The notes under the pieces are model-generated. The model did no database searches. It saw only the letters and a program-made list of their open reading frames with translations, and was not told the DNA's origin. Shown here one piece after another: positions 1 to 64,000 of a stretch of 64,000 nucleotides of DNA (positions are counted from its first letter, which is position 1; every line of letters starts with the position of its first letter). Position numbers and translations under genes: made by a program. The stretch is from Bdellovibrio bacteriovorus str. Tiberius. Lineage in GTDB: Bacteria > Bdellovibrionota > Bdellovibrionia > Bdellovibrionales > Bdellovibrionaceae. Where the stretch lies: positions 1,364,001 to 1,428,000 of the forward strand of contig NC_019567.1 of assembly GCF_000317895.1 (NCBI RefSeq), given 5' to 3'.

Positions 1-1
1 A

Positions 2-1972
2 TCCATCAAGAAAAACAGTCGTGAGCGTGCAGCGTTCCTCAAACAATGCAACAGCTCCATAGACTGCAAAAAAGATCTGGTGAAAGACGATCACCGCTAC
101 AACAAGCTTTCCGATGAAGACCTGAATAAGTTACCGGCGTCCTTCCTGTATGTGCAGGCTCAGGATATGAAGGCTTACATGTCCACGCTGGAACGTATGC
201 GCCCGAAACCTTATGTGCCCATCGCTGAGCGCGCTCGTGATGAGGTCACGCTGACCCCCGAGCAGACGCAGAAGCTGCAAAGTCTGATGAGCATTGCGGG
301 CTCCAAAATCAAAGAGCAGTACGATCGCTACATGTGTTACAACGCTTTGGCGCGCGAAGAGCTGGAGTGTTACGCGGTCGGCACCGTCGTGGATCCGACC
401 CTGCTTGCGGGCTACTTCGTTAAAGGCGCCAGAGCCGCCACGGCGGCCGGTCGATTGATGAAGGCTGAAAAAGAAGTTCAAGCCGGGGCGGAAGTTGCGG
501 CAGCTTCGGCAAAGATTTCCCGCAGTGAGCTGACGGGCCGTTATATCAGTTATTCGCCGACCAGTGTGGAGCAGAACACGGCGTGGATGGCACGGGCTGA
601 AAAAGGGGCTGATTCCAAGGTCACTTTCCTGGATGTTGAAAACAGCCAGATGAAATATCTGAATGACAGCTTGAAAGACAAAAACCTTGTGACGGGACTG
701 ACCAACTATCACAAGGAATTGCTGTTTGATAATATCAAGGCGCTGGAAGCCGCGAATCCGGGGCTGGTCATTGATAAGTATTCGGACTTTAAATCCTCGC
801 GTTTTGCGTTCTCGGGGAAGGTGCCGAAGGATATTGATGCTCAGCTGAAAGCCGTTTTTGATAAAACCAACGCCGATTTCAATAAAAAGCTGAAAGAGTC
901 TGACGCCCTGGCGGCAGGTACAAAGACCGAAGACTGGTTCCGGGCCGGAATCGGGAATTCAGCGGATGAAGCCAATATGGCGGCACGGTATTCCAGGCAG
1001 CTGGATAAAAATGAAATGCAAAGTTTCAGTCAGGGCGGTTTAAAAACAACCATGCAGCAGAAACTGACAGGCCTTGAAAAACAACGTGTCGAACTGCGAC
1101 GTGAAGTTGGTGGCACATCCATGGTGGATGGAAACACCTTTGATCAGGATGTGTTTGATATCGTCCGTAAAGGTAAGGGCGACACGGCTCAAGTGCAGCA
1201 GGCGCTGAAGAACCGCTATGCTTTAAGTGAAGTTTCCACAGGCACTGTGCAAAAACTGCAGTCCTATGTGAATGCGACAGACGAGTTTTCGCCGGGAATC
1301 TATATCGCCAAACGCGAGATCGCGCACTTAAACGCCGCCGATCAGGGTGGTTTGTCGGTGGATATCATCGGACTTGGTTCGGCCAACTTAAAAGGCACGG
1401 CCGAAGCTTTGGCCTCCTCATCCAACGTGAACAAAGCCCTTGAGTCCACGCGTGCGGCGGAAAAAGCCGTCACCAGGAAATTCAATGATCAGAAAAAACA
1501 GTTCGAAGATGTGCTGACAAGGGCTGTACCATCCGGAAAGCTGAAATCCCTGTGTTCCGGGGATGACTGCGTGGCGGTGGCGGTGAAGCCGCTGAATCAG
1601 GCGGAAAAGCAGGACATCCTAAAAGGTCTGGCGAATACAGATTATTCGGGCAGTTACCGACTGGCATTCATCCCGGATGGCGTGCAGAATGTGTCTGCCC
1701 GCAATGCTTTGGCCAATCACGGGGAATCGGTTGAAAAAATCCTGCGCCAGTCCTTGGGCTCTGAAATGGAGCCACGAAAACTCAAAGGCCTGACATTCGG
1801 CGTGGACATGCGGACTCAGAACTTGAACGAAGGCAGTGTCAAATTGCTGATGGGCGAAGCCAATGGCGTCAACCTGACTGCCCACGAACGCAAACGCATC
1901 CAGGAAGCCTTCAAAGCAGCCATCCAAAAATTCAACACCACCACCTCCACCAACTACAACGCCCTCCCTTAA
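2..1972 (+). CDS. Large protein of unknown function, 5' end outside the window
   Basis: The reading frame is open from the first bases of the window, so the gene starts upstream and the GTG at 80 is only an internal candidate start. About 656 codons are visible, ending in TAA. I do not recognise the family. The visible protein is hydrophilic and rich in Ala, Lys and Glu, with long predicted helical stretches (around residues 130-190 and 350-480) and a short Ala/Gly-rich segment near residues 125-150 that could be weakly hydrophobic. Only a few cysteines occur, two of them as CSGDDC. No catalytic motif is obvious. A copy of the dispersed GGTGCCTGG repeat begins right at its stop codon. Whether it is exported cannot be judged because the N-terminus is missing. 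Confidence 0.8.
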   Translation, partial: SIKKNSRERAAFLKQCNSSIDCKKDLVKDDHRYNKLSDEDLNKLPASFLYVQAQDMKAYMSTLERMRPKPYVPIAERARDEVTLTPEQTQKLQSLMSIAGSKIKEQYDRYMCYNALAREELECYAVGTVVDPTLLAGYFVKGARAATAAGRLMKAEKEVQAGAEVAAASAKISRSELTGRYISYSPTSVEQNTAWMARAEKGADSKVTFLDVENSQMKYLNDSLKDKNLVTGLTNYHKELLFDNIKALEAANPGLVIDKYSDFKSSRFAFSGKVPKDIDAQLKAVFDKTNADFNKKLKESDALAAGTKTEDWFRAGIGNSADEANMAARYSRQLDKNEMQSFSQGGLKTTMQQKLTGLEKQRVELRREVGGTSMVDGNTFDQDVFDIVRKGKGDTAQVQQALKNRYALSEVSTGTVQKLQSYVNATDEFSPGIYIAKREIAHLNAADQGGLSVDIIGLGSANLKGTAEALASSSNVNKALESTRAAEKAVTRKFNDQKKQFEDVLTRAVPSGKLKSLCSGDDCVAVAVKPLNQAEKQDILKGLANTDYSGSYRLAFIPDGVQNVSARNALANHGESVEKILRQSLGSEMEPRKLKGLTFGVDMRTQNLNEGSVKLLMGEANGVNLTAHERKRIQEAFKAAIQKFNTTTSTNYNALP

Positions 1973-2002
1973 AAGGTGCCTGGTTGTTTTTTCTGGCTAC
2001 AG
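1971..2002 (+). repeat. Dispersed post-gene repeat, copy 1
   Basis: A segment reading AAAAGGTGCCTGGTTG followed by a T run and CTGGCTA starts at the stop codon of the preceding gene. Nearly the same 28 bases recur at 27443-27470, and shorter diverged copies occur at 4766-4790 and 29247-29270. All four lie just after or between genes. Confidence 0.7.
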
Positions 2003-2073
2003 CGCAATATCTTGTTTGAAATACATTTATCCTGACAACGGGGACTGAGCTATCGTGAAGGCCTGAGGCCGTG

Positions 2074-2931
2074 ATGAAAAGACTGATCCTGTTGTCCTTT
2101 CTTGTTGTGAATATATTTTGCCCACTGGCTGGGGCCGAGGATATCACGTGGATCCGCTGGGATGACCCGCCGATTTTTGTTTTCAGTGGTCCGTTCAAAG
2201 GGCAGGGGGTGCTGGACACCGTGGAAGATGAGCTTCGTAAAAAACTGCCCCAGTACCAGCACAAAACTTTGGAAGGCACCGTGCCTCGGGTTTTGAAAGA
2301 GGCTGAGAGCAGAACCCACATCTGCAACGCCGGCTGGCTGGCTACACCCGAATGGTCCAAGCTGTTTTATTTTTCAACGCCTGTGTTTGTGATTCCCGCC
2401 AACGGCATCTTACTGCCAAAAAGCCGACTGGGCGAAGTTCGAAATTTGGCGCCGTATTCGTTGCAAAAGTTCCTCGATGCCAAGAAATCCTGGAAGCTCG
2501 GGGTCGGTCGCCTTTATGGCGAGGGCATCGACGAAGTGCTGACCAAGAACAACTATCAGAAAAACCCTCAGGTGATCACCATTGCCACCAGCCTAAGGGT
2601 TCACAAGATGCTTCACGCCAATCGTATTCAGTACACGTTGGGTTATCCATTCGAGGCGGTTTATTACAACGAACTTCTGAACAGCAAGGCCGATTCAGTG
2701 GTGCACATTCCGGTGACCGAAAATTCCGCGCGGGTGGAAGTGGTTGTGGCGTGTCCTAAAACACCATGGGGAGCCAAAGTGATCGCCGATGTGGATCGGG
2801 CCCTTCAAAACAAAGCATTGCTGGAAAAATTTGAAAAAGGCGTGGATCGCTGGCTCAGTGCCGAGGACCAGGAAAAACTCGCTCCGGCCCGTAAGGAATT
2901 TTATCGAAAGAACTATCCTTCACTCAAGTGA
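2074..2931 (+). CDS. Periplasmic solute-binding-like protein (TIGR02285-like)
   Basis: This 285-residue protein has a signal peptide (KRLILLSFLVVNIFCPLAGA) followed by a domain resembling the type 2 periplasmic amino-acid-binding fold, close in style to the TIGR02285 family. No permease or ATPase gene lies nearby, so it is probably not part of a complete ABC importer; a sensing or scavenging role is possible but not shown. The ATG at 2074 is chosen because a GAGG lies 5-9 bases upstream; a GTG at 2071 is an alternative that adds one residue. The 3' end overlaps the convergent dus gene by 19 bases. Two more orphan proteins of this general type occur at 32182-33075 and 35029-35775. Confidence 0.85.
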   Translation: MKRLILLSFLVVNIFCPLAGAEDITWIRWDDPPIFVFSGPFKGQGVLDTVEDELRKKLPQYQHKTLEGTVPRVLKEAESRTHICNAGWLATPEWSKLFYFSTPVFVIPANGILLPKSRLGEVRNLAPYSLQKFLDAKKSWKLGVGRLYGEGIDEVLTKNNYQKNPQVITIATSLRVHKMLHANRIQYTLGYPFEAVYYNELLNSKADSVVHIPVTENSARVEVVVACPKTPWGAKVIADVDRALQNKALLEKFEKGVDRWLSAEDQEKLAPARKEFYRKNYPSLK

Positions 2932-3884
2932 TCGATACCGCACAAAGCGTGCAGCTTGGCTTTGAACTCTGTTGGTTTTTTAAGAACCTTGATTTCATCA
3001 AAGATCGCCTTGGCTTCCTGATTTTTCAAAGACAAAGCCTTCAGCCATTGTTTGGAGCGGGACACAGCAAAATAGTCATTGATGTACAAAGTGCTGGATT
3101 CAAAGAACTGCGGCAGCAGGGGACGGGCGCGTTCCCAGCTCATGTCTTCCACGGGCTGTTGATTCAGGCTTTGTTTGATCTGGCTGAAGATGAAGGGATT
3201 GCTCATAACCCCGCGGCCGATCATATAGTCTTCACACTGGGTGACTTCCACGCAGCGGTTGAAGTCCGCGACATTCCAGATTTCACCGTTGGCGATAAGT
3301 TTAATTTTGGTCTTTTCTTTGATCTTCGGGATCCAGTCCCAGTAAGCCGGTGGTTTATAGCCATCAGTTTTGGTGCGGCAGTGAACCGTCAACCAAGTGG
3401 CATTGGCTTCTTCCACGGCCTGGGCAATTTCCAAACACCTGGTCGGATCGTCAAAGCCCAGACGGATTTTTGCCGTCACTGGAACGTCTGCGGGAACTGC
3501 TTTGCGAACGGTGTCGACAATGTTAAACACACGATCGCAGGATTTCAGAAGACTGGCGCCGCCATCGTGACGATTGACGGTTTTTGCCGGGCAGCCGAAA
3601 TTAAGGTCCACACCCAAGGCGCCCAGTTTCACGGCACGCTGGGCATTCAAAGCCAAAGGTTCGGCCTGACCACCCAGAAGCTGCACAAAGACTGGCGTGC
3701 CCCAGCGGGTGCGCGATCCGGTTTTCAGCTCGGGGCAGTTTTTATAGAAAACACTTTCCGGGTGCAGACGGTCGGTGACACGCAGGAATTCGGTCACGCA
3801 CTGATCAATGCCGCTTAAGGAAGTGAGAGTATCACGCATCACCCAGTCGACAACACCTTCCATCGGAGCCAGAAACAGTTTCAT
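2913..3884 (-). CDS. dusC: tRNA-dihydrouridine synthase, DusC-like
   Basis: The 323-residue protein is a flavin-dependent dihydrouridine synthase that reduces uridines in the tRNA D-loop. The N-terminal LAPMEGVVDWVMR and the active-site segment NFGCPAKTVNRHDGG (Cys near residue 98) are classical Dus motifs, followed by TAKIRLG and the IGRGVMSNP phosphate-binding segment. The start and overall sequence resemble the DusC (U16-specific) subgroup more than DusA or DusB, but the subgroup assignment is by eye. It is the last gene of a three-gene minus-strand operon (ychJ, EVE protein, dus), with only 2 bases between it and the EVE gene, which points to a shared RNA-modification setting. Confidence 0.93.
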   Translation of the reverse strand: MKLFLAPMEGVVDWVMRDTLTSLSGIDQCVTEFLRVTDRLHPESVFYKNCPELKTGSRTRWGTPVFVQLLGGQAEPLALNAQRAVKLGALGVDLNFGCPAKTVNRHDGGASLLKSCDRVFNIVDTVRKAVPADVPVTAKIRLGFDDPTRCLEIAQAVEEANATWLTVHCRTKTDGYKPPAYWDWIPKIKEKTKIKLIANGEIWNVADFNRCVEVTQCEDYMIGRGVMSNPFIFSQIKQSLNQQPVEDMSWERARPLLPQFFESSTLYINDYFAVSRSKQWLKALSLKNQEAKAIFDEIKVLKKPTEFKAKLHALCGIDHLSEG

Positions 3885-3886
3885 TT

Positions 3887-4345
3887 CTAAGCGCCACCCA
3901 GTTTGGTCAGAATATCAAAGTGCTTTTTTTCGACAGGCTGAATGGAAAGGCGGGAGCCTTTTTGCAAGACCAGCATGTCAGCAAGTTTCGTGTTGTCACG
4001 CAGCTCAGGCAGACTGATGTAGTTTTTAAAGTGCGATACATATTCGACCTGCACGCAGAACCAGATTGGTTTTTCTTTGGTCGCCTTGGGATCAAAGTAT
4101 TCAGATTTTTTGTCGAACTGCTCTTTGTCGGGCTCAGCCACTTTGGAAATACGGGCAATTCCAGCCACGCCCGGCGGAGTCGCATTGGAGTGATAGAACA
4201 GCACTTCGTCGCCGACTTGCATGTCTTTCATCATGAAGTTGCGCGCCTGGTAGTTGCGCACACCGGTCCACCAGGTGGTTTTGTCTTTCTTCAGTTGATC
4301 CAAAGAAAAGACATCCGGTTCTGATTTCATCAGCCAGTACTTCAT
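3887..4345 (-). CDS. EVE domain protein
   Basis: The 152-residue protein is a single EVE domain, a PUA-like fold proposed to bind modified bases in DNA or RNA. The start MKYWLMKSEPDVFSLDQL and the later TWWTGVRNYQARNFM and FYHSN segments are hallmark EVE sequence. The ATG at 4345 is preferred over upstream codons because the protein then begins exactly at the family's conserved start and overlaps the ychJ stop codon as ATGA, implying translational coupling. A dus gene follows after 2 bases. The ligand is unknown. Confidence 0.9.
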   Translation of the reverse strand: MKYWLMKSEPDVFSLDQLKKDKTTWWTGVRNYQARNFMMKDMQVGDEVLFYHSNATPPGVAGIARISKVAEPDKEQFDKKSEYFDPKATKEKPIWFCVQVEYVSHFKNYISLPELRDNTKLADMLVLQKGSRLSIQPVEKKHFDILTKLGGA

Positions 4346-4737
4346 TTGGTTTTCTCCGCTTTGATTTTTCCGGATTTGAAGAACCATTCGCCCGCTTGTT
4401 TGCGGAAAAGGCTGACTTCGTGATGGATAAAGTCTTCATCATCGACGTTGTAGTAGGCTTTGAACTCGACAGTTCCTTTGGTGCCCTTTTCTTCGGCGTG
4501 AACAATCTCAAGCTTCAGGAATTTTGCACGCTCAGCCCATTCGCGGTTGGCCTCTTCGTCGATTTGATCCAAAGTCTGAGGATCTGTCGTATCCTGCAGG
4601 TACTCCATTTGATTCTTGGCAAAAGCGCTGTAACGAGAGCGCATCAAAGCTTCGGCGGTTGGCGCTAAAGCTTTGCCAGAGTGATAAACACCACAACATT
4701 CAGAATAAGTTTTCTCAGAACCACAAGGACATTTCAT
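4342..4737 (-). CDS. ychJ: YchJ-family SEC-C motif protein
   Basis: The 131-residue protein has an N-terminal SEC-C zinc-binding motif (MKCPCGSEKTYSECCG, ligands Cys3, Cys5, Cys14, Cys15) followed by the YchJ middle domain with MRSRYSAFAKNQMEYL. The NTF2-like C-terminal part ends in WFFKSG. The family's biochemical function is not established. It is the first gene of the ychJ-EVE-dus operon and overlaps the EVE start by 4 bases. Confidence 0.9.
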   Translation of the reverse strand: MKCPCGSEKTYSECCGVYHSGKALAPTAEALMRSRYSAFAKNQMEYLQDTTDPQTLDQIDEEANREWAERAKFLKLEIVHAEEKGTKGTVEFKAYYNVDDEDFIHHEVSLFRKQAGEWFFKSGKIKAEKTK

Positions 4738-4765
4738 AGCCCGCGAAACTACCAGAATTCCCCCT

Positions 4766-4790
4766 AAAAGGTACCTGCTTACTTTTTCCG
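4766..4790 (+). repeat. Dispersed post-gene repeat, diverged copy
   Basis: The bases TAAAAGGTACCTGCTTACTT followed by TTTCC match the consensus of the repeat at 1971 and 29247 with a few changes. It sits in the divergent spacer between ychJ and the SDR gene. Confidence 0.5.
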
Positions 4791-4862
4791 AAGCGTTGCG
4801 TTAATTGGCTTGCAGGGGTGCCCTTCCAGAGGGGGGCTGCTATCGTTTTGGGGTGAGGTGAA

Positions 4863-5630
4863 ATGATGGCTAAATGGGCTTTGATTACTGGGGCAAGTTC
4901 GGGAATTGGCTGGGCAACGGCGGAAGCGCTGGCAGCGCAAGGATTTGATATTTTCGTGACCGGACGTCGCTATGAAAAACTGCAGGAACTGGAAAAGTCC
5001 ATCAAAGCCCGTCATCCCGGGATTCAAGTGAAGCTGGCTTGTTTTGACGTGTCGGACCGTTTCGAGGTCAGTGAATTCGTCAAAGCCCACAAGACGGAAA
5101 TTTCCGAGGTGGAAATTCTGGTCAACAATGCGGGCCTGGCTCGTGGGGTTGAAAAAATGCAGGACGCCTCTTTGGATGATTGGGAGGTCATGATCGACAC
5201 GAACATCAAAGGCTTGCTGTTCATGACCCGCGCCGTGGTGGAACACATGGTGAAAAAGAACTCGGGTCATATTATAAATTTAGGCTCGGTGGCGGGCCGC
5301 TGGACTTATCCAGGCGGAGGCGTTTACTGCGCCACCAAATTTGCTGTGCGCGCGCTGTCTGAAGGACTGCGTATGGATTTGCTGGGGACGCGCGTGCGTG
5401 TGACCAACATTGAGCCCGGCATGGTGAACACGGAGTTTTCCGTGGTGCGCTTGGGGGATCAGGCCAAGGCCGACAAGGTCTATGAAGGCATGACTCCGCT
5501 GTCAGCACAGGATATTGCAGACACTGTTGCATGGTGCGCAGCCAGACCGGCCCATGTGAATATTCAAGAACTCGTTATTTATCCCACAGACCAGGCCCAT
5601 GTCGGCCAGGTCGCTCGCAAAGGAGTGTAG
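4863..5630 (+). CDS. Short-chain dehydrogenase/reductase, YdfG-like
   Basis: The 255-residue protein is a classical SDR oxidoreductase. It has the Rossmann motif TGASSGIG (residues 9-16), VTGRR after strand 2 suggesting NADP preference, NNAG (88-91), the catalytic Ser in LGSVAG (about 142) and YCATK (Tyr155, Lys159). The C-terminal part resembles E. coli YdfG, which oxidises serine and 3-hydroxy acids, but the substrate is not proven. The ATG at 4863 follows GAGGTG; a second ATG at 4866 is possible. It ends 2 bases before the fumC start, so the two genes are probably co-transcribed. Confidence 0.92.
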
Positions 5631-5632
5631 TG

Positions 5633-7045
5633 ATGGCAGAGGGCGGATTCAGAATCGAAAAAGACACCATGGGTGAAGTGAAAGTTCCCGCAGACAGGTT
5701 CTGGGGGGCGCAGACCCAAAGGTCCACGGAAAACTTCCGCATTGGGGGCGATCGTTTCCCACGCGAAATGATCCGGGCCCTGGGGATTTTGAAAAAGTCC
5801 GCCGCCATCACTAACGAAAAATTAGGCCTGCTTGATCCGAAGAAAGCCACGGTCATTGTGAAGGCCGCTGATGAAGTGATCGCGGGGAAGCTTGATGCGC
5901 ACTTTCCATTGGTGGTGTGGCAGACTGGTTCCGGCACACAGACCAACATGAATGCCAATGAAGTGATCGCCAATCGTGCGATGGACATGATGGGCATCAA
6001 ACTTCCCAGCAAGGAAGTTCATCCCAATGATGATGTGAACAAAGGCCAGTCGTCGAATGATACCTTCCCAACGGCGATGCACATTGCCGTGGGCGAGCAA
6101 GTTCATCATCGTCTGATTCCCATGCTGGAAAAGCTGCATAAAGCTTTGGAAAACAAACAGAAGGAATTCAAAGACATCGTGAAAATCGGTCGCACCCACT
6201 TGATGGATGCAACCCCGCTGACGCTGGGACAGGAGTTTTCCGGTTACAGCACCCAGGTAAAACACTCGATCCAACGAGTGAAAAACACCTTGCCGCATCT
6301 GTATGAGCTGGCACTGGGCGGGACTGCCGTGGGAACTGGTTTGAATACGCATCCGAAGTTTGCTGTTGAAGCTGCTGCTGAAATCGCCCGCGAGACGGGG
6401 ATTGCCTTTGTTTCTGCGGAAAACAAGTTTGAGGCTCTGGCAGCACATGACGCTTTGGTGGAAGTCAGCGGAGCGCTGAACTCGGTCGCGGTGTCTTTGA
6501 TGAAAATTGGGAACGACATCCGCCTGCTGGGTTCGGGCCCGCGCTGCGGGATCGGAGAGCTGCATTTGCCGGAAAATGAACCGGGAAGTTCCATCATGCC
6601 GGGCAAGGTGAACCCCACCCAGAGCGAGGCCATGACCATGGTCTGTGCCCAAGTGATGGGAAACCACGTCGCTGCCACAATTGGCGGGGCGACCGGGCAC
6701 TTTGAGCTGAACGTATTTAAGCCCGTTATCGTGTTCAATGTTCTGAATTCCGTGCGCTTGCTGGCGGACGCCGCAGAATCCTTTACCGATCACTGCGTGG
6801 TGGGCATTGAAGCCAACCGTAAACAGATTCAGAAGCATCTGGAGCAGTCTTTGATGCTGGTGACGGCACTGAATCCTCACATTGGCTATGACAATGCAGC
6901 CAAAATTGCCAAAACTGCCCATAAAAACGGCACAACACTGCGCGAAGAAGCCATCAATCTTGGACTGCTCTCTGGCGAAGAATTTGATAGGATAGTAAAA
7001 CCGGAACAGATGGTTGGCGCCGCGGACGCGGGCAGAGGCGCGTAG
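5633..7045 (+). CDS. fumC: Class II fumarate hydratase
   Basis: The 470-residue protein catalyses reversible hydration of fumarate to malate in the TCA cycle and works as an iron-free homotetramer. It shows the substrate segments [14 protein letters not shown] (near residues 98-111), [14 protein letters not shown] (about 130-143), and the superfamily signature [13 protein letters not shown] (about 318-330) containing the mobile-loop serine. The ATG at 5633 is chosen because AAGGAG lies 8 bases upstream and the protein then matches the family start. The start sits immediately after the SDR stop codon, so the genes probably form an operon. Confidence 0.97.
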
Positions 7046-7092
7046 GCGCACAGAGTGCAGCGCCCACAGGTGCGGAACTGGAGTAACTTAGA

Positions 7093-8025
7093 ATGAATTC
7101 TCTTTTGGCAAAAGCGGACTGGATGAATCGTGACGACATCAGACCCTATGTCTTTGTTCGTCCCGAAAATCAGATCGCCCAGCCCGGATCAGCGCACCGC
7201 TTGGACTGGTTCACTCAAGCTCCAGTGATCAAAAATCCCCTGGACGTGAAAGAGCTGGCTTTTGCCGATCGTATTTACTCTTTGGAAGAGCGTGCCTTTG
7301 GACCGTCAAACATGGCCATGCCTCGCTGGGTCTTTTATGACTGTGCGGTGATGCCGGGGTTTGTGGCGGGCTTTGCGGCTCGTCCATCGGCTCTTTCTAA
7401 GGCGGCGCGTGAGGCGCTGGACCCCAAAAAGTTCCCGGCCAGCCTTTCTCCGATCAAGTCCTCCGGGGTTCTAAAAGAAGTTGAGTCCCTGGATGACATG
7501 GACTGGATCCCATTGTCCCTGTTTATCATTATCCCGACGATGCATAAGGGCGAGTGGGTGGCGCACAATCTGTGTTCTGTGAACTCTCTGTTGCCTAAAG
7601 AGGAGCAGTTCTACGGTCTGGGTTTCATGTCCAAGGCCTTTGGTCTTTGGTACGCCAACGTGGAGCAATGCTCCGGGATGACCCAGTGGGGAAGTCCGGC
7701 TTTGAAGCTGCACTCGCATTATGGTCATTTAGAGGTAATTGGGGCTTACGCTCCGGTGCATTCTCATGCTAAAACTATTACTTACCGCGTACAGGTAAAT
7801 ACCCAGTGCTGGGAAAAGTTCTTCAACAAAGAACCGGATCTGGCCTTCCTGGAAAACTACGGACCGACGGGCACGTTCATCGATCCGAAACAGGAAGTGA
7901 GTATGTTGAACTTCCAGCAGCGCATTGAGCGCGGAGAGGGCCCTTTCTACCTGAGTGCAGGGGAGATTGCCCAGAAGAAGCTCGACGAACAATTGATGAT
8001 TTATAGTTTGAAACAACAATACTAG
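7093..8025 (+). CDS. Conserved hypothetical protein
   Basis: A 310-residue protein that I do not recognise. It has no signal peptide or obvious membrane segment. It contains several Trp/His-rich stretches (KLHSHYGHLEVIGAYAPVHS and WVFYDCAVMPGF), and the His cluster around residues 213-232 could bind a metal, though this is conjecture. A GGAG lies upstream of the ATG. It lies 47 bases after fumC and 14 bases before the zinc-ribbon gene, so it may belong to a run of co-transcribed genes from 4.8 to 10.5 kb. Confidence 0.85.
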   Translation: MNSLLAKADWMNRDDIRPYVFVRPENQIAQPGSAHRLDWFTQAPVIKNPLDVKELAFADRIYSLEERAFGPSNMAMPRWVFYDCAVMPGFVAGFAARPSALSKAAREALDPKKFPASLSPIKSSGVLKEVESLDDMDWIPLSLFIIIPTMHKGEWVAHNLCSVNSLLPKEEQFYGLGFMSKAFGLWYANVEQCSGMTQWGSPALKLHSHYGHLEVIGAYAPVHSHAKTITYRVQVNTQCWEKFFNKEPDLAFLENYGPTGTFIDPKQEVSMLNFQQRIERGEGPFYLSAGEIAQKKLDEQLMIYSLKQQY

Positions 8026-8039
8026 ATAGGAAGATACAC

Positions 8040-8480
8040 ATGTCCATGAATGCCCTGCCACCGGTCGCGAAGTCCTTTTTTGCGTTCTGTAAAAAATGTG
8101 ATGCTGACAGATACCATGTAGTTCTGGCGCACACGACGGCGACTTCCGCAAAGATCAAATGCGAGATCTGCGGTTCTCAGAAGACGTATTCTCTTCCTAA
8201 AGCTCAGACTAAAACAGGCAAGCCTTTGACAGGTGCTGCAGCGAAAAAACGTGAGCAGACAATGAGCTCCCGCAAGTCCAGCCACCGCAATGAATACGAA
8301 ATGCTGATGTCCAACGACGCGGCAGCGACGGCGACTTACAACATGAAGGGCAAGTTCGAAAAGAACACCAAGCTGCAACATCCTAAGTTCGGCCTGGGCT
8401 TCATCAAGGACGCCTTGACTGATAAAATTGAAGTTGTGTTCGAAGACGAAGTTCGTACTTTGATCCACAACCGTCAGTAA
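8040..8480 (+). CDS. Zinc-ribbon protein with helicase-type C-terminal SH3/Tudor-like segment
   Basis: The 146-residue protein begins with a zinc ribbon (CKKC at about 17-20 and CEIC at about 41-44), has a basic middle (AAAKKREQTMSSRKSSHR), and ends with LQHPKFGLGFI...KIEVVFEDEVRTLIHN. That last segment resembles the small C-terminal Tudor-like domain of PcrA and UvrD helicases (KFGEGTV...VAF...KWL), which in those proteins mediates RNA polymerase contact. The gene lies 22 bases upstream of a Rep-type helicase that lacks this domain. An accessory role for the helicase is inference. GGAAG precedes the ATG. Confidence 0.85.
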   Translation: MSMNALPPVAKSFFAFCKKCDADRYHVVLAHTTATSAKIKCEICGSQKTYSLPKAQTKTGKPLTGAAAKKREQTMSSRKSSHRNEYEMLMSNDAAATATYNMKGKFEKNTKLQHPKFGLGFIKDALTDKIEVVFEDEVRTLIHNRQ

Positions 8481-8502
8481 TTTTTTATAGAATCGAAAAT
8501 TA

Positions 8503-10521
8503 ATGGATTGGTTTAAGGGGCTTAACCCCGAACAACAAAAGGCCGTGAAGCACAACTTCGGGCCTTTGTTGATTTTGGCGGGTGCCGGTTCAGGCAAAAC
8601 GACGGTTCTGGTTTCCAGAACAGGACGACTGATTTCAGAGCGTGTGGCACAGGCTCAGGAAATCTGCGTGCTTACTTTTACCAACAAAGCCGCGCGCGAG
8701 CTGAAACATCGCGTGGGCGCAAAGCTGGGAAGTTCCGGCTCGGGCATGTGGGCAGGGACTTTCCACTCGTTCGGATTGCAGATTTTGCGCCGGTTCCACA
8801 AACATGCGGGTCTTTCCCCGTATTTCGGCATTGTCGATCAAAGTGACTGCAATGCCATCGTCAAAGACTTGATCAAAGACATCAAAAACTCGGGCAAAGA
8901 CAAGTTCGATGCCGACAAGATCCTGAACATGATCAATGACCGTCGCACGGGCATGGCCCCGCAGACGGAAGCTTTTGACGAATACCACGAGATGGTTGAA
9001 GTCCTGACGCCGAAATTCACCAAACGCCTGGAACATCTGGGGGTCGTGGATTTCGAAGGTCTTTTGATCAAACCAATTACTTTGTTCAAAGAAAATCCCG
9101 AGATTCTGGAAAAAGTGCAGGGCATGTTCACGCAAGTGATGGTCGATGAGTTCCAGGACACGAATCGTCTGCAGATGGACCTGATCGCGCAGATCGTGAA
9201 AAGCCACAACAACATCGCGGTGGTGGGTGATGATGATCAGTCGATTTACGGCTGGCGGGGGGCGGAAGTGAAGAACATCCTGAACTTCCCGCAGGAATTC
9301 ACACCGTGTGAAGTGATCAAGCTTGAACGCAACTATCGGTCCTCCGCCGAAATTCTAGCGGTGGCGAATGCGGCGATTTCCAAGAATAAAAACCGTCACG
9401 GCAAGATCCTGCGCCCGCAGGTTGCTGAAGACACCGGTCAGTTGCCAGAGCTGTTCATTCTGGATCGTGAAGAGGACGAGTGTGAATTCGTCGTCACTGA
9501 AATTCTGAATTTCCAAAGACAGGGCTATTCCTATAAGGACATGGCCGTGCTTTATCGTTCCAACACACAAGGGGGCTTGATTGAGTCCTCGTTGCGTCGT
9601 GCGAACGTGCCTTATCATATCTCGGGCGGCACTTCGATCTTTGACCGTCGAGAAATCAAGGACCTGATGGCTTATTTAAAGCAAGCCCTGGCTCCGAATG
9701 AAGTGTCCCTTCGTCGTATCATCAACGTGCCTTCGCGCGGGATTGGTGACACTTCCATTGAAAAACTGAGTGAATTTGCACTGAAAAAACGTATCAACTT
9801 TGTCGATGCCTGCCGTTTCTGGCAAGAGGCGGGTGTGCAGGATAAAGCCGGCGCTGCGATCGATGATCTGATGATGTTCATTGAAAATCTTCCGAAAAAC
9901 ATCCTCGATTTCCAGGTGGGTTCAACCCCTGGGGCGAAGATGGTTCAGATCTTCCAGGATATTGGTTACCGTGAATACGTTTATGGAACGGCCGCAGATC
10001 CGACCAGTGCCGAGAAAAAGTGGATGGTCGTGGAAATTCTGGGGCGCATCCTGGATTCTTTCCTGGGTCGGCGTTCCTATGATGTTGAAAACATCAAGTC
10101 CTTCGTGGACTGCATGCTTTTGCGTGATGATCTGTCCGAAGAAGAACTGGAAAACAAAGTTCAGCTGATGACCTTGCACGCTTCCAAGGGACTTGAGTTC
10201 CCGGTGGTGATTTTGGCGGGCCTTGAAGAAGACCTTCTGCCGCACAAGAATCTGGGATCTGACATCGATGAAGAACGTCGTTTGTTTTATGTGGGCGTGA
10301 CCCGCGCAAAAAAGCGTCTGGTGATGTCGCGCTGTCAGCAGCGCAAGAAGAACGGCGCCGTTCGTCCGGTGGCGCCTTCACGATTCCTGCTGGAGCTTCC
10401 TAAAGAGCTTTACACGGAATTCCCTCTGGGAGCTCGACCTGTGGTCGGGCAAGAACGCGAGGATTTAGTGGCAAGTTTCCTGTCCAAGCTTGATAGTAAA
10501 CTTGGGACCGCAAAGAAATAA
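8503..10521 (+). CDS. rep: Rep/UvrD-family SF1A DNA helicase
   Basis: The 672-residue protein is a 3'-5' DNA helicase. Walker A AGAGSGKT lies at residues 26-33, motif II VDEFQDTN near 214-221, GDDDQSIYGWRGA near 242-254, ISGGTSIFDRREIKDL in domain 2A, and QLMTLHASKGLEFP near 553-566. Length and the end RPVAPSRFLLELP match E. coli Rep more than UvrD or PcrA, and there is no C-terminal Tudor domain. Rep helps replication forks pass protein blocks. No Shine-Dalgarno is visible before the ATG. The zinc-ribbon gene directly upstream carries a segment resembling the missing domain. Confidence 0.92.
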   Translation: MDWFKGLNPEQQKAVKHNFGPLLILAGAGSGKTTVLVSRTGRLISERVAQAQEICVLTFTNKAARELKHRVGAKLGSSGSGMWAGTFHSFGLQILRRFHKHAGLSPYFGIVDQSDCNAIVKDLIKDIKNSGKDKFDADKILNMINDRRTGMAPQTEAFDEYHEMVEVLTPKFTKRLEHLGVVDFEGLLIKPITLFKENPEILEKVQGMFTQVMVDEFQDTNRLQMDLIAQIVKSHNNIAVVGDDDQSIYGWRGAEVKNILNFPQEFTPCEVIKLERNYRSSAEILAVANAAISKNKNRHGKILRPQVAEDTGQLPELFILDREEDECEFVVTEILNFQRQGYSYKDMAVLYRSNTQGGLIESSLRRANVPYHISGGTSIFDRREIKDLMAYLKQALAPNEVSLRRIINVPSRGIGDTSIEKLSEFALKKRINFVDACRFWQEAGVQDKAGAAIDDLMMFIENLPKNILDFQVGSTPGAKMVQIFQDIGYREYVYGTAADPTSAEKKWMVVEILGRILDSFLGRRSYDVENIKSFVDCMLLRDDLSEEELENKVQLMTLHASKGLEFPVVILAGLEEDLLPHKNLGSDIDEERRLFYVGVTRAKKRLVMSRCQQRKKNGAVRPVAPSRFLLELPKELYTEFPLGARPVVGQEREDLVASFLSKLDSKLGTAKK

Positions 10522-10593
10522 GCGGTTTCCTCTCAAGATCTGAGTATTTTTTAATTTAATGTCTGAGCATCTGTCACTTTCGTCACTGAGAGC

Positions 10594-10620
10594 TAAGGAT
10601 GCTCAGTAAAATGCCGATCA
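10594..10620 (+). promoter_or_regulatory. Candidate sigma-28 (FliA) promoter of the PAS receptor gene
   Basis: TAAGGATG at 10594-10601 and GCCGATCA at 10613-10620 are separated by exactly 11 bases, as in the E. coli FliA consensus TAAAGTTT-N11-GCCGATAA. The -35 matches 5 of 8 and the -10 matches 7 of 8. It lies 31 bases before the start codon of the Aer-like gene. Confidence 0.55.
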
Positions 10621-10651
10621 AAAAAAGTAATAGTTTTTTTGAGAGGTTCCC

Positions 10652-12016
10652 ATGAAACGTCCAACGCCCACTCAGTCTGAAAGCCCCTTTGGCTTCGATG
10701 AATTCTTTTTCTCCACTACCGACAAACGGGGCGTGATCAGGTACGGAAACGATGTCTTCGTGCGTGTCAGCGTTTATCCGAAAGAAACCATGCTGGGGGC
10801 CCCGCACAGTCTGATTCGTCATCCTGACATGCCACGGGCCGTGTTTAAGGAATTCTGGAATTTCCTGAATCAGGGAAAAGCGGTGGGTGCTTATGTGAAG
10901 AATCTAGCCGGTAACGGCAGCTATTACTGGGTCTATGCTTTCGCGTTCCCGATTGGCGACGGATACCTGTCCGTGCGCTTTAAGCCCTCTTCCGAACTGT
11001 TCTCGGTCGTGCAGGGGCTTTATGCCGACGTTCTGGCTTTTGAGCAGCAAGAGCACAGCCTGGAGGAATCACATCAGTATCTGCTGGCGAAAATCCAGAA
11101 AGCTGGCTTCACGGACTATGAAAACTTCATGATGAAAGCCGTCATGGAAGAACTGAAGTCCCGCGCCGCGCAGGTGCTTGAATCAGAAACACGCTCGTCC
11201 TCGGCTCACGGTGCCGGACAGATTACCGCCGTCACCAGTTCCGCCACTCGTAAATTGAATGATGTCTTTGATAAGCTGCGGGATTTTCAAGGCGCCAATC
11301 AAAGCCTTGATGGTGCCATGGGCCGACTGGATCAGGGGTTTCAACAGCTTAAGTTTATTTCTATCAACATGAAAATTGCCGCAGCCAAGTTCGGTGAGAT
11401 GGCGGCAAGTCTGGGCGTGGTTTCTCACGAGTTTTCGGTTTTGTCCGGTACGATTGAAAAACATCTGGGCGGACTTGCGGGCTTTGTTCAGGAGCTGTCG
11501 GGTGTGATTCAGAAGTGTGTGTTGCGGGCGGCGGCCTTGAATGTGCAGATGCTGATGGTGGACTTCTTTGTCCGTGAATCCATCGCAAAGCTGGCTTCAT
11601 CAGAAAATGCCTTTGACGAAATGCTGCAGAATCAGAAGGCCTTTTCAGATCTGTTTGCCCAGTATTGCCAAAATCTGGATAAAGAGTTTTCTGAATTGAA
11701 GAAAAGCCTGTCTGCGATTTCCTTTGAAATGCTGGAAGTCGCCAAGTTTGTTACCGGCCTTGAAGTGGTTCGTCAGATGGGGGCGATTGAATCAGCCCGC
11801 ACGACCGAGATCAAAAACAGCTTCACGCACTATCTGGAAGCCATGGATGATTTTATTCAGTTGCTGCGCGAAAGCACCGGCGAAATCGGCCGGGGAGTGA
11901 CATCGCTGACTTCAAATTCCGAATTCATAGTGTCCTCGATTCGAAATATTTCTGGCAACGTGGATCAGATTTTTGCTCTGGCCTCTTCGTCGCAAGAGCA
12001 GCAGAAGGCCGGCTAA
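10652..12016 (+). CDS. Soluble Aer-like PAS sensor with long helical region
   Basis: Residues 15-115 of this 454-residue protein form a PAS domain closely resembling the FAD-binding PAS of the aerotaxis receptor Aer: STTDKRGVIRYGNDVFVRVS, then HSLIRHPDMPRAVFKEFW and GSYYWVYAFAFP. The remaining 340 residues are Ala/Ser/Glu-rich and probably helical. Unlike Aer, I see no membrane segment, no HAMP domain and no chemoreceptor hairpin tip (no GFAVVAxEVRxLA). It may be a soluble redox or energy sensor with a divergent output. GAGAGG precedes the ATG. The stop codon abuts the stop of the convergent rluA-like gene with no spacer. Confidence 0.85.
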   Translation: MKRPTPTQSESPFGFDEFFFSTTDKRGVIRYGNDVFVRVSVYPKETMLGAPHSLIRHPDMPRAVFKEFWNFLNQGKAVGAYVKNLAGNGSYYWVYAFAFPIGDGYLSVRFKPSSELFSVVQGLYADVLAFEQQEHSLEESHQYLLAKIQKAGFTDYENFMMKAVMEELKSRAAQVLESETRSSSAHGAGQITAVTSSATRKLNDVFDKLRDFQGANQSLDGAMGRLDQGFQQLKFISINMKIAAAKFGEMAASLGVVSHEFSVLSGTIEKHLGGLAGFVQELSGVIQKCVLRAAALNVQMLMVDFFVRESIAKLASSENAFDEMLQNQKAFSDLFAQYCQNLDKEFSELKKSLSAISFEMLEVAKFVTGLEVVRQMGAIESARTTEIKNSFTHYLEAMDDFIQLLRESTGEIGRGVTSLTSNSEFIVSSIRNISGNVDQIFALASSSQEQQKAG

Positions 12017-12703
12017 TCAGCCTTTCAGCGCTTCTTTGAATTCCGGCGGCAGCGGGGCTTCAAAGGAGTGCTTGTACCCATTAATCATGACAGTCATACG
12101 TGCAGCGTGCAGAAACATGCGCTTGGTCTGATAGATGTTGGCCATGCGTTCGTTGTACTTGGGCTCGCCATAACGAGTGTCACCCACAATGGCATGACGG
12201 ATCAGAACACTATGCTTGCGAATCTGATGCTGACGTCCGGTGATCAGACGAACTTCCACGAAAGAAAAATACTTGTTGGCTTCAAGGACTTTGTAAAGTG
12301 TGCGGGCTTCCACACGGTCTTTTAAAAGGCCTTGTGGATTCTTGCGTCCTTCGGCCTTGTCGGAAATAGGTGTGTTCCATTCCTGCCAATCGGTGCTGAC
12401 GGGCAGTTCGCCGCGCAAAAGTGCGTAATAAGTCTTTTCAACTTTGTGTTCCTGAAACTGCCCGGAAAGATTGGCAGCAGTTTCGGCATCCAGGCCCACC
12501 AGCAACAAGCCGCTGGTTTCCTTGTCCAGGCGATGCACGGGGTGAATGTCCTGATAGGTTCCCGGTGTCAGTTGTTTTTTTAAAAGCGTGCGCACATCGG
12601 GTGGGTCATTGTGAACAGAAACGCCCGAAGGTTTGTTGATCACCAGCCAGTGTTTGGATTTTTCAAGGATGGGGATTTGGATCGGTGCAGGCGGGCGGCT
12701 CAT
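12017..12703 (-). CDS. RluA-family pseudouridine synthase
   Basis: The 228-residue protein converts uridine to pseudouridine in RNA. It has HRLDKETSGLLLV (catalytic Asp near residue 60), the KPSGVSVH strand near residue 24, and TGRQHQIRKH near 155. There is no N-terminal S4 domain, as in the short RluA/TruC type. The RNA target is not determinable. AAGGAG lies 6 bases before the ATG. The start overlaps the stop of the upstream membrane-protein gene (ATGA), so the pair is translationally coupled. Confidence 0.93.
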   Translation of the reverse strand: MSRPPAPIQIPILEKSKHWLVINKPSGVSVHNDPPDVRTLLKKQLTPGTYQDIHPVHRLDKETSGLLLVGLDAETAANLSGQFQEHKVEKTYYALLRGELPVSTDWQEWNTPISDKAEGRKNPQGLLKDRVEARTLYKVLEANKYFSFVEVRLITGRQHQIRKHSVLIRHAIVGDTRYGEPKYNERMANIYQTKRMFLHAARMTVMINGYKHSFEAPLPPEFKEALKG

Positions 12704-13110
12704 GGGATCTCCTTCAGGATATCCTGCACCAATTCCTTGGGCAGATCCTGAGTGCTCAGTGGACTTTCAAACAGGGCTCTTTCTTTACGGGAGATCGCCA
12801 GTGAATGCACGGAAATTAAAACAATCAGATTGAACAGGAATCCGCCCCAGCTCAAAAACAGGAAAAAAGTTCCCATCAGCAGGATGTTCTTTTCATAGGC
12901 TTTCAGATTCTGCTCTTCGGCACCCTCAATGAAGGGCTCGACATCCGAGCGGGACTCGCGCCAGTAAAGTCCGACCTTTTGCAGGTTGTTTTGCAGCTGT
13001 CGGTAGGCAGGGGAATTAACCTTTTTTCGGTGCATCCACAAGTGCAGTCCGGTGACGGATGCCGAGGGAATCCAACCGATGACATAGGCGGCGGCAAGTT
13101 CGGGTGCCAT
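12700..13110 (-). CDS. Small membrane protein of unknown function
   Basis: The 136-residue protein has a short N-terminal segment (MAPELAAAYVIGW), a charged middle, and one long or two short hydrophobic segments (ILLMGTFFLFLSWGG and FNLIVLISVHSLAI, about residues 77-108) followed by a charged tail. I do not recognise the family. The ATG at 13110 is preferred to an upstream in-frame codon at 13317 because AAAGGA lies just upstream and the longer version reads through what is clearly spacer. It overlaps the rluA-like gene by 4 bases. Confidence 0.75.
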   Translation of the reverse strand: MAPELAAAYVIGWIPSASVTGLHLWMHRKKVNSPAYRQLQNNLQKVGLYWRESRSDVEPFIEGAEEQNLKAYEKNILLMGTFFLFLSWGGFLFNLIVLISVHSLAISRKERALFESPLSTQDLPKELVQDILKEIP

Positions 13111-13227
13111 AGAGGTCCTTTCAAGAGCTTTTAAAGCATATTCCTGTGGTTGATTCTTAGCAAGTCTGGGCCCGGGGGTTTGAGGCAGCAATGGGTTGCG
13201 GGGCAAAATACAACAAGGGAGGTTTCT

Positions 13228-13482
13228 ATGAATCCGAACATCAATGAGTTCCTGAATTTCCTGGATAAAGAGGACGACACGGATTATGGCGACTTCAAGC
13301 GCGAGGTGGATCTGCATTTAATGCAACTGGCAGAGTCCATGCGCCCCCTAACTAACGAGCAGGTCCTGCAATTGCGTCGAATGCGCGAGCAATTACTCTG
13401 GTCTTATAAAGACGATATCGAGGAAATGCGCTCCCTGCTGAAGCAGGAGGTCAGCCACCTTGAGGATTTTGGACCTTCCTAG
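13228..13482 (+). CDS. Small acidic hypothetical protein
   Basis: The 84-residue protein is acidic and predicted mostly helical (KREVDLHLMQLAESMRPL and QVLQLRRMREQLLWSYK). No domain is recognised. AAGGGAGG lies 6 bases before the ATG at 13228, which decides the start; an upstream in-frame ATG at 13150 has no ribosome site. It precedes the parA-like gene by 69 bases on the same strand. Confidence 0.75.
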   Translation: MNPNINEFLNFLDKEDDTDYGDFKREVDLHLMQLAESMRPLTNEQVLQLRRMREQLLWSYKDDIEEMRSLLKQEVSHLEDFGPS

Positions 13483-13529
13483 GTTTTTCGCGCTGCGTGT
13501 TTCCAAGCGGAAAACCCCCTTGTACGCTT

Positions 13530-13554
13530 GAAGGACTGACGGAGGTCCTTCATG
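13530..13554 (+). promoter_or_regulatory. Hairpin enclosing the ribosome binding site of the parA-like gene
   Basis: GAAGGAC (13530-13536) and GTCCTTC (13545-13551) form a perfect 7-bp stem whose 8-base loop holds most of the GGAGG ribosome site (13541-13545). The ATG at 13552 follows immediately. Folding would restrict ribosome access. Confidence 0.5.
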
Positions 13555-14481
13555 TCCACTTTGGCGCAACAGGAGTTTTGCATTACTCTCAGCGATTTGG
13601 CCTCGTTCATGGAGATTCCTCCAAATCAAATCAAAGCCAAGGCTGAAAAAACTCTGCAACGAAAAATTAAATCCCCGTGGCTGCTTCCCGAAGAAGCCCG
13701 TCAGTTGTTGCTGGCTGAAGGTTACAAATATCCTCACAAGGTGATTTCCATCCAGATGCTCAAGGGTGGGGTGGCGAAGACCACATCCGTGCTGAACATG
13801 GGCCTGCGAGCCGCGATGTACGGAGCACGCGTGCTGTTTGTGGATTTGGATCAACAGGCCAATTTGAGTTTTGCTTTGGGTGTCGAGGACGAATCCCTTC
13901 CTGTTTGGGTGGATGTCGTCGAAAAAAAGAAAAGCATCGACGAGTGTGTGCGCTTTATCGAGCCGCATGTTGATTTGATTCCGTCCAGCCTGAACAATTC
14001 AGTTTTGGACCGGGTGTTGCTGAACTCCAACCGTAACTGGTCTTTGGCGGTGAAATCTCCGCTGGAAAAAATCAAACACCGCTATGACCTGATCCTGATC
14101 GACACGGCTCCAGCCCTTAGTGCCACGAACACGGCCGTGACTGTGGCTTCGGACGAGGTGATTTTGCCGGTGAATCCGGACAAGTTCGCCTTTATGGGGC
14201 TGCAAAAGAACCTCAGCGAACTGGAAGACATCCGCAGCGACTTCAGTCTGGAGTTCTCGCGTAAAGTTCTCTTTACCAAGTTCGATGGACGTGAGAAGTT
14301 CAGTCATGAGCTTTTACAAAAGTGCATAGAGTCTTTTGAGGACTCGCTGATGAAAGGATATATTCGAACATCAGCCGAGGTGAAAAATACCGTGCGCTCC
14401 GGTAAAAGTCTTTATGCCGGAAAGTCTCCGATCAAAGCTGACTATGATTTTGTAACCCGCGAAATGTTGGGATTTGTTTAA
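13552..14481 (+). CDS. ParA-family ATPase
   Basis: The 309-residue protein is a deviant Walker-type ATPase. It has KGGVAKTT at residues 71-78, the A' motif VDLDQQANLSFALG, and LILIDTAPALSATN as Walker B. About 60 N-terminal residues resemble a small helix-turn-helix (LSDLASFMEIPPNQIKAKAE), as in plasmid ParA proteins that bind their own promoter. No parB gene or parS-like site cluster follows; instead a charged helical protein and bolA do. It is therefore probably a cargo-positioning or orphan ParA rather than the chromosomal segregation pair, which is inference. A hairpin covers its ribosome site. Confidence 0.9.
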   Translation: MSTLAQQEFCITLSDLASFMEIPPNQIKAKAEKTLQRKIKSPWLLPEEARQLLLAEGYKYPHKVISIQMLKGGVAKTTSVLNMGLRAAMYGARVLFVDLDQQANLSFALGVEDESLPVWVDVVEKKKSIDECVRFIEPHVDLIPSSLNNSVLDRVLLNSNRNWSLAVKSPLEKIKHRYDLILIDTAPALSATNTAVTVASDEVILPVNPDKFAFMGLQKNLSELEDIRSDFSLEFSRKVLFTKFDGREKFSHELLQKCIESFEDSLMKGYIRTSAEVKNTVRSGKSLYAGKSPIKADYDFVTREMLGFV

Positions 14482-14493
14482 AAGGAAGTAAAC

Positions 14494-15081
14494 ATGCCAG
14501 AGATCAAACATTACGACGCAAAGAAAAAGCATCATCATCCAAAAAAACGCCGTCCTCATCACGAGGCTCAGGCTGAAATCGACGAAGCCGCTGAAATTCG
14601 TGGTGACGCCGAAGAAATCATCGACGAGGCCCACGCTTCTATGAACGAAGCCCATGCCACAATGGAAGCCGCGGATGAAATCAACACCGAAGCACAAAAC
14701 GAAGGTGTGAAAGTGGACGAAACCATGCGTGAAGCCAAAAAAATGGTTTCCGAAGGTGCGCCGATTTACTCGGAAGACACTGTGGATTCTGACATTCACC
14801 ATGCAGAAGAAAAAGTTCACCTGGAATTCTATGGCAGTGAAGTGATCCGCCAAAAAGCCCCCAAAGTGATGGAAATCGCCGACACCGTGGCTGACGAGTG
14901 GAAAAAAGACGGGCAGTTTGAAGGTTTGCCAGTCGGAAACCCGATCGCCCAGATGGCCGCCGCAAAAGCTTTGCGCACAGCCAAGGATGTTGATAAGAAG
15001 CTTGAAGAAAAAGGCGTCTATGCCATGGCCAAAATGGGCATCGACCTTATCAAATCCAAGATCGAGAAAAGAAATCACTAG
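14494..15081 (+). CDS. Highly charged helical protein, possible ParA partner
   Basis: The 195-residue protein starts with a His/Lys cluster (KKKHHHPKKRRPHHEAQ), continues with regularly spaced Glu/Ala heptad-like sequence (EAHASMNEAHATMEAADEIN), and ends in a Lys-rich helix. A basic patch followed by acidic coiled coil could bind DNA or ATPase, but there is no recognised domain. It starts 12 bases after the parA-like stop with AAGGAAG in the gap, so the two are surely co-transcribed. bolA starts 3 bases after its stop. Confidence 0.85.
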   Translation: MPEIKHYDAKKKHHHPKKRRPHHEAQAEIDEAAEIRGDAEEIIDEAHASMNEAHATMEAADEINTEAQNEGVKVDETMREAKKMVSEGAPIYSEDTVDSDIHHAEEKVHLEFYGSEVIRQKAPKVMEIADTVADEWKKDGQFEGLPVGNPIAQMAAAKALRTAKDVDKKLEEKGVYAMAKMGIDLIKSKIEKRNH

Positions 15082-15084
15082 AAC

Positions 15085-15414
15085 ATGTCCCGAGAATCCC
15101 GTATCCGCGAAATCCTAAACCAGTCCCTGGCTCCAATCGAGCTGGGGGTTGAAAACGAAAGCCACATGCACTCGGTGCCCCCAAACAGCGAAACTCATTT
15201 CAAAGTGCTGGTGGTATCAGAAGCCTTCGAAGGCAAATCCCGCATCGACCGCCAACGTATGGTGAACGATCTATTGAAGTCGGAACTTCAAACAGGCCTG
15301 CATGCTCTCACGCAAAAGGCTCTAACGCCGACCGAATGGGCGTCCCAAAAAGACACTCTGAACTTCGTTTCCCCAGAATGCCTTGGTGGCAGCAAGCACG
15401 ATCGTCGTTCTTAG
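15085..15414 (+). CDS. bolA: BolA family protein
   Basis: The 109-residue protein has the BolA fold signature: HSVPPNSETHFKVLVVS, the RQRMVNDLL helix and GLHALTQKALTPTEW. BolA proteins bind 2Fe-2S clusters with monothiol glutaredoxins and affect cell shape and stress responses. The conserved His of HALT can serve as cluster ligand. It begins 3 bases after the previous stop and has no clear ribosome site of its own, which suggests translational coupling to the charged protein. Confidence 0.93.
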   Translation: MSRESRIREILNQSLAPIELGVENESHMHSVPPNSETHFKVLVVSEAFEGKSRIDRQRMVNDLLKSELQTGLHALTQKALTPTEWASQKDTLNFVSPECLGGSKHDRRS

Positions 15415-15421
15415 GGCGAGG

Positions 15422-15562
15422 GTTTTGGCTGTGGCTTGGGGCTGTCTGAAGCTCTGGGGCACGCCGTCCGGGCTCAGTTGCCGCCGCCTTCGGCGGTTCG
15501 CGCCATCGTGGCGCCGGCAAAGGCCCCTGCCGCTTCAAACATCCCCAAGCCACAGCCAAAAC
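15422..15562. repeat. Long intergenic inverted repeat with nested hairpins
   Basis: The 20-base arm GTTTTGGCTGTGGCTTGGGG (15422-15441) is perfectly inverted at 15543-15562. Inside it, TGAAGC/GCTTCA extends the pairing, and two further perfect hairpins occur: CCGCCG-CCTT-CGGCGG (15481-15496) and GCGCCA-TCG-TGGCGC (15500-15514). The whole 141-base unit would fold into a multi-branched structure. It fills the gap after bolA and encodes nothing recognisable. Confidence 0.75.
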
Positions 15563-15694
15563 TGGCCAGCACAACGATGAGGCTCCCTTGAGGCTTCGCC
15601 TCCGAATTAATCAAATTGGAGCATGTGTGAAAGCAAGAAGGCATGTTTAAGAAAAGACGAGTTCGAGCAACTTCCCCTCCTAATTCCTTCGAAG

Positions 15695-15738
15695 CAAAAT
15701 TGCCTTAAGGGCCGGGTTCTCCCAGCTCTTAAGGCAAT
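15695..15738 (-). terminator. Hairpin terminator of the 86-residue gene
   Basis: ATTGCCTTAAG (15699-15709) pairs perfectly with CTTAAGGCAAT (15728-15738), and on the minus strand the stem is followed by a short T stretch. It lies 35 bases beyond the stop codon. Confidence 0.55.
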
Positions 15739-15772
15739 CCCCGCATCAAAGACAAAAGGAAGTGAAAGGGAA

Positions 15773-16033
15773 TTATTCGTCGAATTGATTCAATTTGGAT
15801 TTAAGCTCGCCCAGAAGGCGTTTGACTTCCTGCAGCTGTTCTTCGTCCGGAGAAACCTTGTTGGCCGCTTCTTCAGTCAGAGTTTCCCAGGTGTTCAGGG
15901 CGTGCTTCAGGTCAGAGTTCAGGTTGCCGAACAGGGACTTTTTGGACGACGGCTCACGCTTCTCCGGTTTTTCCGGGGAATTCGGCGTGTCAGTATTCGA
16001 ATTTTGCTGCCGCTCTAGGTTGCCGCCACTCAT
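15773..16033 (-). CDS. Small acidic hypothetical protein
   Basis: The 86-residue protein has a polar, Pro/Asn/Lys-rich N-terminal half (likely disordered) and a helical acidic C-terminal half (DEEQLQEVKRLLGELKSKLN). No family is recognised. No good ribosome site precedes the ATG. A hairpin terminator follows the stop, which supports it as a real gene. Confidence 0.6.
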   Translation of the reverse strand: MSGGNLERQQNSNTDTPNSPEKPEKREPSSKKSLFGNLNSDLKHALNTWETLTEEAANKVSPDEEQLQEVKRLLGELKSKLNQFDE

Positions 16034-16152
16034 TAAATGCTTATTTCTGTCCGTAATTTAAGCTCAGTGCTTATTTTTTGTGCCGGAAAACCGGCTTTCT
16101 ATCAGAAGCGCATCCTGCGCTAGGGGCGATAGTGTGATAAATGGAACTCCAT

Positions 16153-16180
16153 TTGACAAGCGTTTTCGGGCTGGTAAATT
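16153..16180 (+). promoter_or_regulatory. Sigma-70-type promoter of ettA
   Basis: A perfect -35 TTGACA (16153-16158) is followed after 16 bases by TAAATT (16175-16180). Transcription should start near 16187, in the loop of a perfect inverted repeat at 16181-16200. Confidence 0.55.
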
Positions 16181-16200
16181 ACTTCGTTTATAGACGAAGT
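16181..16200 (+). promoter_or_regulatory. Inverted repeat at the ettA transcription start
   Basis: ACTTCGT (16181-16187) and ACGAAGT (16194-16200) form a perfect palindrome with a 6-base centre, directly downstream of the -10 element. Position and symmetry suit a repressor operator or a 5'-end mRNA hairpin. Confidence 0.4.
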
Positions 16201-16236
16201 CAGGGCCGAATCCGGTCTTTTTAGGAGTGTGACGTC

Positions 16237-17907
16237 ATGTCTCAAGAGATTATCTACACAATGAAGGGCGTAAGTAAAGTATATCCTCCACAAAGATATG
16301 TGTTGAAGGATATTTATCTTTCTTACTTCTATGGCGCCAAGATTGGTGTTTTGGGTCTGAACGGTTCTGGTAAATCCACTTTGCTCAGAATTATGGCAGG
16401 CGTGGACAAGGACTTCCTGGGTGAAGCTTTCCCTTCCAAGACAATGAAAGTCGGCTATTTCGAGCAAGAGCCTCATTTGGATGATGCACTGACAGTGAAA
16501 GAAAATATCTTCGCTGGCATGGGCGAACTGCCGAAAGTGATGAAAGAATACAACGCGATCAACGACAAGTTCTCTGACCCGGATCTGGATCCGGACGAGA
16601 TGAACAAACTGATCGAAAAACAGGGCGCGCTTCAGGAAAAACTGGAAGCCCTTGGTGCCTGGGACGTCGATCAAAAGATCGAAATCGTGATGGACGCTCT
16701 TCGCTGTCCAGATGGTGATCTGGCGGTGACAAACCTTTCCGGAGGTGAAAAACGCCGTGTGGCTTTGGCCCGTTTGATCATGTCTGAACCAGATATTTTG
16801 CTTTTGGATGAGCCAACGAATCACCTGGATGCCGAATCGGTAGCGTGGCTTGAACAATATCTTTCCAAGTTCCCGGGAACTGTTATCGCAGTTACGCATG
16901 ATCGTTACTTCCTGGACAACGTGGCAGGCTGGATCCTTGAGTTAGATCGCGGTGAAGGTATTCCTTGGAAAGGGAACTATACCTCCTGGTTGGAACAAAA
17001 AGACAAGCGTCAGGCGAACGAAGCCAAAGACCAGGCTCGCAAGGCCCGTACTTTGGAAAAAGAATTGGATTGGATCCGTCAGGGCGCGAAAGCCCGTCAG
17101 GCAAAATCCAAAGCTCGTATCTCCAACTACGAAAACCTGCTGAAAGAAGCAACGCCTGAAAAAATCCAGGAGATGTCCATCTACATCCCGCCAGGACCTC
17201 GTCTGGGCGATATCGTGGTGGAAGCTCATGGAATCACCAAAGCCTACAACCACAAAGTTCTTTTGGATGACGTGAGCTTCACGATTCCAAAAGGGGCGAT
17301 CGTGGGTGTGATCGGGCCGAACGGTGTGGGTAAATCAACTTTGTTCCGCATGATCACGGGCAAAGAACAGCCTGATTCCGGCACATTCAAAGTCGGTGAC
17401 ACCGTGAAGATCGCCTATGTTGACCAGACTCGTGAAACCTTGGATCCGAACAAGTCCATTTACGAGGAATTGTCCGGTGGGGCTGATGTGATCCAGTTGG
17501 GCACGCGTGAAATCAATGCGCGTCAGTACGTTTCCTGGTTTAACTTCTCGGGTTCTGATCAGCAGAAAAAAGTGGGTCAGTTGTCCGGTGGTGAACGCAA
17601 CCGTGTGAACATGGCAAAAATCCTGAAAGAAGGCGCGAACTTGTTGCTTCTGGATGAGCCGACGAATGATCTGGACGTAAACACCATGCGTGCGCTGGAA
17701 GAAGCGCTGCTGGAATTCGGTGGATCTGCTGTGGTGATCTCGCACGATCGTTGGTTCCTGGATCGCGTGTGCACGCACATCATGGCGTTCGAAGGTGATT
17801 CCAAGATTGAATTCTATCCTGGAAACTTCACCGAGTATGAAGAAGACCGCAAGCGCCGTCTGGGCGAAAATGCGGGACCAAAACGTATCCGCTTCAAAAT
17901 GGTTTAA
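16237..17907 (+). CDS. ettA: Energy-dependent translational throttle protein EttA
   Basis: The 556-residue ABC-F ATPase binds the ribosomal E site and gates the first elongation step according to the ATP/ADP ratio. It has two nucleotide-binding domains: Walker A GLNGSGKST (residues 40-48) with LSGGEKRRVALARL, and GPNGVGKST (about 352-360) with LSGGERNRVNMAKIL. Both have LLLDEPTN Walker B segments. The Lys/Arg-rich linker with ARQAKSKARISNYENLL and the start MSQEIIYTMKGVSKVYPP are typical of EttA among ABC-F paralogues. No membrane domain is present. AGGAG lies upstream of the ATG. Confidence 0.96.
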   Translation: MSQEIIYTMKGVSKVYPPQRYVLKDIYLSYFYGAKIGVLGLNGSGKSTLLRIMAGVDKDFLGEAFPSKTMKVGYFEQEPHLDDALTVKENIFAGMGELPKVMKEYNAINDKFSDPDLDPDEMNKLIEKQGALQEKLEALGAWDVDQKIEIVMDALRCPDGDLAVTNLSGGEKRRVALARLIMSEPDILLLDEPTNHLDAESVAWLEQYLSKFPGTVIAVTHDRYFLDNVAGWILELDRGEGIPWKGNYTSWLEQKDKRQANEAKDQARKARTLEKELDWIRQGAKARQAKSKARISNYENLLKEATPEKIQEMSIYIPPGPRLGDIVVEAHGITKAYNHKVLLDDVSFTIPKGAIVGVIGPNGVGKSTLFRMITGKEQPDSGTFKVGDTVKIAYVDQTRETLDPNKSIYEELSGGADVIQLGTREINARQYVSWFNFSGSDQQKKVGQLSGGERNRVNMAKILKEGANLLLLDEPTNDLDVNTMRALEEALLEFGGSAVVISHDRWFLDRVCTHIMAFEGDSKIEFYPGNFTEYEEDRKRRLGENAGPKRIRFKMV

Positions 17908-17913
17908 TATCTG

Positions 17914-18756
17914 ATGAAAAATCAGTGGGTGAGGGCAGGGTTATTCCTGCTCTTTCTTTTTGGCGCATCGAAGGTGGTACCGGCCGGTTCCATCGATCCC
18001 TGGGGGCTGTTCCGCCCCCAGAAGATTCTATTTATGTTCTTTGCTCTTTCAACACTGCAGGTGATGGGAAAGGTGTTGTCTTCCTTTGTCGGTCACCGCG
18101 CCGGAATGCTGATGACTGGTTTTCTTGGAGGCATGCTTTCAAGTACGGCCACCACGGTGCGACTGGCCAAAGACAGCCATGACACCGAAGGCTCCCAAAG
18201 TGTCAGGATGGCCGCAATGCAGGCGGCGATTCTGGCTATGCTGCTGCAGGCGATTGTGCTGGTCGGTGCAGGCAGTATCGCGGCCCTGCAAGTGGTGTCA
18301 GTGCATTTCCTGGCACTATTTGTAATAACAGTGGTGATGATCATTGTTCTATGGCGACGACAAAGCCGCCCGCGACATATTGCGACCGGCCCGGAAAAAA
18401 TTCTGGATGTCTGGGAGTCACTGAAGCTGACTGTCTTTATCGTTCTGATTTTAGCCGCCAGCCGGGGGGCTCAAGCCTGGATGGGCAACGACGGTTTGAT
18501 GGCATTAACCTTTGTGGTGTCGTTGTTTGAAGTTCATGGGTCATTGATTTCCACAGCCCAGCTTTTGGCAGCGGATCAGGTGGGGCTTGCTCAGTACGAG
18601 CGACTTGTCGAGATGTCCTTGCTGGCAAGTTTTGTATCAAAAATGTTTCTTATCTCCATCATGTCCAGTGCCCCATTTAAAAAGAGGGCACTTTTAAGTC
18701 TGATGCCCGCTGTACTGTTTTTGGTTTTGCATCTTTTTGGCTGGATTCATATTTAG
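17914..18756 (+). CDS. DUF4010 / MgtC-related membrane protein
   Basis: The 280-residue protein is an integral membrane protein with about eight hydrophobic segments and the conserved GGMLSSTATTVRLAK motif (about residues 70-84) of DUF4010 proteins, which are often fused to or paired with MgtC-like domains. The N-terminal MgtC half is missing here. Function is unknown; a transport-related role is only a guess. It starts 6 bases after ettA and probably shares its transcript. Its last 4 bases overlap the convergent fibre gene. Confidence 0.85.
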   Translation: MKNQWVRAGLFLLFLFGASKVVPAGSIDPWGLFRPQKILFMFFALSTLQVMGKVLSSFVGHRAGMLMTGFLGGMLSSTATTVRLAKDSHDTEGSQSVRMAAMQAAILAMLLQAIVLVGAGSIAALQVVSVHFLALFVITVVMIIVLWRRQSRPRHIATGPEKILDVWESLKLTVFIVLILAASRGAQAWMGNDGLMALTFVVSLFEVHGSLISTAQLLAADQVGLAQYERLVEMSLLASFVSKMFLISIMSSAPFKKRALLSLMPAVLFLVLHLFGWIHI

Positions 18757-21700
18757 TTCTGGCACATATATACGACACGAATATCGTAAATGGCATTCCC
18801 CGCGGCAGCGACGTCTGTAGAGAAGCCAAATCCACCATTCGCATTGGCAGAGCATGATCCGGGGCATCCCGGATAGACGGATTCATTTGGACCTAACGCA
18901 GAAACGTTACTTTCCATGCCCGTAAGAACACTTTTTGAGATGTACCCAACACAAGTTGCATTGGGAACCCCGTCGGTACATTCCGCGGTAATCCAGTTAT
19001 GAACGTTGTAAGCTGCGACAGTTGTCCCTGTCTGAGTGGCGTAAGAGCAGACGGTCATTCTTCCAATCGGAGCGCTGGTTCCGATTTTGACGGCACCATT
19101 GACTTCAAGTTTTGCAGTCGGGTTCGTCACTCCAATCCCCACATTTCCATTGTGGTTGATCACCATTTTTTCAGAGGATCCCGAAGAGCCATTGTTCGTG
19201 GTCTGGAAGGTGATTTTTGCACCTCCGGCTGATGCCGTGTGAGTCTCTGTCGCATAGAAATTGACAGCGGCATTGCCGCCACTCTGGTATTGTGTGCCGT
19301 TATAGGCAAAAGCTGTCAGGCTGGTGATTCCCTGTCCGCTGATGACAGCCGTGGGAGATGCCAGCGTCCCGGCGCTTTGGTAGCCCGAGAATGTAGCCAT
19401 TTCTATTGCGCTGGAAACAAGGGTGGCAACGCGGCCGCCGACATCGGTGCCTTCGCCGACGGCTTGAATGCCTGCTCTATGCGGATGAACAGTCGACGAA
19501 GGTACGCGGGTTGCGACCTGTAAAGGCACGGTGGGCGCGGTCGTTCCGATTCCCACGCTTCCAGAGCCAGTGATTCGCATGCGTTCGGAATCAGTTCCGG
19601 CGGCCGCTGTATAAAAACGCAGATTCCCGTTCACCGCGGTTGCAAAGTCCGTTTCCGCACTGGAAGAAATTCGTGCACTATAAGCATGGGTTGCGCCGTC
19701 GTAAGCGCGGAAAGCCAGCGTACCGATGGTGTCATTGGCAAGCGCCGGATTTCTGGTGGTGGTGGTGCCGCGTGAGCGGACCAGACTGATCTGGGGCACA
19801 GCGGTTTCAGAGTTCACGGCCTCCATAAAGATATCATCGCCATAATCAGTGCCATCACCAACGATGTGCAGTTTGCGGGTCGGCGCCGTCGTGCCGATCC
19901 CCATCATGCCCGAGCTGTCCATGCGCATGCGTTCAGTGCCGTTCACGCTGAAGCCCAGAATGTTGGTGGCGGAGAACATTCCCGTCGTGGTGTAGCTGCC
20001 GAAAGCATATGTTGGGTTGGACGCTCCGTAAACCCCACCACCCAGGCGCATGTACGGAGCATAGCTTCCGTTAAGTTGCATGACGTTGTTGCTAAGATCC
20101 ATGACAAGACTTCCGCTGGAAGTAAATCGCATGATCCCGCCGTTGTTCGAAATCCCGGTGTTGGTGTTATTGGCGAAACTGATGGAAGGAGCACTCCAGG
20201 TGCCATCTCCGATAAGCAACTTGCCAGACCCACTGATGTTGTAAGTGGCCATGTTCAAGTTTGCGGTGGCCGTGTGATTTCCCAGATTGTCACCCACAGA
20301 CGGAAGCAAAGCTGCCGGAACTTTCCCGGTGCCATCAAGTTCCACCAGATTGCCGGCCGCAGTGCCAAAGTCCTTCGCTGCGGCGGTTCCCAGTCCTGAA
20401 ACCTGCGTGTTGCTGATTGCGATGTCGGCACAAGTGAACGTGTCGGTGATTGCACTCCAGTTCAGGGTTTTGTTTGCGGTCGCACAAGCTGCGGGCATTT
20501 GGGTGTTGCCAGTGACGGTTGAGCGCAATTGGCCAAAACCCACGTATTGCACTTTCCATTTCGTGGCATCATGAACCAGCATCTGGCCGGTCAAAGGAGT
20601 TGTCGTGTCTATCGCCACACCTTGGATTTTTTCAACCTTGGTGTTGCTAAGGCCCGCAGTTGAGGTCACATCGCCGGCGACATTGGCGTAATCTGCCGCG
20701 GCCATATTCGAACCACTGGTCACAAGACCTTTGGCGCTGACCACAACGCGGTTGTAGGTGCCAGCGGTCACACCCGAATCATTCAAAGAAATAACCGGAG
20801 CCGTACCCCCGGAACTGGCCAGGGGAGCGGAAGCGGTGACGCCGGTCACGGTGCCGCCACTGGTGGTCACGGTTGTCCATGACAATTTGCCAGTGCCGTC
20901 GGTTTTCAACAGCTGCCCATCGGTGCCGTCGGCCGCAGGTAATTCGTAACTGGAATTTGCGCTTAAGGCCGGGGCTTTCAGTTCTACATAATTCGAGCCG
21001 GAATACACGCGGATCCCGCTGGAAGTCTGAATCAGGCCGCTGGTGTTGATGGCCGTACTGCCGCCGATGGTGCCCGATGTGATGGCACCGCCTGACACTT
21101 TGCCGGCTGTGGAAATAGTCGCAAGCTTGGAATCTGCAATCGCCGCCGAACCGGAAATGTCCTCGTTCAAAATCGTGCCGTTCACGATTTTGGCCGTGGT
21201 CACCGTGTCGTCGTTCAAAGTCACAGTGGCAGCAGGGCTTCCAGAGGAAGACACTGCACCTGTCAAAGAGGTGATCGCACCGGCAGTGCCGGCATTGTCA
21301 TCTGCCGGTGCCCAGTTCGTACCGTCAAATTTCAGTACTTTTCCCGAAGCCAGGCCGGAGTTCACCACCGGTGTGCCTTTGATGCGATCCACAGAGGTCG
21401 CACTTTGAGTGCCTGAAACATCCCCAGTCAAATTGCCGGTGAAACCCGCGGCACTGCCGCTGATGTTTCCGGTGACGTTGCCTCCGGTGACGGTGGGGGC
21501 CGTGCATTCAAAAGTGCCGGCAGGGGCGATGTGACGCAAATAGCTGCCAGCTCCGCAGAAAGGCAAAGAGGCTTTGGCGACAAAGTCACTGGCAACTTGA
21601 GTTCCCAGTTTCTGCGCGGTTTGTGCGATTTTGGCGTGACCGGCATAGGGGACGGAGCGGATTTCATTGTCCGGTGTGATCAGTTTCCAACCAGTGCCGT

Positions 21701-22088
21701 CATGGAATTGCACGCGCAGCAAACGTTTGTCGTCAGCAACCGGAGTGTAGGATCCGCCGCCTTCGCATGGAATTGCCGCCGAGTTGTCAAAGCTGTCCAA
21801 CAATTTAAAACCAGCCGCGGCAGGATAGTTTTTTGTGCCGGTGCCGATGGGAACGTCAAACACTCCGGAAGAGTTGCGCATATCAATGGCGCCGGAAGTT
21901 TCCCGGTAAAGGACGCAGGTGCCGTTTGGATTGGTCACCGAAAACTCAAAGCGAACGCCATTGACCTCAAGTGCATCCCCTTGAGCATTTCTGATGCGTC
22001 CTTGATAGGTGAGTGAACCCGGTGTGGCGAAGGCCCCCGACGAAAGAAAAAGCAGGGTGAATACCGTTACGTACAGGTGTTTTTCCAT
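18753..22088 (-). CDS. Secreted trimeric-fibre-like adhesin (MAT family), fibre 1
   Basis: The 1111-residue protein has a signal peptide (VFTLLFLSSGAFA, cleavage near residue 22) and then SLTYQGRIRNAQGDALEVNG, an N-terminal domain common to large Bdellovibrio surface proteins. A long Gly/Ser/Thr/Asn-rich shaft follows, with repeated phage-fibre-like units such as GNISGSAAGFTGNLTGDVSG and three GIGxTxPxxxLxV units (MGIGTTAPTRKLHIVG, VGIGTTAPTVPLQV, VGIGVTNPTAKLEVNG). These match MAT fibres, which recognise prey surfaces. The last 110 residues form a Cys-containing domain ending VVYMCQN, with no S74 chaperone, unlike fibre 2. A histidine kinase gene lies just upstream on the same strand. Trimerisation and adhesion are inferred from the family. 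Confidence 0.85.
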   Translation of the reverse strand: MEKHLYVTVFTLLFLSSGAFATPGSLTYQGRIRNAQGDALEVNGVRFEFSVTNPNGTCVLYRETSGAIDMRNSSGVFDVPIGTGTKNYPAAAGFKLLDSFDNSAAIPCEGGGSYTPVADDKRLLRVQFHDGTGWKLITPDNEIRSVPYAGHAKIAQTAQKLGTQVASDFVAKASLPFCGAGSYLRHIAPAGTFECTAPTVTGGNVTGNISGSAAGFTGNLTGDVSGTQSATSVDRIKGTPVVNSGLASGKVLKFDGTNWAPADDNAGTAGAITSLTGAVSSSGSPAATVTLNDDTVTTAKIVNGTILNEDISGSAAIADSKLATISTAGKVSGGAITSGTIGGSTAINTSGLIQTSSGIRVYSGSNYVELKAPALSANSSYELPAADGTDGQLLKTDGTGKLSWTTVTTSGGTVTGVTASAPLASSGGTAPVISLNDSGVTAGTYNRVVVSAKGLVTSGSNMAAADYANVAGDVTSTAGLSNTKVEKIQGVAIDTTTPLTGQMLVHDATKWKVQYVGFGQLRSTVTGNTQMPAACATANKTLNWSAITDTFTCADIAISNTQVSGLGTAAAKDFGTAAGNLVELDGTGKVPAALLPSVGDNLGNHTATANLNMATYNISGSGKLLIGDGTWSAPSISFANNTNTGISNNGGIMRFTSSGSLVMDLSNNVMQLNGSYAPYMRLGGGVYGASNPTYAFGSYTTTGMFSATNILGFSVNGTERMRMDSSGMMGIGTTAPTRKLHIVGDGTDYGDDIFMEAVNSETAVPQISLVRSRGTTTTRNPALANDTIGTLAFRAYDGATHAYSARISSSAETDFATAVNGNLRFYTAAAGTDSERMRITGSGSVGIGTTAPTVPLQVATRVPSSTVHPHRAGIQAVGEGTDVGGRVATLVSSAIEMATFSGYQSAGTLASPTAVISGQGITSLTAFAYNGTQYQSGGNAAVNFYATETHTASAGGAKITFQTTNNGSSGSSEKMVINHNGNVGIGVTNPTAKLEVNGAVKIGTSAPIGRMTVCSYATQTGTTVAAYNVHNWITAECTDGVPNATCVGYISKSVLTGMESNVSALGPNESVYPGCPGSCSANANGGFGFSTDVAAAGNAIYDIRVVYMCQN

Positions 22089-22095
22089 ACACGAC

Positions 22096-22103
22096 TTATC
22101 GGC
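22096..22103 (-). promoter_or_regulatory. Sigma-28 -10 element before fibre gene 1
   Basis: On the minus strand GCCGATAA (22103 to 22096) is identical to the FliA -10 consensus and lies 7 bases before the ATG. The -35 position is poor (3 of 8). An overlapping TAATAT could instead be a sigma-70 -10. No ribosome site is seen, so the message may be nearly leaderless. Confidence 0.35.
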
Positions 22104-22180
22104 ATATTACGGGGTCCCATTCAGTATTTTTGCGCAATTCTTTACAAGGCGAGGGGGGCTAGAGTCTTGAATTGAGACGT

Positions 22181-23461
22181 TTACAGGACGGTCTTGACCA
22201 AAGGCATCTTCAAAACCACCCGGGTGCCGCTGGGGTCCGACGAGCTGGTTTCTTCACTTGAGAATATCTCAATGGATCCATTCATCATCTGCAGATACTC
22301 GCGAACCAGCGGCATGCCATAGCCTGTGCCTTTTTCCCCTTGGGTGCCCGGACGGGTGGTCTGGGCGTTCAGGTTGAAGATGTTGGCCAGGATCTCTTTC
22401 GGGATGCCGATTCCATAGTCGCGGATCTCGATGATCACTTCGGTTTCAGTTGGGTAGGCGCGCAGATCAATGCGTTCGCCGGGGTGAGAAAACTTGATGG
22501 CGTTATTGATAAGGTTCTGCAGCACAACACTGCTCAGGATGGTTTTTTCGCCATTGATAGGCATGCGGTCGCGCGAGATATCCAGCTGCATCTTGATGCC
22601 TTTTTGCTGGGCCGTGGCGACGGTGTTTTCATAAACCTCGTTCAGCACCATGGTCAGATTCAAAGGTTTCAAGGGCATGGCCGCCTTGCCGTCCTTCACG
22701 GACTTCAGATGTCGCACCTGCGCCAGCAGATTGACGATGTCATCCACGGCGCGCTCAATCTTGTCCAGCTCTTGCACGCCGGACAGGTTTTCCTCGCGGT
22801 CCTCTTTGGCTTTCACCAGATTGTAGGTCATCGAAGACAGGGTGTTGGCGATATCATGGATCAGAACGCGAAGCAGGTTTTCAACGTCGAGGTTCTTTTC
22901 CTCGAGGTTCTTCATCAGGGTCTTTTCGCCGCGGATATAGTAGTGGGTGTTAAAGGCCGAGAACAGCAGGAAGACAACGACATTAAAGAGCTTTTCACGG
23001 TTATAATCGCCGTATTCCGCAATGACGTTCGGACCGAACCCTTGGGTGCGGGCGAACCAGAAGAACCACAGGATCGCAAAGACGATCAGATAGCCCCCAA
23101 TCGCCCCAGGAACGCCGACCAGGATGCCGCAGACCAAAGGGATGGCCGTCAGCCAGAAGATGCCCGGCGCTTCAATGCCGCCCGATAGGTAAAGCAGATA
23201 GGCCAGGATCAGCGAGCACATCGTGCCCATAACACAGGCAGAGATCAGATAGTTTTTAAGGAACCTTAGGCAGGCTTGCGGAACAATCAGCAGCACCACC
23301 CAGATCGGGATCAGGGCCGAGTTGTAGTCGGCGACCTTATATTGGAAATTGAATTTCACTATATAGACAAGCGAGACCAGGAGGGTCAAAGAATAGATGA
23401 CCTTGAAATAAGTCAGTCGTTTCTTGTAGGCATCCTCAGATGTAAAAGTCAGGTCTCGCAT
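22181..23461 (-). CDS. Membrane-bound sensor histidine kinase
   Basis: The 426-residue protein has about six hydrophobic segments in residues 18-170 (MASE-like sensor), then a coiled linker and a HisKA domain with LIHDIANTLSS (phospho-accepting His near 202). The HATPase_c domain carries NLINNAIKFSHPG (N box), IRDYGIGIP (G1) and GEKGTGYGMPLVREYL (G2). No periplasmic loop of size is seen, so it probably senses a membrane or intracellular signal. No response regulator gene is adjacent; the next gene downstream on the strand is fibre 1, 92 bases away. Confidence 0.92.
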   Translation of the reverse strand: MRDLTFTSEDAYKKRLTYFKVIYSLTLLVSLVYIVKFNFQYKVADYNSALIPIWVVLLIVPQACLRFLKNYLISACVMGTMCSLILAYLLYLSGGIEAPGIFWLTAIPLVCGILVGVPGAIGGYLIVFAILWFFWFARTQGFGPNVIAEYGDYNREKLFNVVVFLLFSAFNTHYYIRGEKTLMKNLEEKNLDVENLLRVLIHDIANTLSSMTYNLVKAKEDREENLSGVQELDKIERAVDDIVNLLAQVRHLKSVKDGKAAMPLKPLNLTMVLNEVYENTVATAQQKGIKMQLDISRDRMPINGEKTILSSVVLQNLINNAIKFSHPGERIDLRAYPTETEVIIEIRDYGIGIPKEILANIFNLNAQTTRPGTQGEKGTGYGMPLVREYLQMMNGSIEIFSSEETSSSDPSGTRVVLKMPLVKTVL

Positions 23462-23568
23462 GGTGCTTTATATTCCTGGTTGCTTCCATTATGCAATATC
23501 GGCGATGAAACAAAAGGCCTGAGGGTATTTCAGCAATGTAATCTATGTTTAGCTGAAATTTGTTCGTT

Positions 23569-23973
23569 CTAGAGTGAGACAAGCGGGCGCAAGGTCTCGT
23601 AGTGTGCTTTCAACTCTACGAATTGCGGGGCGTTCCCACCGTGGTCGGGATGCAGAATCATGGCAGCCTGACGGAAGGCCTTTTTCAATTCGCTTGCGGT
23701 AAAGCCGGCGGGAAGGTCAAAGATCCAGCTTTTCAAAAACTCGTAAGCCTGCTGTTGAGACGGGGAAAAACTGTGAGCTTTGCGTTGTGGACGAACTTTA
23801 GGGGCAGGATATTGTCCACGTGGGGAGTTGAATTCTTTGCGACCAACCTGCCCCATCAAGAAGGCAAGGTGGGAGGGGTCGGCATTTAATAAGCTTTCTT
23901 CGGAGGCGTTCACGAAGGTTTCGGAACCCATTTTCTCTCTGAGAATTTGCTTGAAGCTTGCCTGAAAACTCAT
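23569..23973 (-). CDS. DnaJ-domain protein
   Basis: The 134-residue protein ends in a J domain with the HPD motif in AAMILHPDHGGN (about residues 108-119), preceded by FTASELKKAFRQA. The N-terminal 70 residues are polar and unassigned. J domains stimulate Hsp70 ATPase activity; here the domain is C-terminal, as in many bacterial J-like proteins. The ATG at 23973 is chosen because GAAAGG lies upstream and the longer frame reads through G-rich repetitive spacer. It lies upstream of, and in the same direction as, the histidine kinase gene. Confidence 0.8.
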   Translation of the reverse strand: MSFQASFKQILREKMGSETFVNASEESLLNADPSHLAFLMGQVGRKEFNSPRGQYPAPKVRPQRKAHSFSPSQQQAYEFLKSWIFDLPAGFTASELKKAFRQAAMILHPDHGGNAPQFVELKAHYETLRPLVSL

Positions 23974-24045
23974 GCCTTTCTTATCGGTACAAGGGGTAAA
24001 AGTCTCAGTCCAGAAGGTCGTTTCCCAGTGAAAAATGGACTTTTT

Positions 24046-24125
24046 TAGAGGGGAAAAGGGGCCTTTCCCTAGGGGAAAACACCGTTTCCCGAGGGGGGAG
24101 GGGGTGGTTTTAGAGGGGAAAACGG
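24046..24125. repeat. G-rich repeats of the type TTTTAGAGGGGAAAA
   Basis: TTTTAGAGGGGAAAA starts near 24043 and again near 24107, with AGGGGAAAAC at 24071 and further TTTCCC and GGGG blocks between them. A third clear copy, TTTTAGAGGGGAAACGG, is at 24968-24984. The copies flank the H1-like gene on both sides. Confidence 0.5.
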
Positions 24126-24257
24126 GGTCTTTTCCGCTTCCCGTGCGAAAAAAAAATGATTTCCCCTGCATTTTTCTTTAGACAAACGACTGGACTTGGA
24201 TACACACTAAGCTCATTCGAGATAAACAAGACTAAAAACCTAACGGAGGAATTTCGA

Positions 24258-24677
24258 ATGGCAAAAGCAAAAGCTACAAAAAAAGCTACAACTAAGAAAG
24301 CAGCTCCTAAAAAAGCAGCAGCAAAAAAAGCAGCTCCAAAAGCAGCTAAAAAAGCCGCTCCTAAAGCAGCAGCAAAAAAAGCAGCTCCAAAAAAAGCAGC
24401 AGCTCCTAAAAAAGCTAAAACTGCTCGTAAACCAAACGCAGCTTTCATGAAAGCGTTGACTCCATCTGCAGCTTTGGCAGCAGTTGTTGGTGCTTCTCCA
24501 CTTCCACGTACTGAAGTTGTTAAAAAACTTTGGGCTTACATCAAGAAGAACAACCTTCAAGATGCTAAAAACAAAAGAAACATCAATGCTGACGCTAAAT
24601 TGAAAGAAGTTTTCGGCGGCAAAACTCAAGTTTCTATGTTCGACATGACTAAATTGGTTTCTAAGCACCTTAAATAG
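24258..24677 (+). CDS. Histone H1-like SWIB-domain protein
   Basis: The 139-residue protein joins a histone-H1-like tail of about 55 residues built from repeats such as KKAAPKKAAAKKAAPKAAKK to a SWIB/MDM2 domain (about residues 62-139: SPLPRTEVVKKLWAYIKKNN, NINADAKLKEVFGG, MFDMTKLVSKHL). Such proteins, known in Chlamydia and other bacteria, are thought to bind and compact DNA. Codons are strikingly uniform (GCA/GCT, AAA), suggesting high expression. GGAGG lies 7 bases upstream of the ATG at 24258, which decides the start. A strong terminator follows. Confidence 0.93.
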   Translation: MAKAKATKKATTKKAAPKKAAAKKAAPKAAKKAAPKAAAKKAAPKKAAAPKKAKTARKPNAAFMKALTPSAALAAVVGASPLPRTEVVKKLWAYIKKNNLQDAKNKRNINADAKLKEVFGGKTQVSMFDMTKLVSKHLK

Positions 24678-24705
24678 GTCTTAGCCAGTTCAGTTTTTGA
24701 ACGAC

Positions 24706-24738
24706 GAAAAAGCCTAGGATTATACCTAGGCTTTTTTT
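24706..24738 (+). terminator. Terminator of the H1-like gene
   Basis: AAAAAGCCTAGG and CCTAGGCTTTTT form a perfect stem around ATTATA, followed by a run of eight T, about 30 bases after the stop codon. Confidence 0.9.
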
Positions 24739-25063
24739 TGCTTTTTTTTCGGGGCCGGTGAAAAAGGCCCATCTCCTGCGTTGTCGGCGGGTCTTCTCGC
24801 TCCGACGTACCATGGGTACGCCTCCGCTGCGAGGACCCACCTCCGCCTTGTATATGGACCTTTTTGACCAGCTCCTCGTCCCGTTGTGGGTGGGCTTCCG
24901 CTTCGCGGGATCGCCGTTTTGTGGGCTCGACTTCGTCGTCGCCTTTGGGAGGGGTTTGTTAGTTCGATTTTAGAGGGGAAACGGCGGCTTTTATCTAAGG
25001 TGGGCTTGGATTTTCCCTGCTCGGGGCTTGGGTTTTGGTCTGTTCAAGGGTGGGGGGCTGTGC
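24739..25063. other. Gene-poor gap of about 330 bases
   Basis: Besides the 110-base palindrome (24758-24868) and one AGAGGGGAAAC repeat (24968-24984), I see no gene. An open frame on the plus strand at 24758-24973 merely follows the palindrome and has no ribosome site. Confidence 0.6.
24758..24868. repeat. Imperfect 110-base palindrome
   Basis: The unit is centred on CGTACC-ATG-GGTACG (24806-24820). Its outer arms read TGAAAAAGG and CCTTTTTGA, and between them CTGCG, GGCGG and CTCGC blocks are mirrored imperfectly. It is a non-coding element in the gap between the H1-like gene and map. Confidence 0.65.
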
Positions 25064-25069
25064 TATACC
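25041..25069 (+). promoter_or_regulatory. Promoter of map, suggesting a leaderless mRNA
   Basis: An extended -10 TGCTATACC (hexamer TATACC at 25064-25069) lies 17 bases after TGTTCA (25041-25046) and 7 bases before the ATG of map. The transcription start would fall at or next to the A of ATG, and no ribosome site exists. Confidence 0.45.
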
Positions 25070-25076
25070 ATCCTCT

Positions 25077-25841
25077 ATGGGAATTAAGCCGCTTTCTTTG
25101 GAAGAAATCAAAAAGATGACTGTTGCCTGCCGTATTGCAGCCGACACTCTGACCTACCTGGATAAATATATCAAAATTGGTATGACCACGAACGAGATCG
25201 ATCAGCTTTGCTTCGATTTTATGGCTACCAAAGGTGCCAAGTCGGCATGTCTGGGTTATCACGGCTATCCTAAGTACACTTGTACTTCCATCAATGAAGT
25301 TGTCTGCCATGGCGTTCCTGATGACAAAACAATCTTGAAAGACGGGGACATTATCAATGTCGACGTGACGGCCTGGATTGATGGTTTCTTTGGGGACACT
25401 TCCAAGATGTACATGATCGGCAACGTTTCTGATGATGCCAAAGATCTTATCGAAACCGCCCGTATGGCTCGTGACGTGGGTATCGAGGCCATCCGTCCGA
25501 ACGGTTATACCGGGGACATCGGTTTTGAAACGAACAAGCTTGTGACTCGCAAGGGTTATGTCGCCGTGAAAGAGATCGGCGGCCACGGGGTGGGCCGCAA
25601 GTTCCATGAAGAGCCGTTTGTTCCATCCTATGGCAAAAAAGGCAAAGGCGAGCGCCTGGTGCCGTTCCACTGTATCACCGTCGAGCCGATGGTGAATCAA
25701 GGGACTGACGAAATCATCGAATTCGACATTCCAGGAAGCAGCATTAAGTACTATCATACTGCAGATAGTCTACTGTCCGCACAATTTGAACATACCGTGC
25801 TTGTGACAGATACTGGCTATGAAATCTTGACGCTGCCTTAA
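25077..25841 (+). CDS. map: Methionine aminopeptidase, type I
   Basis: The 254-residue metalloenzyme removes the initiator Met from nascent proteins. It shows the type I layout: KMTVACRIAADTL near the start, CTSINEVVCHGVPDD (about 71-85), DVTAWIDGFFGDTS containing the two metal Asp residues, GGHGVGRKFHEEP with the catalytic and metal His, TVEPMV and FEHTVLVTDTGYEILT. The start at 25077 gives the family's usual N-terminus (MGIKPLSLEEIKKM). No Shine-Dalgarno is present, and a -10-like element is 7 bases upstream. Confidence 0.96.
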   Translation: MGIKPLSLEEIKKMTVACRIAADTLTYLDKYIKIGMTTNEIDQLCFDFMATKGAKSACLGYHGYPKYTCTSINEVVCHGVPDDKTILKDGDIINVDVTAWIDGFFGDTSKMYMIGNVSDDAKDLIETARMARDVGIEAIRPNGYTGDIGFETNKLVTRKGYVAVKEIGGHGVGRKFHEEPFVPSYGKKGKGERLVPFHCITVEPMVNQGTDEIIEFDIPGSSIKYYHTADSLLSAQFEHTVLVTDTGYEILTLP

Positions 25842-25934
25842 GCGGCGAAAGCCGGCAGAGCTGGAGTGCCGGTAGGCACGCAAGCTGAAGCAGATTTGAA
25901 TTTAGAAACATAACAAGACAAGGACTTCAATCAA

Positions 25935-27350
25935 ATGTCATTGACTACGACGAACGGAAAAACCGCTATGAAGAAAAATGCTAAAATGAAAGCTCCTGCA
26001 GCAACTAAAGCGGCTGCTAAAACTCCTGCTGTTGACTACAGAGTCAGCAAAGAAGCGATGGAAAACCCAGAGGTTTTCGCAAAGCTTGCTAAATGGGGTC
26101 GTGAAGAAATCAAGATTGCTGAAACTGAAATGCCAGGTTTGATGGCTCTTCGTAAAGAATACAAAAAACAGCAGCCTTTGAAAGGCGCTCGTATCGCTGG
26201 TTGCCTTCACATGACTATCCAGACTGCGGTTCTGATCGAAACACTTGTAGAGCTGGGTGCGGAAATCCGCTGGTCTTCTTGCAACATCTTCTCCACTCAG
26301 GATCACGCAGCAGCAGCTATCGCGGCAGCGGGTATTCCAGTATTTGCCTGGAAAGGTCTGACTGAGGAAGAGTTCAACTGGTGTATCGAACAAACTATCG
26401 TGGGTTGGGGCAAAGAAGGCTACAACATGATCCTTGACGATGGTGGTGATTTGACGAACATGATGCACGAGCCTCGTTTCGCCAAAGAAATGAAGAAAAT
26501 CATCGGTATCTCTGAAGAGACAACTACCGGTGTTCACAATCTGGAAGTCCTTGTAAAACAAGGTAAACTGAAAGTTCCAGCGATCAACATCAATGACTCT
26601 GTTACCAAATCCAAATTCGACAATCTGTACGGTTGCCGCGAATCTTTGGCTGACGGTATCAAACGTGCAACTGACGTGATGGTTGCCGGCAAAATCTGCG
26701 TTGTTGCAGGTTACGGCGATGTGGGTAAAGGTTCTGCGCATTCTTTGCGTGGTCTGGGTGCTCGCGTTCTTGTGACTGAAATCGATCCAATCTGCGCGCT
26801 TCAGGCGGCAATGGAAGGTTTCGAAGTGACGACTATGGAAGATGCAGCTCCACTGGGTGACATCTTCGTAACAGCGACTGGCTGCTGCGATATCATCACT
26901 GACAAGCACTTCATGAAAATGAAAAACAACGCGATCGTGTGCAACATCGGTCACTTCGATATCGAAATCGACATGGCTTGGTTGAACAAGAACTCCAAAA
27001 TGCGTGAAGTTAAACCACAAGTGGACATCCACACTTTGAAAAACGGCAAACAGGTTATCATCCTGGCTAAAGGCCGTCTGGTGAATTTGGGTTGCGCTAC
27101 GGGCCACCCAAGCTTCGTTATGTCCAACTCCTTCACCAATCAGGTGTTGGCACAAATGGAATTGTTCATGAACCGTGACAAGTACCAAGACATCGCAGTT
27201 TACCGTTTGCCTAAACACTTGGACGAAAAAGTGGCGGCATTGCACTTGGATAAATTGGGCGTGAAGTTGACTAAACTTTCCTCCAAACAAGCCAAGTACC
27301 TGCACATGAGTCCTCAGGGTCCATTCAAACCTGAGCACTACCGTTACTAG
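25935..27350 (+). CDS. ahcY: S-adenosylhomocysteine hydrolase
   Basis: The 471-residue enzyme splits S-adenosylhomocysteine into adenosine and homocysteine in the activated methyl cycle. Core motifs are [24 protein letters not shown], the NAD-binding [20 protein letters not shown] (about 256-275), GHFDIEIDM and the C-terminal KPEHYRY. The first 35 residues form an extra Lys/Ala-rich extension ([18 protein letters not shown]) not needed for catalysis; its style resembles the tail of the H1-like protein. A later Met within this extension (residues 12 or 18) could be the true start. Confidence 0.96.
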
Positions 27351-27409
27351 TCAACCCGCAAGGGAAGAGGGGCTGCCCGAGCCGGAAACGCCCAGACAGT
27401 CCTCGCGCT

Positions 27410-27437
27410 AGGGAGCCTTCGTGGCTCCCTTTTTTTA
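27410..27437 (+). terminator. Terminator of ahcY
   Basis: AGGGAGCC (27410-27417) and GGCTCCCT (27423-27430) form a perfect stem with loop TTCGT, followed by seven T. Confidence 0.9.
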
Positions 27438-27442
27438 TTTCG

Positions 27443-27470
27443 AAGGTGCCTGGTTGTTTTTTCTGGCTAT
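27443..27470 (+). repeat. Dispersed post-gene repeat, copy nearly identical to 1971
   Basis: AAGGTGCCTGGTTG plus a T run plus CTGGCTAT matches the 1971 copy base for base over about 27 bases. It lies just beyond the ahcY terminator. Confidence 0.7.
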
Positions 27471-27605
27471 GGTGCGACAGATGGGGGAGTAGAGTAGAAG
27501 TTCTTTTGTGTTGTTAAGAATTTTTGTGATGTTTTGAATTTGGATTTTTTTGAGGATCTTGAGTTTTTCTTTTTTGAAATCAAGATAATTTAACGGGGTT
27601 CTGCC

Positions 27606-27633
27606 TTAGGTTTCTTTACTGAGGGCCCGATAA
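27606..27633 (+). promoter_or_regulatory. Candidate sigma-28 (FliA) promoter of the chemoreceptor gene
   Basis: TTAGGTTT (27606-27613; 6 of 8 to TAAAGTTT) is followed after 12 bases by CCCGATAA (27626-27633; 7 of 8 to GCCGATAA). It lies 23 bases before the ATG, with GGGAGA between. Confidence 0.55.
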
Positions 27634-27656
27634 ATTCTCCCATTAAAGGGAGAATC

Positions 27657-29246
27657 ATGAACGTACGCAGTTTGAATTTTAAAGTGTCAATGATTGTTGG
27701 GATCCTTGTGTTTTGTTCGGCTCTCATTGCAGTGATGAGCTGGCGCAGTCTTGGGGATTTGAATTCTACTCTGACTCATATTACTGACGTCACCGTGCCT
27801 CGAATTGATCGGGATCACATGATGAAAGAGGTCTTCCTTACTCAGGTCATTAATGAGCGAAACTTTGCTTTGAATCCGGCCGGTAGTCCTGCTCGGGATG
27901 CGGCTCGTAAGTTTATTGGTGAACGTCATAAAGAGATGGCCGGGATTCTTGAAGAGCGCAAAGCACTGGCGGATGAAGCCGGGCTGAAGCGTATCGCTGA
28001 ATTTGAAGCCGTCTATAAAGAATGGACCGACCTGAATCAGCAAGTCACTGAGCTTTATGATCAAGGCCATGACAAGGAAGCTCTTAACATCCTTGTCACC
28101 AAAGGTCGTGACGTGCGCGTGCGCGGAACTGAAATTGTCGACAGCATGGTGAAAAGCAATAACGAACGCATGCTGGTTGAGCAAAAAGCTGCGGAAGTGG
28201 CCTATGCGCAATCCCGCAATATCCTTGTGGGCACGGTTTTGGGGGCTTTGCTGTTCGGTATTGCCTGTGCATTTGTAGTGTTGCGATCTTTGAGTTTCAG
28301 TATCAACCGCGTGATTTCCGATCTGACCGAAAATTCCACACAAGTGTCCGGGGCTTCCCAGCAGATCTCTGTATCTTCAGAACAACTGGCCGAGGCGTCC
28401 TCTGAACAGGCGGCTTCTTTGGAAGAAACCGTGGCTACGCTGGAAGAGCTGACTTCCATGATTAAGATCAATGCGGACAACGCTCGCGAGGCGGCTCGTC
28501 TTTCAGGTGAAACCAGTCAGGTGGCCAGTCGTGGGGATAAAGAAATTCATTCCCTGATGGACTCGATGCAGGCGATTTCCCAGGACTCCAAACGCATTGA
28601 AGAAATCATCAACGTGATTGACGATATCGCGTTTCAGACGAATTTGCTGGCCCTGAACGCGGCGGTCGAGGCAGCGCGTGCGGGTGAGCAGGGGAAAGGC
28701 TTTGCTGTTGTGGCGGAAGCGGTTCGCAATCTGGCTCAGCGCAGTTCTTCTGCGGCGAAAGACATCACCGAGCTGATCAAAGGCAGCGTCGAGAAAATCG
28801 ACCGTGGTGCCAACCAAGCTCAACAAAGCGGTAAAGTGCTGGGTGAAATCGTGCAGTCCGCGCAGAAGGTGTCCAGTCTGAACGCTGAAATTGCCAGTGC
28901 CAGTGAAGAGCAATCCAATGGGGTTACTCAGATCAGCAAAGCCATGAACCAATTGGATCAGGTGACTCAAGTGAACGCCGCGACTTCGGAAGAAGCTGCT
29001 GCGGCTTCTCAAGAATTGTCCGCCCAGGCTCAGCAGCTGGATAAAGTCGTCGACTTGTTGACCTACACCATCAAAGGTGTGCGCCGTGAAATCGCCGCCG
29101 CGGTCAGCAGCGTGCAGGCCAAGGGTAAGACCATCGACATCAAGTCCGCCCAAAAACGCCCGGCCCCGGCAGCAGCCCCACGCAAAACCCCAGCAGCTGA
29201 TTCCATGGACGACTGGGGCAAAGTAGGAACCACCGACGGCTTCTAA
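27657..29246 (+). CDS. Methyl-accepting chemotaxis protein
   Basis: The 529-residue receptor has an N-terminal membrane segment (about 8-28), a periplasmic four-helix-bundle ligand domain (30-185), a second membrane segment (188-211) and a cytoplasmic signalling rod. The hairpin tip, with [20 protein letters not shown] and [16 protein letters not shown], sits around residues 322-364 and is where CheA and CheW bind. Gln/Glu-rich flanks ([20 protein letters not shown]) are probable methylation helices. The C-terminal Ala/Pro/Lys-rich tail ending [12 protein letters not shown] carries no NWETF-type pentapeptide. A candidate FliA promoter precedes it. Confidence 0.95.
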
Positions 29247-29270
29247 AAAAGGTGCCTGGTGACTTTTTAC
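29247..29270 (+). repeat. Dispersed post-gene repeat, copy 4
   Basis: AAAAAGGTGCCTGGTGACTT and TTTACA follow the chemoreceptor stop. Immediately after it CTACGCCGC and GCGGCGTAG (29273-29300) make a perfect 9-bp inverted repeat. Confidence 0.6.
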
Positions 29271-29350
29271 ATCTACGCCGCAGCATGAGCGGCGTAGGCA
29301 TTGTTATCTGCCTTCGCCGTGATAGGGTTTTAAGATATTCAGGAGGACTT

Positions 29351-31024
29351 ATGAAGGTTCTTGGTTTTATCTTAACCCTGTTAATTGCGGCGTCCGCATT
29401 CGGTCGTCTTTCGGACGGCAAAGCCACATTCACCGTGAAAGACGGAAAGATTGTCGGCGCCATTCAAAAAGGTTTTCATTTCAATAGAGAAGCCCCTGCC
29501 GCTTTCGCTATGAAAGGTGTAGAGATCGCGCCTCTTGTTAAAGAGGAATCTCAGTTGGTCTTTGCTATGCCGACAAAAGAAAACGAAGCCTTTGAGCTTG
29601 GTTTCTATGTCTGTGACGACAAAAAAACCGTGTGTGAAGAGCAACGGATCACTTACGTGATTTCTGGCGGAAAGCTAAAGCCTGCTAGCGAAGTCAAAAA
29701 AGCCGAAGTCGCAAAGCCGGAAGTGAAAGCCACCGCGGGCAAAGTTCACAAGAATAGCCATGGCTTTATCGAAAACGATCTGGAAGCTGCCAAAACTTTG
29801 GCGGCAAAGCTTAAAAAGAATCTGCTGGTTGATTACGGCGCCCCTTGGTGCCCGGCCTGTGTTCGTCTTGAAACGGAAGTCTTTGGCACCAAGGCCTTTA
29901 AAAACGTCACGAAGGATTTTGTGCTGGTCGCTTTGAATGCGGATATGAGTGTCAATAAACCGTTCGGCAAACAATATAATATTAAAGCGATTCCGACAGT
30001 GTTGATCTTAAAACCTGATGGCACTGAACTTTATCGCGCCCTGGATTTTGCGCCGGCGGATGTTTATGCCAAACGCATCAAGGATGCGAAAAAGAACCTT
30101 CAGTCCGCGGCGGATCTTGAAAAGCTGGCACAAGCCGGTGATCAAAAAGCCATCGAGGCTTTGGCCGTCAGTGCCTACAATGCTCTGGATATGGAAACGT
30201 CCGTGAAATGGTATCGTCAGATCGATTCCAAGTCCGATCGTTTTGCTTCAGCTGAAACTCAACTGGCGTCTCAGCAGGCCCGTGCCGACAAAAAGTCCGA
30301 TGAATACCTGGCCATTCTGAAAAAGTGGGCTGATCTGAAGCCGCAAAGTTTCACCAGTGTGACGGCCACCAATGAATGGGCTGAACTCCTGAAAAGTGAA
30401 AAGAAGGACCTGCCCGCGGATTTGAAAGAGCGCCTGAAAGCCAATACCGAGTTTTTGCAAAACCTGACCAAGTCCAAAGCCGACACCATCAAATGGGTCG
30501 AGGCTTGGGATGTCAGCCCCATGGCCCCGGTGGAAAGAGCCGAAGCCCTTTCCATGTGGAAGGCGTCAGCCGAAGCGCTGGGGCAAAAGGAAGAGATCGT
30601 CAAAATTCAGCAGGAACTGCAGGATGAAGTGCGTTCTTTGAAGCTTTCAGAAAAGCGTCCGGGCGAAGTGATGGCGACCCTGTTTTACTTCCGTCAGGCG
30701 GGACTTCCTGAAATTGAAGAGTCGTGGTTGCTGAAGCTTGAAAAGGAAAATCCTGACAGCTATGTGCCGCACATGAAGCTTGCCAGCTACTATGTGCGCA
30801 ACAAGGCCTATGACAAAGCCCTGCCACAGGCCCAACTTGCCGTAGAGCTGGGCGAAGACCTTCGTCTTCATAACTTGAAAACTTTGGCCGAGATCCAGAA
30901 GGAACTGAAACAAAAGGATGAAGCCAAAAAGACCATCGAAATCGCTTTGGCTCATCCACAAGTGAAAGAGGATCGCTTCAAGGAAGTTCTAAAGTCCCTG
31001 GAGCAAATGAAGAAAGACCTTTAG
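29351..31024 (+). CDS. Secreted thioredoxin-like protein with TPR-type helices
   Basis: The 557-residue protein has a signal peptide (MKVLGFILTLLIAASAFG), an N-terminal segment resembling the DsbD alpha (interaction) domain (residues 20-115), a thioredoxin domain with YGAPWCPACVRLE (active Cys pair about 166 and 169) and the cis-Pro AIPTVLI, and a long helical TPR-like C-terminal half (about 260-557). It lacks the DsbD membrane beta domain, so its electron source is unclear. A periplasmic thiol reductase or chaperone is plausible. AGGAGG before 29351 fixes the start. It overlaps the convergent alkC-like gene by 4 bases. Confidence 0.88.
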   Translation: MKVLGFILTLLIAASAFGRLSDGKATFTVKDGKIVGAIQKGFHFNREAPAAFAMKGVEIAPLVKEESQLVFAMPTKENEAFELGFYVCDDKKTVCEEQRITYVISGGKLKPASEVKKAEVAKPEVKATAGKVHKNSHGFIENDLEAAKTLAAKLKKNLLVDYGAPWCPACVRLETEVFGTKAFKNVTKDFVLVALNADMSVNKPFGKQYNIKAIPTVLILKPDGTELYRALDFAPADVYAKRIKDAKKNLQSAADLEKLAQAGDQKAIEALAVSAYNALDMETSVKWYRQIDSKSDRFASAETQLASQQARADKKSDEYLAILKKWADLKPQSFTSVTATNEWAELLKSEKKDLPADLKERLKANTEFLQNLTKSKADTIKWVEAWDVSPMAPVERAEALSMWKASAEALGQKEEIVKIQQELQDEVRSLKLSEKRPGEVMATLFYFRQAGLPEIEESWLLKLEKENPDSYVPHMKLASYYVRNKAYDKALPQAQLAVELGEDLRLHNLKTLAEIQKELKQKDEAKKTIEIALAHPQVKEDRFKEVLKSLEQMKKDL

Positions 31025-32154
31025 TCCTTCAAAAGGAAAGTGGCCTTTCTCAGGCTCTTTCCATTTACGAAAATTTCTACGACATGAGAGCCCGGATAAA
31101 GCACTCGTGTTGTCACCGGGCGGAAGGAATGCTTTTTGGTGAATTCCATCCGCTCTTTTGCTTTCAGCTCTTTGTTGGCAAGCTTAAAAACTTTGGCTGA
31201 ATTCGTGCCATTGGCCTTTTTATAATGAATCGCATAGTCCACCACAACCGTGGCGTCCTTGGGGCTTGAAAGGCCAAAGGACATTTCAAGATGACCGCCG
31301 GTTTTGACGGTTTTAGGTTTTAATGCCAGATCATGCAGCTTCACCGTGGCCTCAGTGTGATATCCCAAAAGCTTCAAAGCTTCAGGATTGCCAGCCTTCA
31401 CCTGAGTTCTTAAGGCGTGACGGGTGATCCAGTCGATCTTGGCTTTATGTTCTTTCGGAGCTTCCTTCTGCCAGCGCTTCAGGGTTTTGATCACCACATC
31501 CGGATGGGTTTTGGTGATGTCATTCAGGTGATTGGCAACGGACTTGCGTACGTAAAGTTCTTCGTCGTATTTAAGCTCTTCCAAAAGCTTCAAAGTCGGT
31601 GCCGGGTCTTTGATGAATTCACGCAGCAGCTCGCCCCACGGCAGGCGGGGACGCGAACCTTCCGAAACCCAACGGCGCACGTGGTGGCTTTCGTCCTGAG
31701 TCCAAGCCATCAGTTGTTTCAGAGTTTCTTCCTGACGGTGGATCAGGAACGGACGCACGGCCCATTCAGCAGTGAATTTTTGTGTCAGTGCGTGCAGGCC
31801 CTTCATGGATTCATCAAAATGTTCCAGTCCATACACTTGCACAAATTCAGTGAACGCCCACAGGTCAAAACCGGACAGAGGTTCAACGCCGGGTTTGGGT
31901 TTGCTGACAGCTTTCAGCAGAATGTTTAAAGCCTTGGTGTAGTCTTTTGGAAGGTGTGATTGCAAGCGACCGCGGATCAGCTGCACGCGGGGTTTCATCT
32001 CAAGTGCGGAAAGCTCGCGGGCAAGCTTTTGAAAACTTTTGCTGTCAAAATCAGCGTGGTGATATTGCAGGTGCTCAGCTATGCGGCGTACGAGCGCCTC
32101 GTTAATCCAGTTTTTGAAAGCCGATTCGTTTTCAGCGGTTTTTTTCTGCGGCAT
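31021..32154 (-). CDS. alkC: AlkC-type DNA glycosylase-like repair protein
   Basis: The 377-residue protein matches the AlkC branch of the HEAT-repeat (ALK) DNA glycosylases that remove 3-methyladenine and similar lesions. Conserved stretches are HHVRRWVSEGSRPRLPWGE, FIKDPAPTLKLLEELKYDEE and YVRKSVANHLNDITKTHPDV (about residues 160-230). The last 100 residues fit the Ig-like domain found in AlkC but not AlkD. A solute-binding-like gene lies 27 bases upstream on the same strand; a functional link is doubtful. Confidence 0.88.
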   Translation of the reverse strand: MPQKKTAENESAFKNWINEALVRRIAEHLQYHHADFDSKSFQKLARELSALEMKPRVQLIRGRLQSHLPKDYTKALNILLKAVSKPKPGVEPLSGFDLWAFTEFVQVYGLEHFDESMKGLHALTQKFTAEWAVRPFLIHRQEETLKQLMAWTQDESHHVRRWVSEGSRPRLPWGELLREFIKDPAPTLKLLEELKYDEELYVRKSVANHLNDITKTHPDVVIKTLKRWQKEAPKEHKAKIDWITRHALRTQVKAGNPEALKLLGYHTEATVKLHDLALKPKTVKTGGHLEMSFGLSSPKDATVVVDYAIHYKKANGTNSAKVFKLANKELKAKERMEFTKKHSFRPVTTRVLYPGSHVVEIFVNGKSLRKATFLLKD

Positions 32155-32181
32155 AAAGCAGCCTTTCCGTCTGATCCGAAT

Positions 32182-33075
32182 CTATTTGGTCGGATCAAAC
32201 CACAGCTTCTTATTGTCGAAGGGAACCGTTGTTGGCAACAGCGGATTATCAATTCTGAACAGTTTTCTGTTCTTAAGGTTCAGATCCGCGATGACTTTGC
32301 CATAGGCCTTGTTAAACATCCGGTCAAAATCACCTGATTCGATCAGTTTTTCCAGGCCGTCTTTAGTTCGGCGTGCAAGTTTTTTGCCCTCGTCCGTTTG
32401 TGGGAACCAGAAATAGGTCGGCAGGGGATAGTACAGCAAAATGTTTTCTTCAATCATCAGCTGGGGCAGGCGCTCTTTGCGCGCGTTGAATTCTTCCAGC
32501 ACTTCCGTCACGCCGCGGGGGAAAGCTGTGGTGTGCGCGCTGAACACAAGGTTTTCAAAGATACGGTCGTAATAAACCTCTTCCAGCACGCGAAAGCCCG
32601 CGCTTTCCAGAATGGCATTGTCGCCCCAGCCTTCGCCCTGGCGCATGGGGATTTTTTTCAGCTGATCCAGGGTGGTGATTTTGTCAAAGACGGCCTTGTC
32701 TTTTTTATTGATCAGCAGAACGCGATAAGAAATCAGACTTTTATCGATGGGGATGCGAACAGTTTCTAACTGGCGTTCGCGTTTGATCGAGGTTTCACGA
32801 ATCATCACGGTCAGTTTTTGCGAGTTCGACAAAAGCTCGCGCATCTGACGGTCTTCCGTCATGCGCACGCTGGGCTTTAGAACGTAAGGCCCATATTTAT
32901 CTTTGGTGATTTCCAACGCCGCCTTCAGAAGATCCCAGTGGTAGGCGTAACGACGATCTATTTCGGACTCTGGCGGATGGTAAATGTAAACCATCTCGGC
33001 ATTTGGGGTGTTACCACCCAGGCCGGCCAGAGGAAGAAACAGACATAGCAAAAACAGCAGACTTTTGCGCATCAT
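32182..33075 (-). CDS. Periplasmic solute-binding-like protein
   Basis: The 297-residue protein has a signal peptide (SLLFLLCLFLPLAGLGG) and a type 2 periplasmic binding fold, seen in RVLLINKKDKAVFDKITTL, then a hinge and the C-terminal KLARRTKDGLEKLIESGDFD helix typical of amino-acid-binding proteins. No transporter partners are nearby. GGAG lies 8 bases upstream of the tandem ATG pair. It is the second of three orphan proteins of this type in the window. Confidence 0.82.
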   Translation of the reverse strand: MMRKSLLFLLCLFLPLAGLGGNTPNAEMVYIYHPPESEIDRRYAYHWDLLKAALEITKDKYGPYVLKPSVRMTEDRQMRELLSNSQKLTVMIRETSIKRERQLETVRIPIDKSLISYRVLLINKKDKAVFDKITTLDQLKKIPMRQGEGWGDNAILESAGFRVLEEVYYDRIFENLVFSAHTTAFPRGVTEVLEEFNARKERLPQLMIEENILLYYPLPTYFWFPQTDEGKKLARRTKDGLEKLIESGDFDRMFNKAYGKVIADLNLKNRKLFRIDNPLLPTTVPFDNKKLWFDPTK

Positions 33076-33174
33076 TCAGCTCCTGCTCATGAAAGTAGGG
33101 GCCTTTGATTTTCGAGTCAAAAGAAATGAGCATGCGTCCGCTGCCGTAAGATCTGCAGTGGACGCATGAATGCG

Positions 33175-33702
33175 CTACTTGGTGAAGTGCATTTTATCGG
33201 TATAGTGGCGCAGTTCCTGGATGCTTTCGCGGATGTCTTCCAGGGCGCGGTGTTTGTTAGCCTTCTGATAAACGTATTTGAATTTGTTATTGATGATCAC
33301 TTTCCATGAAGACACATCCACCATGCGATAGTGAAGTCTTCCGGCAAATTCCGGCATGTACTTGTTGATGAAAAGACGGTCTTGCATGATTGAATTCCCC
33401 GCAAGAACAGGTTTGTCCTTGGGATCCGGGAAATGCTTTTTAACCATGTCCACAAGCTTGGCTTCAACCTGATCAGCGTCCATTCCGTTAGGCACCTTAG
33501 CGGTCAGGCCGGATTTTCTGTGATGTTCCGTGTTCCAGGCGTCCATGCTGTCCAGATACTTCTGGGGCTGTTTCACTACGGTTTCAAATGTTTCCAGTTC
33601 TTTGAAGTTCAGATCCGTGACGATGGCCGCCACTTCGATGATCACTTCCTTCTCGACATCAAGACCGGTCATCTCCATGTCGATCCAAAAGAGCTTGTTC
33701 AT
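33175..33702 (-). CDS. orn: Oligoribonuclease
   Basis: The 175-residue DEDDh exonuclease degrades 2-5 nt RNA oligomers, including pGpG from cyclic-di-GMP turnover. Exo I FWIDMEMTGLD (Asp8, Glu10), AWNTEHHRKSGL, Exo II LAGNSIMQDRLFI and the Exo III HRALEDIRESI, with catalytic His and Asp, are all present. Its role in c-di-GMP signalling would matter in Bdellovibrio, where c-di-GMP controls the predatory switch. Confidence 0.96.
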   Translation of the reverse strand: MNKLFWIDMEMTGLDVEKEVIIEVAAIVTDLNFKELETFETVVKQPQKYLDSMDAWNTEHHRKSGLTAKVPNGMDADQVEAKLVDMVKKHFPDPKDKPVLAGNSIMQDRLFINKYMPEFAGRLHYRMVDVSSWKVIINNKFKYVYQKANKHRALEDIRESIQELRHYTDKMHFTK

Positions 33703-33778
33703 GAGAGTTCCTATTCTAGGGCGCCGTGCGCCCGGATGCTCTCTATGATGATGGATTTGGAAGGGGGAGACAAGACCT

Positions 33779-34186
33779 TTAGGCCTTCTTTTGCTCCATC
33801 CCAGTTTTTAGGGCGCGTTCCACGGTGGAAATCAGCGAGTTTTCATCCCACGGCTTGTCAATAAAGGCATACACGCCCAATCTTTGAGCTTCCAGCACCA
33901 TGTCCTTCTGGCCATAACCAGTGTGAATGATGAACGGGATCTGCAGGCCGTTTTCACGCATCCACTTTAAAACTTCCAAGCCTGATTTTTTTGGCATCTT
34001 TTCGTCAGAAAGGACAGCGTCAAATTGCTGGGTTTTCAGCAGATCAATGCCTTCAATCCCGTTGTTGGCGCGGTGGATTTCAGAGGTGCTGTCTTCAAGG
34101 ATGGCCGCCAGGACTTCAAGCAGTTCAAATTCGTCATCGATAATAAGCAGGCGACCCTTAGAGGATGCGGAAACTGTGTTAATCAT
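33779..34186 (-). CDS. Single-domain response regulator
   Basis: The 135-residue protein is a receiver domain alone: acidic pocket LLIIDDE, phosphoacceptor Asp61 in VLSDEKMPKKSG, switch Thr in IIHTGYG and Lys in FIDKPW. No output domain follows. The ATG at 34186 is preferred; a TTG at 34237 would add 17 residues. No ribosome site precedes this ATG, but CATAAT sits 6 bases upstream, so the transcript may be leaderless. No kinase gene is adjacent. Confidence 0.88.
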   Translation of the reverse strand: MINTVSASSKGRLLIIDDEFELLEVLAAILEDSTSEIHRANNGIEGIDLLKTQQFDAVLSDEKMPKKSGLEVLKWMRENGLQIPFIIHTGYGQKDMVLEAQRLGVYAFIDKPWDENSLISTVERALKTGMEQKKA

Positions 34187-34286
34187 GGGATCATTATGCC
34201 AAAGAAGTGCGGTCAGGTCATCGCGCTCGATGGTCAATTTTTTTTAATCGAACCCCCTGAACAGGGGATCCGATGATTCCACAATC

Positions 34287-34562
34287 TTACTTGGACTTTG
34301 AAGAGTTGATGATCTTGTATTCACCGGCTTTTGAAATCGCCGCTTGAATCTGATCTTGAGAAATCGTTGAACCGGCTTTAGGTGAGACAATCACTTTGCC
34401 GACAGTAACATCGCATTTTTCCAGGCCATCCATTTTGCATACCTGAGCCTTGATGGAGCGGGCGCAGGAGGTGCAGTGCATGCCTTCCACTTCGTAGGTG
34501 ATTGTTTCCGCCAGGGCGGTTTGGCACAGTAGCAGGGCGGTCACAGCCAAAAGTTTCTTCAT
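34287..34562 (-). CDS. Exported heavy-metal-associated (HMA) domain protein
   Basis: The 91-residue protein has a signal peptide (MKKLLAVTALLLCQTALA) and one HMA domain with the metal site GMHCTSCARSIK (Cys30, Cys33). This is the fold of copper chaperones and MerP. Export suggests a periplasmic metal-binding role like MerP. AAGGAG before the ATG at 34562 decides the start. No metal ATPase gene is next to it. Confidence 0.9.
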   Translation of the reverse strand: MKKLLAVTALLLCQTALAETITYEVEGMHCTSCARSIKAQVCKMDGLEKCDVTVGKVIVSPKAGSTISQDQIQAAISKAGEYKIINSSKSK

Positions 34563-34681
34563 TTTGGGGTCTCCTTGATGGTGCAAAGACAGTATACCCT
34601 TCAAAACCGCACGGCTAGGGCTTTATTTGCTCAAAAAGAGGGCATAGGACGCCATGATATTAAGTTTTTTTAAAAATAATG

Positions 34682-34710
34682 TTGTCAGGGGTGTCCGACT
34701 TGGCTATAAA
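34682..34710 (+). promoter_or_regulatory. Promoter of tRNA-Asp
   Basis: TTGTCA (34682-34687) and TATAAA (34705-34710) are separated by 17 bases, an almost ideal sigma-70 promoter, 20 bases before the tRNA. Confidence 0.75.
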
Positions 34711-34730
34711 TGATTCTCCGAAACGCCACT

Positions 34731-34807
34731 GGGGTGGTAGTTAAGTTGGTTATAACGTCCGCCTGTCACGCGGAAGGCCGCGGGTTCGAGTCCCGTCCAC
34801 CCCGCCA
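34731..34807 (+). tRNA. tRNA-Asp (GTC)
   Basis: The 77-base gene folds as a standard cloverleaf: acceptor GGGGTGG pairs with CCACCCC, the anticodon loop is CTGTCAC with anticodon GTC at 34765-34767, the T loop is TTCGAGT, the discriminator is G73, and the CCA end is encoded. A strong promoter precedes it and a terminator follows. Confidence 0.98.
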
Positions 34808-34832
34808 TTTTTTCCTAAAAATGGCCAAAATC

Positions 34833-34858
34833 ACCGAAGCTGAGTCTTCGGTTTTTTT
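34833..34858 (+). terminator. Terminator after tRNA-Asp
   Basis: ACCGAAG and CTTCGGT form a stem (34833-34839, 34846-34852) followed by seven T. Confidence 0.85.
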
Positions 34859-35028
34859 ATGCCTAAAATCTGCCAAAACCATCACAAAATCTTACTCGCA
34901 AGCGATTGCTTGCATCTAAGGCACATGTCGACAACACTATCTGCTATATGGGATTTATCACGGATCGAATGCCTACCTATATGCCAGTTATTGGAATTTC
35001 ATTCGATCTTCCGGGGCAAAAGCGGCGA

Positions 35029-35775
35029 GTGAAGTCGCTTCTTCTTATCTTCTTCGTGTTAACCATCAGCCTATGCGCTCAGGCTGAAGATAAAATGATC
35101 ATTCGAGCCTCCATTCCTGCCGGATTGGCCCCACCTTTGCTGATTGAAAAGGGCGATAAAAAAGAGGGTCTCATTGTGGACTATACCAACGCCCTCGCTG
35201 AAATCCTGGGTCGTAAAGCTCAGTTTAGCGTCGTCACCCGCTATCGTCTGCTTGGATACTTGTTAAAAGGGCAAATGGATATCCTCTGCTACACGTCCCC
35301 CTTGTGGGACAGTAGTCAGGACAAAATGGATTTTTCAAAAACGCTTTTTATAAAACGGGAGATAGTCATTGGTCAGGCCCCCATGCCCAAGACGGTCGAA
35401 GGCCTCAAGGGAAAAACTCTGGGAACTATGCTTCAATATGTCTACCCAACTCTGGATCCTTATTTTTCCACCGGAAAGATAAATCGCGAGGACAACGTCA
35501 GCGAGGAAGCCAATTTAAAAAAGCTTCTTCATGGAAGAATTCAATACGTCGTCACCGATCAGATCTTTCTGGATTATTTTCGCTTGAAAAACCCGGACAT
35601 CACAAAAAATCGGCAGACTATTTTTCTTAAAGACTATCCGATCATATGTTCAACCAGTCGCTTGGGACGAGTCACTAAAAAGGACCTGGACAATGCGATC
35701 ACAAAGCTAAAGTCTTCAGGGAAGCTTGAACTGCTGTTTAAGAAATATGGCAGCACCATGATTAATGGTGAATAA
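35029..35775 (+). CDS. Periplasmic solute-binding-like protein (family 3 type)
   Basis: The protein has a signal peptide (KSLLLIFFVLTISLCAQA) and a complete family 3 solute-binding fold: EGLIVDYTNALAEILGRK, LLKGQMDILCYTSPL, VEGLKGKTLGTM and the C-terminal AITKLKSSGKLELLFKKYG. The start is uncertain: the GTG at 35029 gives a normal 19-residue signal, while ATGs at 34969 and 34981 or an upstream TTG would lengthen the N-region; none has a good ribosome site. It is the third orphan binding protein of the window and has no transporter genes beside it. Confidence 0.8.
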   Translation: MKSLLLIFFVLTISLCAQAEDKMIIRASIPAGLAPPLLIEKGDKKEGLIVDYTNALAEILGRKAQFSVVTRYRLLGYLLKGQMDILCYTSPLWDSSQDKMDFSKTLFIKREIVIGQAPMPKTVEGLKGKTLGTMLQYVYPTLDPYFSTGKINREDNVSEEANLKKLLHGRIQYVVTDQIFLDYFRLKNPDITKNRQTIFLKDYPIICSTSRLGRVTKKDLDNAITKLKSSGKLELLFKKYGSTMINGE

Positions 35776-35959
35776 AAAAAGGGTGTCTGGAAGTTCCCAA
35801 GCTCGTCTCAATTTGCAACAAGGCTGCGTATTTCAAATTAAGACATAACAGATTTGGTTGGCGTTTTTGGCGCCTTCGACAGTTCTGACGGCGTGGAATC
35901 AAGTTTATCCCACCTGGGGCTGGAATGACCTTGGCAATGTAAATGGTCAGAGGTGCCTT

Positions 35960-36475
35960 ATGAAAAAAGTCTTGTTGGCAACTGTCTTAATTTTGAACTT
36001 CTCTGCCTTCCATGCTCATGCGAACCTGCTGCCATTCGCTCAGGATGTCAGTGTAGGTGATTACTCTGTCGCTGTTTCAAAAATTAAATTCAGTAAACGC
36101 GCTGACGCCGGTTCCTTTTGTCACACTTTGGGTAAACAACTTGGCTTGAACTTGAAACTGGCGGACCTTGAAGAGGTCATTCAAGTTGCAGCTTTCGGTA
36201 AACCGCAATTGGACAGCATGATGGTGCAGATTAAGAAGCAAGATGGCTCTGTTGATACGGCTATCGTCGCTTGGGATAACAAGAAAAAAATCAAAATCGA
36301 CAAAGAGAATCCAGCGAACGTTGATACTCACCTGGTACTTAGAATTCGTGGCGGCGACGGCGTTGTCAGAGAAACAACCCTCAAAGAACTGAAAGAGCTA
36401 GGGGCCGTCGATTATCAGAATAGACCCATTGATAAGCTTCCGGCCTTTTGCATTCACGATATTAAAAAACAATAG
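35960..36475 (+). CDS. Secreted hypothetical protein
   Basis: The 171-residue protein starts with a signal peptide (MKKVLLATVLILNFSAFHAHA) and continues as a small domain with two Cys (SFCHTLGKQLGL and PAFCIHDI) that could form a disulphide. No family is recognised. The ATG at 35960 is chosen for the signal peptide and the upstream AGAGG. It ends 5 bases from the convergent secreted gene at 36481. Confidence 0.82.
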   Translation: MKKVLLATVLILNFSAFHAHANLLPFAQDVSVGDYSVAVSKIKFSKRADAGSFCHTLGKQLGLNLKLADLEEVIQVAAFGKPQLDSMMVQIKKQDGSVDTAIVAWDNKKKIKIDKENPANVDTHLVLRIRGGDGVVRETTLKELKELGAVDYQNRPIDKLPAFCIHDIKKQ

Positions 36476-36480
36476 TCAGG

Positions 36481-37020
36481 CTATTTGCAGCGAGCCTTTG
36501 AACTAAGAACAAGCGCCCGTGCTTGTTCTTCTGTACTGGCAGTGCCGATCGAGCAGGTATCCGCCCCATCCAAGCGAACCGCATACACGACTTCCACATC
36601 TGACGTTCCATCTTCCGTGGCTTCAGACAGGCGATAGATAAAGCCAATCCACTGCAACGATCCGCTGCCGTCTTCCAAAGAATTCGTTTTACGGTACATC
36701 CATTCCACTTTAGGTGAAGCCAGGTCATGGAACGAGTACGGGTTATTCAGTGCAATCTGCTGACCACCGTAAGCCAATTCCGGATGATAGCGAAGGTCGC
36801 CGCCAGCGATGTTTAGTTGATACCCGCCAAAACCCTTGCATTCAGCATCATAGAAATCAATCGGGGACTGCTCTGTTGCCGCACTGATTTCAACGCACTC
36901 GGTGGATAAATTAGTAAACACGCTGCCAACGGAGACCTGACGGCCTTCCTCGGCATAGGCCGTCAAAGTGGTCATTGAAATCATCGAAATCATCGCAATT
37001 GAAGAAAGAAACTGTTTCAT
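36481..37020 (-). CDS. Secreted hypothetical protein
   Basis: The 179-residue protein has a Met-rich signal peptide (MKQFLSSIAMISMISMTTLT, cleavage near AYA) and four Cys in the mature part, likely forming two disulphides. The fold looks beta-rich. I do not recognise the family. AAAGGA precedes the ATG. Confidence 0.82.
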   Translation of the reverse strand: MKQFLSSIAMISMISMTTLTAYAEEGRQVSVGSVFTNLSTECVEISAATEQSPIDFYDAECKGFGGYQLNIAGGDLRYHPELAYGGQQIALNNPYSFHDLASPKVEWMYRKTNSLEDGSGSLQWIGFIYRLSEATEDGTSDVEVVYAVRLDGADTCSIGTASTEEQARALVLSSKARCK

Positions 37021-37225
37021 CGTCCGATCCTTTACTGTTGGTAAGTCACTGACGAACTATTTATTGCGCCCGCTAAGAAAACACGAGCGGAACTTTAAGC
37101 TCCTGCCGAGTGACAGCAACATTTTGTATGCTTTGAACAGACTTCAACGGGGGCTTTTTATTTGTCTTCTGGTAATGGTGTCGCTAGAATCCTTCCCAAT
37201 TAGACCCGTCTAGTAAAGGACCGAT

Positions 37226-37363
37226 ATGGAAACGCCCCACGATACAGAGATGGCAGAAAAAGAAGTACGTCGCAAAACCCTTTGGGTGCTTGGCTTGACG
37301 TTTATTTTGCCGGTACTAATCACTTTGTGCGGCATCTATTACATCGTGTCCACAGGAAAGTAA
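37226..37363 (+). CDS. 45-residue single-pass membrane protein
   Basis: This short frame (ATG 37226, TAA 37361-37363) encodes a polar N-terminus (METPHDTEMAEKEVRRKT) followed by one strong membrane helix (LWVLGLTFILPVLITLCGIY) and a four-residue tail. AAAGGA lies 6 bases before the ATG. The positive residues before the helix predict an N-in topology. The clean layout makes it a probable real gene. Its function is unknown. Confidence 0.7.
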   Translation: METPHDTEMAEKEVRRKTLWVLGLTFILPVLITLCGIYYIVSTGK

Positions 37364-37386
37364 TTCGCCGGATCATTTCAGGCGTT

Positions 37387-38877
37387 TCAAGACAGCTTCA
37401 TTGTTCCACGCTCATTAAAGCTTTGGTGCCATGCAAAGGCCCGCTCAATCACATGAGGTGTATGCCCCCCGCGAGCCAGGGCTTCTTTATAGTAAGCTTT
37501 AAGCTGGTCGCGATATTCGGGGTGAACGCAACTTTCAATCACACGTAAAGCACGCTCTCGTGGCGCCAGACCGCGCAAATCCGCCAGTCCCTGGTCGGTG
37601 ACCAGGATGTCCACGTCGTGTTCGTTGCTGTCGACGTGAGTCACCATGGGAACAACGTGGGAAATGTTGTTATTCTTGGAGGCAGACTGAGTCACGAAAA
37701 TACTTAGATATGAATTTCGGGCGAAGTCTCCGGATCCACCAATCCCGTTCATCAGTTTGTTGCCACCGATGTGGGTGCTGTTGACGTTTCCATAAAGGTC
37801 AAACTCGATGGCTGTATTGATGGCGATGACGCCCAGACGGCGAATGACCTCGGGTGAATTGCTGATTTTTTCCGGGCGCAGCAAGACTTTGCCACGATAT
37901 TGATCCAGATTCGCAAAGAATTTTTCATAGCAGCCTTCAGTCACGGCGAAAGAACAGGCTGAAGCGAATTTCATTTTGCCGGAATCAATCAGTTCAAAGG
38001 TGCTGTCCTGCAAAACTTCGGAATACATCTGCAGATTTTCAAAATTTCCTTTCTTGAAGCCGCTAAAGACGGCATTGGCAATATTCCCAATGCCTGTCTG
38101 CAGCGGTGGAAGATTCATGGACAAGCGGCCTTTTTTTACTTCCTGATTAAAGAAATCCATCAGGTGATCAGAGATTGCCTGGGTTTTGACGTCGACAGCA
38201 CTGAGATCCACCGGGCTGTCTTTGATGTCAGAGATAACAATGCCCGCGATTTTCGCCGGATCAATATCCATTGTTTCAGTCCCGATACGAGAGCTGGGTT
38301 CTGTCACTGGAATGATCTGGCGGTGTGGCGACAGACCCGTGGCAAAGATATCGTGGAAGCCGCGAATCTCAAGTGGGATGGTCGTGTTAACTTCCAAAAT
38401 CACGGACTTGGCGTGCCGGGCATAGGTCAGATTGTTGCCAACCGAAGTCGTTGGCAGGATGGAACCGTCCTCATAAATAGCAGCCACCTCAATAACAGCA
38501 ATGTCCACTGACGGTAAAAAGCCATAAGCCAGCAGTTCGGCAGTTTCCCCCAGATGAGGATCGGTGAACATCACGTCGCCGGTATTAATTTTTTTGCGCA
38601 GCAGGGGATCGGCTTGAAAGGGCATGCGTCGGGCGATCACATCGGCCTCGGCCAGCAAACCGTCCAGATTGTGGCCCAGTGATGCTCCGGTCATTAAATT
38701 TATTTTCAGGGGATTCTTTTTTGCTTTTTCAACCAGAGCTTTCAATGTGGCTTTGGCATCGCCTGCTTTGGTGAATCCGCTGGCGCCCACGACCATTCCA
38801 TCCTTGATAAGTTCAGCAGCTTGTTCCGCAGATATGATTCTATTTCGGTACTTTTCGGCAATGCGGTCGCGGTGCAT
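37387..38877 (-). CDS. Acetyl-CoA hydrolase / succinyl-CoA:acetate CoA-transferase family
   Basis: The 496-residue protein belongs to the class I CoA-transferases of the Ach1/Cat1/AarC group, which exchange CoA between acetate and succinate or hydrolyse acetyl-CoA. The N-terminal GMVVGASGFTKAGDAK, the TGASLGHNLDG segment, VTEGCYEKFF, IGGNKLMNGIGGSGDFARN and the HVDSNEHDVDILVTDQGLADLRG C-terminal motif (split here by its 20-residue core) are typical. The ATG at 38877 is preferred because GGGAGA precedes it; a TTG at 38892 is the alternative. It could feed acetate carbon to the TCA cycle together with fumC-type steps. Confidence 0.93.
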   Translation of the reverse strand: MHRDRIAEKYRNRIISAEQAAELIKDGMVVGASGFTKAGDAKATLKALVEKAKKNPLKINLMTGASLGHNLDGLLAEADVIARRMPFQADPLLRKKINTGDVMFTDPHLGETAELLAYGFLPSVDIAVIEVAAIYEDGSILPTTSVGNNLTYARHAKSVILEVNTTIPLEIRGFHDIFATGLSPHRQIIPVTEPSSRIGTETMDIDPAKIAGIVISDIKDSPVDLSAVDVKTQAISDHLMDFFNQEVKKGRLSMNLPPLQTGIGNIANAVFSGFKKGNFENLQMYSEVLQDSTFELIDSGKMKFASACSFAVTEGCYEKFFANLDQYRGKVLLRPEKISNSPEVIRRLGVIAINTAIEFDLYGNVNSTHIGGNKLMNGIGGSGDFARNSYLSIFVTQSASKNNNISHVVPMVTHVDSNEHDVDILVTDQGLADLRGLAPRERALRVIESCVHPEYRDQLKAYYKEALARGGHTPHVIERAFAWHQSFNERGTMKLS

Positions 38878-39035
38878 GGAGCGTTCTCCCAAGTGACGTG
38901 GTGAAGGAACCAGTGTCTCATCTTGACATGGTTTTTCAAGCGGGAAGTCTTTTGTTGCTGAACTGAATACGTATTAATAAAAAACTGAAATCTCCACCTA
39001 TGTGCGATATTCCATGGGTTGCTATTATATCAGCC

Positions 39036-39800
39036 ATGAACATAACCAAGACTCATGGTGCCTTTGTTCTTTCGCTGTTGATTTTGACCGGGTGGAATGT
39101 CGGGTGCTCTCCGGCGGCAAGTTTTCATGCGCAGGGGGTGTCGGATGTGGGGAATGCTTTGGCGCAAGCCTCGGTCACCTGTTTGGCTCCTGCAGGGGTG
39201 TCGGCAAGGCCTTCCACCATTGAAGACGTTGTCGTTCTGATAAATTCACTGCCAAAGCCCGTCACGCTCAGTTGTTTTTTGGAAAGCCTGGAGCGACCCT
39301 TGAACATTACTTTGACCAACAGTCAAATGAGCGCGCAACCGGCGGCAGGCAATCGCAGTCCGCGCGTCTTTATCCTGAACGAAAAGCTTTATATGTCGGT
39401 GGTTTCCGAAGGACGGGGTCGCGACTATCTGGAGTTGAGCTATCAGACGACGGCAACGACATCGGTGAAGGCTGAGATTGAGTTTCCCATCATGCAATCG
39501 ATTTCCAAAAGCAAGCCCTACAGCGGTGTGCGCTTTGGGAACGGTACAAACTGCAGTTCTTGCCACCGCGCTGAAAAACAGATCGGCACCATTGAGGGCG
39601 CACCCATGTTTGAATCCTGGGCCTATCAGCCGGATAAAGAGACCCTGGTGGACTTGCAGCAATTTGAAAATGAACTGAAGATCTGCAATTTTTCCAAAGA
39701 ACCTGAACGCTGCGAAATTATCAGGGCCGTCCTGGGACACGGCGAAGTGCAAAGTCAGGATTTTCCGAAAAGCATGTATTTTAATTTTTCGGTGTGGTGA
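39036..39800 (+). CDS. Putative lipoprotein with a CxxCH haem motif
   Basis: The 254-residue protein has a hydrophobic signal ending in NVGC (Cys24), a likely but imperfect lipobox, and a single CSSCH motif near residues 173-177, the site for covalent c-type haem. The rest does not look like a compact cytochrome c, and no distal Met ligand is certain. It may be a haem- or metal-binding envelope lipoprotein. No ribosome site is seen; TATTAT lies 7 bases before the ATG. Upstream ATG at 39000 is less likely. Confidence 0.75.
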   Translation: MNITKTHGAFVLSLLILTGWNVGCSPAASFHAQGVSDVGNALAQASVTCLAPAGVSARPSTIEDVVVLINSLPKPVTLSCFLESLERPLNITLTNSQMSAQPAAGNRSPRVFILNEKLYMSVVSEGRGRDYLELSYQTTATTSVKAEIEFPIMQSISKSKPYSGVRFGNGTNCSSCHRAEKQIGTIEGAPMFESWAYQPDKETLVDLQQFENELKICNFSKEPERCEIIRAVLGHGEVQSQDFPKSMYFNFSVW

Positions 39801-39813
39801 TTATAAAACGCGT

Positions 39814-40338
39814 TTAAAGGACCGTATAAATCACTTCCAGACAGGTCTCACCATGCTGACGAATTTCTTTGATTTTAAAAGCGGTGTCGGTTTGACGGGC
39901 GAAAAGCTTTTTGCCCTGATTTAAAAAGACGGCCACCGTTTGAATGTGCATCTCGTTCAATAGACCCTGGTCGTAAAATTGCCCGGCCAGATCACCACCG
40001 CCCACAATCCAGATGTTTTTTCCCTGAGCTAATCTCTGCATTTCCTGATGATGGCTGGCAACGTCGCCCTGAACAAAGCGAATGTCAGCGCCGGCGTAAG
40101 GTTTAAGGTTCTGATGGGTGAAGACAAAGCAGGGGACTTTATACGGCCATTCTTCAGCATGCTGTTGCATCCACTTGTAGGTCGATGTACCCATGGCGAG
40201 GGCACCCACGGTGTTTACAAAGGTATCTATGAAGCTGATATCCGTGGGGCCATTTTTAAACAACCATTCCAAAGAGTCGTTGGGGTCAGCAATATACCCA
40301 TCCAAACTAGCCGCAGTGAAATAAATGGTCTTCATCAT
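39814..40338 (-). CDS. Dihydrofolate reductase-like (RibD C-terminal) protein
   Basis: The 174-residue protein has the RibD_C/DHFR-like fold of the YwjB/YyaP type: IYFTAASLDGYIADPNDSLE at the N-terminus, MGTSTYKWM, and IWIVGGGDLAGQFYDQGLL binding NADPH phosphate. The substrate is unknown. Its start overlaps the upstream secreted-protein gene by 4 bases (ATGA). Confidence 0.9.
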   Translation of the reverse strand: MMKTIYFTAASLDGYIADPNDSLEWLFKNGPTDISFIDTFVNTVGALAMGTSTYKWMQQHAEEWPYKVPCFVFTHQNLKPYAGADIRFVQGDVASHHQEMQRLAQGKNIWIVGGGDLAGQFYDQGLLNEMHIQTVAVFLNQGKKLFARQTDTAFKIKEIRQHGETCLEVIYTVL

Positions 40339-40643
40339 TGATTGATAACATCCAGAATCTGGTTGTTGCCGTTGATTTTAAGTTTCAACGGCACGCGACC
40401 TTCCTGAGACTCTGTCAACAAGTGCAGTTTCGATTCAGGAAAGCTCATTAAATTCTTGATGATCAGAAGCTTTGGCAGACCCACTAGCTTAACCATGGCT
40501 TCGTTTTCAATGGCTTCGACGTGTTCAACCACGCCGGTCACGTATAGTTGTGAAGACGCGCCGGCGCTGACCGTGGCGTTCGCCTGTGAGGTCACAACGT
40601 TGAAAGCAGTGAATAGAACTACGATTAAAAGATACTTCGCCAT
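40335..40643 (-). CDS. Small secreted hypothetical protein
   Basis: The 102-residue protein has a signal peptide (MAKYLLIVVLFTAFNVVTSQ, cleavage near ANA) and a small beta-rich mature domain without Cys. No family is recognised. It lies 2 bases after the L,D-transpeptidase gene and overlaps the DHFR-like gene, so all three probably form one minus-strand operon. Confidence 0.75.
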   Translation of the reverse strand: MAKYLLIVVLFTAFNVVTSQANATVSAGASSQLYVTGVVEHVEAIENEAMVKLVGLPKLLIIKNLMSFPESKLHLLTESQEGRVPLKLKINGNNQILDVINQ

Positions 40644-40645
40644 AA

Positions 40646-42220
40646 TTACCGTCCTAATCCTTTTACTTGAGATAAAATTAACTGATTATGTCCATAAACG
40701 TCTTCCACAAAACGGATAACACCATCCGAGTTCATTTGGGAAGTTACAGGTACTAAATAAACCGGCATGGGTTCTTTCAGATCCACACGGGTTTCCTGAT
40801 CGACCAATTGGCCTTCTTTAACCACGAAGTTTTCAATCTGCGGTCGGGACCATTGCGTTCCGGCAAGAAGGTATTCGGCCAGATCCAGCGGTTTTTCCAA
40901 ACGCACGCATCCTGAGCTGCGCAGGCGCTGGGCTTCGCCGAACAAATCGCGCTGGTTCGTGTCGTGCAGATAGATCGCATAGGGATTTGTCATCATGAAC
41001 TTTACAACACCCAATGCATTGTTATAGCTCGGCTTCTGTCTGATGTAAAAATTCACGCTCGAAGACTTAATCGACTTCCAGTTAATGCTGGTGGGGTCAA
41101 TGGTTCTGCTGAAATCAGCGGTGTACACTTCAAATCTGTTGTCTGTGAAATACTTGCGAATGCCTTTTGTGTCGAGCTTCTTCAGGATTTCAACCTTATC
41201 GTTCAGGAATACCGTGGGCGGAATGGTCCATGTCGGGTTCATCACCAGAAATGTGATACGATCCCGCAGTGTCGGAGTTTTTCGTTCCGCGGTGCCATTG
41301 ATCGCTTTAAAGCTCATCGAGACATTGTTCTTTTTGTCCGTCATCATGAAGTGTGAAAATGCCGTATTCACGAAAATATGACGGTCTTCAAGATTCTGTG
41401 GGAACCAGCGCAGTTGTTCCATGTCCGCCTGCAACTGACTGAGTCGATCTAACAAAGACACGCTGAAGAACTTCCAGGTGCGACCGCCGGGTGAAATCAC
41501 TCCATCCGGTTTCATTTTAAGGTTCATTTGAATGTCGTTGATCGCAATTAACATGTCCTGATCAAAAGTGTCATTCATGCTGTCGATGCGATAGCCCAGC
41601 TGACTCAGACGTTCCTTCAGCTTGATGATGACCGGATCTTTTTTACCCAGGGACAAAGGCTTTTTGGCCGGGGTGATTGTTTCCCACAATCCGGTGTCCT
41701 TTAATGGATACAGCTTTTGCATTGCCATTTTTAGGGACTGATAAACGGAAAACTGCGGGGCCATTTTATCAAGGGCCTGTCTTGCGTTGCTTTGGCTGCT
41801 CAGGACGACAAGGCGAACTTGTTCGGCCGTCAGGAGGTCCTTCTTTTTGACTTTGATATCTGAAGCCAAGCCCGTCGGATTGACCGAGCCGGCATAAACA
41901 TCGCGCAGAGCCTTCACATAGACGGCCAGAATCTGACGTCGGTCGAAGTCAGCATCCAGAGTTCCGCGCAGGAAGGACTGCTCAAGATCGCTGCTCCAAT
42001 AGACCGAGGGATTCAGTCCATGCTGCCACACAGACAACAGAGCTTCGCGGATGGAAGCCGCACTAAGGCTGTCGACAGCGGTTAGATAATCAATCGCACC
42101 GGGACCCTGTGTGGGCACCGCTGAAAAATAGGGAGGACTTTGAGCCTTCGCCGTCGAAAGCCCGCCTGCCAAAATCAGGGATGTGATCGCAAGAAATAAG
42201 CGAACAGGTTGTGTATCCAT
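40646..42220 (-). CDS. L,D-transpeptidase, YcbB (LdtD)-like
   Basis: The 524-residue protein has a signal peptide (VRLFLAITSLILAGGLSTAKA), a peptidoglycan-binding-type helical segment (DPVIIKLKERLSQLGYRID, about 193-240), and a YkuD catalytic domain (about 300-470) with YAIYLHDTNQRDLF and the nucleophile in SSGCVRLEKP (Cys near 438). Insertion of a lid-like region before the motif matches YcbB. Such enzymes make 3-3 cross-links in peptidoglycan; in Bdellovibrio they are known to remodel prey wall, which may be its role. Confidence 0.92.
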   Translation of the reverse strand: MDTQPVRLFLAITSLILAGGLSTAKAQSPPYFSAVPTQGPGAIDYLTAVDSLSAASIREALLSVWQHGLNPSVYWSSDLEQSFLRGTLDADFDRRQILAVYVKALRDVYAGSVNPTGLASDIKVKKKDLLTAEQVRLVVLSSQSNARQALDKMAPQFSVYQSLKMAMQKLYPLKDTGLWETITPAKKPLSLGKKDPVIIKLKERLSQLGYRIDSMNDTFDQDMLIAINDIQMNLKMKPDGVISPGGRTWKFFSVSLLDRLSQLQADMEQLRWFPQNLEDRHIFVNTAFSHFMMTDKKNNVSMSFKAINGTAERKTPTLRDRITFLVMNPTWTIPPTVFLNDKVEILKKLDTKGIRKYFTDNRFEVYTADFSRTIDPTSINWKSIKSSSVNFYIRQKPSYNNALGVVKFMMTNPYAIYLHDTNQRDLFGEAQRLRSSGCVRLEKPLDLAEYLLAGTQWSRPQIENFVVKEGQLVDQETRVDLKEPMPVYLVPVTSQMNSDGVIRFVEDVYGHNQLILSQVKGLGR

Positions 42221-42450
42221 TTCCAGTCACCTCGTGGCAACGGGTACTACAAGAACTTTGCCAGCGCCGGAAAGAAACTGAATGTGATTTGGATACTATT
42301 TGAGAAATATCTTCATATCAGGCTGTCAGGCAGTGACACTTCTGGTGCCTCGCTCAGTCGCTGGACAGCCGGGGTCAGCTCCAGGCGGCTTATAGTTCTT
42401 CTAAGGTTCTGTGGCGTAGGCATAAGACTGGCAAGGGTGTTTAAAGCCTT

Positions 42451-43308
42451 ATGAAAAGACTGTTAGTGCTTCTTTCACTTCTATTGATCAACTGCCAGGA
42501 AAGCCCGGAAAGCCTTCAAGGGACAGCCGTGGATTCGGCACAAGGGCAAGGGATTATCGGTGGGGCGACGGTTCCGGTTCAAAGTGATCTGTCGCAGATG
42601 GTTGTCAGCGTGCGGACCTACTACAACACCCGTGTTGAGATTATTAACGGCCAGAAGGTCGAAATCAATGACGTGTTTCAATGCACGGGAATTCCACTGA
42701 GCAGACAGCTGATTTTGACGGCGGGCCATTGTCTGATGACTCCAGATGGGTATTTACGCACGGTCGAATTTAAAACCAAAGCCGGAGAGCATCTGGCCTA
42801 TGCAGAAGAAACGTTCGTTTTGCCTGAACAGTACAAAGCCGGAAATCAGGATTTTGATTTTGGGATTTTGAAGTTAAAGAAACAGCTGCCCCAGGACATC
42901 ATTATCACGCCCCTGATGGATCACTCGGTGGGGGACTTGCGCTCTGTTCTTGCGGCCGGTTATGGGCGCACCAATGGCGTCTGGTCTGATATCAAGGGCG
43001 ATGGTGCTAACACCCTGCGGTCGGTTCAGTTGAGGGTGTCAGCCTTCTCAAAAAATGAAAACCGTTTCCGTGTCCAGCAGACCCAAGGCAAAGGTTTTTG
43101 CCAGGGGGATTCTGGTGGCCCTGCATTTGCCCGAATCAAAGGGCAGACCTATGTGGTGGGGATTGCCTCGAAAACCACCCGTAGCTCGGGGGAACCCGCT
43201 ACGGCTGATACTGAACGCTGCACCGATGAGGGCATTTATATCAACGTTCAAAAGCAATTTGGTATGATCCTAGAGCTGGCCAGGTCGTTAACCCCGGTAC
43301 AGGATTAA
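42451..43308 (+). CDS. Trypsin-like serine protease lipoprotein
   Basis: The 285-residue protein begins with a lipoprotein signal (LLVLLSLLLINC, Cys15). The trypsin-like domain has an IIGG N-terminus at 35-38, LTAGHC (His93), DFDFGIL (Asp136) and GDSGGP (Ser221), so the catalytic triad is complete. The IIGG start implies zymogen activation by cleavage after Gly34. It may digest prey proteins or mature envelope proteins; its anchoring predicts the outer membrane. Confidence 0.92.
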   Translation: MKRLLVLLSLLLINCQESPESLQGTAVDSAQGQGIIGGATVPVQSDLSQMVVSVRTYYNTRVEIINGQKVEINDVFQCTGIPLSRQLILTAGHCLMTPDGYLRTVEFKTKAGEHLAYAEETFVLPEQYKAGNQDFDFGILKLKKQLPQDIIITPLMDHSVGDLRSVLAAGYGRTNGVWSDIKGDGANTLRSVQLRVSAFSKNENRFRVQQTQGKGFCQGDSGGPAFARIKGQTYVVGIASKTTRSSGEPATADTERCTDEGIYINVQKQFGMILELARSLTPVQD

Positions 43309-43321
43309 AGCTGCGTTTAAG

Positions 43322-44692
43322 CTACGGGAAAGTCGGCTTTTTGCTGGCATCCCATGCCGGATTGGATTGATGGTCGAACAGAGTGGGGTCGACCCCCATT
43401 GGCAGCACCCAACCACTGATATCCTGAACAAACGAATCAGCGCTAAAGAACATCTGTTCCATCGACAACAGACCCGGTGTTGCAAAGATCCAATTTGAAA
43501 TGTCATGGTTAAAGGCGTCTGCATTCTGGAACATCGAAGACATGTCGGTGACTTTTGATGTATTCCAGTAGTTTCCATTTCTGACCAACGGTTGATCGAA
43601 GACCAGGGCCCCCATGAACATAAAGCTCATGTCTGTGACTTTGAAAGTATCCCATTCGCTGATGTCCTGATTGAACGCTTTGGCGTCGCTGAACATGCTG
43701 GCCATTGTTGTGGCATTTGCAGTATCCCAGCCGCCGACCGGCTGATTAAAGGCTTCGGCTCCCATAAAGATGTTGCTCATGTCCTGAACATTGGAGGTGA
43801 TCCAATGATCCACCGGGCTGTTGAAAGCCTTCGCGCCCATGAACATGCCTCTCATATCCGTGACGTTGCTCAGGTCAGGACGATCGATTGCTGAAACCTG
43901 CAGGTTCTCGCAGCCGGCGAACATCATCTGGGCAGTGCCCCACTGATTGGTTCCCCATTGTTTGACATCCAGAATTTTCAAGCGGTCGCCACCGCCACCA
44001 AAGCGGAAGTAGGGCATGGCTCCTTTGATTTTGATTTCATAGACATCAGGACCTGGATAGCTGTGAATGATGGCTCCCATGCCAGGATTCCAGGTCGCGG
44101 ATTCAATGTCCTGCCAATCGCCGTCACCCCAATATACGGTGAAGTCATGGCCAGCCCAGCCGGTCAGGGGCAATTCAAACGTGTCGGTTCCATTGCCTTT
44201 CGTGGTGTCGACGGTGAAGATAAAGGAGTTTTGGATCGAGGTGTTTGCAGAAGGCCCATATGCCGGAGCCAGCAGGCCGTCGGCGTCTTCGGCTGTGTCA
44301 GCCGCGATGGAAATATTTAAAAGACCGTCTCCTGCGCAATCATTGATGGTTACGGTCGGAGTCATGGTCGTGCCATTCGTCACTGCGATGGTGCAGCCAG
44401 CCGTGTCGGGCCCACCCAGTGTGATGTCGGTGTCTTTTAAATCGACTGTGGTGGCGTCGTTATAGGTGACTGTATAAACAAAACTTGTGGCGACAGAACC
44501 ATAGGGCACAGATGGTGCGCTGATGGTCAGTGTCGGACCTGTTGGAGCGGGTGGTGTTGAAGGTGATGGGGATTCTGAAGATACATCAATGCCGGTAGGG
44601 ACGAGCTGCAGATCCAGCGTGCAGCCCGTTAAACAGAGCGTGGTCAGCAAAAGCATGACGTTCCAGAGTGAGACACGTACCAGTGTTATCAT
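43322..44692 (-). CDS. BspA-like (DUF285) repeat lipoprotein
   Basis: The 456-residue protein has a lipobox (LCLTGC, Cys24), a Ser/Pro linker, an Ig-like or Calx-beta-like region (about 50-150) and then a surface domain with about six DUF285 units such as SNVTDMRGMFMGAKAFN and TFKVTDMSFMFMGALVF (about 270-430). DUF285 occurs in BspA adhesins and Mycoplasma surface lipoproteins. Adhesion to prey or host surfaces is the plausible role. It converges on the trypsin-like gene with 13 bases between stops. Confidence 0.88.
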   Translation of the reverse strand: MITLVRVSLWNVMLLLTTLCLTGCTLDLQLVPTGIDVSSESPSPSTPPAPTGPTLTISAPSVPYGSVATSFVYTVTYNDATTVDLKDTDITLGGPDTAGCTIAVTNGTTMTPTVTINDCAGDGLLNISIAADTAEDADGLLAPAYGPSANTSIQNSFIFTVDTTKGNGTDTFELPLTGWAGHDFTVYWGDGDWQDIESATWNPGMGAIIHSYPGPDVYEIKIKGAMPYFRFGGGGDRLKILDVKQWGTNQWGTAQMMFAGCENLQVSAIDRPDLSNVTDMRGMFMGAKAFNSPVDHWITSNVQDMSNIFMGAEAFNQPVGGWDTANATTMASMFSDAKAFNQDISEWDTFKVTDMSFMFMGALVFDQPLVRNGNYWNTSKVTDMSSMFQNADAFNHDISNWIFATPGLLSMEQMFFSADSFVQDISGWVLPMGVDPTLFDHQSNPAWDASKKPTFP

Positions 44693-44829
44693 GATGTATA
44701 TTTCGGAATACTATGAACGACCCTTAAATACATCTTGGTAACAATTGGCGGTTTTACCGTGGATAACGTGGAAATCTTTAAAAAACGAGGTCTGCTCTTT
44801 TTTGAGTTGTCCCCCAGCGGGGGGAAATT

Positions 44830-44943
44830 TTATTTTTCTGAATAGCAGACGCACGGGCTTGCGAATGAAATCTCATGCACGGTCATTTCGCCGGCACCGA
44901 CTTTTGCCATTTCTTTTTTATGAGCCCAGGAAAATGAATGCAT
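44830..44943 (-). CDS. Small Cys-containing peptide, 37 residues
   Basis: From ATG at 44943 (minus strand) the frame encodes a short polar peptide beginning MHSFSWAHKKEMAKVG and ending ISFASPCVCYSEK, stop TAA. An excellent ribosome site AAGGAAGG lies 5 bases upstream. The C-terminal SPCVCYS with two Cys and several Ser is the kind of core seen in modified peptides, but no maturation enzyme is nearby. A perfect TATAAT is at 45015-45010 on the same strand, with a weak -35. Real expression is uncertain. Confidence 0.45.
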   Translation of the reverse strand: MHSFSWAHKKEMAKVGAGEMTVHEISFASPCVCYSEK

Positions 44944-44987
44944 GTGGACCTTCCTTAAAGAGGACACGAAGGTCAGGTGAGAGTGTA

Positions 44988-45017
44988 TTGACTGCCAATT
45001 GTTCTGGTCATTATAGT
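44988..45017 (+). promoter_or_regulatory. Promoter of the DUF4288 gene
   Basis: TTGACT (44988-44993) and TATAGT (45012-45017) are 18 bases apart. The -10 overlaps a minus-strand TATAAT that could drive the small peptide gene, making a compact divergent arrangement. Confidence 0.55.
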
Positions 45018-45066
45018 AGGGCTGTGGTCAACTGATTACAGATGAAATAACCCATAGGAAGAGACA

Positions 45067-45489
45067 ATGAAAAATAAAAAATGGTTCGCCGTTAAGACCC
45101 TTTATGTAACTCGTGCTGTGGGTAAATCCAGCGCCAAAGGCAAACAAGCCTTCGCGGAACTGCTTGAAGAGCGCGTTGTATTGTTCCAGGCGGCAAATCC
45201 GAATGCAGCAGTGAAAGCCGCTGAAAAAGACGCAAAAGAATACAGCCAGTACACTTACACAAACTTCGAAGGTCAGGCCGTACGCACTGAGTACCTGAAG
45301 GCTTGTGATGTATTTGAGCTTTATGAAACTCTTGAAAGCGGTGTGGAGCTGTTTGCTTCCACAGAAGTTTTGACGAAGAAAGTTTCCAGCAAAGAGCTTA
45401 TTTCCCGCAGACTTGGCGTTTTGGAGACAAAAAGCACAATCAAAATGCGCAAGCGTTTCATGAGCAAAGAACTGGGTTCTTACGTTTAA
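45067..45489 (+). CDS. DUF4288 protein
   Basis: The 140-residue cytoplasmic protein matches DUF4288: KWFAVKTLYVTRAVGKSSAK, a middle EERVVLFQAANPNAAVKAAE and an EYLKACDVFELYE segment. Function is unknown. AGGAAGAG precedes the ATG, a good promoter lies upstream and a strong terminator downstream, so it is a single-gene unit. Confidence 0.85.
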   Translation: MKNKKWFAVKTLYVTRAVGKSSAKGKQAFAELLEERVVLFQAANPNAAVKAAEKDAKEYSQYTYTNFEGQAVRTEYLKACDVFELYETLESGVELFASTEVLTKKVSSKELISRRLGVLETKSTIKMRKRFMSKELGSYV

Positions 45490-45503
45490 TAGCTCAAGCT
45501 CGC

Positions 45504-45529
45504 AGGCCCCGGCAATCGGGGCTTTTTTT
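45504..45529 (+). terminator. Terminator of the DUF4288 gene
   Basis: GCCCCG (45506-45511) and CGGGGC (45517-45522) form a stem with loop GCAAT, followed by seven T. Confidence 0.9.
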
Positions 45530-45544
45530 ACGGAAAGCTGCCGA

Positions 45545-46726
45545 TCAGTGTCCGACAGCGCCTTCAGTGTGCTTAAGTTCGGTAATTTGAAATTTCGCAG
45601 ACAACAGTAGCGATACCAGAACAAAGATCGCACCGACATAACCCACAGAGCCAATATGGTTGGTGGACGAAATACTGCCCAGCAGAGCCCCGCCACCTAT
45701 GCCGATATTGAAAATCCCCGAATACAGCGACATCGCCACATCCTGCACGTCAGGGGCCTCTTTCAGCACGGAAGACTGGAAGATCAGACACAGCATGGTT
45801 AAAGCTGTGCCCCAGATAAAGGCCAGCGCCATCAGCCAGATTTGCGAATGCACGGCCAAGGCCATCAGCAGCAGGCTGACAAACACGATCGCCAACGCGA
45901 TCCACAGCGACTGCTTGGGATGTTTGTAAATGATCTTGCTGCCCAGGATGCTGCCAAAAATTCCCGAAGCCCCAAAAACCAAAAGCAGAACCACGACAAA
46001 ATCTGTTGAAATGCCACCAACGGCCAGCAGGAAGGGTTTGATATAAGTGAAGGCGGTGAAGTGCCCTGTGACGGTCAGGGCGGTCATCAGATAAACCAGC
46101 ACCAAAGATTTTCGTTTAAACAAAGACGGTACATTTCTGAACGTGGTCACGCTTTGACTCGGCAGCGGCGGAAGCATGCGATACAAAATAATGTAAATGA
46201 CAAAAGCCACCAGGGCGATCACTGAAAAAGCCATGCGCCAGCCAAAGCTTTGCCCCAGGAACGTACCAAAAGGGATCCCCAGGATATTTCCCAGCGAAGC
46301 TCCCATCGCAATGATCGACAGGGCCTTGGCTCGGCCGCCTGCCGGCCCCAGGCGAATTGCCAACGGAATCGCGATGGACCAAAAGACGGCATGGGCGAAG
46401 GCCACGATGATCCGGCATATCAGCAGCATTCCGAAGCTTGCCGCAAGACCCGAAGCCAGGTTCGCGACGACAAACGTGCTCAGCAGAATCAACATCAGGC
46501 GACGTCGATCCCAGTGAGAACTGACGACTGTCATAGGCAGTGACATGGTCGCAACAATCCAGGCATAGATGGTCATCAATAGGCCCGTGAAGGCCTCGCT
46601 TTTACCAAGACCTGCGGAAATTTCTGGAAGCAAACCGACGGGAATAAACTCGCTGGTGACGAAGATGAAACTGGCCAGACTGATGCTGACAGTGGGAAGC
46701 CAGGATTTGAAAGAATTTGTGTTCAT
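45545..46726 (-). CDS. MFS transporter, sugar-efflux/DHA1 type
   Basis: The 393-residue protein has 12 predicted membrane helices and the loop 2-3 motif SSHWDRRRLMLI. The N-terminal FIFVTSEFIPVGLLPEIS and FGWRMAFSVIALVAF resemble SotB/YdeA sugar-efflux and related drug pumps. The ATG at 46726 is chosen over a GTG at 46738 because AAGGTGG lies 8-14 bases upstream. Substrate is unknown. Confidence 0.92.
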   Translation of the reverse strand: MNTNSFKSWLPTVSISLASFIFVTSEFIPVGLLPEISAGLGKSEAFTGLLMTIYAWIVATMSLPMTVVSSHWDRRRLMLILLSTFVVANLASGLAASFGMLLICRIIVAFAHAVFWSIAIPLAIRLGPAGGRAKALSIIAMGASLGNILGIPFGTFLGQSFGWRMAFSVIALVAFVIYIILYRMLPPLPSQSVTTFRNVPSLFKRKSLVLVYLMTALTVTGHFTAFTYIKPFLLAVGGISTDFVVVLLLVFGASGIFGSILGSKIIYKHPKQSLWIALAIVFVSLLLMALAVHSQIWLMALAFIWGTALTMLCLIFQSSVLKEAPDVQDVAMSLYSGIFNIGIGGGALLGSISSTNHIGSVGYVGAIFVLVSLLLSAKFQITELKHTEGAVGH

Positions 46727-46796
46727 GACGAGCGCCACCTTAGGGGAATGCGCTCTAGTATGAACCTGTTAGAAAAGACTGGAAAGGGAAAAGCGC

Positions 46797-46823
46797 AGCC
46801 AAAACACAAAACTGACTTTGGCT
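46797..46823 (-). terminator. Possible terminator after the subtilase
   Basis: AGCCAAA (46797-46803) and TTTGGCT (46817-46823) are inverted, between the subtilase stop and the MFS start. The following T tract is weak on the minus strand. Confidence 0.35.
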
Positions 46824-46840
46824 ACGAATCTTAATGAGGG

Positions 46841-48457
46841 TTACTTAGGTTTTCTGTACTTGTTGCGTACGGCATAGGCGCCATCAACAGAAGCCTTGGC
46901 ATTAATCAGACCTTTACCGGTCTGATTCGGGATCTCTGTTTTAATTGGAGTCGCTGTGCCTTCCATGATCTGGCGAATTTTCCAGGAAGTGATGCCTGGG
47001 ACCACGGATCTCATCAAAGCCACAACGCCCGCCACATATGGGGATGCCATGGATGTGCCGCTGAATTCGGCATAGTCTGCCGCCTGAACTTCAAACTGCA
47101 CAGTCAGATCCGGGTTGTTTGCAAGTTGTGTGATCAAATCTTCACCGGCGGTTTTTTCAACCATGATGACCGGAACTTGAATGTCGTTAGGGTCTTCCGT
47201 CAAGGAACCACTGGCCAGGGCTGACTCATTATTGCAAATGATCAAAGCTGCCGCGCCCGCAGACTTTGCATTTTTGATTTTTTCAAGCAGCGGCAGATTG
47301 CCACGTTTCACGACAAGAATTTTCCCAGTGGCATTTACTTTCGCCAATTCATCAATGCTGCCGAATTCTGCATAAACGGCAGATTCGTGCAGGGATGTCG
47401 TTGGCACGCCGATAAAGGTCACAGAAGGCAGATTTTTGAATGTGCCGCCTGCGGATTCAAAACCAGCAAAGGCATTGCGACCCATCCCCAGAGGAACCGC
47501 GGAACGGATGCCTACGCCCGGCGCCATGACGTCCAATGCATGGGACCAATTAGAAAACGCCGCACGCTGGCCGGTGAAATCAACCGCACCAACGCCTGTC
47601 ACCCCAGGGTAGCCCGCAGGCATTGGAGTGACTTCCTGACCGTGATTTCCCATCGCCGCAACCACAGGCATCTGTGCGCCATCCAGTTGTTTGATCATGA
47701 AACTTTCAGTGACACTGCCACCGCCGCCAAGGGACATGTTCACGACATCGACTTTTTCATTCAGGGCCCAGTTCAAGGCTCTGGCAACGGAATCAGTTTT
47801 ACAGCCTTTTTTTCCGCAGACTTTGGCCACCAGGATTTTTGCTTCTGGAGCCACACCCACGGCTTCCACCGATGCTCGTGCGGCAACAATGCCAGCCACG
47901 TGCGTGCCGTGTCCGTCATAGTCTGTTACGTCCAGAACATCTCCGTTGGCATCATCAGTGAAGTTTTTGACTTTTTCGATACGGCCTGCGAATGCCGGGT
48001 GCTTTTGGTCGATACCGGAATCAATGATCATGACGCGAGCCCCGGCTCCGCGGGTCATAGGCCACACTTGCGGTGCTTGAATCATTTTCAAGCCTTGGGA
48101 TACCGGCAACAAGGCGTTCATAGCAGTCATGCGCACAAAGCCTGAAGAAGGCGTCGGCACGATCTGCACGCGAGGAGCGGCAAAGGTCGTTTGTTTTTCA
48201 ATGAAGTTGATATCTTGGGCTTTCACAAGATTTGAAAGCTGATTGTGGCTTGTGGCATCAACGATTAGAATTTTAACTTCTGGCAATTCTTCTTCCAGAT
48301 GAATGTTCAAAGACTTTTGATTTTGAATCAGAGCTTTGAATTCCTGGGCTGCTTTGGATTCTTTGAAAGACATCATATAAGTGGCGGCGTTCGCGGCAGA
48401 AGCGAACAAAGACAGGGCAACGGCTGCGATCCAGATGTTGTGTTTTTGGCAGTTCAT
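46841..48457 (-). CDS. Subtilisin-like (S8) protease with PA insert
   Basis: The 538-residue secreted protease has a signal peptide (AAVALSLFASAANA), an I9-type propeptide (about 26-95) and a subtilase catalytic domain with IIDSGID (Asp146), DGHGTHVAGI (His183), AAMGNHG (oxyanion Asn) and GTSMASPYVAG (Ser near 469). A PA domain is inserted before the serine block (about 345-450, with GKILVVKRGNLPLLEKI). A small secreted-protein gene starts 10 bases upstream on the same strand. Prey protein degradation is the likely use. Confidence 0.94.
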   Translation of the reverse strand: MNCQKHNIWIAAVALSLFASAANAATYMMSFKESKAAQEFKALIQNQKSLNIHLEEELPEVKILIVDATSHNQLSNLVKAQDINFIEKQTTFAAPRVQIVPTPSSGFVRMTAMNALLPVSQGLKMIQAPQVWPMTRGAGARVMIIDSGIDQKHPAFAGRIEKVKNFTDDANGDVLDVTDYDGHGTHVAGIVAARASVEAVGVAPEAKILVAKVCGKKGCKTDSVARALNWALNEKVDVVNMSLGGGGSVTESFMIKQLDGAQMPVVAAMGNHGQEVTPMPAGYPGVTGVGAVDFTGQRAAFSNWSHALDVMAPGVGIRSAVPLGMGRNAFAGFESAGGTFKNLPSVTFIGVPTTSLHESAVYAEFGSIDELAKVNATGKILVVKRGNLPLLEKIKNAKSAGAAALIICNNESALASGSLTEDPNDIQVPVIMVEKTAGEDLITQLANNPDLTVQFEVQAADYAEFSGTSMASPYVAGVVALMRSVVPGITSWKIRQIMEGTATPIKTEIPNQTGKGLINAKASVDGAYAVRNKYRKPK

Positions 48458-48467
48458 TTTTCAGTCC

Positions 48468-48911
48468 TTATTTTTTAGTGCAGATAAATTTATGACGAAC
48501 GTTCATTGGAGCTTTGTCGGGGCAAAGAGCGATTGTGATATCATCCATTTCGATTTGATTGCCCACCGGGGTGAACAGCGAGATGGAATCAATGGACAGT
48601 GGCAATGAAGGACAGATCGAAGACGAAACTTGAGTCTGAATGCGCGCACGCAGGGTCTGTCCTTCGCAGCTGGTGGTGTAAGTTGTCGGGAACGCGTCGC
48701 CTCGGCGGCGGGTTTCAGGAGTCCCGTTGGCGATCAGTTTCGTCCCGTTAATGTAATAGACAACCTGGCCTTTTTCTGTGGTCGTTGAAATGGTGAAAGA
48801 GTTCACCGGACCGGTTTCGGCAGTGCAGTCAAAATTGCCAGAAAGTTGCGGGCATGACACGGCTGGAACAGCGGAAAACGCGATAAACAGAGTGATAAAA
48901 TATTTAATCAT
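48468..48911 (-). CDS. Secreted Cys-rich hypothetical protein
   Basis: The 147-residue protein has a signal peptide (MIKYFITLFIAFSAVPAVS) and six Cys in the mature part, probably three disulphides. No family is recognised. The gene lies directly upstream of the subtilase with 10 bases between, so co-transcription is expected; an inhibitor or partner of the protease is a testable guess. Confidence 0.8.
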   Translation of the reverse strand: MIKYFITLFIAFSAVPAVSCPQLSGNFDCTAETGPVNSFTISTTTEKGQVVYYINGTKLIANGTPETRRRGDAFPTTYTTSCEGQTLRARIQTQVSSSICPSLPLSIDSISLFTPVGNQIEMDDITIALCPDKAPMNVRHKFICTKK

Positions 48912-49112
48912 GCGCAGGGACTAAATGTTTGGCGAATTGAAGTCAATATGTGCCAGCAGAATCCGTGGGATTAAGAAGTAAATGGCAAATGACCGCAACT
49001 AAATGTTGCCAGAAATGGCATTGTGAAACTACGCCGCGTTAACGCAGGACTTGATGGAACAGGGAAATGGCGGGATCATTATGTTTTCAGTTAGGGTTCG
49101 GGGAGGTTCCGT

Positions 49113-49640
49113 ATGAAATATTTGATGTCGGTTTTGATGCTTCTTCTGGTCAGCGTGTCCTTTGCCATGGACAAGGAATACACCAAACCTTCCGATGCCG
49201 AACTTAAGAAATCCCTGACACCGATGCAGTACCAATGCACACAGCAGTCCGCCACCGAAAAGCCTTTTGACAATGCCTATTGGAACAACAAAAGAGAAGG
49301 TATCTATGTCGATATCGTCAGCGGCGAGCCCCTGTTCAGTTCAACCGACAAATACGATTCCGGCACTGGCTGGCCCAGCTTCACCAAACCTATCGATGAC
49401 AGTTCGCTGGTGACCAAGCCCGATTATGAAATGTCAGTGGAGCGCACCGAGCTGCGTTCCAAGAAAGCCGATTCGCACCTGGGGCATCTGTTTGACGACG
49501 GCCCCAAAGACAAAGGCGGCAAACGCTATTGCATCAATTCTGCTGCTTTAAAGTTTATTCCCCTGGAAGAGATGCAAGCCAAGGGTTACGGCAAATACCT
49601 GTCGCTTTTCCCTAAAAATAAGAAGGAAAAGAAAAAATGA
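49113..49640 (+). CDS. msrB: Exported methionine-R-sulfoxide reductase
   Basis: The 175-residue protein has a signal peptide ([18 protein letters not shown]) and a SelR domain with [23 protein letters not shown] and RYCINSAAL (catalytic Cys near residue 140). The paired CxxC zinc motifs of many MsrBs are absent; one upstream Cys (QYQCTQQ) may resolve the sulfenic acid. It probably repairs oxidised periplasmic proteins. GGAGG precedes the ATG. The next gene overlaps by 4 bases. Confidence 0.93.
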
Positions 49641-50023
49641 CGAATGAAGAAATTGTCCGTGAAGTCTATGCGGCACTTAATCGCGACGATATCCCCGCAC
49701 TTCGTCCTTACTTTGATTCCGAGGTTCAGCGAATTGAACCCGAGGGTTTTCCCATGTCTGGAACCTATAGCGGCATTGACGCCATGATGAAGCACTTCAC
49801 CGAAGCCCGTAACACCTGGGCAGAAGGGACGTGCCAGCCTGAAAAGATCCAGATCGCAGGAGAAAAATTTGTGGTCTATGTAAAGGTCCACGTACGCTTG
49901 AAAGACCGCACCGATTGGATCGAAGGTAACGTCGTTGACGGCTTTATTGTCCGTAACGGTAAAATTATTTTTATGCGCACCTTCACGGACAGCCGGAAAG
50001 CTTTGGAGTGGGCTGAAATTTAA
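49637..50023 (+). CDS. SnoaL-like (NTF2-fold) protein
   Basis: The 128-residue protein is a small alpha+beta cone: [38 protein letters not shown], and the closing [17 protein letters not shown]. SnoaL-like folds include isomerases and proteins of unknown role; the catalytic residues are not clear here. It overlaps msrB as ATGA and so is coupled to it. Confidence 0.88.
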
Positions 50024-50078
50024 TCGGAACTCGCCTTTGGTATTAAGGTTTTTGTAAAAACTCCGAAATGTTTATCGG

Positions 50079-51782
50079 ATGAAACCTAATACTAAAATTG
50101 AACGCGCCTCTCTTATCAAAATGATACAGTCTGAGAGGCGAGCACAATACCACAAATATTTGTCCGAGATCGAGTCTTCGCTAAGTCAAATCTGTGATAG
50201 CGGTGATGCTCTTGGTCCTTTGGTTCTGAGTGAAAAGCTTGGATTTACGCGCTGGAAGTTAACCGGCAGTGTCTTTTTTTCTCGATTTAGACCAGGTGAA
50301 AGGGTTGAGATAAGAGTTCAAAAAAGCGGATCAGACTTATCGGAAAGTCTCTGTGACGGCTGGCTAGTGGAGTCAGTTCGATATCCGTTCCCAGGAAAAA
50401 TTGAAGTTGTCATTTTTGGCAGTAAACCGCTTGATGAGGACCGGGCTATCGAGGTTTTTCTTTTTAAGAGTTCTACGGAAGGATTTAGTAATCTTCTGAT
50501 TTCACAGATACGAAGAATGCCGACAAGTTTTGAGTCATTAATTTTAGGCACTGACAAGTTTGATTTGTCAGTGGATGAGCCGGAATTCAAAGTACATTAC
50601 GATCAACTTAATGACACTCAGAAGAGCGCCCTGCATGAGTTGGTTGGCAATAATCTCAGTGGGGCGATTCAGGGACCTCCCGGCACCGGAAAGACACATT
50701 TACTGCGGGCTGTAGTTGCTTTGGCATTGAAGTCAAACATGCGGGTTTGTGTGACTTCTTTTACCCATGCGGCAGTTGACAATTTACTTGGTAAAATCGT
50801 TGGCGAAGAGTTTCCTTATAAGTGGGTTAGAGTAGGTAATTCTGAAAGGGTCCGGACGGAGTTTTATCGCAGCGATGTGGAGTTTGGCGGCTTTAGAGCG
50901 CCCACGTTTGGCGATGTAAGCGAAGCTAAGTTAATAGGAGCAACTCTTCATAAGCTTGCTTTCAATGGTTCTTCACAGATGTTTGACTTGTTGGTCGTTG
51001 ATGAGGCCGGACAAGTGCCGGTTTACTTCTGGCCATTAATTCAACGAATTACAAAAAGACTGGTTTTAGTAGGCGATCAATTTCAGTTGCCTCCGGTTTT
51101 GGTCGCGGAGCATACGGACTTACCTTTCGATAACCTATTTTCTCTATTTGTTAGTAAGGACACACCAATGCTCGAAACTCAATATCGAATGAGACGAGAA
51201 ATTCAGGGGTGGTCATCCGAAAAGTTTTATCGAGGAAAGCTGCGCCCTCATGTTTCGGTAGCGAATCGGGACTACTTCTCTTGCAGCCCGACATTTATTA
51301 CTGATAGCACTGTGGTTTCTAAACAATTTGAAGCTGAATCACACGGCAAGGTCTCGCTGGATGAAGCTAATTTCATTGCAGACAAGGTTGCTAGGATGGT
51401 GAAGAACAAAGAGGATATTAGAACGGTTGGAGTCATATGCCCCTATAGGGCACAAGCGGGGAAAGTAAATGCTGCTCTCCAGAATAAATTGGGAGTTGGT
51501 GAAGCCGCGAAAGTTCTTGTAGATACTGTTGAACGATTTCAAGGTCAGGAACGAGAAGCGATATTCTTATCGTTTGGAACATCTGCAAGCTCTTCTGGAG
51601 ATTTGAATTTTTTGGCGGATGCTAGACGGCTAAACGTATCCGTGACCCGAGCTAAATCCAGATTTTACTGTCTTTTTAATAAAGCTTTATATGAAAAAAT
51701 TAGTTCGAGAAAGTCAGCTGACTTAAATGAGTTTTTGAACTGGGTCAAAAATGGCCGTACTCCAATAAAAAAGGCAGCATAG
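50079..51782 (+). CDS. SF1B (Upf1/Dna2-like) helicase, AT-rich
   Basis: The 567-residue protein has an unassigned N-terminal 170 residues and then a superfamily 1B helicase core: QGPPGTGKTHLLRA (about 198-211), VCVTSFTHAAVDNLL, LLVVDEAGQVPVYFW (about 305-319), VLVGDQFQLPPV, ETQYRMRREI, and VERFQGQEREAIFLSF with NVSVTRAKSRFY. It resembles Upf1/Dna2-type helicases but lacks a nuclease motif. Base composition is visibly richer in A and T, with TTA, ATA and AGA codons, unlike its neighbours, suggesting horizontal transfer. Role unknown; defence-linked helicases have this form. Confidence 0.88.
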   Translation: MKPNTKIERASLIKMIQSERRAQYHKYLSEIESSLSQICDSGDALGPLVLSEKLGFTRWKLTGSVFFSRFRPGERVEIRVQKSGSDLSESLCDGWLVESVRYPFPGKIEVVIFGSKPLDEDRAIEVFLFKSSTEGFSNLLISQIRRMPTSFESLILGTDKFDLSVDEPEFKVHYDQLNDTQKSALHELVGNNLSGAIQGPPGTGKTHLLRAVVALALKSNMRVCVTSFTHAAVDNLLGKIVGEEFPYKWVRVGNSERVRTEFYRSDVEFGGFRAPTFGDVSEAKLIGATLHKLAFNGSSQMFDLLVVDEAGQVPVYFWPLIQRITKRLVLVGDQFQLPPVLVAEHTDLPFDNLFSLFVSKDTPMLETQYRMRREIQGWSSEKFYRGKLRPHVSVANRDYFSCSPTFITDSTVVSKQFEAESHGKVSLDEANFIADKVARMVKNKEDIRTVGVICPYRAQAGKVNAALQNKLGVGEAAKVLVDTVERFQGQEREAIFLSFGTSASSSGDLNFLADARRLNVSVTRAKSRFYCLFNKALYEKISSRKSADLNEFLNWVKNGRTPIKKAA

Positions 51783-51906
51783 GTTTGTCACGATGTTTTT
51801 TGAAAGACAGTTGTCTGCATTTTTAACATAGAATACCCATTAATCTTAAATACAGAATTTGGTTCTATAGACTCTTGGTTGAGCCAACACTAAAAAGGAG
51901 TTTTAT

Positions 51907-52449
51907 ATGGAGCCAACCAAAATTAGCAGACGGGAGTCTGCCAAACACAAAGGTTCAACCGCGCACTCGAAACTGCTGGTGATTGATCGCCAATATAATG
52001 TGTCCCTGGAAAAACTGTTTGCTGCGTTTAGCAGCCCCCAGGCGTTGAAAGAATGGTGGTGGCCGGATGGTATTTACACGGATCATGTTGATTGGGAATT
52101 CCGCAATGGGGGAAAATACTTTATCAACATGAAAGGGTACGAACAGGGCGGCAGCGGAATGGCCGGGCAGATTGAAGAGGTCGTAAAAAACGAACGCATC
52201 GTCATGACTGATCAATTTGCCAATGAAAAAGGTCAGCCGATTTCCGCCAAAGAAGCCAACATGCCCGGACAGTGGCCTGAGAAAGGTTATATTACTTTCG
52301 AATTTTATTCCGAGGGTGATGAACGCAGCGGATTTAAACTTTCTCAGGAAGGTGTCCCCAACGAGCTGCAGGTCGACTGCATTCAGGGCTGGTCCCAATC
52401 TTTTGACAAGCTTCAGAAGTATCTCGAAGGCGGATCCGCCAAGCATTAA
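51907..52449 (+). CDS. AHSA1/SRPBCC-domain protein
   Basis: The 180-residue protein is an Aha1-like START-type fold: VSLEKLFAAFSSPQALKEWW near residues 32-51, FRNGGKYFINMKG, EVVKNERIVMTDQF and a final helix CIQGWSQSFDKLQKYL. This family binds hydrophobic ligands; the ligand is unknown. AAGGAG precedes the ATG. Confidence 0.9.
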   Translation: MEPTKISRRESAKHKGSTAHSKLLVIDRQYNVSLEKLFAAFSSPQALKEWWWPDGIYTDHVDWEFRNGGKYFINMKGYEQGGSGMAGQIEEVVKNERIVMTDQFANEKGQPISAKEANMPGQWPEKGYITFEFYSEGDERSGFKLSQEGVPNELQVDCIQGWSQSFDKLQKYLEGGSAKH

Positions 52450-52621
52450 TGTGTCTTTTAATTTCCAACTCGCAACACACTGTCACTCGCCGTGAAGTGT
52501 GTTTGCGTCACATGCATTTAAGCAGCTGTCTTTTTTATTAGTCGTGATTTCGCGTTCCTCGATTCAGAATCTCAATTCGGGCTAAAGTCATAATTCAAAA
52601 CCACGAGAGAAAGGAATCTCA

Positions 52622-53908
52622 ATGGAACGTTATTGGTCACAACGAATAGTTGCTTCGGTTCTGGCGCTGCAGTTTGCGGCCGTTGCGCATGCGGAAGTCC
52701 AGTTCCCGGCATACACCAGCGGTGCGGATCTGTTTAATGAAACTCAGAACAAACCTCCGTTTGAAGGCATAGGCCGCATTGGGGATGTAACCCGTCAGAC
52801 GGGTGGCAGTTTATACAGACTTGATCTGGTAAAAGCTCTGCCGCTGACAAGTTTGAAGGCGAAGCCAAGCGCCGGAAAAGTAAAAATCCTGGCGGTGACT
52901 TTGGTAACCGACAAAGGGGATCGCATCCCGGTGAAGGCGTATAACAATGTTATTATTGCCAGCACGGATCAGCCGCTGGCATCAGAGCTTTTGAACAATC
53001 CGGCTCCGATCTCTGTGATCGAGGTGCAGGCCGAAGCCATGGGCGGCAAAGCGGGTCTGGATATCAATGCTGTTTCCAACAGCGAGATTCCAAAATTGAA
53101 TCTGCGTGTTGACGAAGTGGCCTGCAAAAAGAACATTGATGCGACTTTGAAAGAGCATCTGGAAGTGGTGCAGGTCTGGGCCGGTCGTGCGGAAGTCAGT
53201 GCGCCAGGCTCCATCCAGGAAAAATACGCCACGAAAGAGTTCAACCGTTATGTGAGCGAATTCATCTCGGTTCTGAAAGCGGACAAAACAGCGTTTGCTT
53301 CCACTGAGTACACCGTGACACTGCTGAACTTCTTCGCGGAACGCCACAATACAGCCCGTGCAGAAAGTCCTGCTGATGTGGCTTACAAGAACATGGCGAT
53401 GGAAACATTCAATTCATTCCTGCTGGCTTTGCAAAGCGATCAGTCCTGCTACAACATTGGCAGTGACGGCCTGATCCGAATTGCAACGGACTTCCAGAAG
53501 CGTCTGGAAGGCAACAAACCTGACAGCCGCGCAAGAAGACTGTATGAGGTGTTTGTTCTTGGTGTCGGCAAGCTGATTCCAACTCAGTACCGCAAAGAGC
53601 TGGCGGCAAAAAGCCTGAGCTTCCGTAACGCGGATGCCGAAGGCCACAAGTACTATAAACTGGTTACAACCAGCAAGCCGGATAATTTCCTGAAAGGAAC
53701 TCATCAGGACATGAGCGCTTCGGCTTATGCCGTGGCAGAGCAGGCGCTGGTGCGTGAGGTGAAAACCATGACCAGCGATCAGCGTTATGAGCTGATCGTA
53801 GAGTATCAGGCAAAATACAACGATGCTGCCAACTATCCTTCAGAGATCATGATGAAATATCTCGTCATTCTTTCTGAAAGCGGTACTTTGTTCCGTATCT
53901 ATCGCTAG
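52622..53908 (+). CDS. Secreted protein of unknown function
   Basis: The 428-residue protein has a signal peptide (SVLALQFAAVAHA, cleavage near residue 24), a beta-rich N-terminal part up to about residue 170 and a helical C-terminal part. Two Cys occur, VACKKN and SCYNIG, probably a disulphide. No family is recognised. AAAGGAAT precedes the ATG. A bidirectional terminator separates it from the convergent peptidase. Confidence 0.82.
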   Translation: MERYWSQRIVASVLALQFAAVAHAEVQFPAYTSGADLFNETQNKPPFEGIGRIGDVTRQTGGSLYRLDLVKALPLTSLKAKPSAGKVKILAVTLVTDKGDRIPVKAYNNVIIASTDQPLASELLNNPAPISVIEVQAEAMGGKAGLDINAVSNSEIPKLNLRVDEVACKKNIDATLKEHLEVVQVWAGRAEVSAPGSIQEKYATKEFNRYVSEFISVLKADKTAFASTEYTVTLLNFFAERHNTARAESPADVAYKNMAMETFNSFLLALQSDQSCYNIGSDGLIRIATDFQKRLEGNKPDSRARRLYEVFVLGVGKLIPTQYRKELAAKSLSFRNADAEGHKYYKLVTTSKPDNFLKGTHQDMSASAYAVAEQALVREVKTMTSDQRYELIVEYQAKYNDAANYPSEIMMKYLVILSESGTLFRIYR

Positions 53909-53919
53909 ATTGCAGAATG

Positions 53920-53951
53920 AAAAAGGCCCGTCGTCGTGACGGGCCTTTTTT
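53920..53951 (+). terminator. Bidirectional terminator between convergent genes
   Basis: AAAAGGCCCGTC and GACGGGCCTTTT form a perfect 12-bp stem, with A and T runs on either side suiting both strands. It overlaps the end of the minus-strand peptidase region by position only at the edge. Confidence 0.88.
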
Positions 53952-55004
53952 TTATTTCTTCTTCAAATATTTTCCGTGAACTTCCTTATAGGCGGGCAGG
54001 GCGCCCAGGGCCGAGGCCTCATAGACCCCGCGTGCCACCGCGCGAGCCAGAACGTCGGCTGCGACTAAACCAATACGATTCACGAGATCTGCACGGTTTT
54101 CGATATCCTGCCCCCAGGCTCCTGTAGCCACGGCAAACACCGTGTCGCCATCAAACGGCGTGTGCACCGGGCGAATGGATCTTGCATAGCCATCCTGGGC
54201 CATGATCGCAATGCGCTGAGCTTCGGCTTTTGTCAGGCGGGCGTTCGTCGCAACAACGCCGATGGTGGTGTTTTCTCCGGCTCTAGGGATCAAGCTGTCC
54301 AGAGGTGATCCTGTCCAGGCTTCCTGGGCAGAATTGAAATCAATCGCGGAAGTCGGGATCGGTTGTCCACCCATTTCATTGTTTTGTTCAAATGGCCATG
54401 CCCAGAAAGCGGATTGCCCGGGCATGATCGGACTGCCCACGCAGTTGACCGCAACTAAAGCGCCGATCTGCAAGCCGTCTCCAGAAATTGAGGACGCCGT
54501 GCCCAGTCCGCCTTTCAAGGGGCCTGCCTTGGCGCCAAAACCGGCTCCGGCATTTCCCAGTTTGAAATCCAAAGAGGCATTGTTCAAGGCCGTGCGCCCC
54601 AGTTCCCAGTAAGGGGATTTGTCACCCCAGTTTTTATCGCCACCATTCAGAAGGTCAAACAAAACGGCACTGGGAACAATCGGTGCGCGCGCAGGACCAA
54701 TCGGAAAACCAATTCCACGGGAAGCCAGAATGTCCGTCACCGCGGACGAGGCCCCCAGTCCAAACACCGAGCCACCACTTAAGACGATCGCATCGATGCG
54801 GTCGACCAGGCAGCTGGGATTCAAAGCATCGGTGTCGCGAGTGCCAGGAGCACCCCCGCGAACATCCACTCCGGCGACGGCGCCATTGTCCAGCAGCATC
54901 ACAGAGACCCCGGTCCAGACTTTGGAATCTTCGGCCTGACCGACACGGATCGAGTCAATGTCCGTGATACTGTTGCGCGGACCCGGTTTAAAATTGAATT
55001 TCAT
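53952..55004 (-). CDS. P1-family (DmpA/NylC-like) N-terminal nucleophile peptidase
   Basis: The 350-residue protein is an Ntn-type hydrolase of the DmpA/BapA/NylC group. Signatures are VRGGAPGTRDTDAL near residues 48-61, AIVLSGGSVFGLGA, KGGLGTAS and the autoprocessing site ENTTIGVVATNARLTKAEA (about 242-260). At that site a Thr, not the Ser of DmpA, would be the new N-terminus and nucleophile, as in NylC. The substrate could be small peptides or amides. No signal peptide is seen, so it acts in the cytoplasm. Confidence 0.9.
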   Translation of the reverse strand: MKFNFKPGPRNSITDIDSIRVGQAEDSKVWTGVSVMLLDNGAVAGVDVRGGAPGTRDTDALNPSCLVDRIDAIVLSGGSVFGLGASSAVTDILASRGIGFPIGPARAPIVPSAVLFDLLNGGDKNWGDKSPYWELGRTALNNASLDFKLGNAGAGFGAKAGPLKGGLGTASSISGDGLQIGALVAVNCVGSPIMPGQSAFWAWPFEQNNEMGGQPIPTSAIDFNSAQEAWTGSPLDSLIPRAGENTTIGVVATNARLTKAEAQRIAIMAQDGYARSIRPVHTPFDGDTVFAVATGAWGQDIENRADLVNRIGLVAADVLARAVARGVYEASALGALPAYKEVHGKYLKKK

Positions 55005-55080
55005 AGAGTGCTCCTTGGTTGAAACTAAAATCCTAGGGTAAATAACAATTTGTTAGCTGTGAAGTCCGGCAGCAGTGCGT

Positions 55081-56109
55081 TTATTTCATCATCTCCCATA
55101 CACATGGACCGTAGGTGGGCAGGCGAGGCACGTTGATATTAAGGCTGGAAGTGTCTTCAGTGTTCCCCACTTTGTCAGTAGTGTGAAAAACCACAGAAGA
55201 CAGGGGGCGGTTCTGGCTGGGTGTGAATTCGCCGATGAGGTTGTTTCCGTTGCTGGTCAATGAAAAAGGTGATGTTAGGCCTTGAAGCTGGCTGTTCTGC
55301 AGTTTCAGGATGAATCCACCCACGACAGCGCCGTGATTTTCATCAGAACGATTGCGGTCCACCTGCACGTCGACCAGTTTCATGAATGATGAAGAGTGAA
55401 TACTTCCCTGAAGTACACCCTCGTTGTCATTGACTGAAACACGATTCAGATCCAGGCATCCAGTGGCGCTCCAAATAGCAGCGCCGTCACCGCTATTGTG
55501 TTCGAATACGGTATCAGTGGCTTTTACAGAGGTGCCCCACTGGAATAGGGCCGTGCCAGAACCAGCGGCAGTGTTGTTGTGGAAGGTGACATGATTCAGA
55601 GTCAGCACGCTATAGCGAGGAGCTGCAGGTCCTGTGGCTTCAATAGCTCCACCGTGAGTCGAGGATTTATTTTCATAGAAGTCTGCATTGGTGATGCCGA
55701 TTCTGGAACCCTCACTTAGGATATTGATGGCTCCGCCAGCAGGGTAGTCTGTCAGGGTGGCTTTGGTGGAAAAACCGTGAGTGAAGTTGATATTTGAAAT
55801 ATTCACGTTCAAGTTGGATCCGTGGATCATGAAGATGCGGCTTTTGTTTTGAGCATCCACAACGGGGCGGGACACTTTGTTCGTCCCTTGCAGGCTCAGA
55901 CTTTTATGAATAACGATTTCGTCGTCATCCAAAGTCAGCAGCGTCACATTTTCATCGATTTCGATGGTGTCGCCGGATTGGGCTTCAGAAATCACGGATC
56001 GCAAAGATCCCGGGACCGAGTCCTTGCCGGTGGTGACGTGAAGAACATTCGCCATTGCCGCGGTGTTGGACATCAGGATCATCAGGGTCAGAAGGGTGGA
56101 TTTTTTCAT
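55081..56109 (-). CDS. Secreted parallel beta-helix protein
   Basis: The 342-residue protein has a signal peptide (LLTLMILMSNTAAMA) and then repeated turns of a right-handed beta-helix, visible as spaced SNINFTHGFS, ITNADFYENKSSTHGGAIEA and NHVTFHNNTAAGSGTALF. The opening VTTGKDSVPGSLRSVISEA is the usual start of these CSLREAI-type helices. No catalytic pectate-lyase residues are evident; surface binding is more likely. GGAG precedes the ATG. Confidence 0.85.
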   Translation of the reverse strand: MKKSTLLTLMILMSNTAAMANVLHVTTGKDSVPGSLRSVISEAQSGDTIEIDENVTLLTLDDDEIVIHKSLSLQGTNKVSRPVVDAQNKSRIFMIHGSNLNVNISNINFTHGFSTKATLTDYPAGGAINILSEGSRIGITNADFYENKSSTHGGAIEATGPAAPRYSVLTLNHVTFHNNTAAGSGTALFQWGTSVKATDTVFEHNSGDGAAIWSATGCLDLNRVSVNDNEGVLQGSIHSSSFMKLVDVQVDRNRSDENHGAVVGGFILKLQNSQLQGLTSPFSLTSNGNNLIGEFTPSQNRPLSSVVFHTTDKVGNTEDTSSLNINVPRLPTYGPCVWEMMK

Positions 56110-56189
56110 TGTTCACTCCAGTTTGATTGTTATGCCTGAATGTAAAAGCATCAGCCGTGCCGAGGGAAAGCGGAGTCCTAGGGGCATTT

Positions 56190-56275
56190 ATTTCGAGCTG
56201 AGCCGGTCTTTGCCGGGATTTCGGCAGGCCCGCTTGCCGGAGAGTCGGTGGCTGCCGACGGCCCGGCAGGGTGAG
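56190..56275. repeat. GC-rich cluster of short hairpins
   Basis: The spacer between the beta-helix gene and the DEAD-box gene holds several overlapping GCCGG/CCGGC and TGCCG/CGGCA inverted elements. It resembles REP-like sequence but no clear repeat unit is shared elsewhere in the window. Confidence 0.3.
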
Positions 56276-56345
56276 TTCCGCCATTCTGGTGTCCTTTTCG
56301 GGGGAATTAAGCTATATTGGGCCATCGATTTATCCCGGAGTCCCC

Positions 56346-57572
56346 ATGAATACCTTTGCTGATTTTGAGCTGCTGCCTTCTCTTTTGAAAACCCTAAAGA
56401 CCCTGAAAATTTCCAAACCCACGGACATTCAAAAGCAGGCCATTCCGCTGATCATGAGTCATCAGGCGGTGGTCGGAGTTTCTGAAACGGGCAGTGGTAA
56501 AACTTTGGCGTACGTGTTGCCGATTTTGAATTATCTAAAATCTTTGGAAGACGCCGGCGACCCGGTGAAAGAGGAAAATGCACCTCGTGCGGTGGTCATG
56601 GTGCCTTCCCGCGAATTGGGCGAGCAGGTGGCAAAAGTGTTTAAATCCATGACCCATGATACACGACTGCGTGTTCGTCCGGCCTTGGGTGGTATGAGTC
56701 TGGAACAGGCCCGTCGCAACACTTCGGGGGCTTTTGAAGTTCTGCTGGCAACGCCGGGTCGTTTGGTGCAGATGCTGAACAAGGATCTGATCAGTTTGCG
56801 GGATGTGCGTTTCCTGGTTTTTGATGAAGCCGATCAAATGCTGGATCAGGGGTTCCTGCCTGACACCAATCGTATTGTGGACTGCTGCCCCGAGGACGTG
56901 AATCTGGCGCTGTTTTCCGCGACAGTTTCAAAAACTGTGGAAAAGCTGATGAATGATTTGTTCGCGAAAGCCGAAGTCATTCGCAGCAAGAACAGCGGTA
57001 AAGTGGTGTCCACTTTGAAAACCAAAAATCTGACAGTGGAAGACGGCAAACGCTGGCCGTTGTTTGAAAAAGTTCTGGCGCAGAAAGTGGACGGGGGCAC
57101 CATCGTTTTTGCCAACACCCGAGAACAATGTGACAAGATCGCCAAGGAATTGACGGACAAGGGGCATGCTTGCGTGGTCTATCGCGGGGAAATGGACAAA
57201 AATGAGCGTCGCACAAATCTGAAGAAGTTCCGTGACGGTCAGGTCAGTCTGCTTGTGGCCACCGATCTGGCGGGGCGGGGTTTGGATGTGTCCAATGTCG
57301 CCCGTGTGATCAACTATCATCTGCCGAAAGAGATGGAAAACTATCTGCACCGGGCTGGTCGTACTGCACGGGCTGGTCGTCCGGGGTTGGTGGTGAATCT
57401 GGTCACGGAACGTGATGGTCGTCTGATTGCGGCTTTGGAAGGCAATAAGCCTCCGTCATTAGAGAAAAAGACCGATCATTTGGGCAAACCGCGGGTTGGT
57501 TCCACAACTCGTTTTAAAGATGCCAAAGGTAAGTCCGGATACGCGAAATCCATGGGACAAAAGAAGCGCTAA
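56346..57572 (+). CDS. DEAD-box RNA helicase
   Basis: The 408-residue protein has all core motifs: Q-like KISKPTDIQKQAIP (about 21-34), Walker A SETGSGKT, VPSREL, LLATPGRLV, VFDEADQML, FSATVSK, TIVFANTREQ, LLVATDLAGRGLDVSN and HRAGRTARAG. The short C-terminal tail is basic (SGYAKSMGQKKR), as in RhlE-type helicases. It remodels RNA in ribosome assembly or decay. The ATG at 56346, with CGGAG upstream, gives the usual start; an upstream in-frame start at 56271 reads spacer. Confidence 0.94.
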   Translation: MNTFADFELLPSLLKTLKTLKISKPTDIQKQAIPLIMSHQAVVGVSETGSGKTLAYVLPILNYLKSLEDAGDPVKEENAPRAVVMVPSRELGEQVAKVFKSMTHDTRLRVRPALGGMSLEQARRNTSGAFEVLLATPGRLVQMLNKDLISLRDVRFLVFDEADQMLDQGFLPDTNRIVDCCPEDVNLALFSATVSKTVEKLMNDLFAKAEVIRSKNSGKVVSTLKTKNLTVEDGKRWPLFEKVLAQKVDGGTIVFANTREQCDKIAKELTDKGHACVVYRGEMDKNERRTNLKKFRDGQVSLLVATDLAGRGLDVSNVARVINYHLPKEMENYLHRAGRTARAGRPGLVVNLVTERDGRLIAALEGNKPPSLEKKTDHLGKPRVGSTTRFKDAKGKSGYAKSMGQKKR

Positions 57573-57590
57573 CTTGCGCATAGCAGCAGG

Positions 57591-57626
57591 GGGTCTTTCG
57601 GGCTTTTTCAGAGCCAGTTAAGACCC
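57591..57626 (+). other. Nested hairpin between the DEAD-box gene and glnS
   Basis: GGGTCTT (57591-57597) pairs with AAGACCC (57620-57626), and inside it GGCT pairs with AGCC. There is no T run, so it is either a weak terminator or a structured leader of glnS. Confidence 0.4.
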
Positions 57627-57651
57627 TCCCAGACTTGACAGAAATCAGGGC

Positions 57652-57674
57652 GAGGAGTGTACTGGTACACTATG
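57652..57674 (+). promoter_or_regulatory. Ribosome site and adjoining hairpin of glnS
   Basis: GAGGAG (57652-57657) lies 14 bases before the ATG at 57672, longer than usual. The space holds a perfect palindrome AGTGTAC-TG-GTACACT (57656-57671). As RNA it would form a 6-bp stem with a CUGG loop that shortens the effective distance. Confidence 0.5.
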
Positions 57675-59351
57675 AGCAAGCCCAATAAAACACCTGTAGA
57701 CGCACCCAATTTCCTGAAGCAAATCATCGAAAAAGACCTTGAGACTGGCAAAGTCAAAGGCGAAGTGGTTACACGCTTCCCGCCAGAACCGAACGGATAC
57801 CTGCACTTGGGTCACGCCAAGTCGATCTGTTTGAATTTCGGTCTGGCTCAGGAATATCAGGGTCGCTGCCATCTGCGTTTTGATGACACCAATCCAGAAA
57901 CTGAAGAAACCGAATACGTTGAATCCATCCAGGAAGACGTCAAGTGGCTGGGCTTTGACTGGGGTGTTCATCTTTATTACGCGTCTGATTACTTTGAACA
58001 GATTTATCAGTGGGCTGAGCAGCTGATCAAAGACGGTAAGGCGTATGTTGATTCCCAGAGTGAAGAAGAAGTGCGCAAGAACCGTGGCGATTTCACAACT
58101 CCGGGCAAGGATTCTCCTCATCGCAGTCGTTCTGTCGAAGAAAACCTGGACTTGTTCCGTCGCATGCGTGCCGGTGAATTCGAGGAAGGTCAGCACATTC
58201 TGCGTGCGAAAATCGACATGCAGTCTCCGAATATGAACATGCGTGACCCGTTGTTGTACCGTATCCGTAAGGCGCATCACCACCGCACGGGTGACAAGTG
58301 GTGCATCTATCCGATGTACGACTATGCTCATCCATTGTCTGATGCGATGGAGCACATCACGCATTCTATCTGTACTTTGGAATTCCAGGATCACCGTCCG
58401 TTCTATGACTGGTGCGTTCAGAACGTGCCGGTTCCTGCAGAGCCTCATCAGTATGAGTTCGCGCGCATGAACATGACCTATCTGGTGATGAGCAAGCGCA
58501 AACTTTTGCAATTGGTCAGAGAAAAACTGGTTTCTGGCTGGGATGATCCGCGCATGCCGACTATTTCCGGTGTTCGCCGTCGTGGTTACACTCCGGAATC
58601 CATCCGTCGTTTTGCAAAACGCATCGGTGTGGCGAAATCTGAAAGCATCATCGAATACGATATTCTGGAAAGCTGTGTGCGTGAACACCTGGATGAAACG
58701 GCTCATCGTGCGATGGCGGTTTTGGATCCGATCAAAGTTGTGATCGAAAATCTGCCGGAGGGTCACAAAGAGCTGATTGAAACTTCTGTGCATCCGAAGA
58801 ACACTGAATTGGGGAACCGTTCTTTGCCGTTCACCAAAGAAGTGTACATCGACGCGGCAGACTTCATGGAAAATCCGCCGGATGATTACTTCCGTTTGTC
58901 TCCGGGCAAGGAAGTTCGTCTGCGTAATGCTTATGTGATCAAATGCAAGGAAGTCATCAAAGATAACTCCGGCAAAGTGGTTGAACTGCGTTGTGAGTAC
59001 GATCCAGTAACTTTGGGTGGCAAGCCGACAGCGGATGGTCGCAAAGTGAAAGGTATCGTTCACTGGGTTTCTGCAACGGATTGTGTGGATGCGGAAGTGC
59101 GTGTGTACGAGCGTCTGTTCAAAGTGGCAGATCCGGAAAATGTGCCAGATGGTCAGGACTTTAAAGTGAACCTGAATGCGAACTCTTTGAAAGTGATCAA
59201 GAACGCGAAGCTGGAAAAAGGTTTGCAGGATGCAAAACTTGAAAACCGCTACCAGTTTGAACGTGTGGGTTACTTCTGTCTGGATAGCAAGGATTCCAAG
59301 CCAGGGGCGCTGGTGTTCAACCGGGTTGTTGAGCTGGCATCCAGTCACTAA
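57672..59351 (+). CDS. glnS: Glutaminyl-tRNA synthetase
   Basis: The 559-residue class I synthetase charges tRNA-Gln. It has the HIGH-type [15 protein letters not shown] (about 37-51), [10 protein letters not shown], the KMSKS-type [11 protein letters not shown] (about 274-284) and the anticodon-binding beta barrels with [12 protein letters not shown] and LRNAYVIKC. The protein starts at MSKPNK; a GTG at 57657 would add five residues but falls within the ribosome site. Presence of glnS implies direct glutaminylation of tRNA-Gln. Confidence 0.97.
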
Positions 59352-59373
59352 GAAATTGAAAATTCAAACGATG

Positions 59374-59402
59374 AAGGCAGCCCCCGGGCTGCCTTTGTTT
59401 TA
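59374..59402 (+). terminator. Terminator of glnS
   Basis: AAGGCAGCCC and GGGCTGCCTT form a stem with a 2-base centre, followed by TGTTTTAT. It ends just before the ribosome site of the next gene. Confidence 0.8.
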
Positions 59403-59414
59403 TAGGTGGTCGCT

Positions 59415-60689
59415 ATGTTGTTTGCTGAAAATGTATATAAAACCCGTCAGGGTAAAGTGGCTGAAGCGTGGAAAAGCCTGCTGGGCCCGCAGGATCTGGT
59501 TCTGGTTCACAGTGGTGAAGCGGTACAGAAGCCAGGCGGTTTGGATCAGACTTATGATTTCCTGCCTCATCCTTCCTATTTCTGGCTGACCGGACATCGT
59601 CGTGACGAAGGTGTCATGGCTTATTCCGTTTCAGAGGGTTGGATTGAGCATCAACGTCCGCTCAGCCCCGTGGACATCGTCTGGGAGGGTGCGGAAGGAA
59701 ACTTTGAATGCGAACACACCCTGGTGGATCTGCAAAAGAAACTGCAGGGCGGGGCTTATAAGCGCGTGTTCCATTTGGGCCAAACTTCTGAAAAAACTTT
59801 TACAGCTGAGACCTTTGAACTTTCCATCAAACTGGATCAGGTTCGCCGCTGCAAGGATGCTCAGGAAGTTCAGCTGATTCGCCAGATTGCTGGGATGGCC
59901 AATAAAGGCTATCAGGCTTTGCAAAATGCTTTGCGACCGGGAATCACCGAACGCGAGCTGCAGCTGCATTATGAAAACGCCGTATTGATGGCAGGTGCTG
60001 ACAAGATGCCTTATGGGTCGATCGTGGGCAGTGGTGAAAATGCGGCGATCCTGCATGCAGTTCCCAGCAAAAAGAAAGTCGAGTCAGGCGAATTGGTTCT
60101 GGTCGATGCGGGCGCTGACGTTGAAGATTATTGTGTTGATATCACCCGCGTGTACGCGGTGGATGGCAAATTCACACAGCAGCAAAAAGACGTCTATGAT
60201 CTGGTTCACGAAGCTTACAAGGCTTCGGTGGCGATGTGCCGTACGGGCACCCAGTGGCGTGATGTGCATATGAAATCCGCCCGTGTGATCGCCGAAGGTT
60301 TGCAGCAGTGGGGGATCTGGAAAAGCTCCGTGGATGCCGCTTTGGAATCGGGCGCGATTTCCGTTTTTTATCCGCACGGCGTGGGGCACTTGGTGGGTTT
60401 GAAAGTGCGTGACACTGGCAATCCGGAAAACGTAAATCCACAACGCTATTATGGCGCTCGTCTGCGTGTGGATTTGGAATTGAAGGAAAACTACTTGATC
60501 ACCGTGGAACCAGGTTGTTATTTCGCCCGCGCGTTTATCGAAGACAAAGAGATCCGCGAAAAATACAAGGACCACATCCAGTGGTCCGAGGCCGAAAAGT
60601 GGAAATCCTTTGGCGGGGTTCGTCTGGAAGATGACATTCTGATCACGCAAGGTGAGGCCGAGAGCCTCACCAATGTCGTGCCGAAATAG
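59415..60689 (+). CDS. M24B Xaa-Pro aminopeptidase
   Basis: The 424-residue protein has the creatinase-type N-terminal domain (about 1-160) and a pita-bread metallopeptidase domain with VLVDAGADVEDYCVDITR (two metal Asp), HGVGHLVG (metal His), TVEPGCYF and VRLEDDIL (metal Glu). It removes N-terminal residues preceding proline in the cytoplasm. The ATG at 59415 is chosen over a GTG at 59406 because TAGGTGG lies 6-12 bases upstream. Closest in layout to PepP. Confidence 0.93.
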   Translation: MLFAENVYKTRQGKVAEAWKSLLGPQDLVLVHSGEAVQKPGGLDQTYDFLPHPSYFWLTGHRRDEGVMAYSVSEGWIEHQRPLSPVDIVWEGAEGNFECEHTLVDLQKKLQGGAYKRVFHLGQTSEKTFTAETFELSIKLDQVRRCKDAQEVQLIRQIAGMANKGYQALQNALRPGITERELQLHYENAVLMAGADKMPYGSIVGSGENAAILHAVPSKKKVESGELVLVDAGADVEDYCVDITRVYAVDGKFTQQQKDVYDLVHEAYKASVAMCRTGTQWRDVHMKSARVIAEGLQQWGIWKSSVDAALESGAISVFYPHGVGHLVGLKVRDTGNPENVNPQRYYGARLRVDLELKENYLITVEPGCYFARAFIEDKEIREKYKDHIQWSEAEKWKSFGGVRLEDDILITQGEAESLTNVVPK

Positions 60690-60691
60690 TT

Positions 60692-63600
60692 CTAGTGCCC
60701 CAGTTTTTCAAGCCGGCTTTCAATACGTTCCAAACGTTTTTTTAAGTCGGCATTTTCAGCTTTCACCGAAGCCAGCTCTCGGCTCTGTTTTTCCAGCAGG
60801 GTCTTTGTTTTTAGAGTGTCATCAAACCACAGACGGTACAGATCCTTGATCGCATTCACCACCGCCCAATGAATCGGGTCGACGTTCAGCTCAAGATAGC
60901 CGTCTTTACGCTGTTTCACGGCATCTGGAATGACCTTTTTTACTTCCTGGGCGATGAAGCCCGTTTTTTCAAAGTCAGAACCCAGACCCAGTGGATTGTC
61001 TTTTTTATAGCTGTAACGAACCGTGTGCAGCTTTAGAACTTCATTCAGGCCATATTCATAGTCGCCATGAATGTCTTTAAGACGAACATCTGAAGCATTC
61101 GTCCATGCCGTGCCCGTGGATAGACCTGCTGTGCCAACTACGTGCAGAGTATATCCCGGATTCGTGATCCCGAGGCCGACATTTCCATCTCTTAAGACAA
61201 TATCTTTTGGCGATGTTGTTCCTTTGAAGATGTAGTGTCCACCTGACGGTGCGCCGATTGAGCTTAAATCTGCGACAGTTGAGTGTTTGAAGTACATCGC
61301 AGCCCCGGTTCCGAGGCCCCCAATGTCGTCAGCCCCCACAAAGCCGATCTGTGCTTGGGATGATCCATTGCCACCACCGATGGCGCTGAAGTCTCCGACG
61401 ACTTTCAGTTTAAGTACAGAGTGTTCTCCGTCTCGAGGGGAGCTACCCAAATCCACGACAAGTTTGCTGTCTGGAGTGGTGGTTCCAATGCCGACGCTAC
61501 CACCGGCGGCCTGCATACCGATGTGGGCGTAAGTGCCGGCGTTATTTCCAGTTTGAAGCAGAATTGGACCAGCTGCTCCTGCGCCTGTGGCGTTGCCCGC
61601 AGTCATGCTGATTGAACCCGCATTTCCACCTTGCGCTCCCGATCCCGATGAAACCGTAACGTTACCGCCAGTTCTCGCTGTTGCTGTGCTGGCACCATTG
61701 GTGGCCGAAATTGAAATGGTTCCGCCATTGCCGTCTGTAGGAACTCCGCCGTACATCAGAATATTTCCGCCGGCTCCACTGGTGCTACCGCCAGTTCCTC
61801 CGCGGATAAAGACATTGGTCCCGCCCACGGTAGGCCCTGCGGATCCACCATAAACCAAGCGTGGGATGGACGGAGCGTCACTACTGCTTTCGCATACGAC
61901 GCAAGTTGCGCCATTACATTGCGAACCTGGTGACACATTTCCAAGCGGTTTCCAGTTTCCAGGGCAGGAGCCAGATCCTGAAACAAAGGCCACGCCTTCG
62001 GGGAAGCCCACGTCATAGGCTGGTGCCTGGCAGGCGACCATTGTGACGGTCAGGCCGCCCAGCGCTATGCCTCCGCCTGTAACAAACCCCAAACTCGTCC
62101 ATGAAGCAGGGCAGGCCATCATTGGAATAATTGAATTGGCGGGAATCAAAGCCGGTGTCGTCGGGCTTTGACAAAGCTTTGCGCTGCCACTGCCTGCGGG
62201 GGCCTGAATAGTGGGACCAGTGGGGCCTGCTCCGATTTGCTCTGTCCAACCAGTAGGGCAAGATTGGAAAACCATTTGTGAATTTGCCGGAACCGGAAGT
62301 CCGCTTCCCACAGAAACCCAACTGCCTCCGACGCAAACCTGAAACTTGCCTGTGGCGGAGTGATATTGGATTGTACCTGCACTTGCGGCATCACAGGAAC
62401 CTGCGGCGATACGAATCGAGCCGTTGATGTCCATAGTGGCTTTCGGATTTGTGGTCCCGATACCGATCGCACCGCTATAATCGATTCTCATTTTTTCGGT
62501 AAGTGTGCCGCCAATTCCCGTGCGAATGATATAAGCTCCGCGCTCGTTACCTGCGGTCGCGGAACTCCAGACAGCGCCGGCATCAGCGGCTAATGTTGAA
62601 ACTCCCGCATCGTTGGTTAAGTGGAACTGCTGAACAGCTCCGAACCCAGTATCAGCAGTGCCGCCACTGGCGGTGGCAAAAATACGAATCGGACCTGTTG
62701 AAATCGAGTTGTTGGTGCTGCCGGTGGTTCTGACATCAAAGCCTGTCGGGCTGGTTGATGCCACTTCAAGTTTCACCCCGGGATTTGTTGCGCCGATACC
62801 GACGTTCCCGCCGGGAAGGATGGTCATTGCCGCTGTGTTGTTGGCTTTTAATGTCAGACTTTGATTGTCGTTGGTGCCGATGGACGCGGCCACACCAAAA
62901 TTGTTGCCACCATTGGAGTAAAGACCTGTGGCACCTGTGATCGGAAGATCCGAAGAAGCGATCGTTCTGAATGTCGGAGTTGCTGAGCCGGTTGTCGGGC
63001 CCGCCAGGAAAGTATTGGCAGACTGCGCGGCAAAGTTGCTGCCCGAAATCGTGATGCTGGAACAAGCAAACGAATCAGATCCGGAAATCCACACCACCGC
63101 CTGGCCCGCCGTACAACTGCTGGAAGGCCATGGGCTGAGCGAGTTCACATTCAGTAAGTCAGTATAAACAAGTTTGTTCGCGGTCCAAGCCCCGGCATTC
63201 CAGCGCAAGGTCTGACCATTTACAGTTCCGTTAGTGATCGAAATCGCCGGAGTTGTAGAGGCAGTTGCAACAGCCAGTGGGGCTGAAGCCGAAACAGTCG
63301 TCACCGTGCCCGCATTGGGAGTGATCCATTTTAATCCTGTAGCTTCGGCGTTGTCTGCTGCCAGAATCTGTCCATTGCTGCCGACACCCAAGCGGGTGGA
63401 GCCTGTGGCATCCCGGGCAATGATATCACCCTTGGTGGTTAAAGGACTTAAGGCGTTGAATCCCGCGGTTGCCGTGGTTTGGCCCGTTCCACCTTTGTTG
63501 ACAGGAACCGCAGCCGAAAGATTTGCAGGATTGAGATTGGTCACAGCAGATCCATCGACATTCAGGATGACAGCACCCGAGGTGCCACCACCGGTCAGGC

Positions 63601-64000
63601 CGGTGCCAGCAATGACGTTGGTAATGGTGCCAGAGTTGCTGGTGTCTGCGGCAGGCGTCCATTTGCCACCAACGAATTTCAGGACCTCGCCCGCCGTTGG
63701 AGCAATTGCATCGACTTCAACACCTTTGATTTTATCAACCACGGTGGCACCTTGAGTGCCGCTGACATCACCGACCAGCGCGCCGGTGAAGCCCGCCGCA
63801 CTTCCACTGATGTTGCCATCGATCTTGGCGCCTGCGATAGTGCCGGTGATCTGGCTTTCTGTGATCTGGATATTATAGCAATCAAACTTGTTGGCCGGGG
63901 TGACGAACACCAGGGATTGCCCCGCGGTACAACTGGTCGGGAACATGGTTGTATCGACTTTGTTTGTGAGCTGGGTTGAAAGGCCCGCAACATCCGTGAT
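60692..64000 (-). CDS. Trimeric-fibre-like adhesin (MAT family) with S74 chaperone, fibre 2, 5' end outside
   Basis: The frame stays open to 64000, so the N-terminus and any signal peptide lie beyond the window; 1102 residues are visible. From the visible start come GNISGSAAGFTGALVGDVSG and related shaft units shared with fibre 1, then four GxGxTxPxxxLxV units, a Cys-rich region with three CPxxW units (SCPTGWTE, ACPASWTSL, SCPGNWKPLG; DNA about 61950-62280), a Gly-rich run of GGNVTVSSGSGAQGGNAG type, and a C-terminal S74 intramolecular chaperone (SDVRLKDIHGDYEYGLNEVL, FIAQEVKKVIPDAV) plus coiled coil. This layout matches the MAT prey-recognition fibres. The S74 domain normally self-cleaves after trimer folding. 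Confidence 0.87.
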   Translation of the reverse strand: MTDVAGLSTQLTNKVDTTMFPTSCTAGQSLVFVTPANKFDCYNIQITESQITGTIAGAKIDGNISGSAAGFTGALVGDVSGTQGATVVDKIKGVEVDAIAPTAGEVLKFVGGKWTPAADTSNSGTITNVIAGTGLTGGGTSGAVILNVDGSAVTNLNPANLSAAVPVNKGGTGQTTATAGFNALSPLTTKGDIIARDATGSTRLGVGSNGQILAADNAEATGLKWITPNAGTVTTVSASAPLAVATASTTPAISITNGTVNGQTLRWNAGAWTANKLVYTDLLNVNSLSPWPSSSCTAGQAVVWISGSDSFACSSITISGSNFAAQSANTFLAGPTTGSATPTFRTIASSDLPITGATGLYSNGGNNFGVAASIGTNDNQSLTLKANNTAAMTILPGGNVGIGATNPGVKLEVASTSPTGFDVRTTGSTNNSISTGPIRIFATASGGTADTGFGAVQQFHLTNDAGVSTLAADAGAVWSSATAGNERGAYIIRTGIGGTLTEKMRIDYSGAIGIGTTNPKATMDINGSIRIAAGSCDAASAGTIQYHSATGKFQVCVGGSWVSVGSGLPVPANSQMVFQSCPTGWTEQIGAGPTGPTIQAPAGSGSAKLCQSPTTPALIPANSIIPMMACPASWTSLGFVTGGGIALGGLTVTMVACQAPAYDVGFPEGVAFVSGSGSCPGNWKPLGNVSPGSQCNGATCVVCESSSDAPSIPRLVYGGSAGPTVGGTNVFIRGGTGGSTSGAGGNILMYGGVPTDGNGGTISISATNGASTATARTGGNVTVSSGSGAQGGNAGSISMTAGNATGAGAAGPILLQTGNNAGTYAHIGMQAAGGSVGIGTTTPDSKLVVDLGSSPRDGEHSVLKLKVVGDFSAIGGGNGSSQAQIGFVGADDIGGLGTGAAMYFKHSTVADLSSIGAPSGGHYIFKGTTSPKDIVLRDGNVGLGITNPGYTLHVVGTAGLSTGTAWTNASDVRLKDIHGDYEYGLNEVLKLHTVRYSYKKDNPLGLGSDFEKTGFIAQEVKKVIPDAVKQRKDGYLELNVDPIHWAVVNAIKDLYRLWFDDTLKTKTLLEKQSRELASVKAENADLKKRLERIESRLEKLGH

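Follow-up and report, generated by a model that had tools for sequence, protein, structure and literature searches.

A short N-terminal motif points to the likely adaptor of the ParA1 ATPase in Bdellovibrio

ParA-adaptor pairs are a known kind of system. The partners of ParA/MinD ATPases contact the enzyme and activate it by means of an N-terminal peptide that is short, disordered, and positively charged and in which an arginine or lysine is essential; the remainder of each protein is devoted to the cargo (PMC10241942, PMC13170346). In McdB the ATPase-contacting peptide comprises residues 1 to 20 (PMC12204374), and in ParB the key residue of the N-terminal activating peptide is R13 (PMC12462528). 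ParA/MinD partners are too diverse to be detected by homology, and many ParA proteins remain "orphans" (PMC10241942).

The Bdellovibrio bacteriovorus HD100 genes bd1326 (parA1), bd1327, and bd1328 were found by RT-PCR to be co-expressed, at 3 h (Milner et al. 2020, PMC7186360). The same study reported that parA1 expression was highest at 3 to 4 h, that deletion of parA1 had no measurable phenotype, and that Bd1327 has no strong homology to ParB or any known protein. The gene trio was already described in that work and hence is not itself new. The main texts of the Tn-seq and proteome papers do not name bd1326 to bd1328.

The trio locus and its ATPase

The window, which is the whole stretch of 64,000 nucleotides that was analyzed, spans bases 1364001 to 1428000 of the single contig (3,988,594 bp) of the host genome, B. 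bacteriovorus Tiberius. It contains three plus-strand open reading frames exactly as a preliminary description of this DNA had read them: a ParA gene, a gene for a charged protein within 12 bases of it, and then bolA. The gene parA1 (13552 to 14481, +), the orthologue of HD100 Bd1326, encodes a ParA-type ATPase of 309 amino acids (AAA_31, E 1.3e-36; phmmer matches to solved ParA, Soj, and McdA ATPases). The middle gene, referred to here as the partner gene (14494 to 15081, +; Bd1327 orthologue), starts 12 nt after the parA1 stop codon, encodes a two-part charged protein of 195 amino acids, and is conserved directly 3' of parA1. It is followed after 3 nt by bolA (15085 to 15414, +; Bd1328 orthologue), the 109-amino-acid product of which matches PF01722 over the full BolA domain (E 4.5e-29).

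A scan of the genome for ParB_N detected no such domain at the trio locus, in agreement with the earlier statement that no ParB adjoins this ParA. The sole match was at the canonical parAB (parA3) locus, which on the contig lies some 2.6 Mb from the trio, and parA1 is not accompanied by a gene for a ParB_N cognate of the kind that defines canonical ParABS systems. The preliminary description had set its reading against a ParB partner encoded elsewhere together with a trio that is not conserved; the single ParB of this genome goes with ParA3, and the trio is conserved.

ParA1 has the features of a ParA-like member of the ParA/MinD group: an ATPase domain with a deviant Walker A motif, KGGVAKTT (13762 to 13785, +), that includes the signature lysine and is conserved in an alignment with ParA2, ParA3, and relatives. 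With regard to non-specific DNA binding by the ATP-bound dimer, the alignment revealed a conserved arginine in FDGRE/FDIRN and basic residues near the C-terminus. About 60 amino acids precede the ATPase domain of ParA1 (13552 to 13734, +) and are missing from ParA2 and ParA3 in the alignment. The equivalent region in relatives of ParA1 gave HTH_17/HTH_11 matches at 7e-5 and 1e-3, which are weak and below the Pfam cutoffs. Judged from these scores, the extension is probably a DNA-binding, helix-turn-helix (HTH)-like region, possibly with a role in autoregulation.

Upstream of parA1, a short stretch around GTAGGCTT (window positions ∼13490 to 13550, about 20 to 30 nt before the ribosome-binding site) is conserved throughout the genus and is possibly a promoter element or an operator. 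Alignment of the upstream regions in search of an operator yielded only this short common stretch, with no clear palindrome by eye. Farther upstream, a gene for an 84-amino-acid protein with no family match (13228 to 13482, +) is conserved 5' of parA1 across the genus and overlaps a conserved 205-amino-acid open reading frame on the opposite strand (12700 to 13317, −).

The HTH-like extension would be in place if ParA1 mainly repressed its own operon through that region, with the partner tuning the repression and no cargo being positioned. The conserved stretch around GTAGGCTT, the co-expression of the operon, and the peak of parA1 expression at 3 to 4 h (PMC7186360) also favor such a purely regulatory role. 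However, regulation leaves unexplained why the same docking motif is found on proteins that differ widely in size and composition (see below). Furthermore, autoregulation in type Ia ParA proteins is additional to partition rather than a replacement for it. Thus, it seems very unlikely that the operon is only regulatory.

The RRP motif and the ATPase

The middle protein had been characterized at the outset as rich in His/Lys and Glu/Ala, a description that holds; its N-terminus reads MPEIKHYDAKKKHHHPKKRRPHHEAQAEIDEAAEI. Searches of Pfam, NCBIfam, and PDB sequence profiles returned no convincing relatives, and no homologues were found on plasmids. A relationship to ParB was rejected because the protein has no ParB_N domain, and a relationship to the neighbor of ParA2 was rejected because the two have no motif in common.

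The protein is built in two parts. The front half is variable, differs greatly in length among homologues, and was modeled with low confidence (N-terminal pLDDT, ∼55). Two short motifs, MPxIKx[FY] and [KR]RRP, stand out in this disordered N-terminal region. In the window, the first is MPEIKHY at residues 1 to 7 (14494 to 14514, +) and the second is RRP at residues 19 to 21, within KKRRPHH (14548 to 14556, +).

In order to follow the pair across genomes, 66 Bdellovibrionaceae genomes were sampled, about 40 of which have a ParA1 orthologue; in one of them (G013) the contig edge falls inside parA1. The partner gene lay next to parA1 in 40/40 readable genomes, 39 from the family and 1 from another family, and the partner in the latter genome is unrelated beyond the motifs. 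Within Bdellovibrionaceae, the median gap between parA1 and the partner homologue was ∼10 nt where the contig continued. The conservation of the gene neighborhood, which the preliminary description had proposed to check, was borne out: because a partner homologue follows parA1 throughout the readable Bdellovibrionaceae and bolA comes next in 54/59, the order of the trio is not due to chance.

RRP was present in 39 of the 40 partners encoded with ParA1 and in none of the 20 encoded without it, compared with 0.4 of 40 and 0.02, respectively, expected from shuffling of the residues. The lone exception with ParA1 has KRRL, and RR is thus found in 40/40 versus 0/20. The MP start was similarly distributed in the alignment (37/40 with ParA1 versus 1/20 without), and the first 40 residues had a median net charge of +3 in partners with ParA1 versus −1.5 in those without. 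Start codons of the proteins from ParA1-less genomes were picked by rule; the RRP result was unaffected in the reading frames examined, and the RR count was sensitive to the choice of start codon in one case (L108). The position of RRP ranged from residue 10 to residue 56 within a region that otherwise changes freely, which fits what is expected of a short linear motif.

On an independent protein tree of the neighboring ABC-F gene, the presence of ParA1 and that of RRP agreed in 56/57 genomes. The best ABC-F tree required at least five changes in ParA1, three of them on well-supported branches. A model in which the two traits evolve dependently outperformed the independent model (LR, 39; nominal P = 6e-8), but this P value overstates the case because the signal comes from no more than about five events. 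A conservative paired sign test on three pairs gave P = 0.25, with too few pairs to reach significance. Among the genomes without ParA1 is that of Bdellovibrio sp. qaytius (G052), relatives of whose group are named Pseudobdellovibrio. Close to the ABC-F gene in the window is also a gene (18753 to 22088, −) for a 1,111-amino-acid, repeat-rich, secreted-looking protein that resembles a fiber or adhesin.

In some lineages it is possible that one deletion hit both parA1 and the partner N-terminus, which are 12 bp apart. One ParA1-less locus (L107) has kept the start of the protein, MPHVTTHYENNKK, but RRP is gone, which speaks against a simple joint deletion in that case. Nor does joint deletion account for the exchange of domains described below.

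The small number of independent events and the adjacency of the two genes are also what might be seen if the proteins were neighbors that do not interact. RRP would then serve in binding nucleic acid, polyphosphate, or membrane, and its joint loss with ParA1 would stem from common ancestry and a small number of adjacent deletions; the His/Lys-rich tail could indeed bind polyanions. However, RRP persists in the partners linked to ParA1 in some 15 genera even though the surrounding sequence changed completely, ParA1 orthologues in two other families adjoin unrelated proteins with the same motifs, and the L107 protein retains its start but not RRP. An absence of interaction is therefore considered unlikely.

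The C-terminal domain, bolA, and payload exchange

The final ∼85 residues of the partner are conserved, with invariant W, F, A, and K residues. The corresponding domain in the window (residues 108 to 195; 14815 to 15078, +), a candidate cargo or cargo-binding domain, was modeled as four helices with a mean pLDDT of 92. Foldseek returned no match to this fold under an E value of 0.001, and a second structural comparison gave Z scores of ≤4.2, no higher than the stated noise level for helical models; the lack of a match does not show that the fold is new. In profile searches the domain was nearly restricted to Bdellovibrionaceae, with one clear match outside the family (G365; E 5e-14). That lone homologue (L169, 3209 to 3679) lacks RRP, has neither ParA nor bolA beside it, and may show an ancestral use of the domain.

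A long-form bolA gene was located 3' of the partner in 54 of the 59 family genomes with a partner, with spacing of −22 to +35 nt. In the remaining five, the long BolA was encoded elsewhere (G046) or was not found (G030, G033, G038, and G039), the latter four having only a second, shorter BolA-type protein. All 20 genomes without ParA1 retain both the C-terminal domain of the partner and the adjoining bolA, and thus the association of bolA is with the C-terminal (payload) domain rather than with ParA1. Three genomes of the same family (G044, G063, and G064) have the long-form bolA, with neither ParA1 nor the partner C-terminal domain detected; bolA is therefore independent of the pair. The suggestion that bolA hints at a connection of this ParA with cell shape or stress is not supported, given the retention of bolA in 20/20 ParA1-less genomes and the lack of a phenotype upon deletion of parA1 (PMC7186360).

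Outside the family, ParA1 orthologues are followed by other proteins. In a genome from another family of the same order (G071), ParA1 (55% identity) precedes a 98-amino-acid protein, MPKVSDF...HHRRRRPGREE, and in a genome from a different family of the same phylum (G327), ParA1 (53% identity) precedes a 475-amino-acid protein, MPDINEFL...PQRRPGRGDD. The profile search detected the C-terminal domain in neither downstream protein. The genes downstream of ParAs with 28 to 45% identity encode proteins that begin with a basic segment and vary in the rest, and RP was found in the first 75 residues of 13 of the 19 neighbors of distant ParAs (<50% identity), versus 4.3 expected by shuffling. Some of these neighbors have winged-helix-like ends (weak matches), and some such loci are on plasmids.

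In the ParA tree, the ParAs with RRP partners form one clade with ParA1. By descent, ParA1 falls among ParAs that have long partners beginning with a basic segment. The motif appears to follow the ATPase while the rest is swapped, because the motif is lost without parA1, the C-terminal domain is kept, and the motifs occur on unrelated proteins. The simplest reading of these comparisons would be a lineage of partition-type ParAs in which the partner retains an ATPase-facing motif and the payload changes; ParA1 looks like one such ParA whose partner exchanged its payload domain. At another locus (L154 in G073), the gene for a distant ParA (35% identity) overlaps at its end with a frame whose product has RPW in a basic N-terminus and then a predicted domain that by eye resembles a lipid acyltransferase; this is possibly another payload exchange.

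The same plasmid relatives of ParA1 (38.8% identity at best) raise the alternative that ParA1 and its partner are still a plasmid-type partition pair, now on the chromosome, and that the C-terminal domain binds a centromere-like site. The partners of several relatives show weak winged-helix/HTH matches, or likeness by eye, after the basic N-terminus, and an HTH-like extension also precedes the ATPase domain of ParA1. Such a relic of DNA segregation nevertheless seems improbable, given that searches with the C-terminal domain hit no DNA-binding family, that its model has no clear likeness to one in the PDB, and that the domain is kept beside bolA in 20 genomes without ParA1.

Proposed mechanism and known systems

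These comparisons point to the middle protein as the likely adaptor of ParA1. It has a short positive peptide at or near a disordered N-terminus, its gene is conserved beside that of the ATPase, and it fits the plan of ParA/MinD partners. The basic N-terminal motif is kept with ParA1, gone without it, and found on unrelated C-terminal parts elsewhere. The charged protein is very probably the cognate partner of ParA1. The preliminary description had proposed that it may be a new adaptor or cargo; the adaptor or partner role is likely on the strength of the retained and lost motif and the exchanged C-terminal parts, and the novelty is lessened in that the trio has been known since 2020.

By analogy with described ParA/MinD partners, RRP would be the obvious element for binding and activating ParA1, and the remainder of the protein would handle cargo. 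In the proposed mechanism, ATP-bound ParA1 dimers would sit on the nucleoid, and the partner would be held on a cargo, or be part of one, via its C-terminal helical domain. RRP in the disordered N-terminus, helped by MPxIKx[FY], would contact ParA1. This contact would stimulate ATP hydrolysis and locally free ParA1, so that the cargo would become distributed over the nucleoid or travel along it, in the manner of McdAB or ParAB. We assign a probability of roughly two in three to this full positioning mechanism, with the partner as both the adaptor and the ATPase-activating protein of ParA1. Points against it are the lack of a measurable phenotype of the HD100 parA1 deletion (PMC7186360), the few independent losses (five on the best tree, three of them well supported), and the location of RRP up to 50 residues in, deeper than typical activating peptides.

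A broader and more tentative proposal is that a partition-type ParA was co-opted in predatory bacteria as a general positioning motor, with the two-part motif (MPxIKx[FY] plus RRP) carried on payloads that vary from lineage to lineage. The payload in Bdellovibrio would be the BolA-tied helical domain, through which some cellular body would be positioned, and the system would have been lost several times, as in Bdellovibrio qaytius.

New in this analysis are the pinpointing of the partner by the coupling of motif and ATPase, a docking motif in two parts, an uncharacterized payload domain associated with bolA, and the exchange of payloads. Gene loss and payload exchange served as a natural experiment that indicates the partner and its payload domain and narrows the probable site of contact to a target of three residues. 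The function of Bdellovibrio ParA1, which was phenotype-free in 2020, becomes directly testable. A route to the partners of other orphan ParAs is also suggested, namely, a search for short motifs that are lost with the ATPase and borne on exchanged domains. For specialists, the result is useful and testable rather than astonishing.

Comparison with described systems places the pair among several relatives. ParA2 of the same genome, which with Bd2329 is associated with gliding reversals, is another orphan ParA with a small uncharacterized partner gene. It differs from ParA1 in having no N-terminal extension and a 164-amino-acid neighbor (L039, reverse-complement coordinates 4630 to 5124) from which RRP is absent; ParA2 may use a different docking element.

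The canonical ParABS system (ParA3/ParB, Bd3906/Bd3905) shares with the ParA1 pair the ParA fold and the principle of activation through an N-terminal peptide with a key arginine. The partner of ParA1, in contrast, is a different protein with no ParB_N domain and no known parS, and parA1 could be deleted whereas parA3 could not (PMC7186360).

The closest plasmid ParA, from Piscirickettsia (L173), is 38.8% identical over residues 40 to 308 and has an HTH-like N-terminus, and its partner begins with a basic segment that includes RP. That partner, however, continues into a repeat-rich linker and a winged-helix-like end rather than a helical domain, and bolA does not adjoin the locus.

The trio differs from the carboxysome system McdA/McdB in that no microcompartment genes were present among the neighbors scanned, the C-terminal domain of the partner is unrelated, ParA1 has an HTH-like extension, and RRP lies 10 to 56 residues in. 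What the two have in common is a gene for a ParA-type ATPase beside that of a largely disordered adaptor, the short basic N-terminus of which docks on the ATPase, as is predicted for the trio, while the rest handles the cargo.
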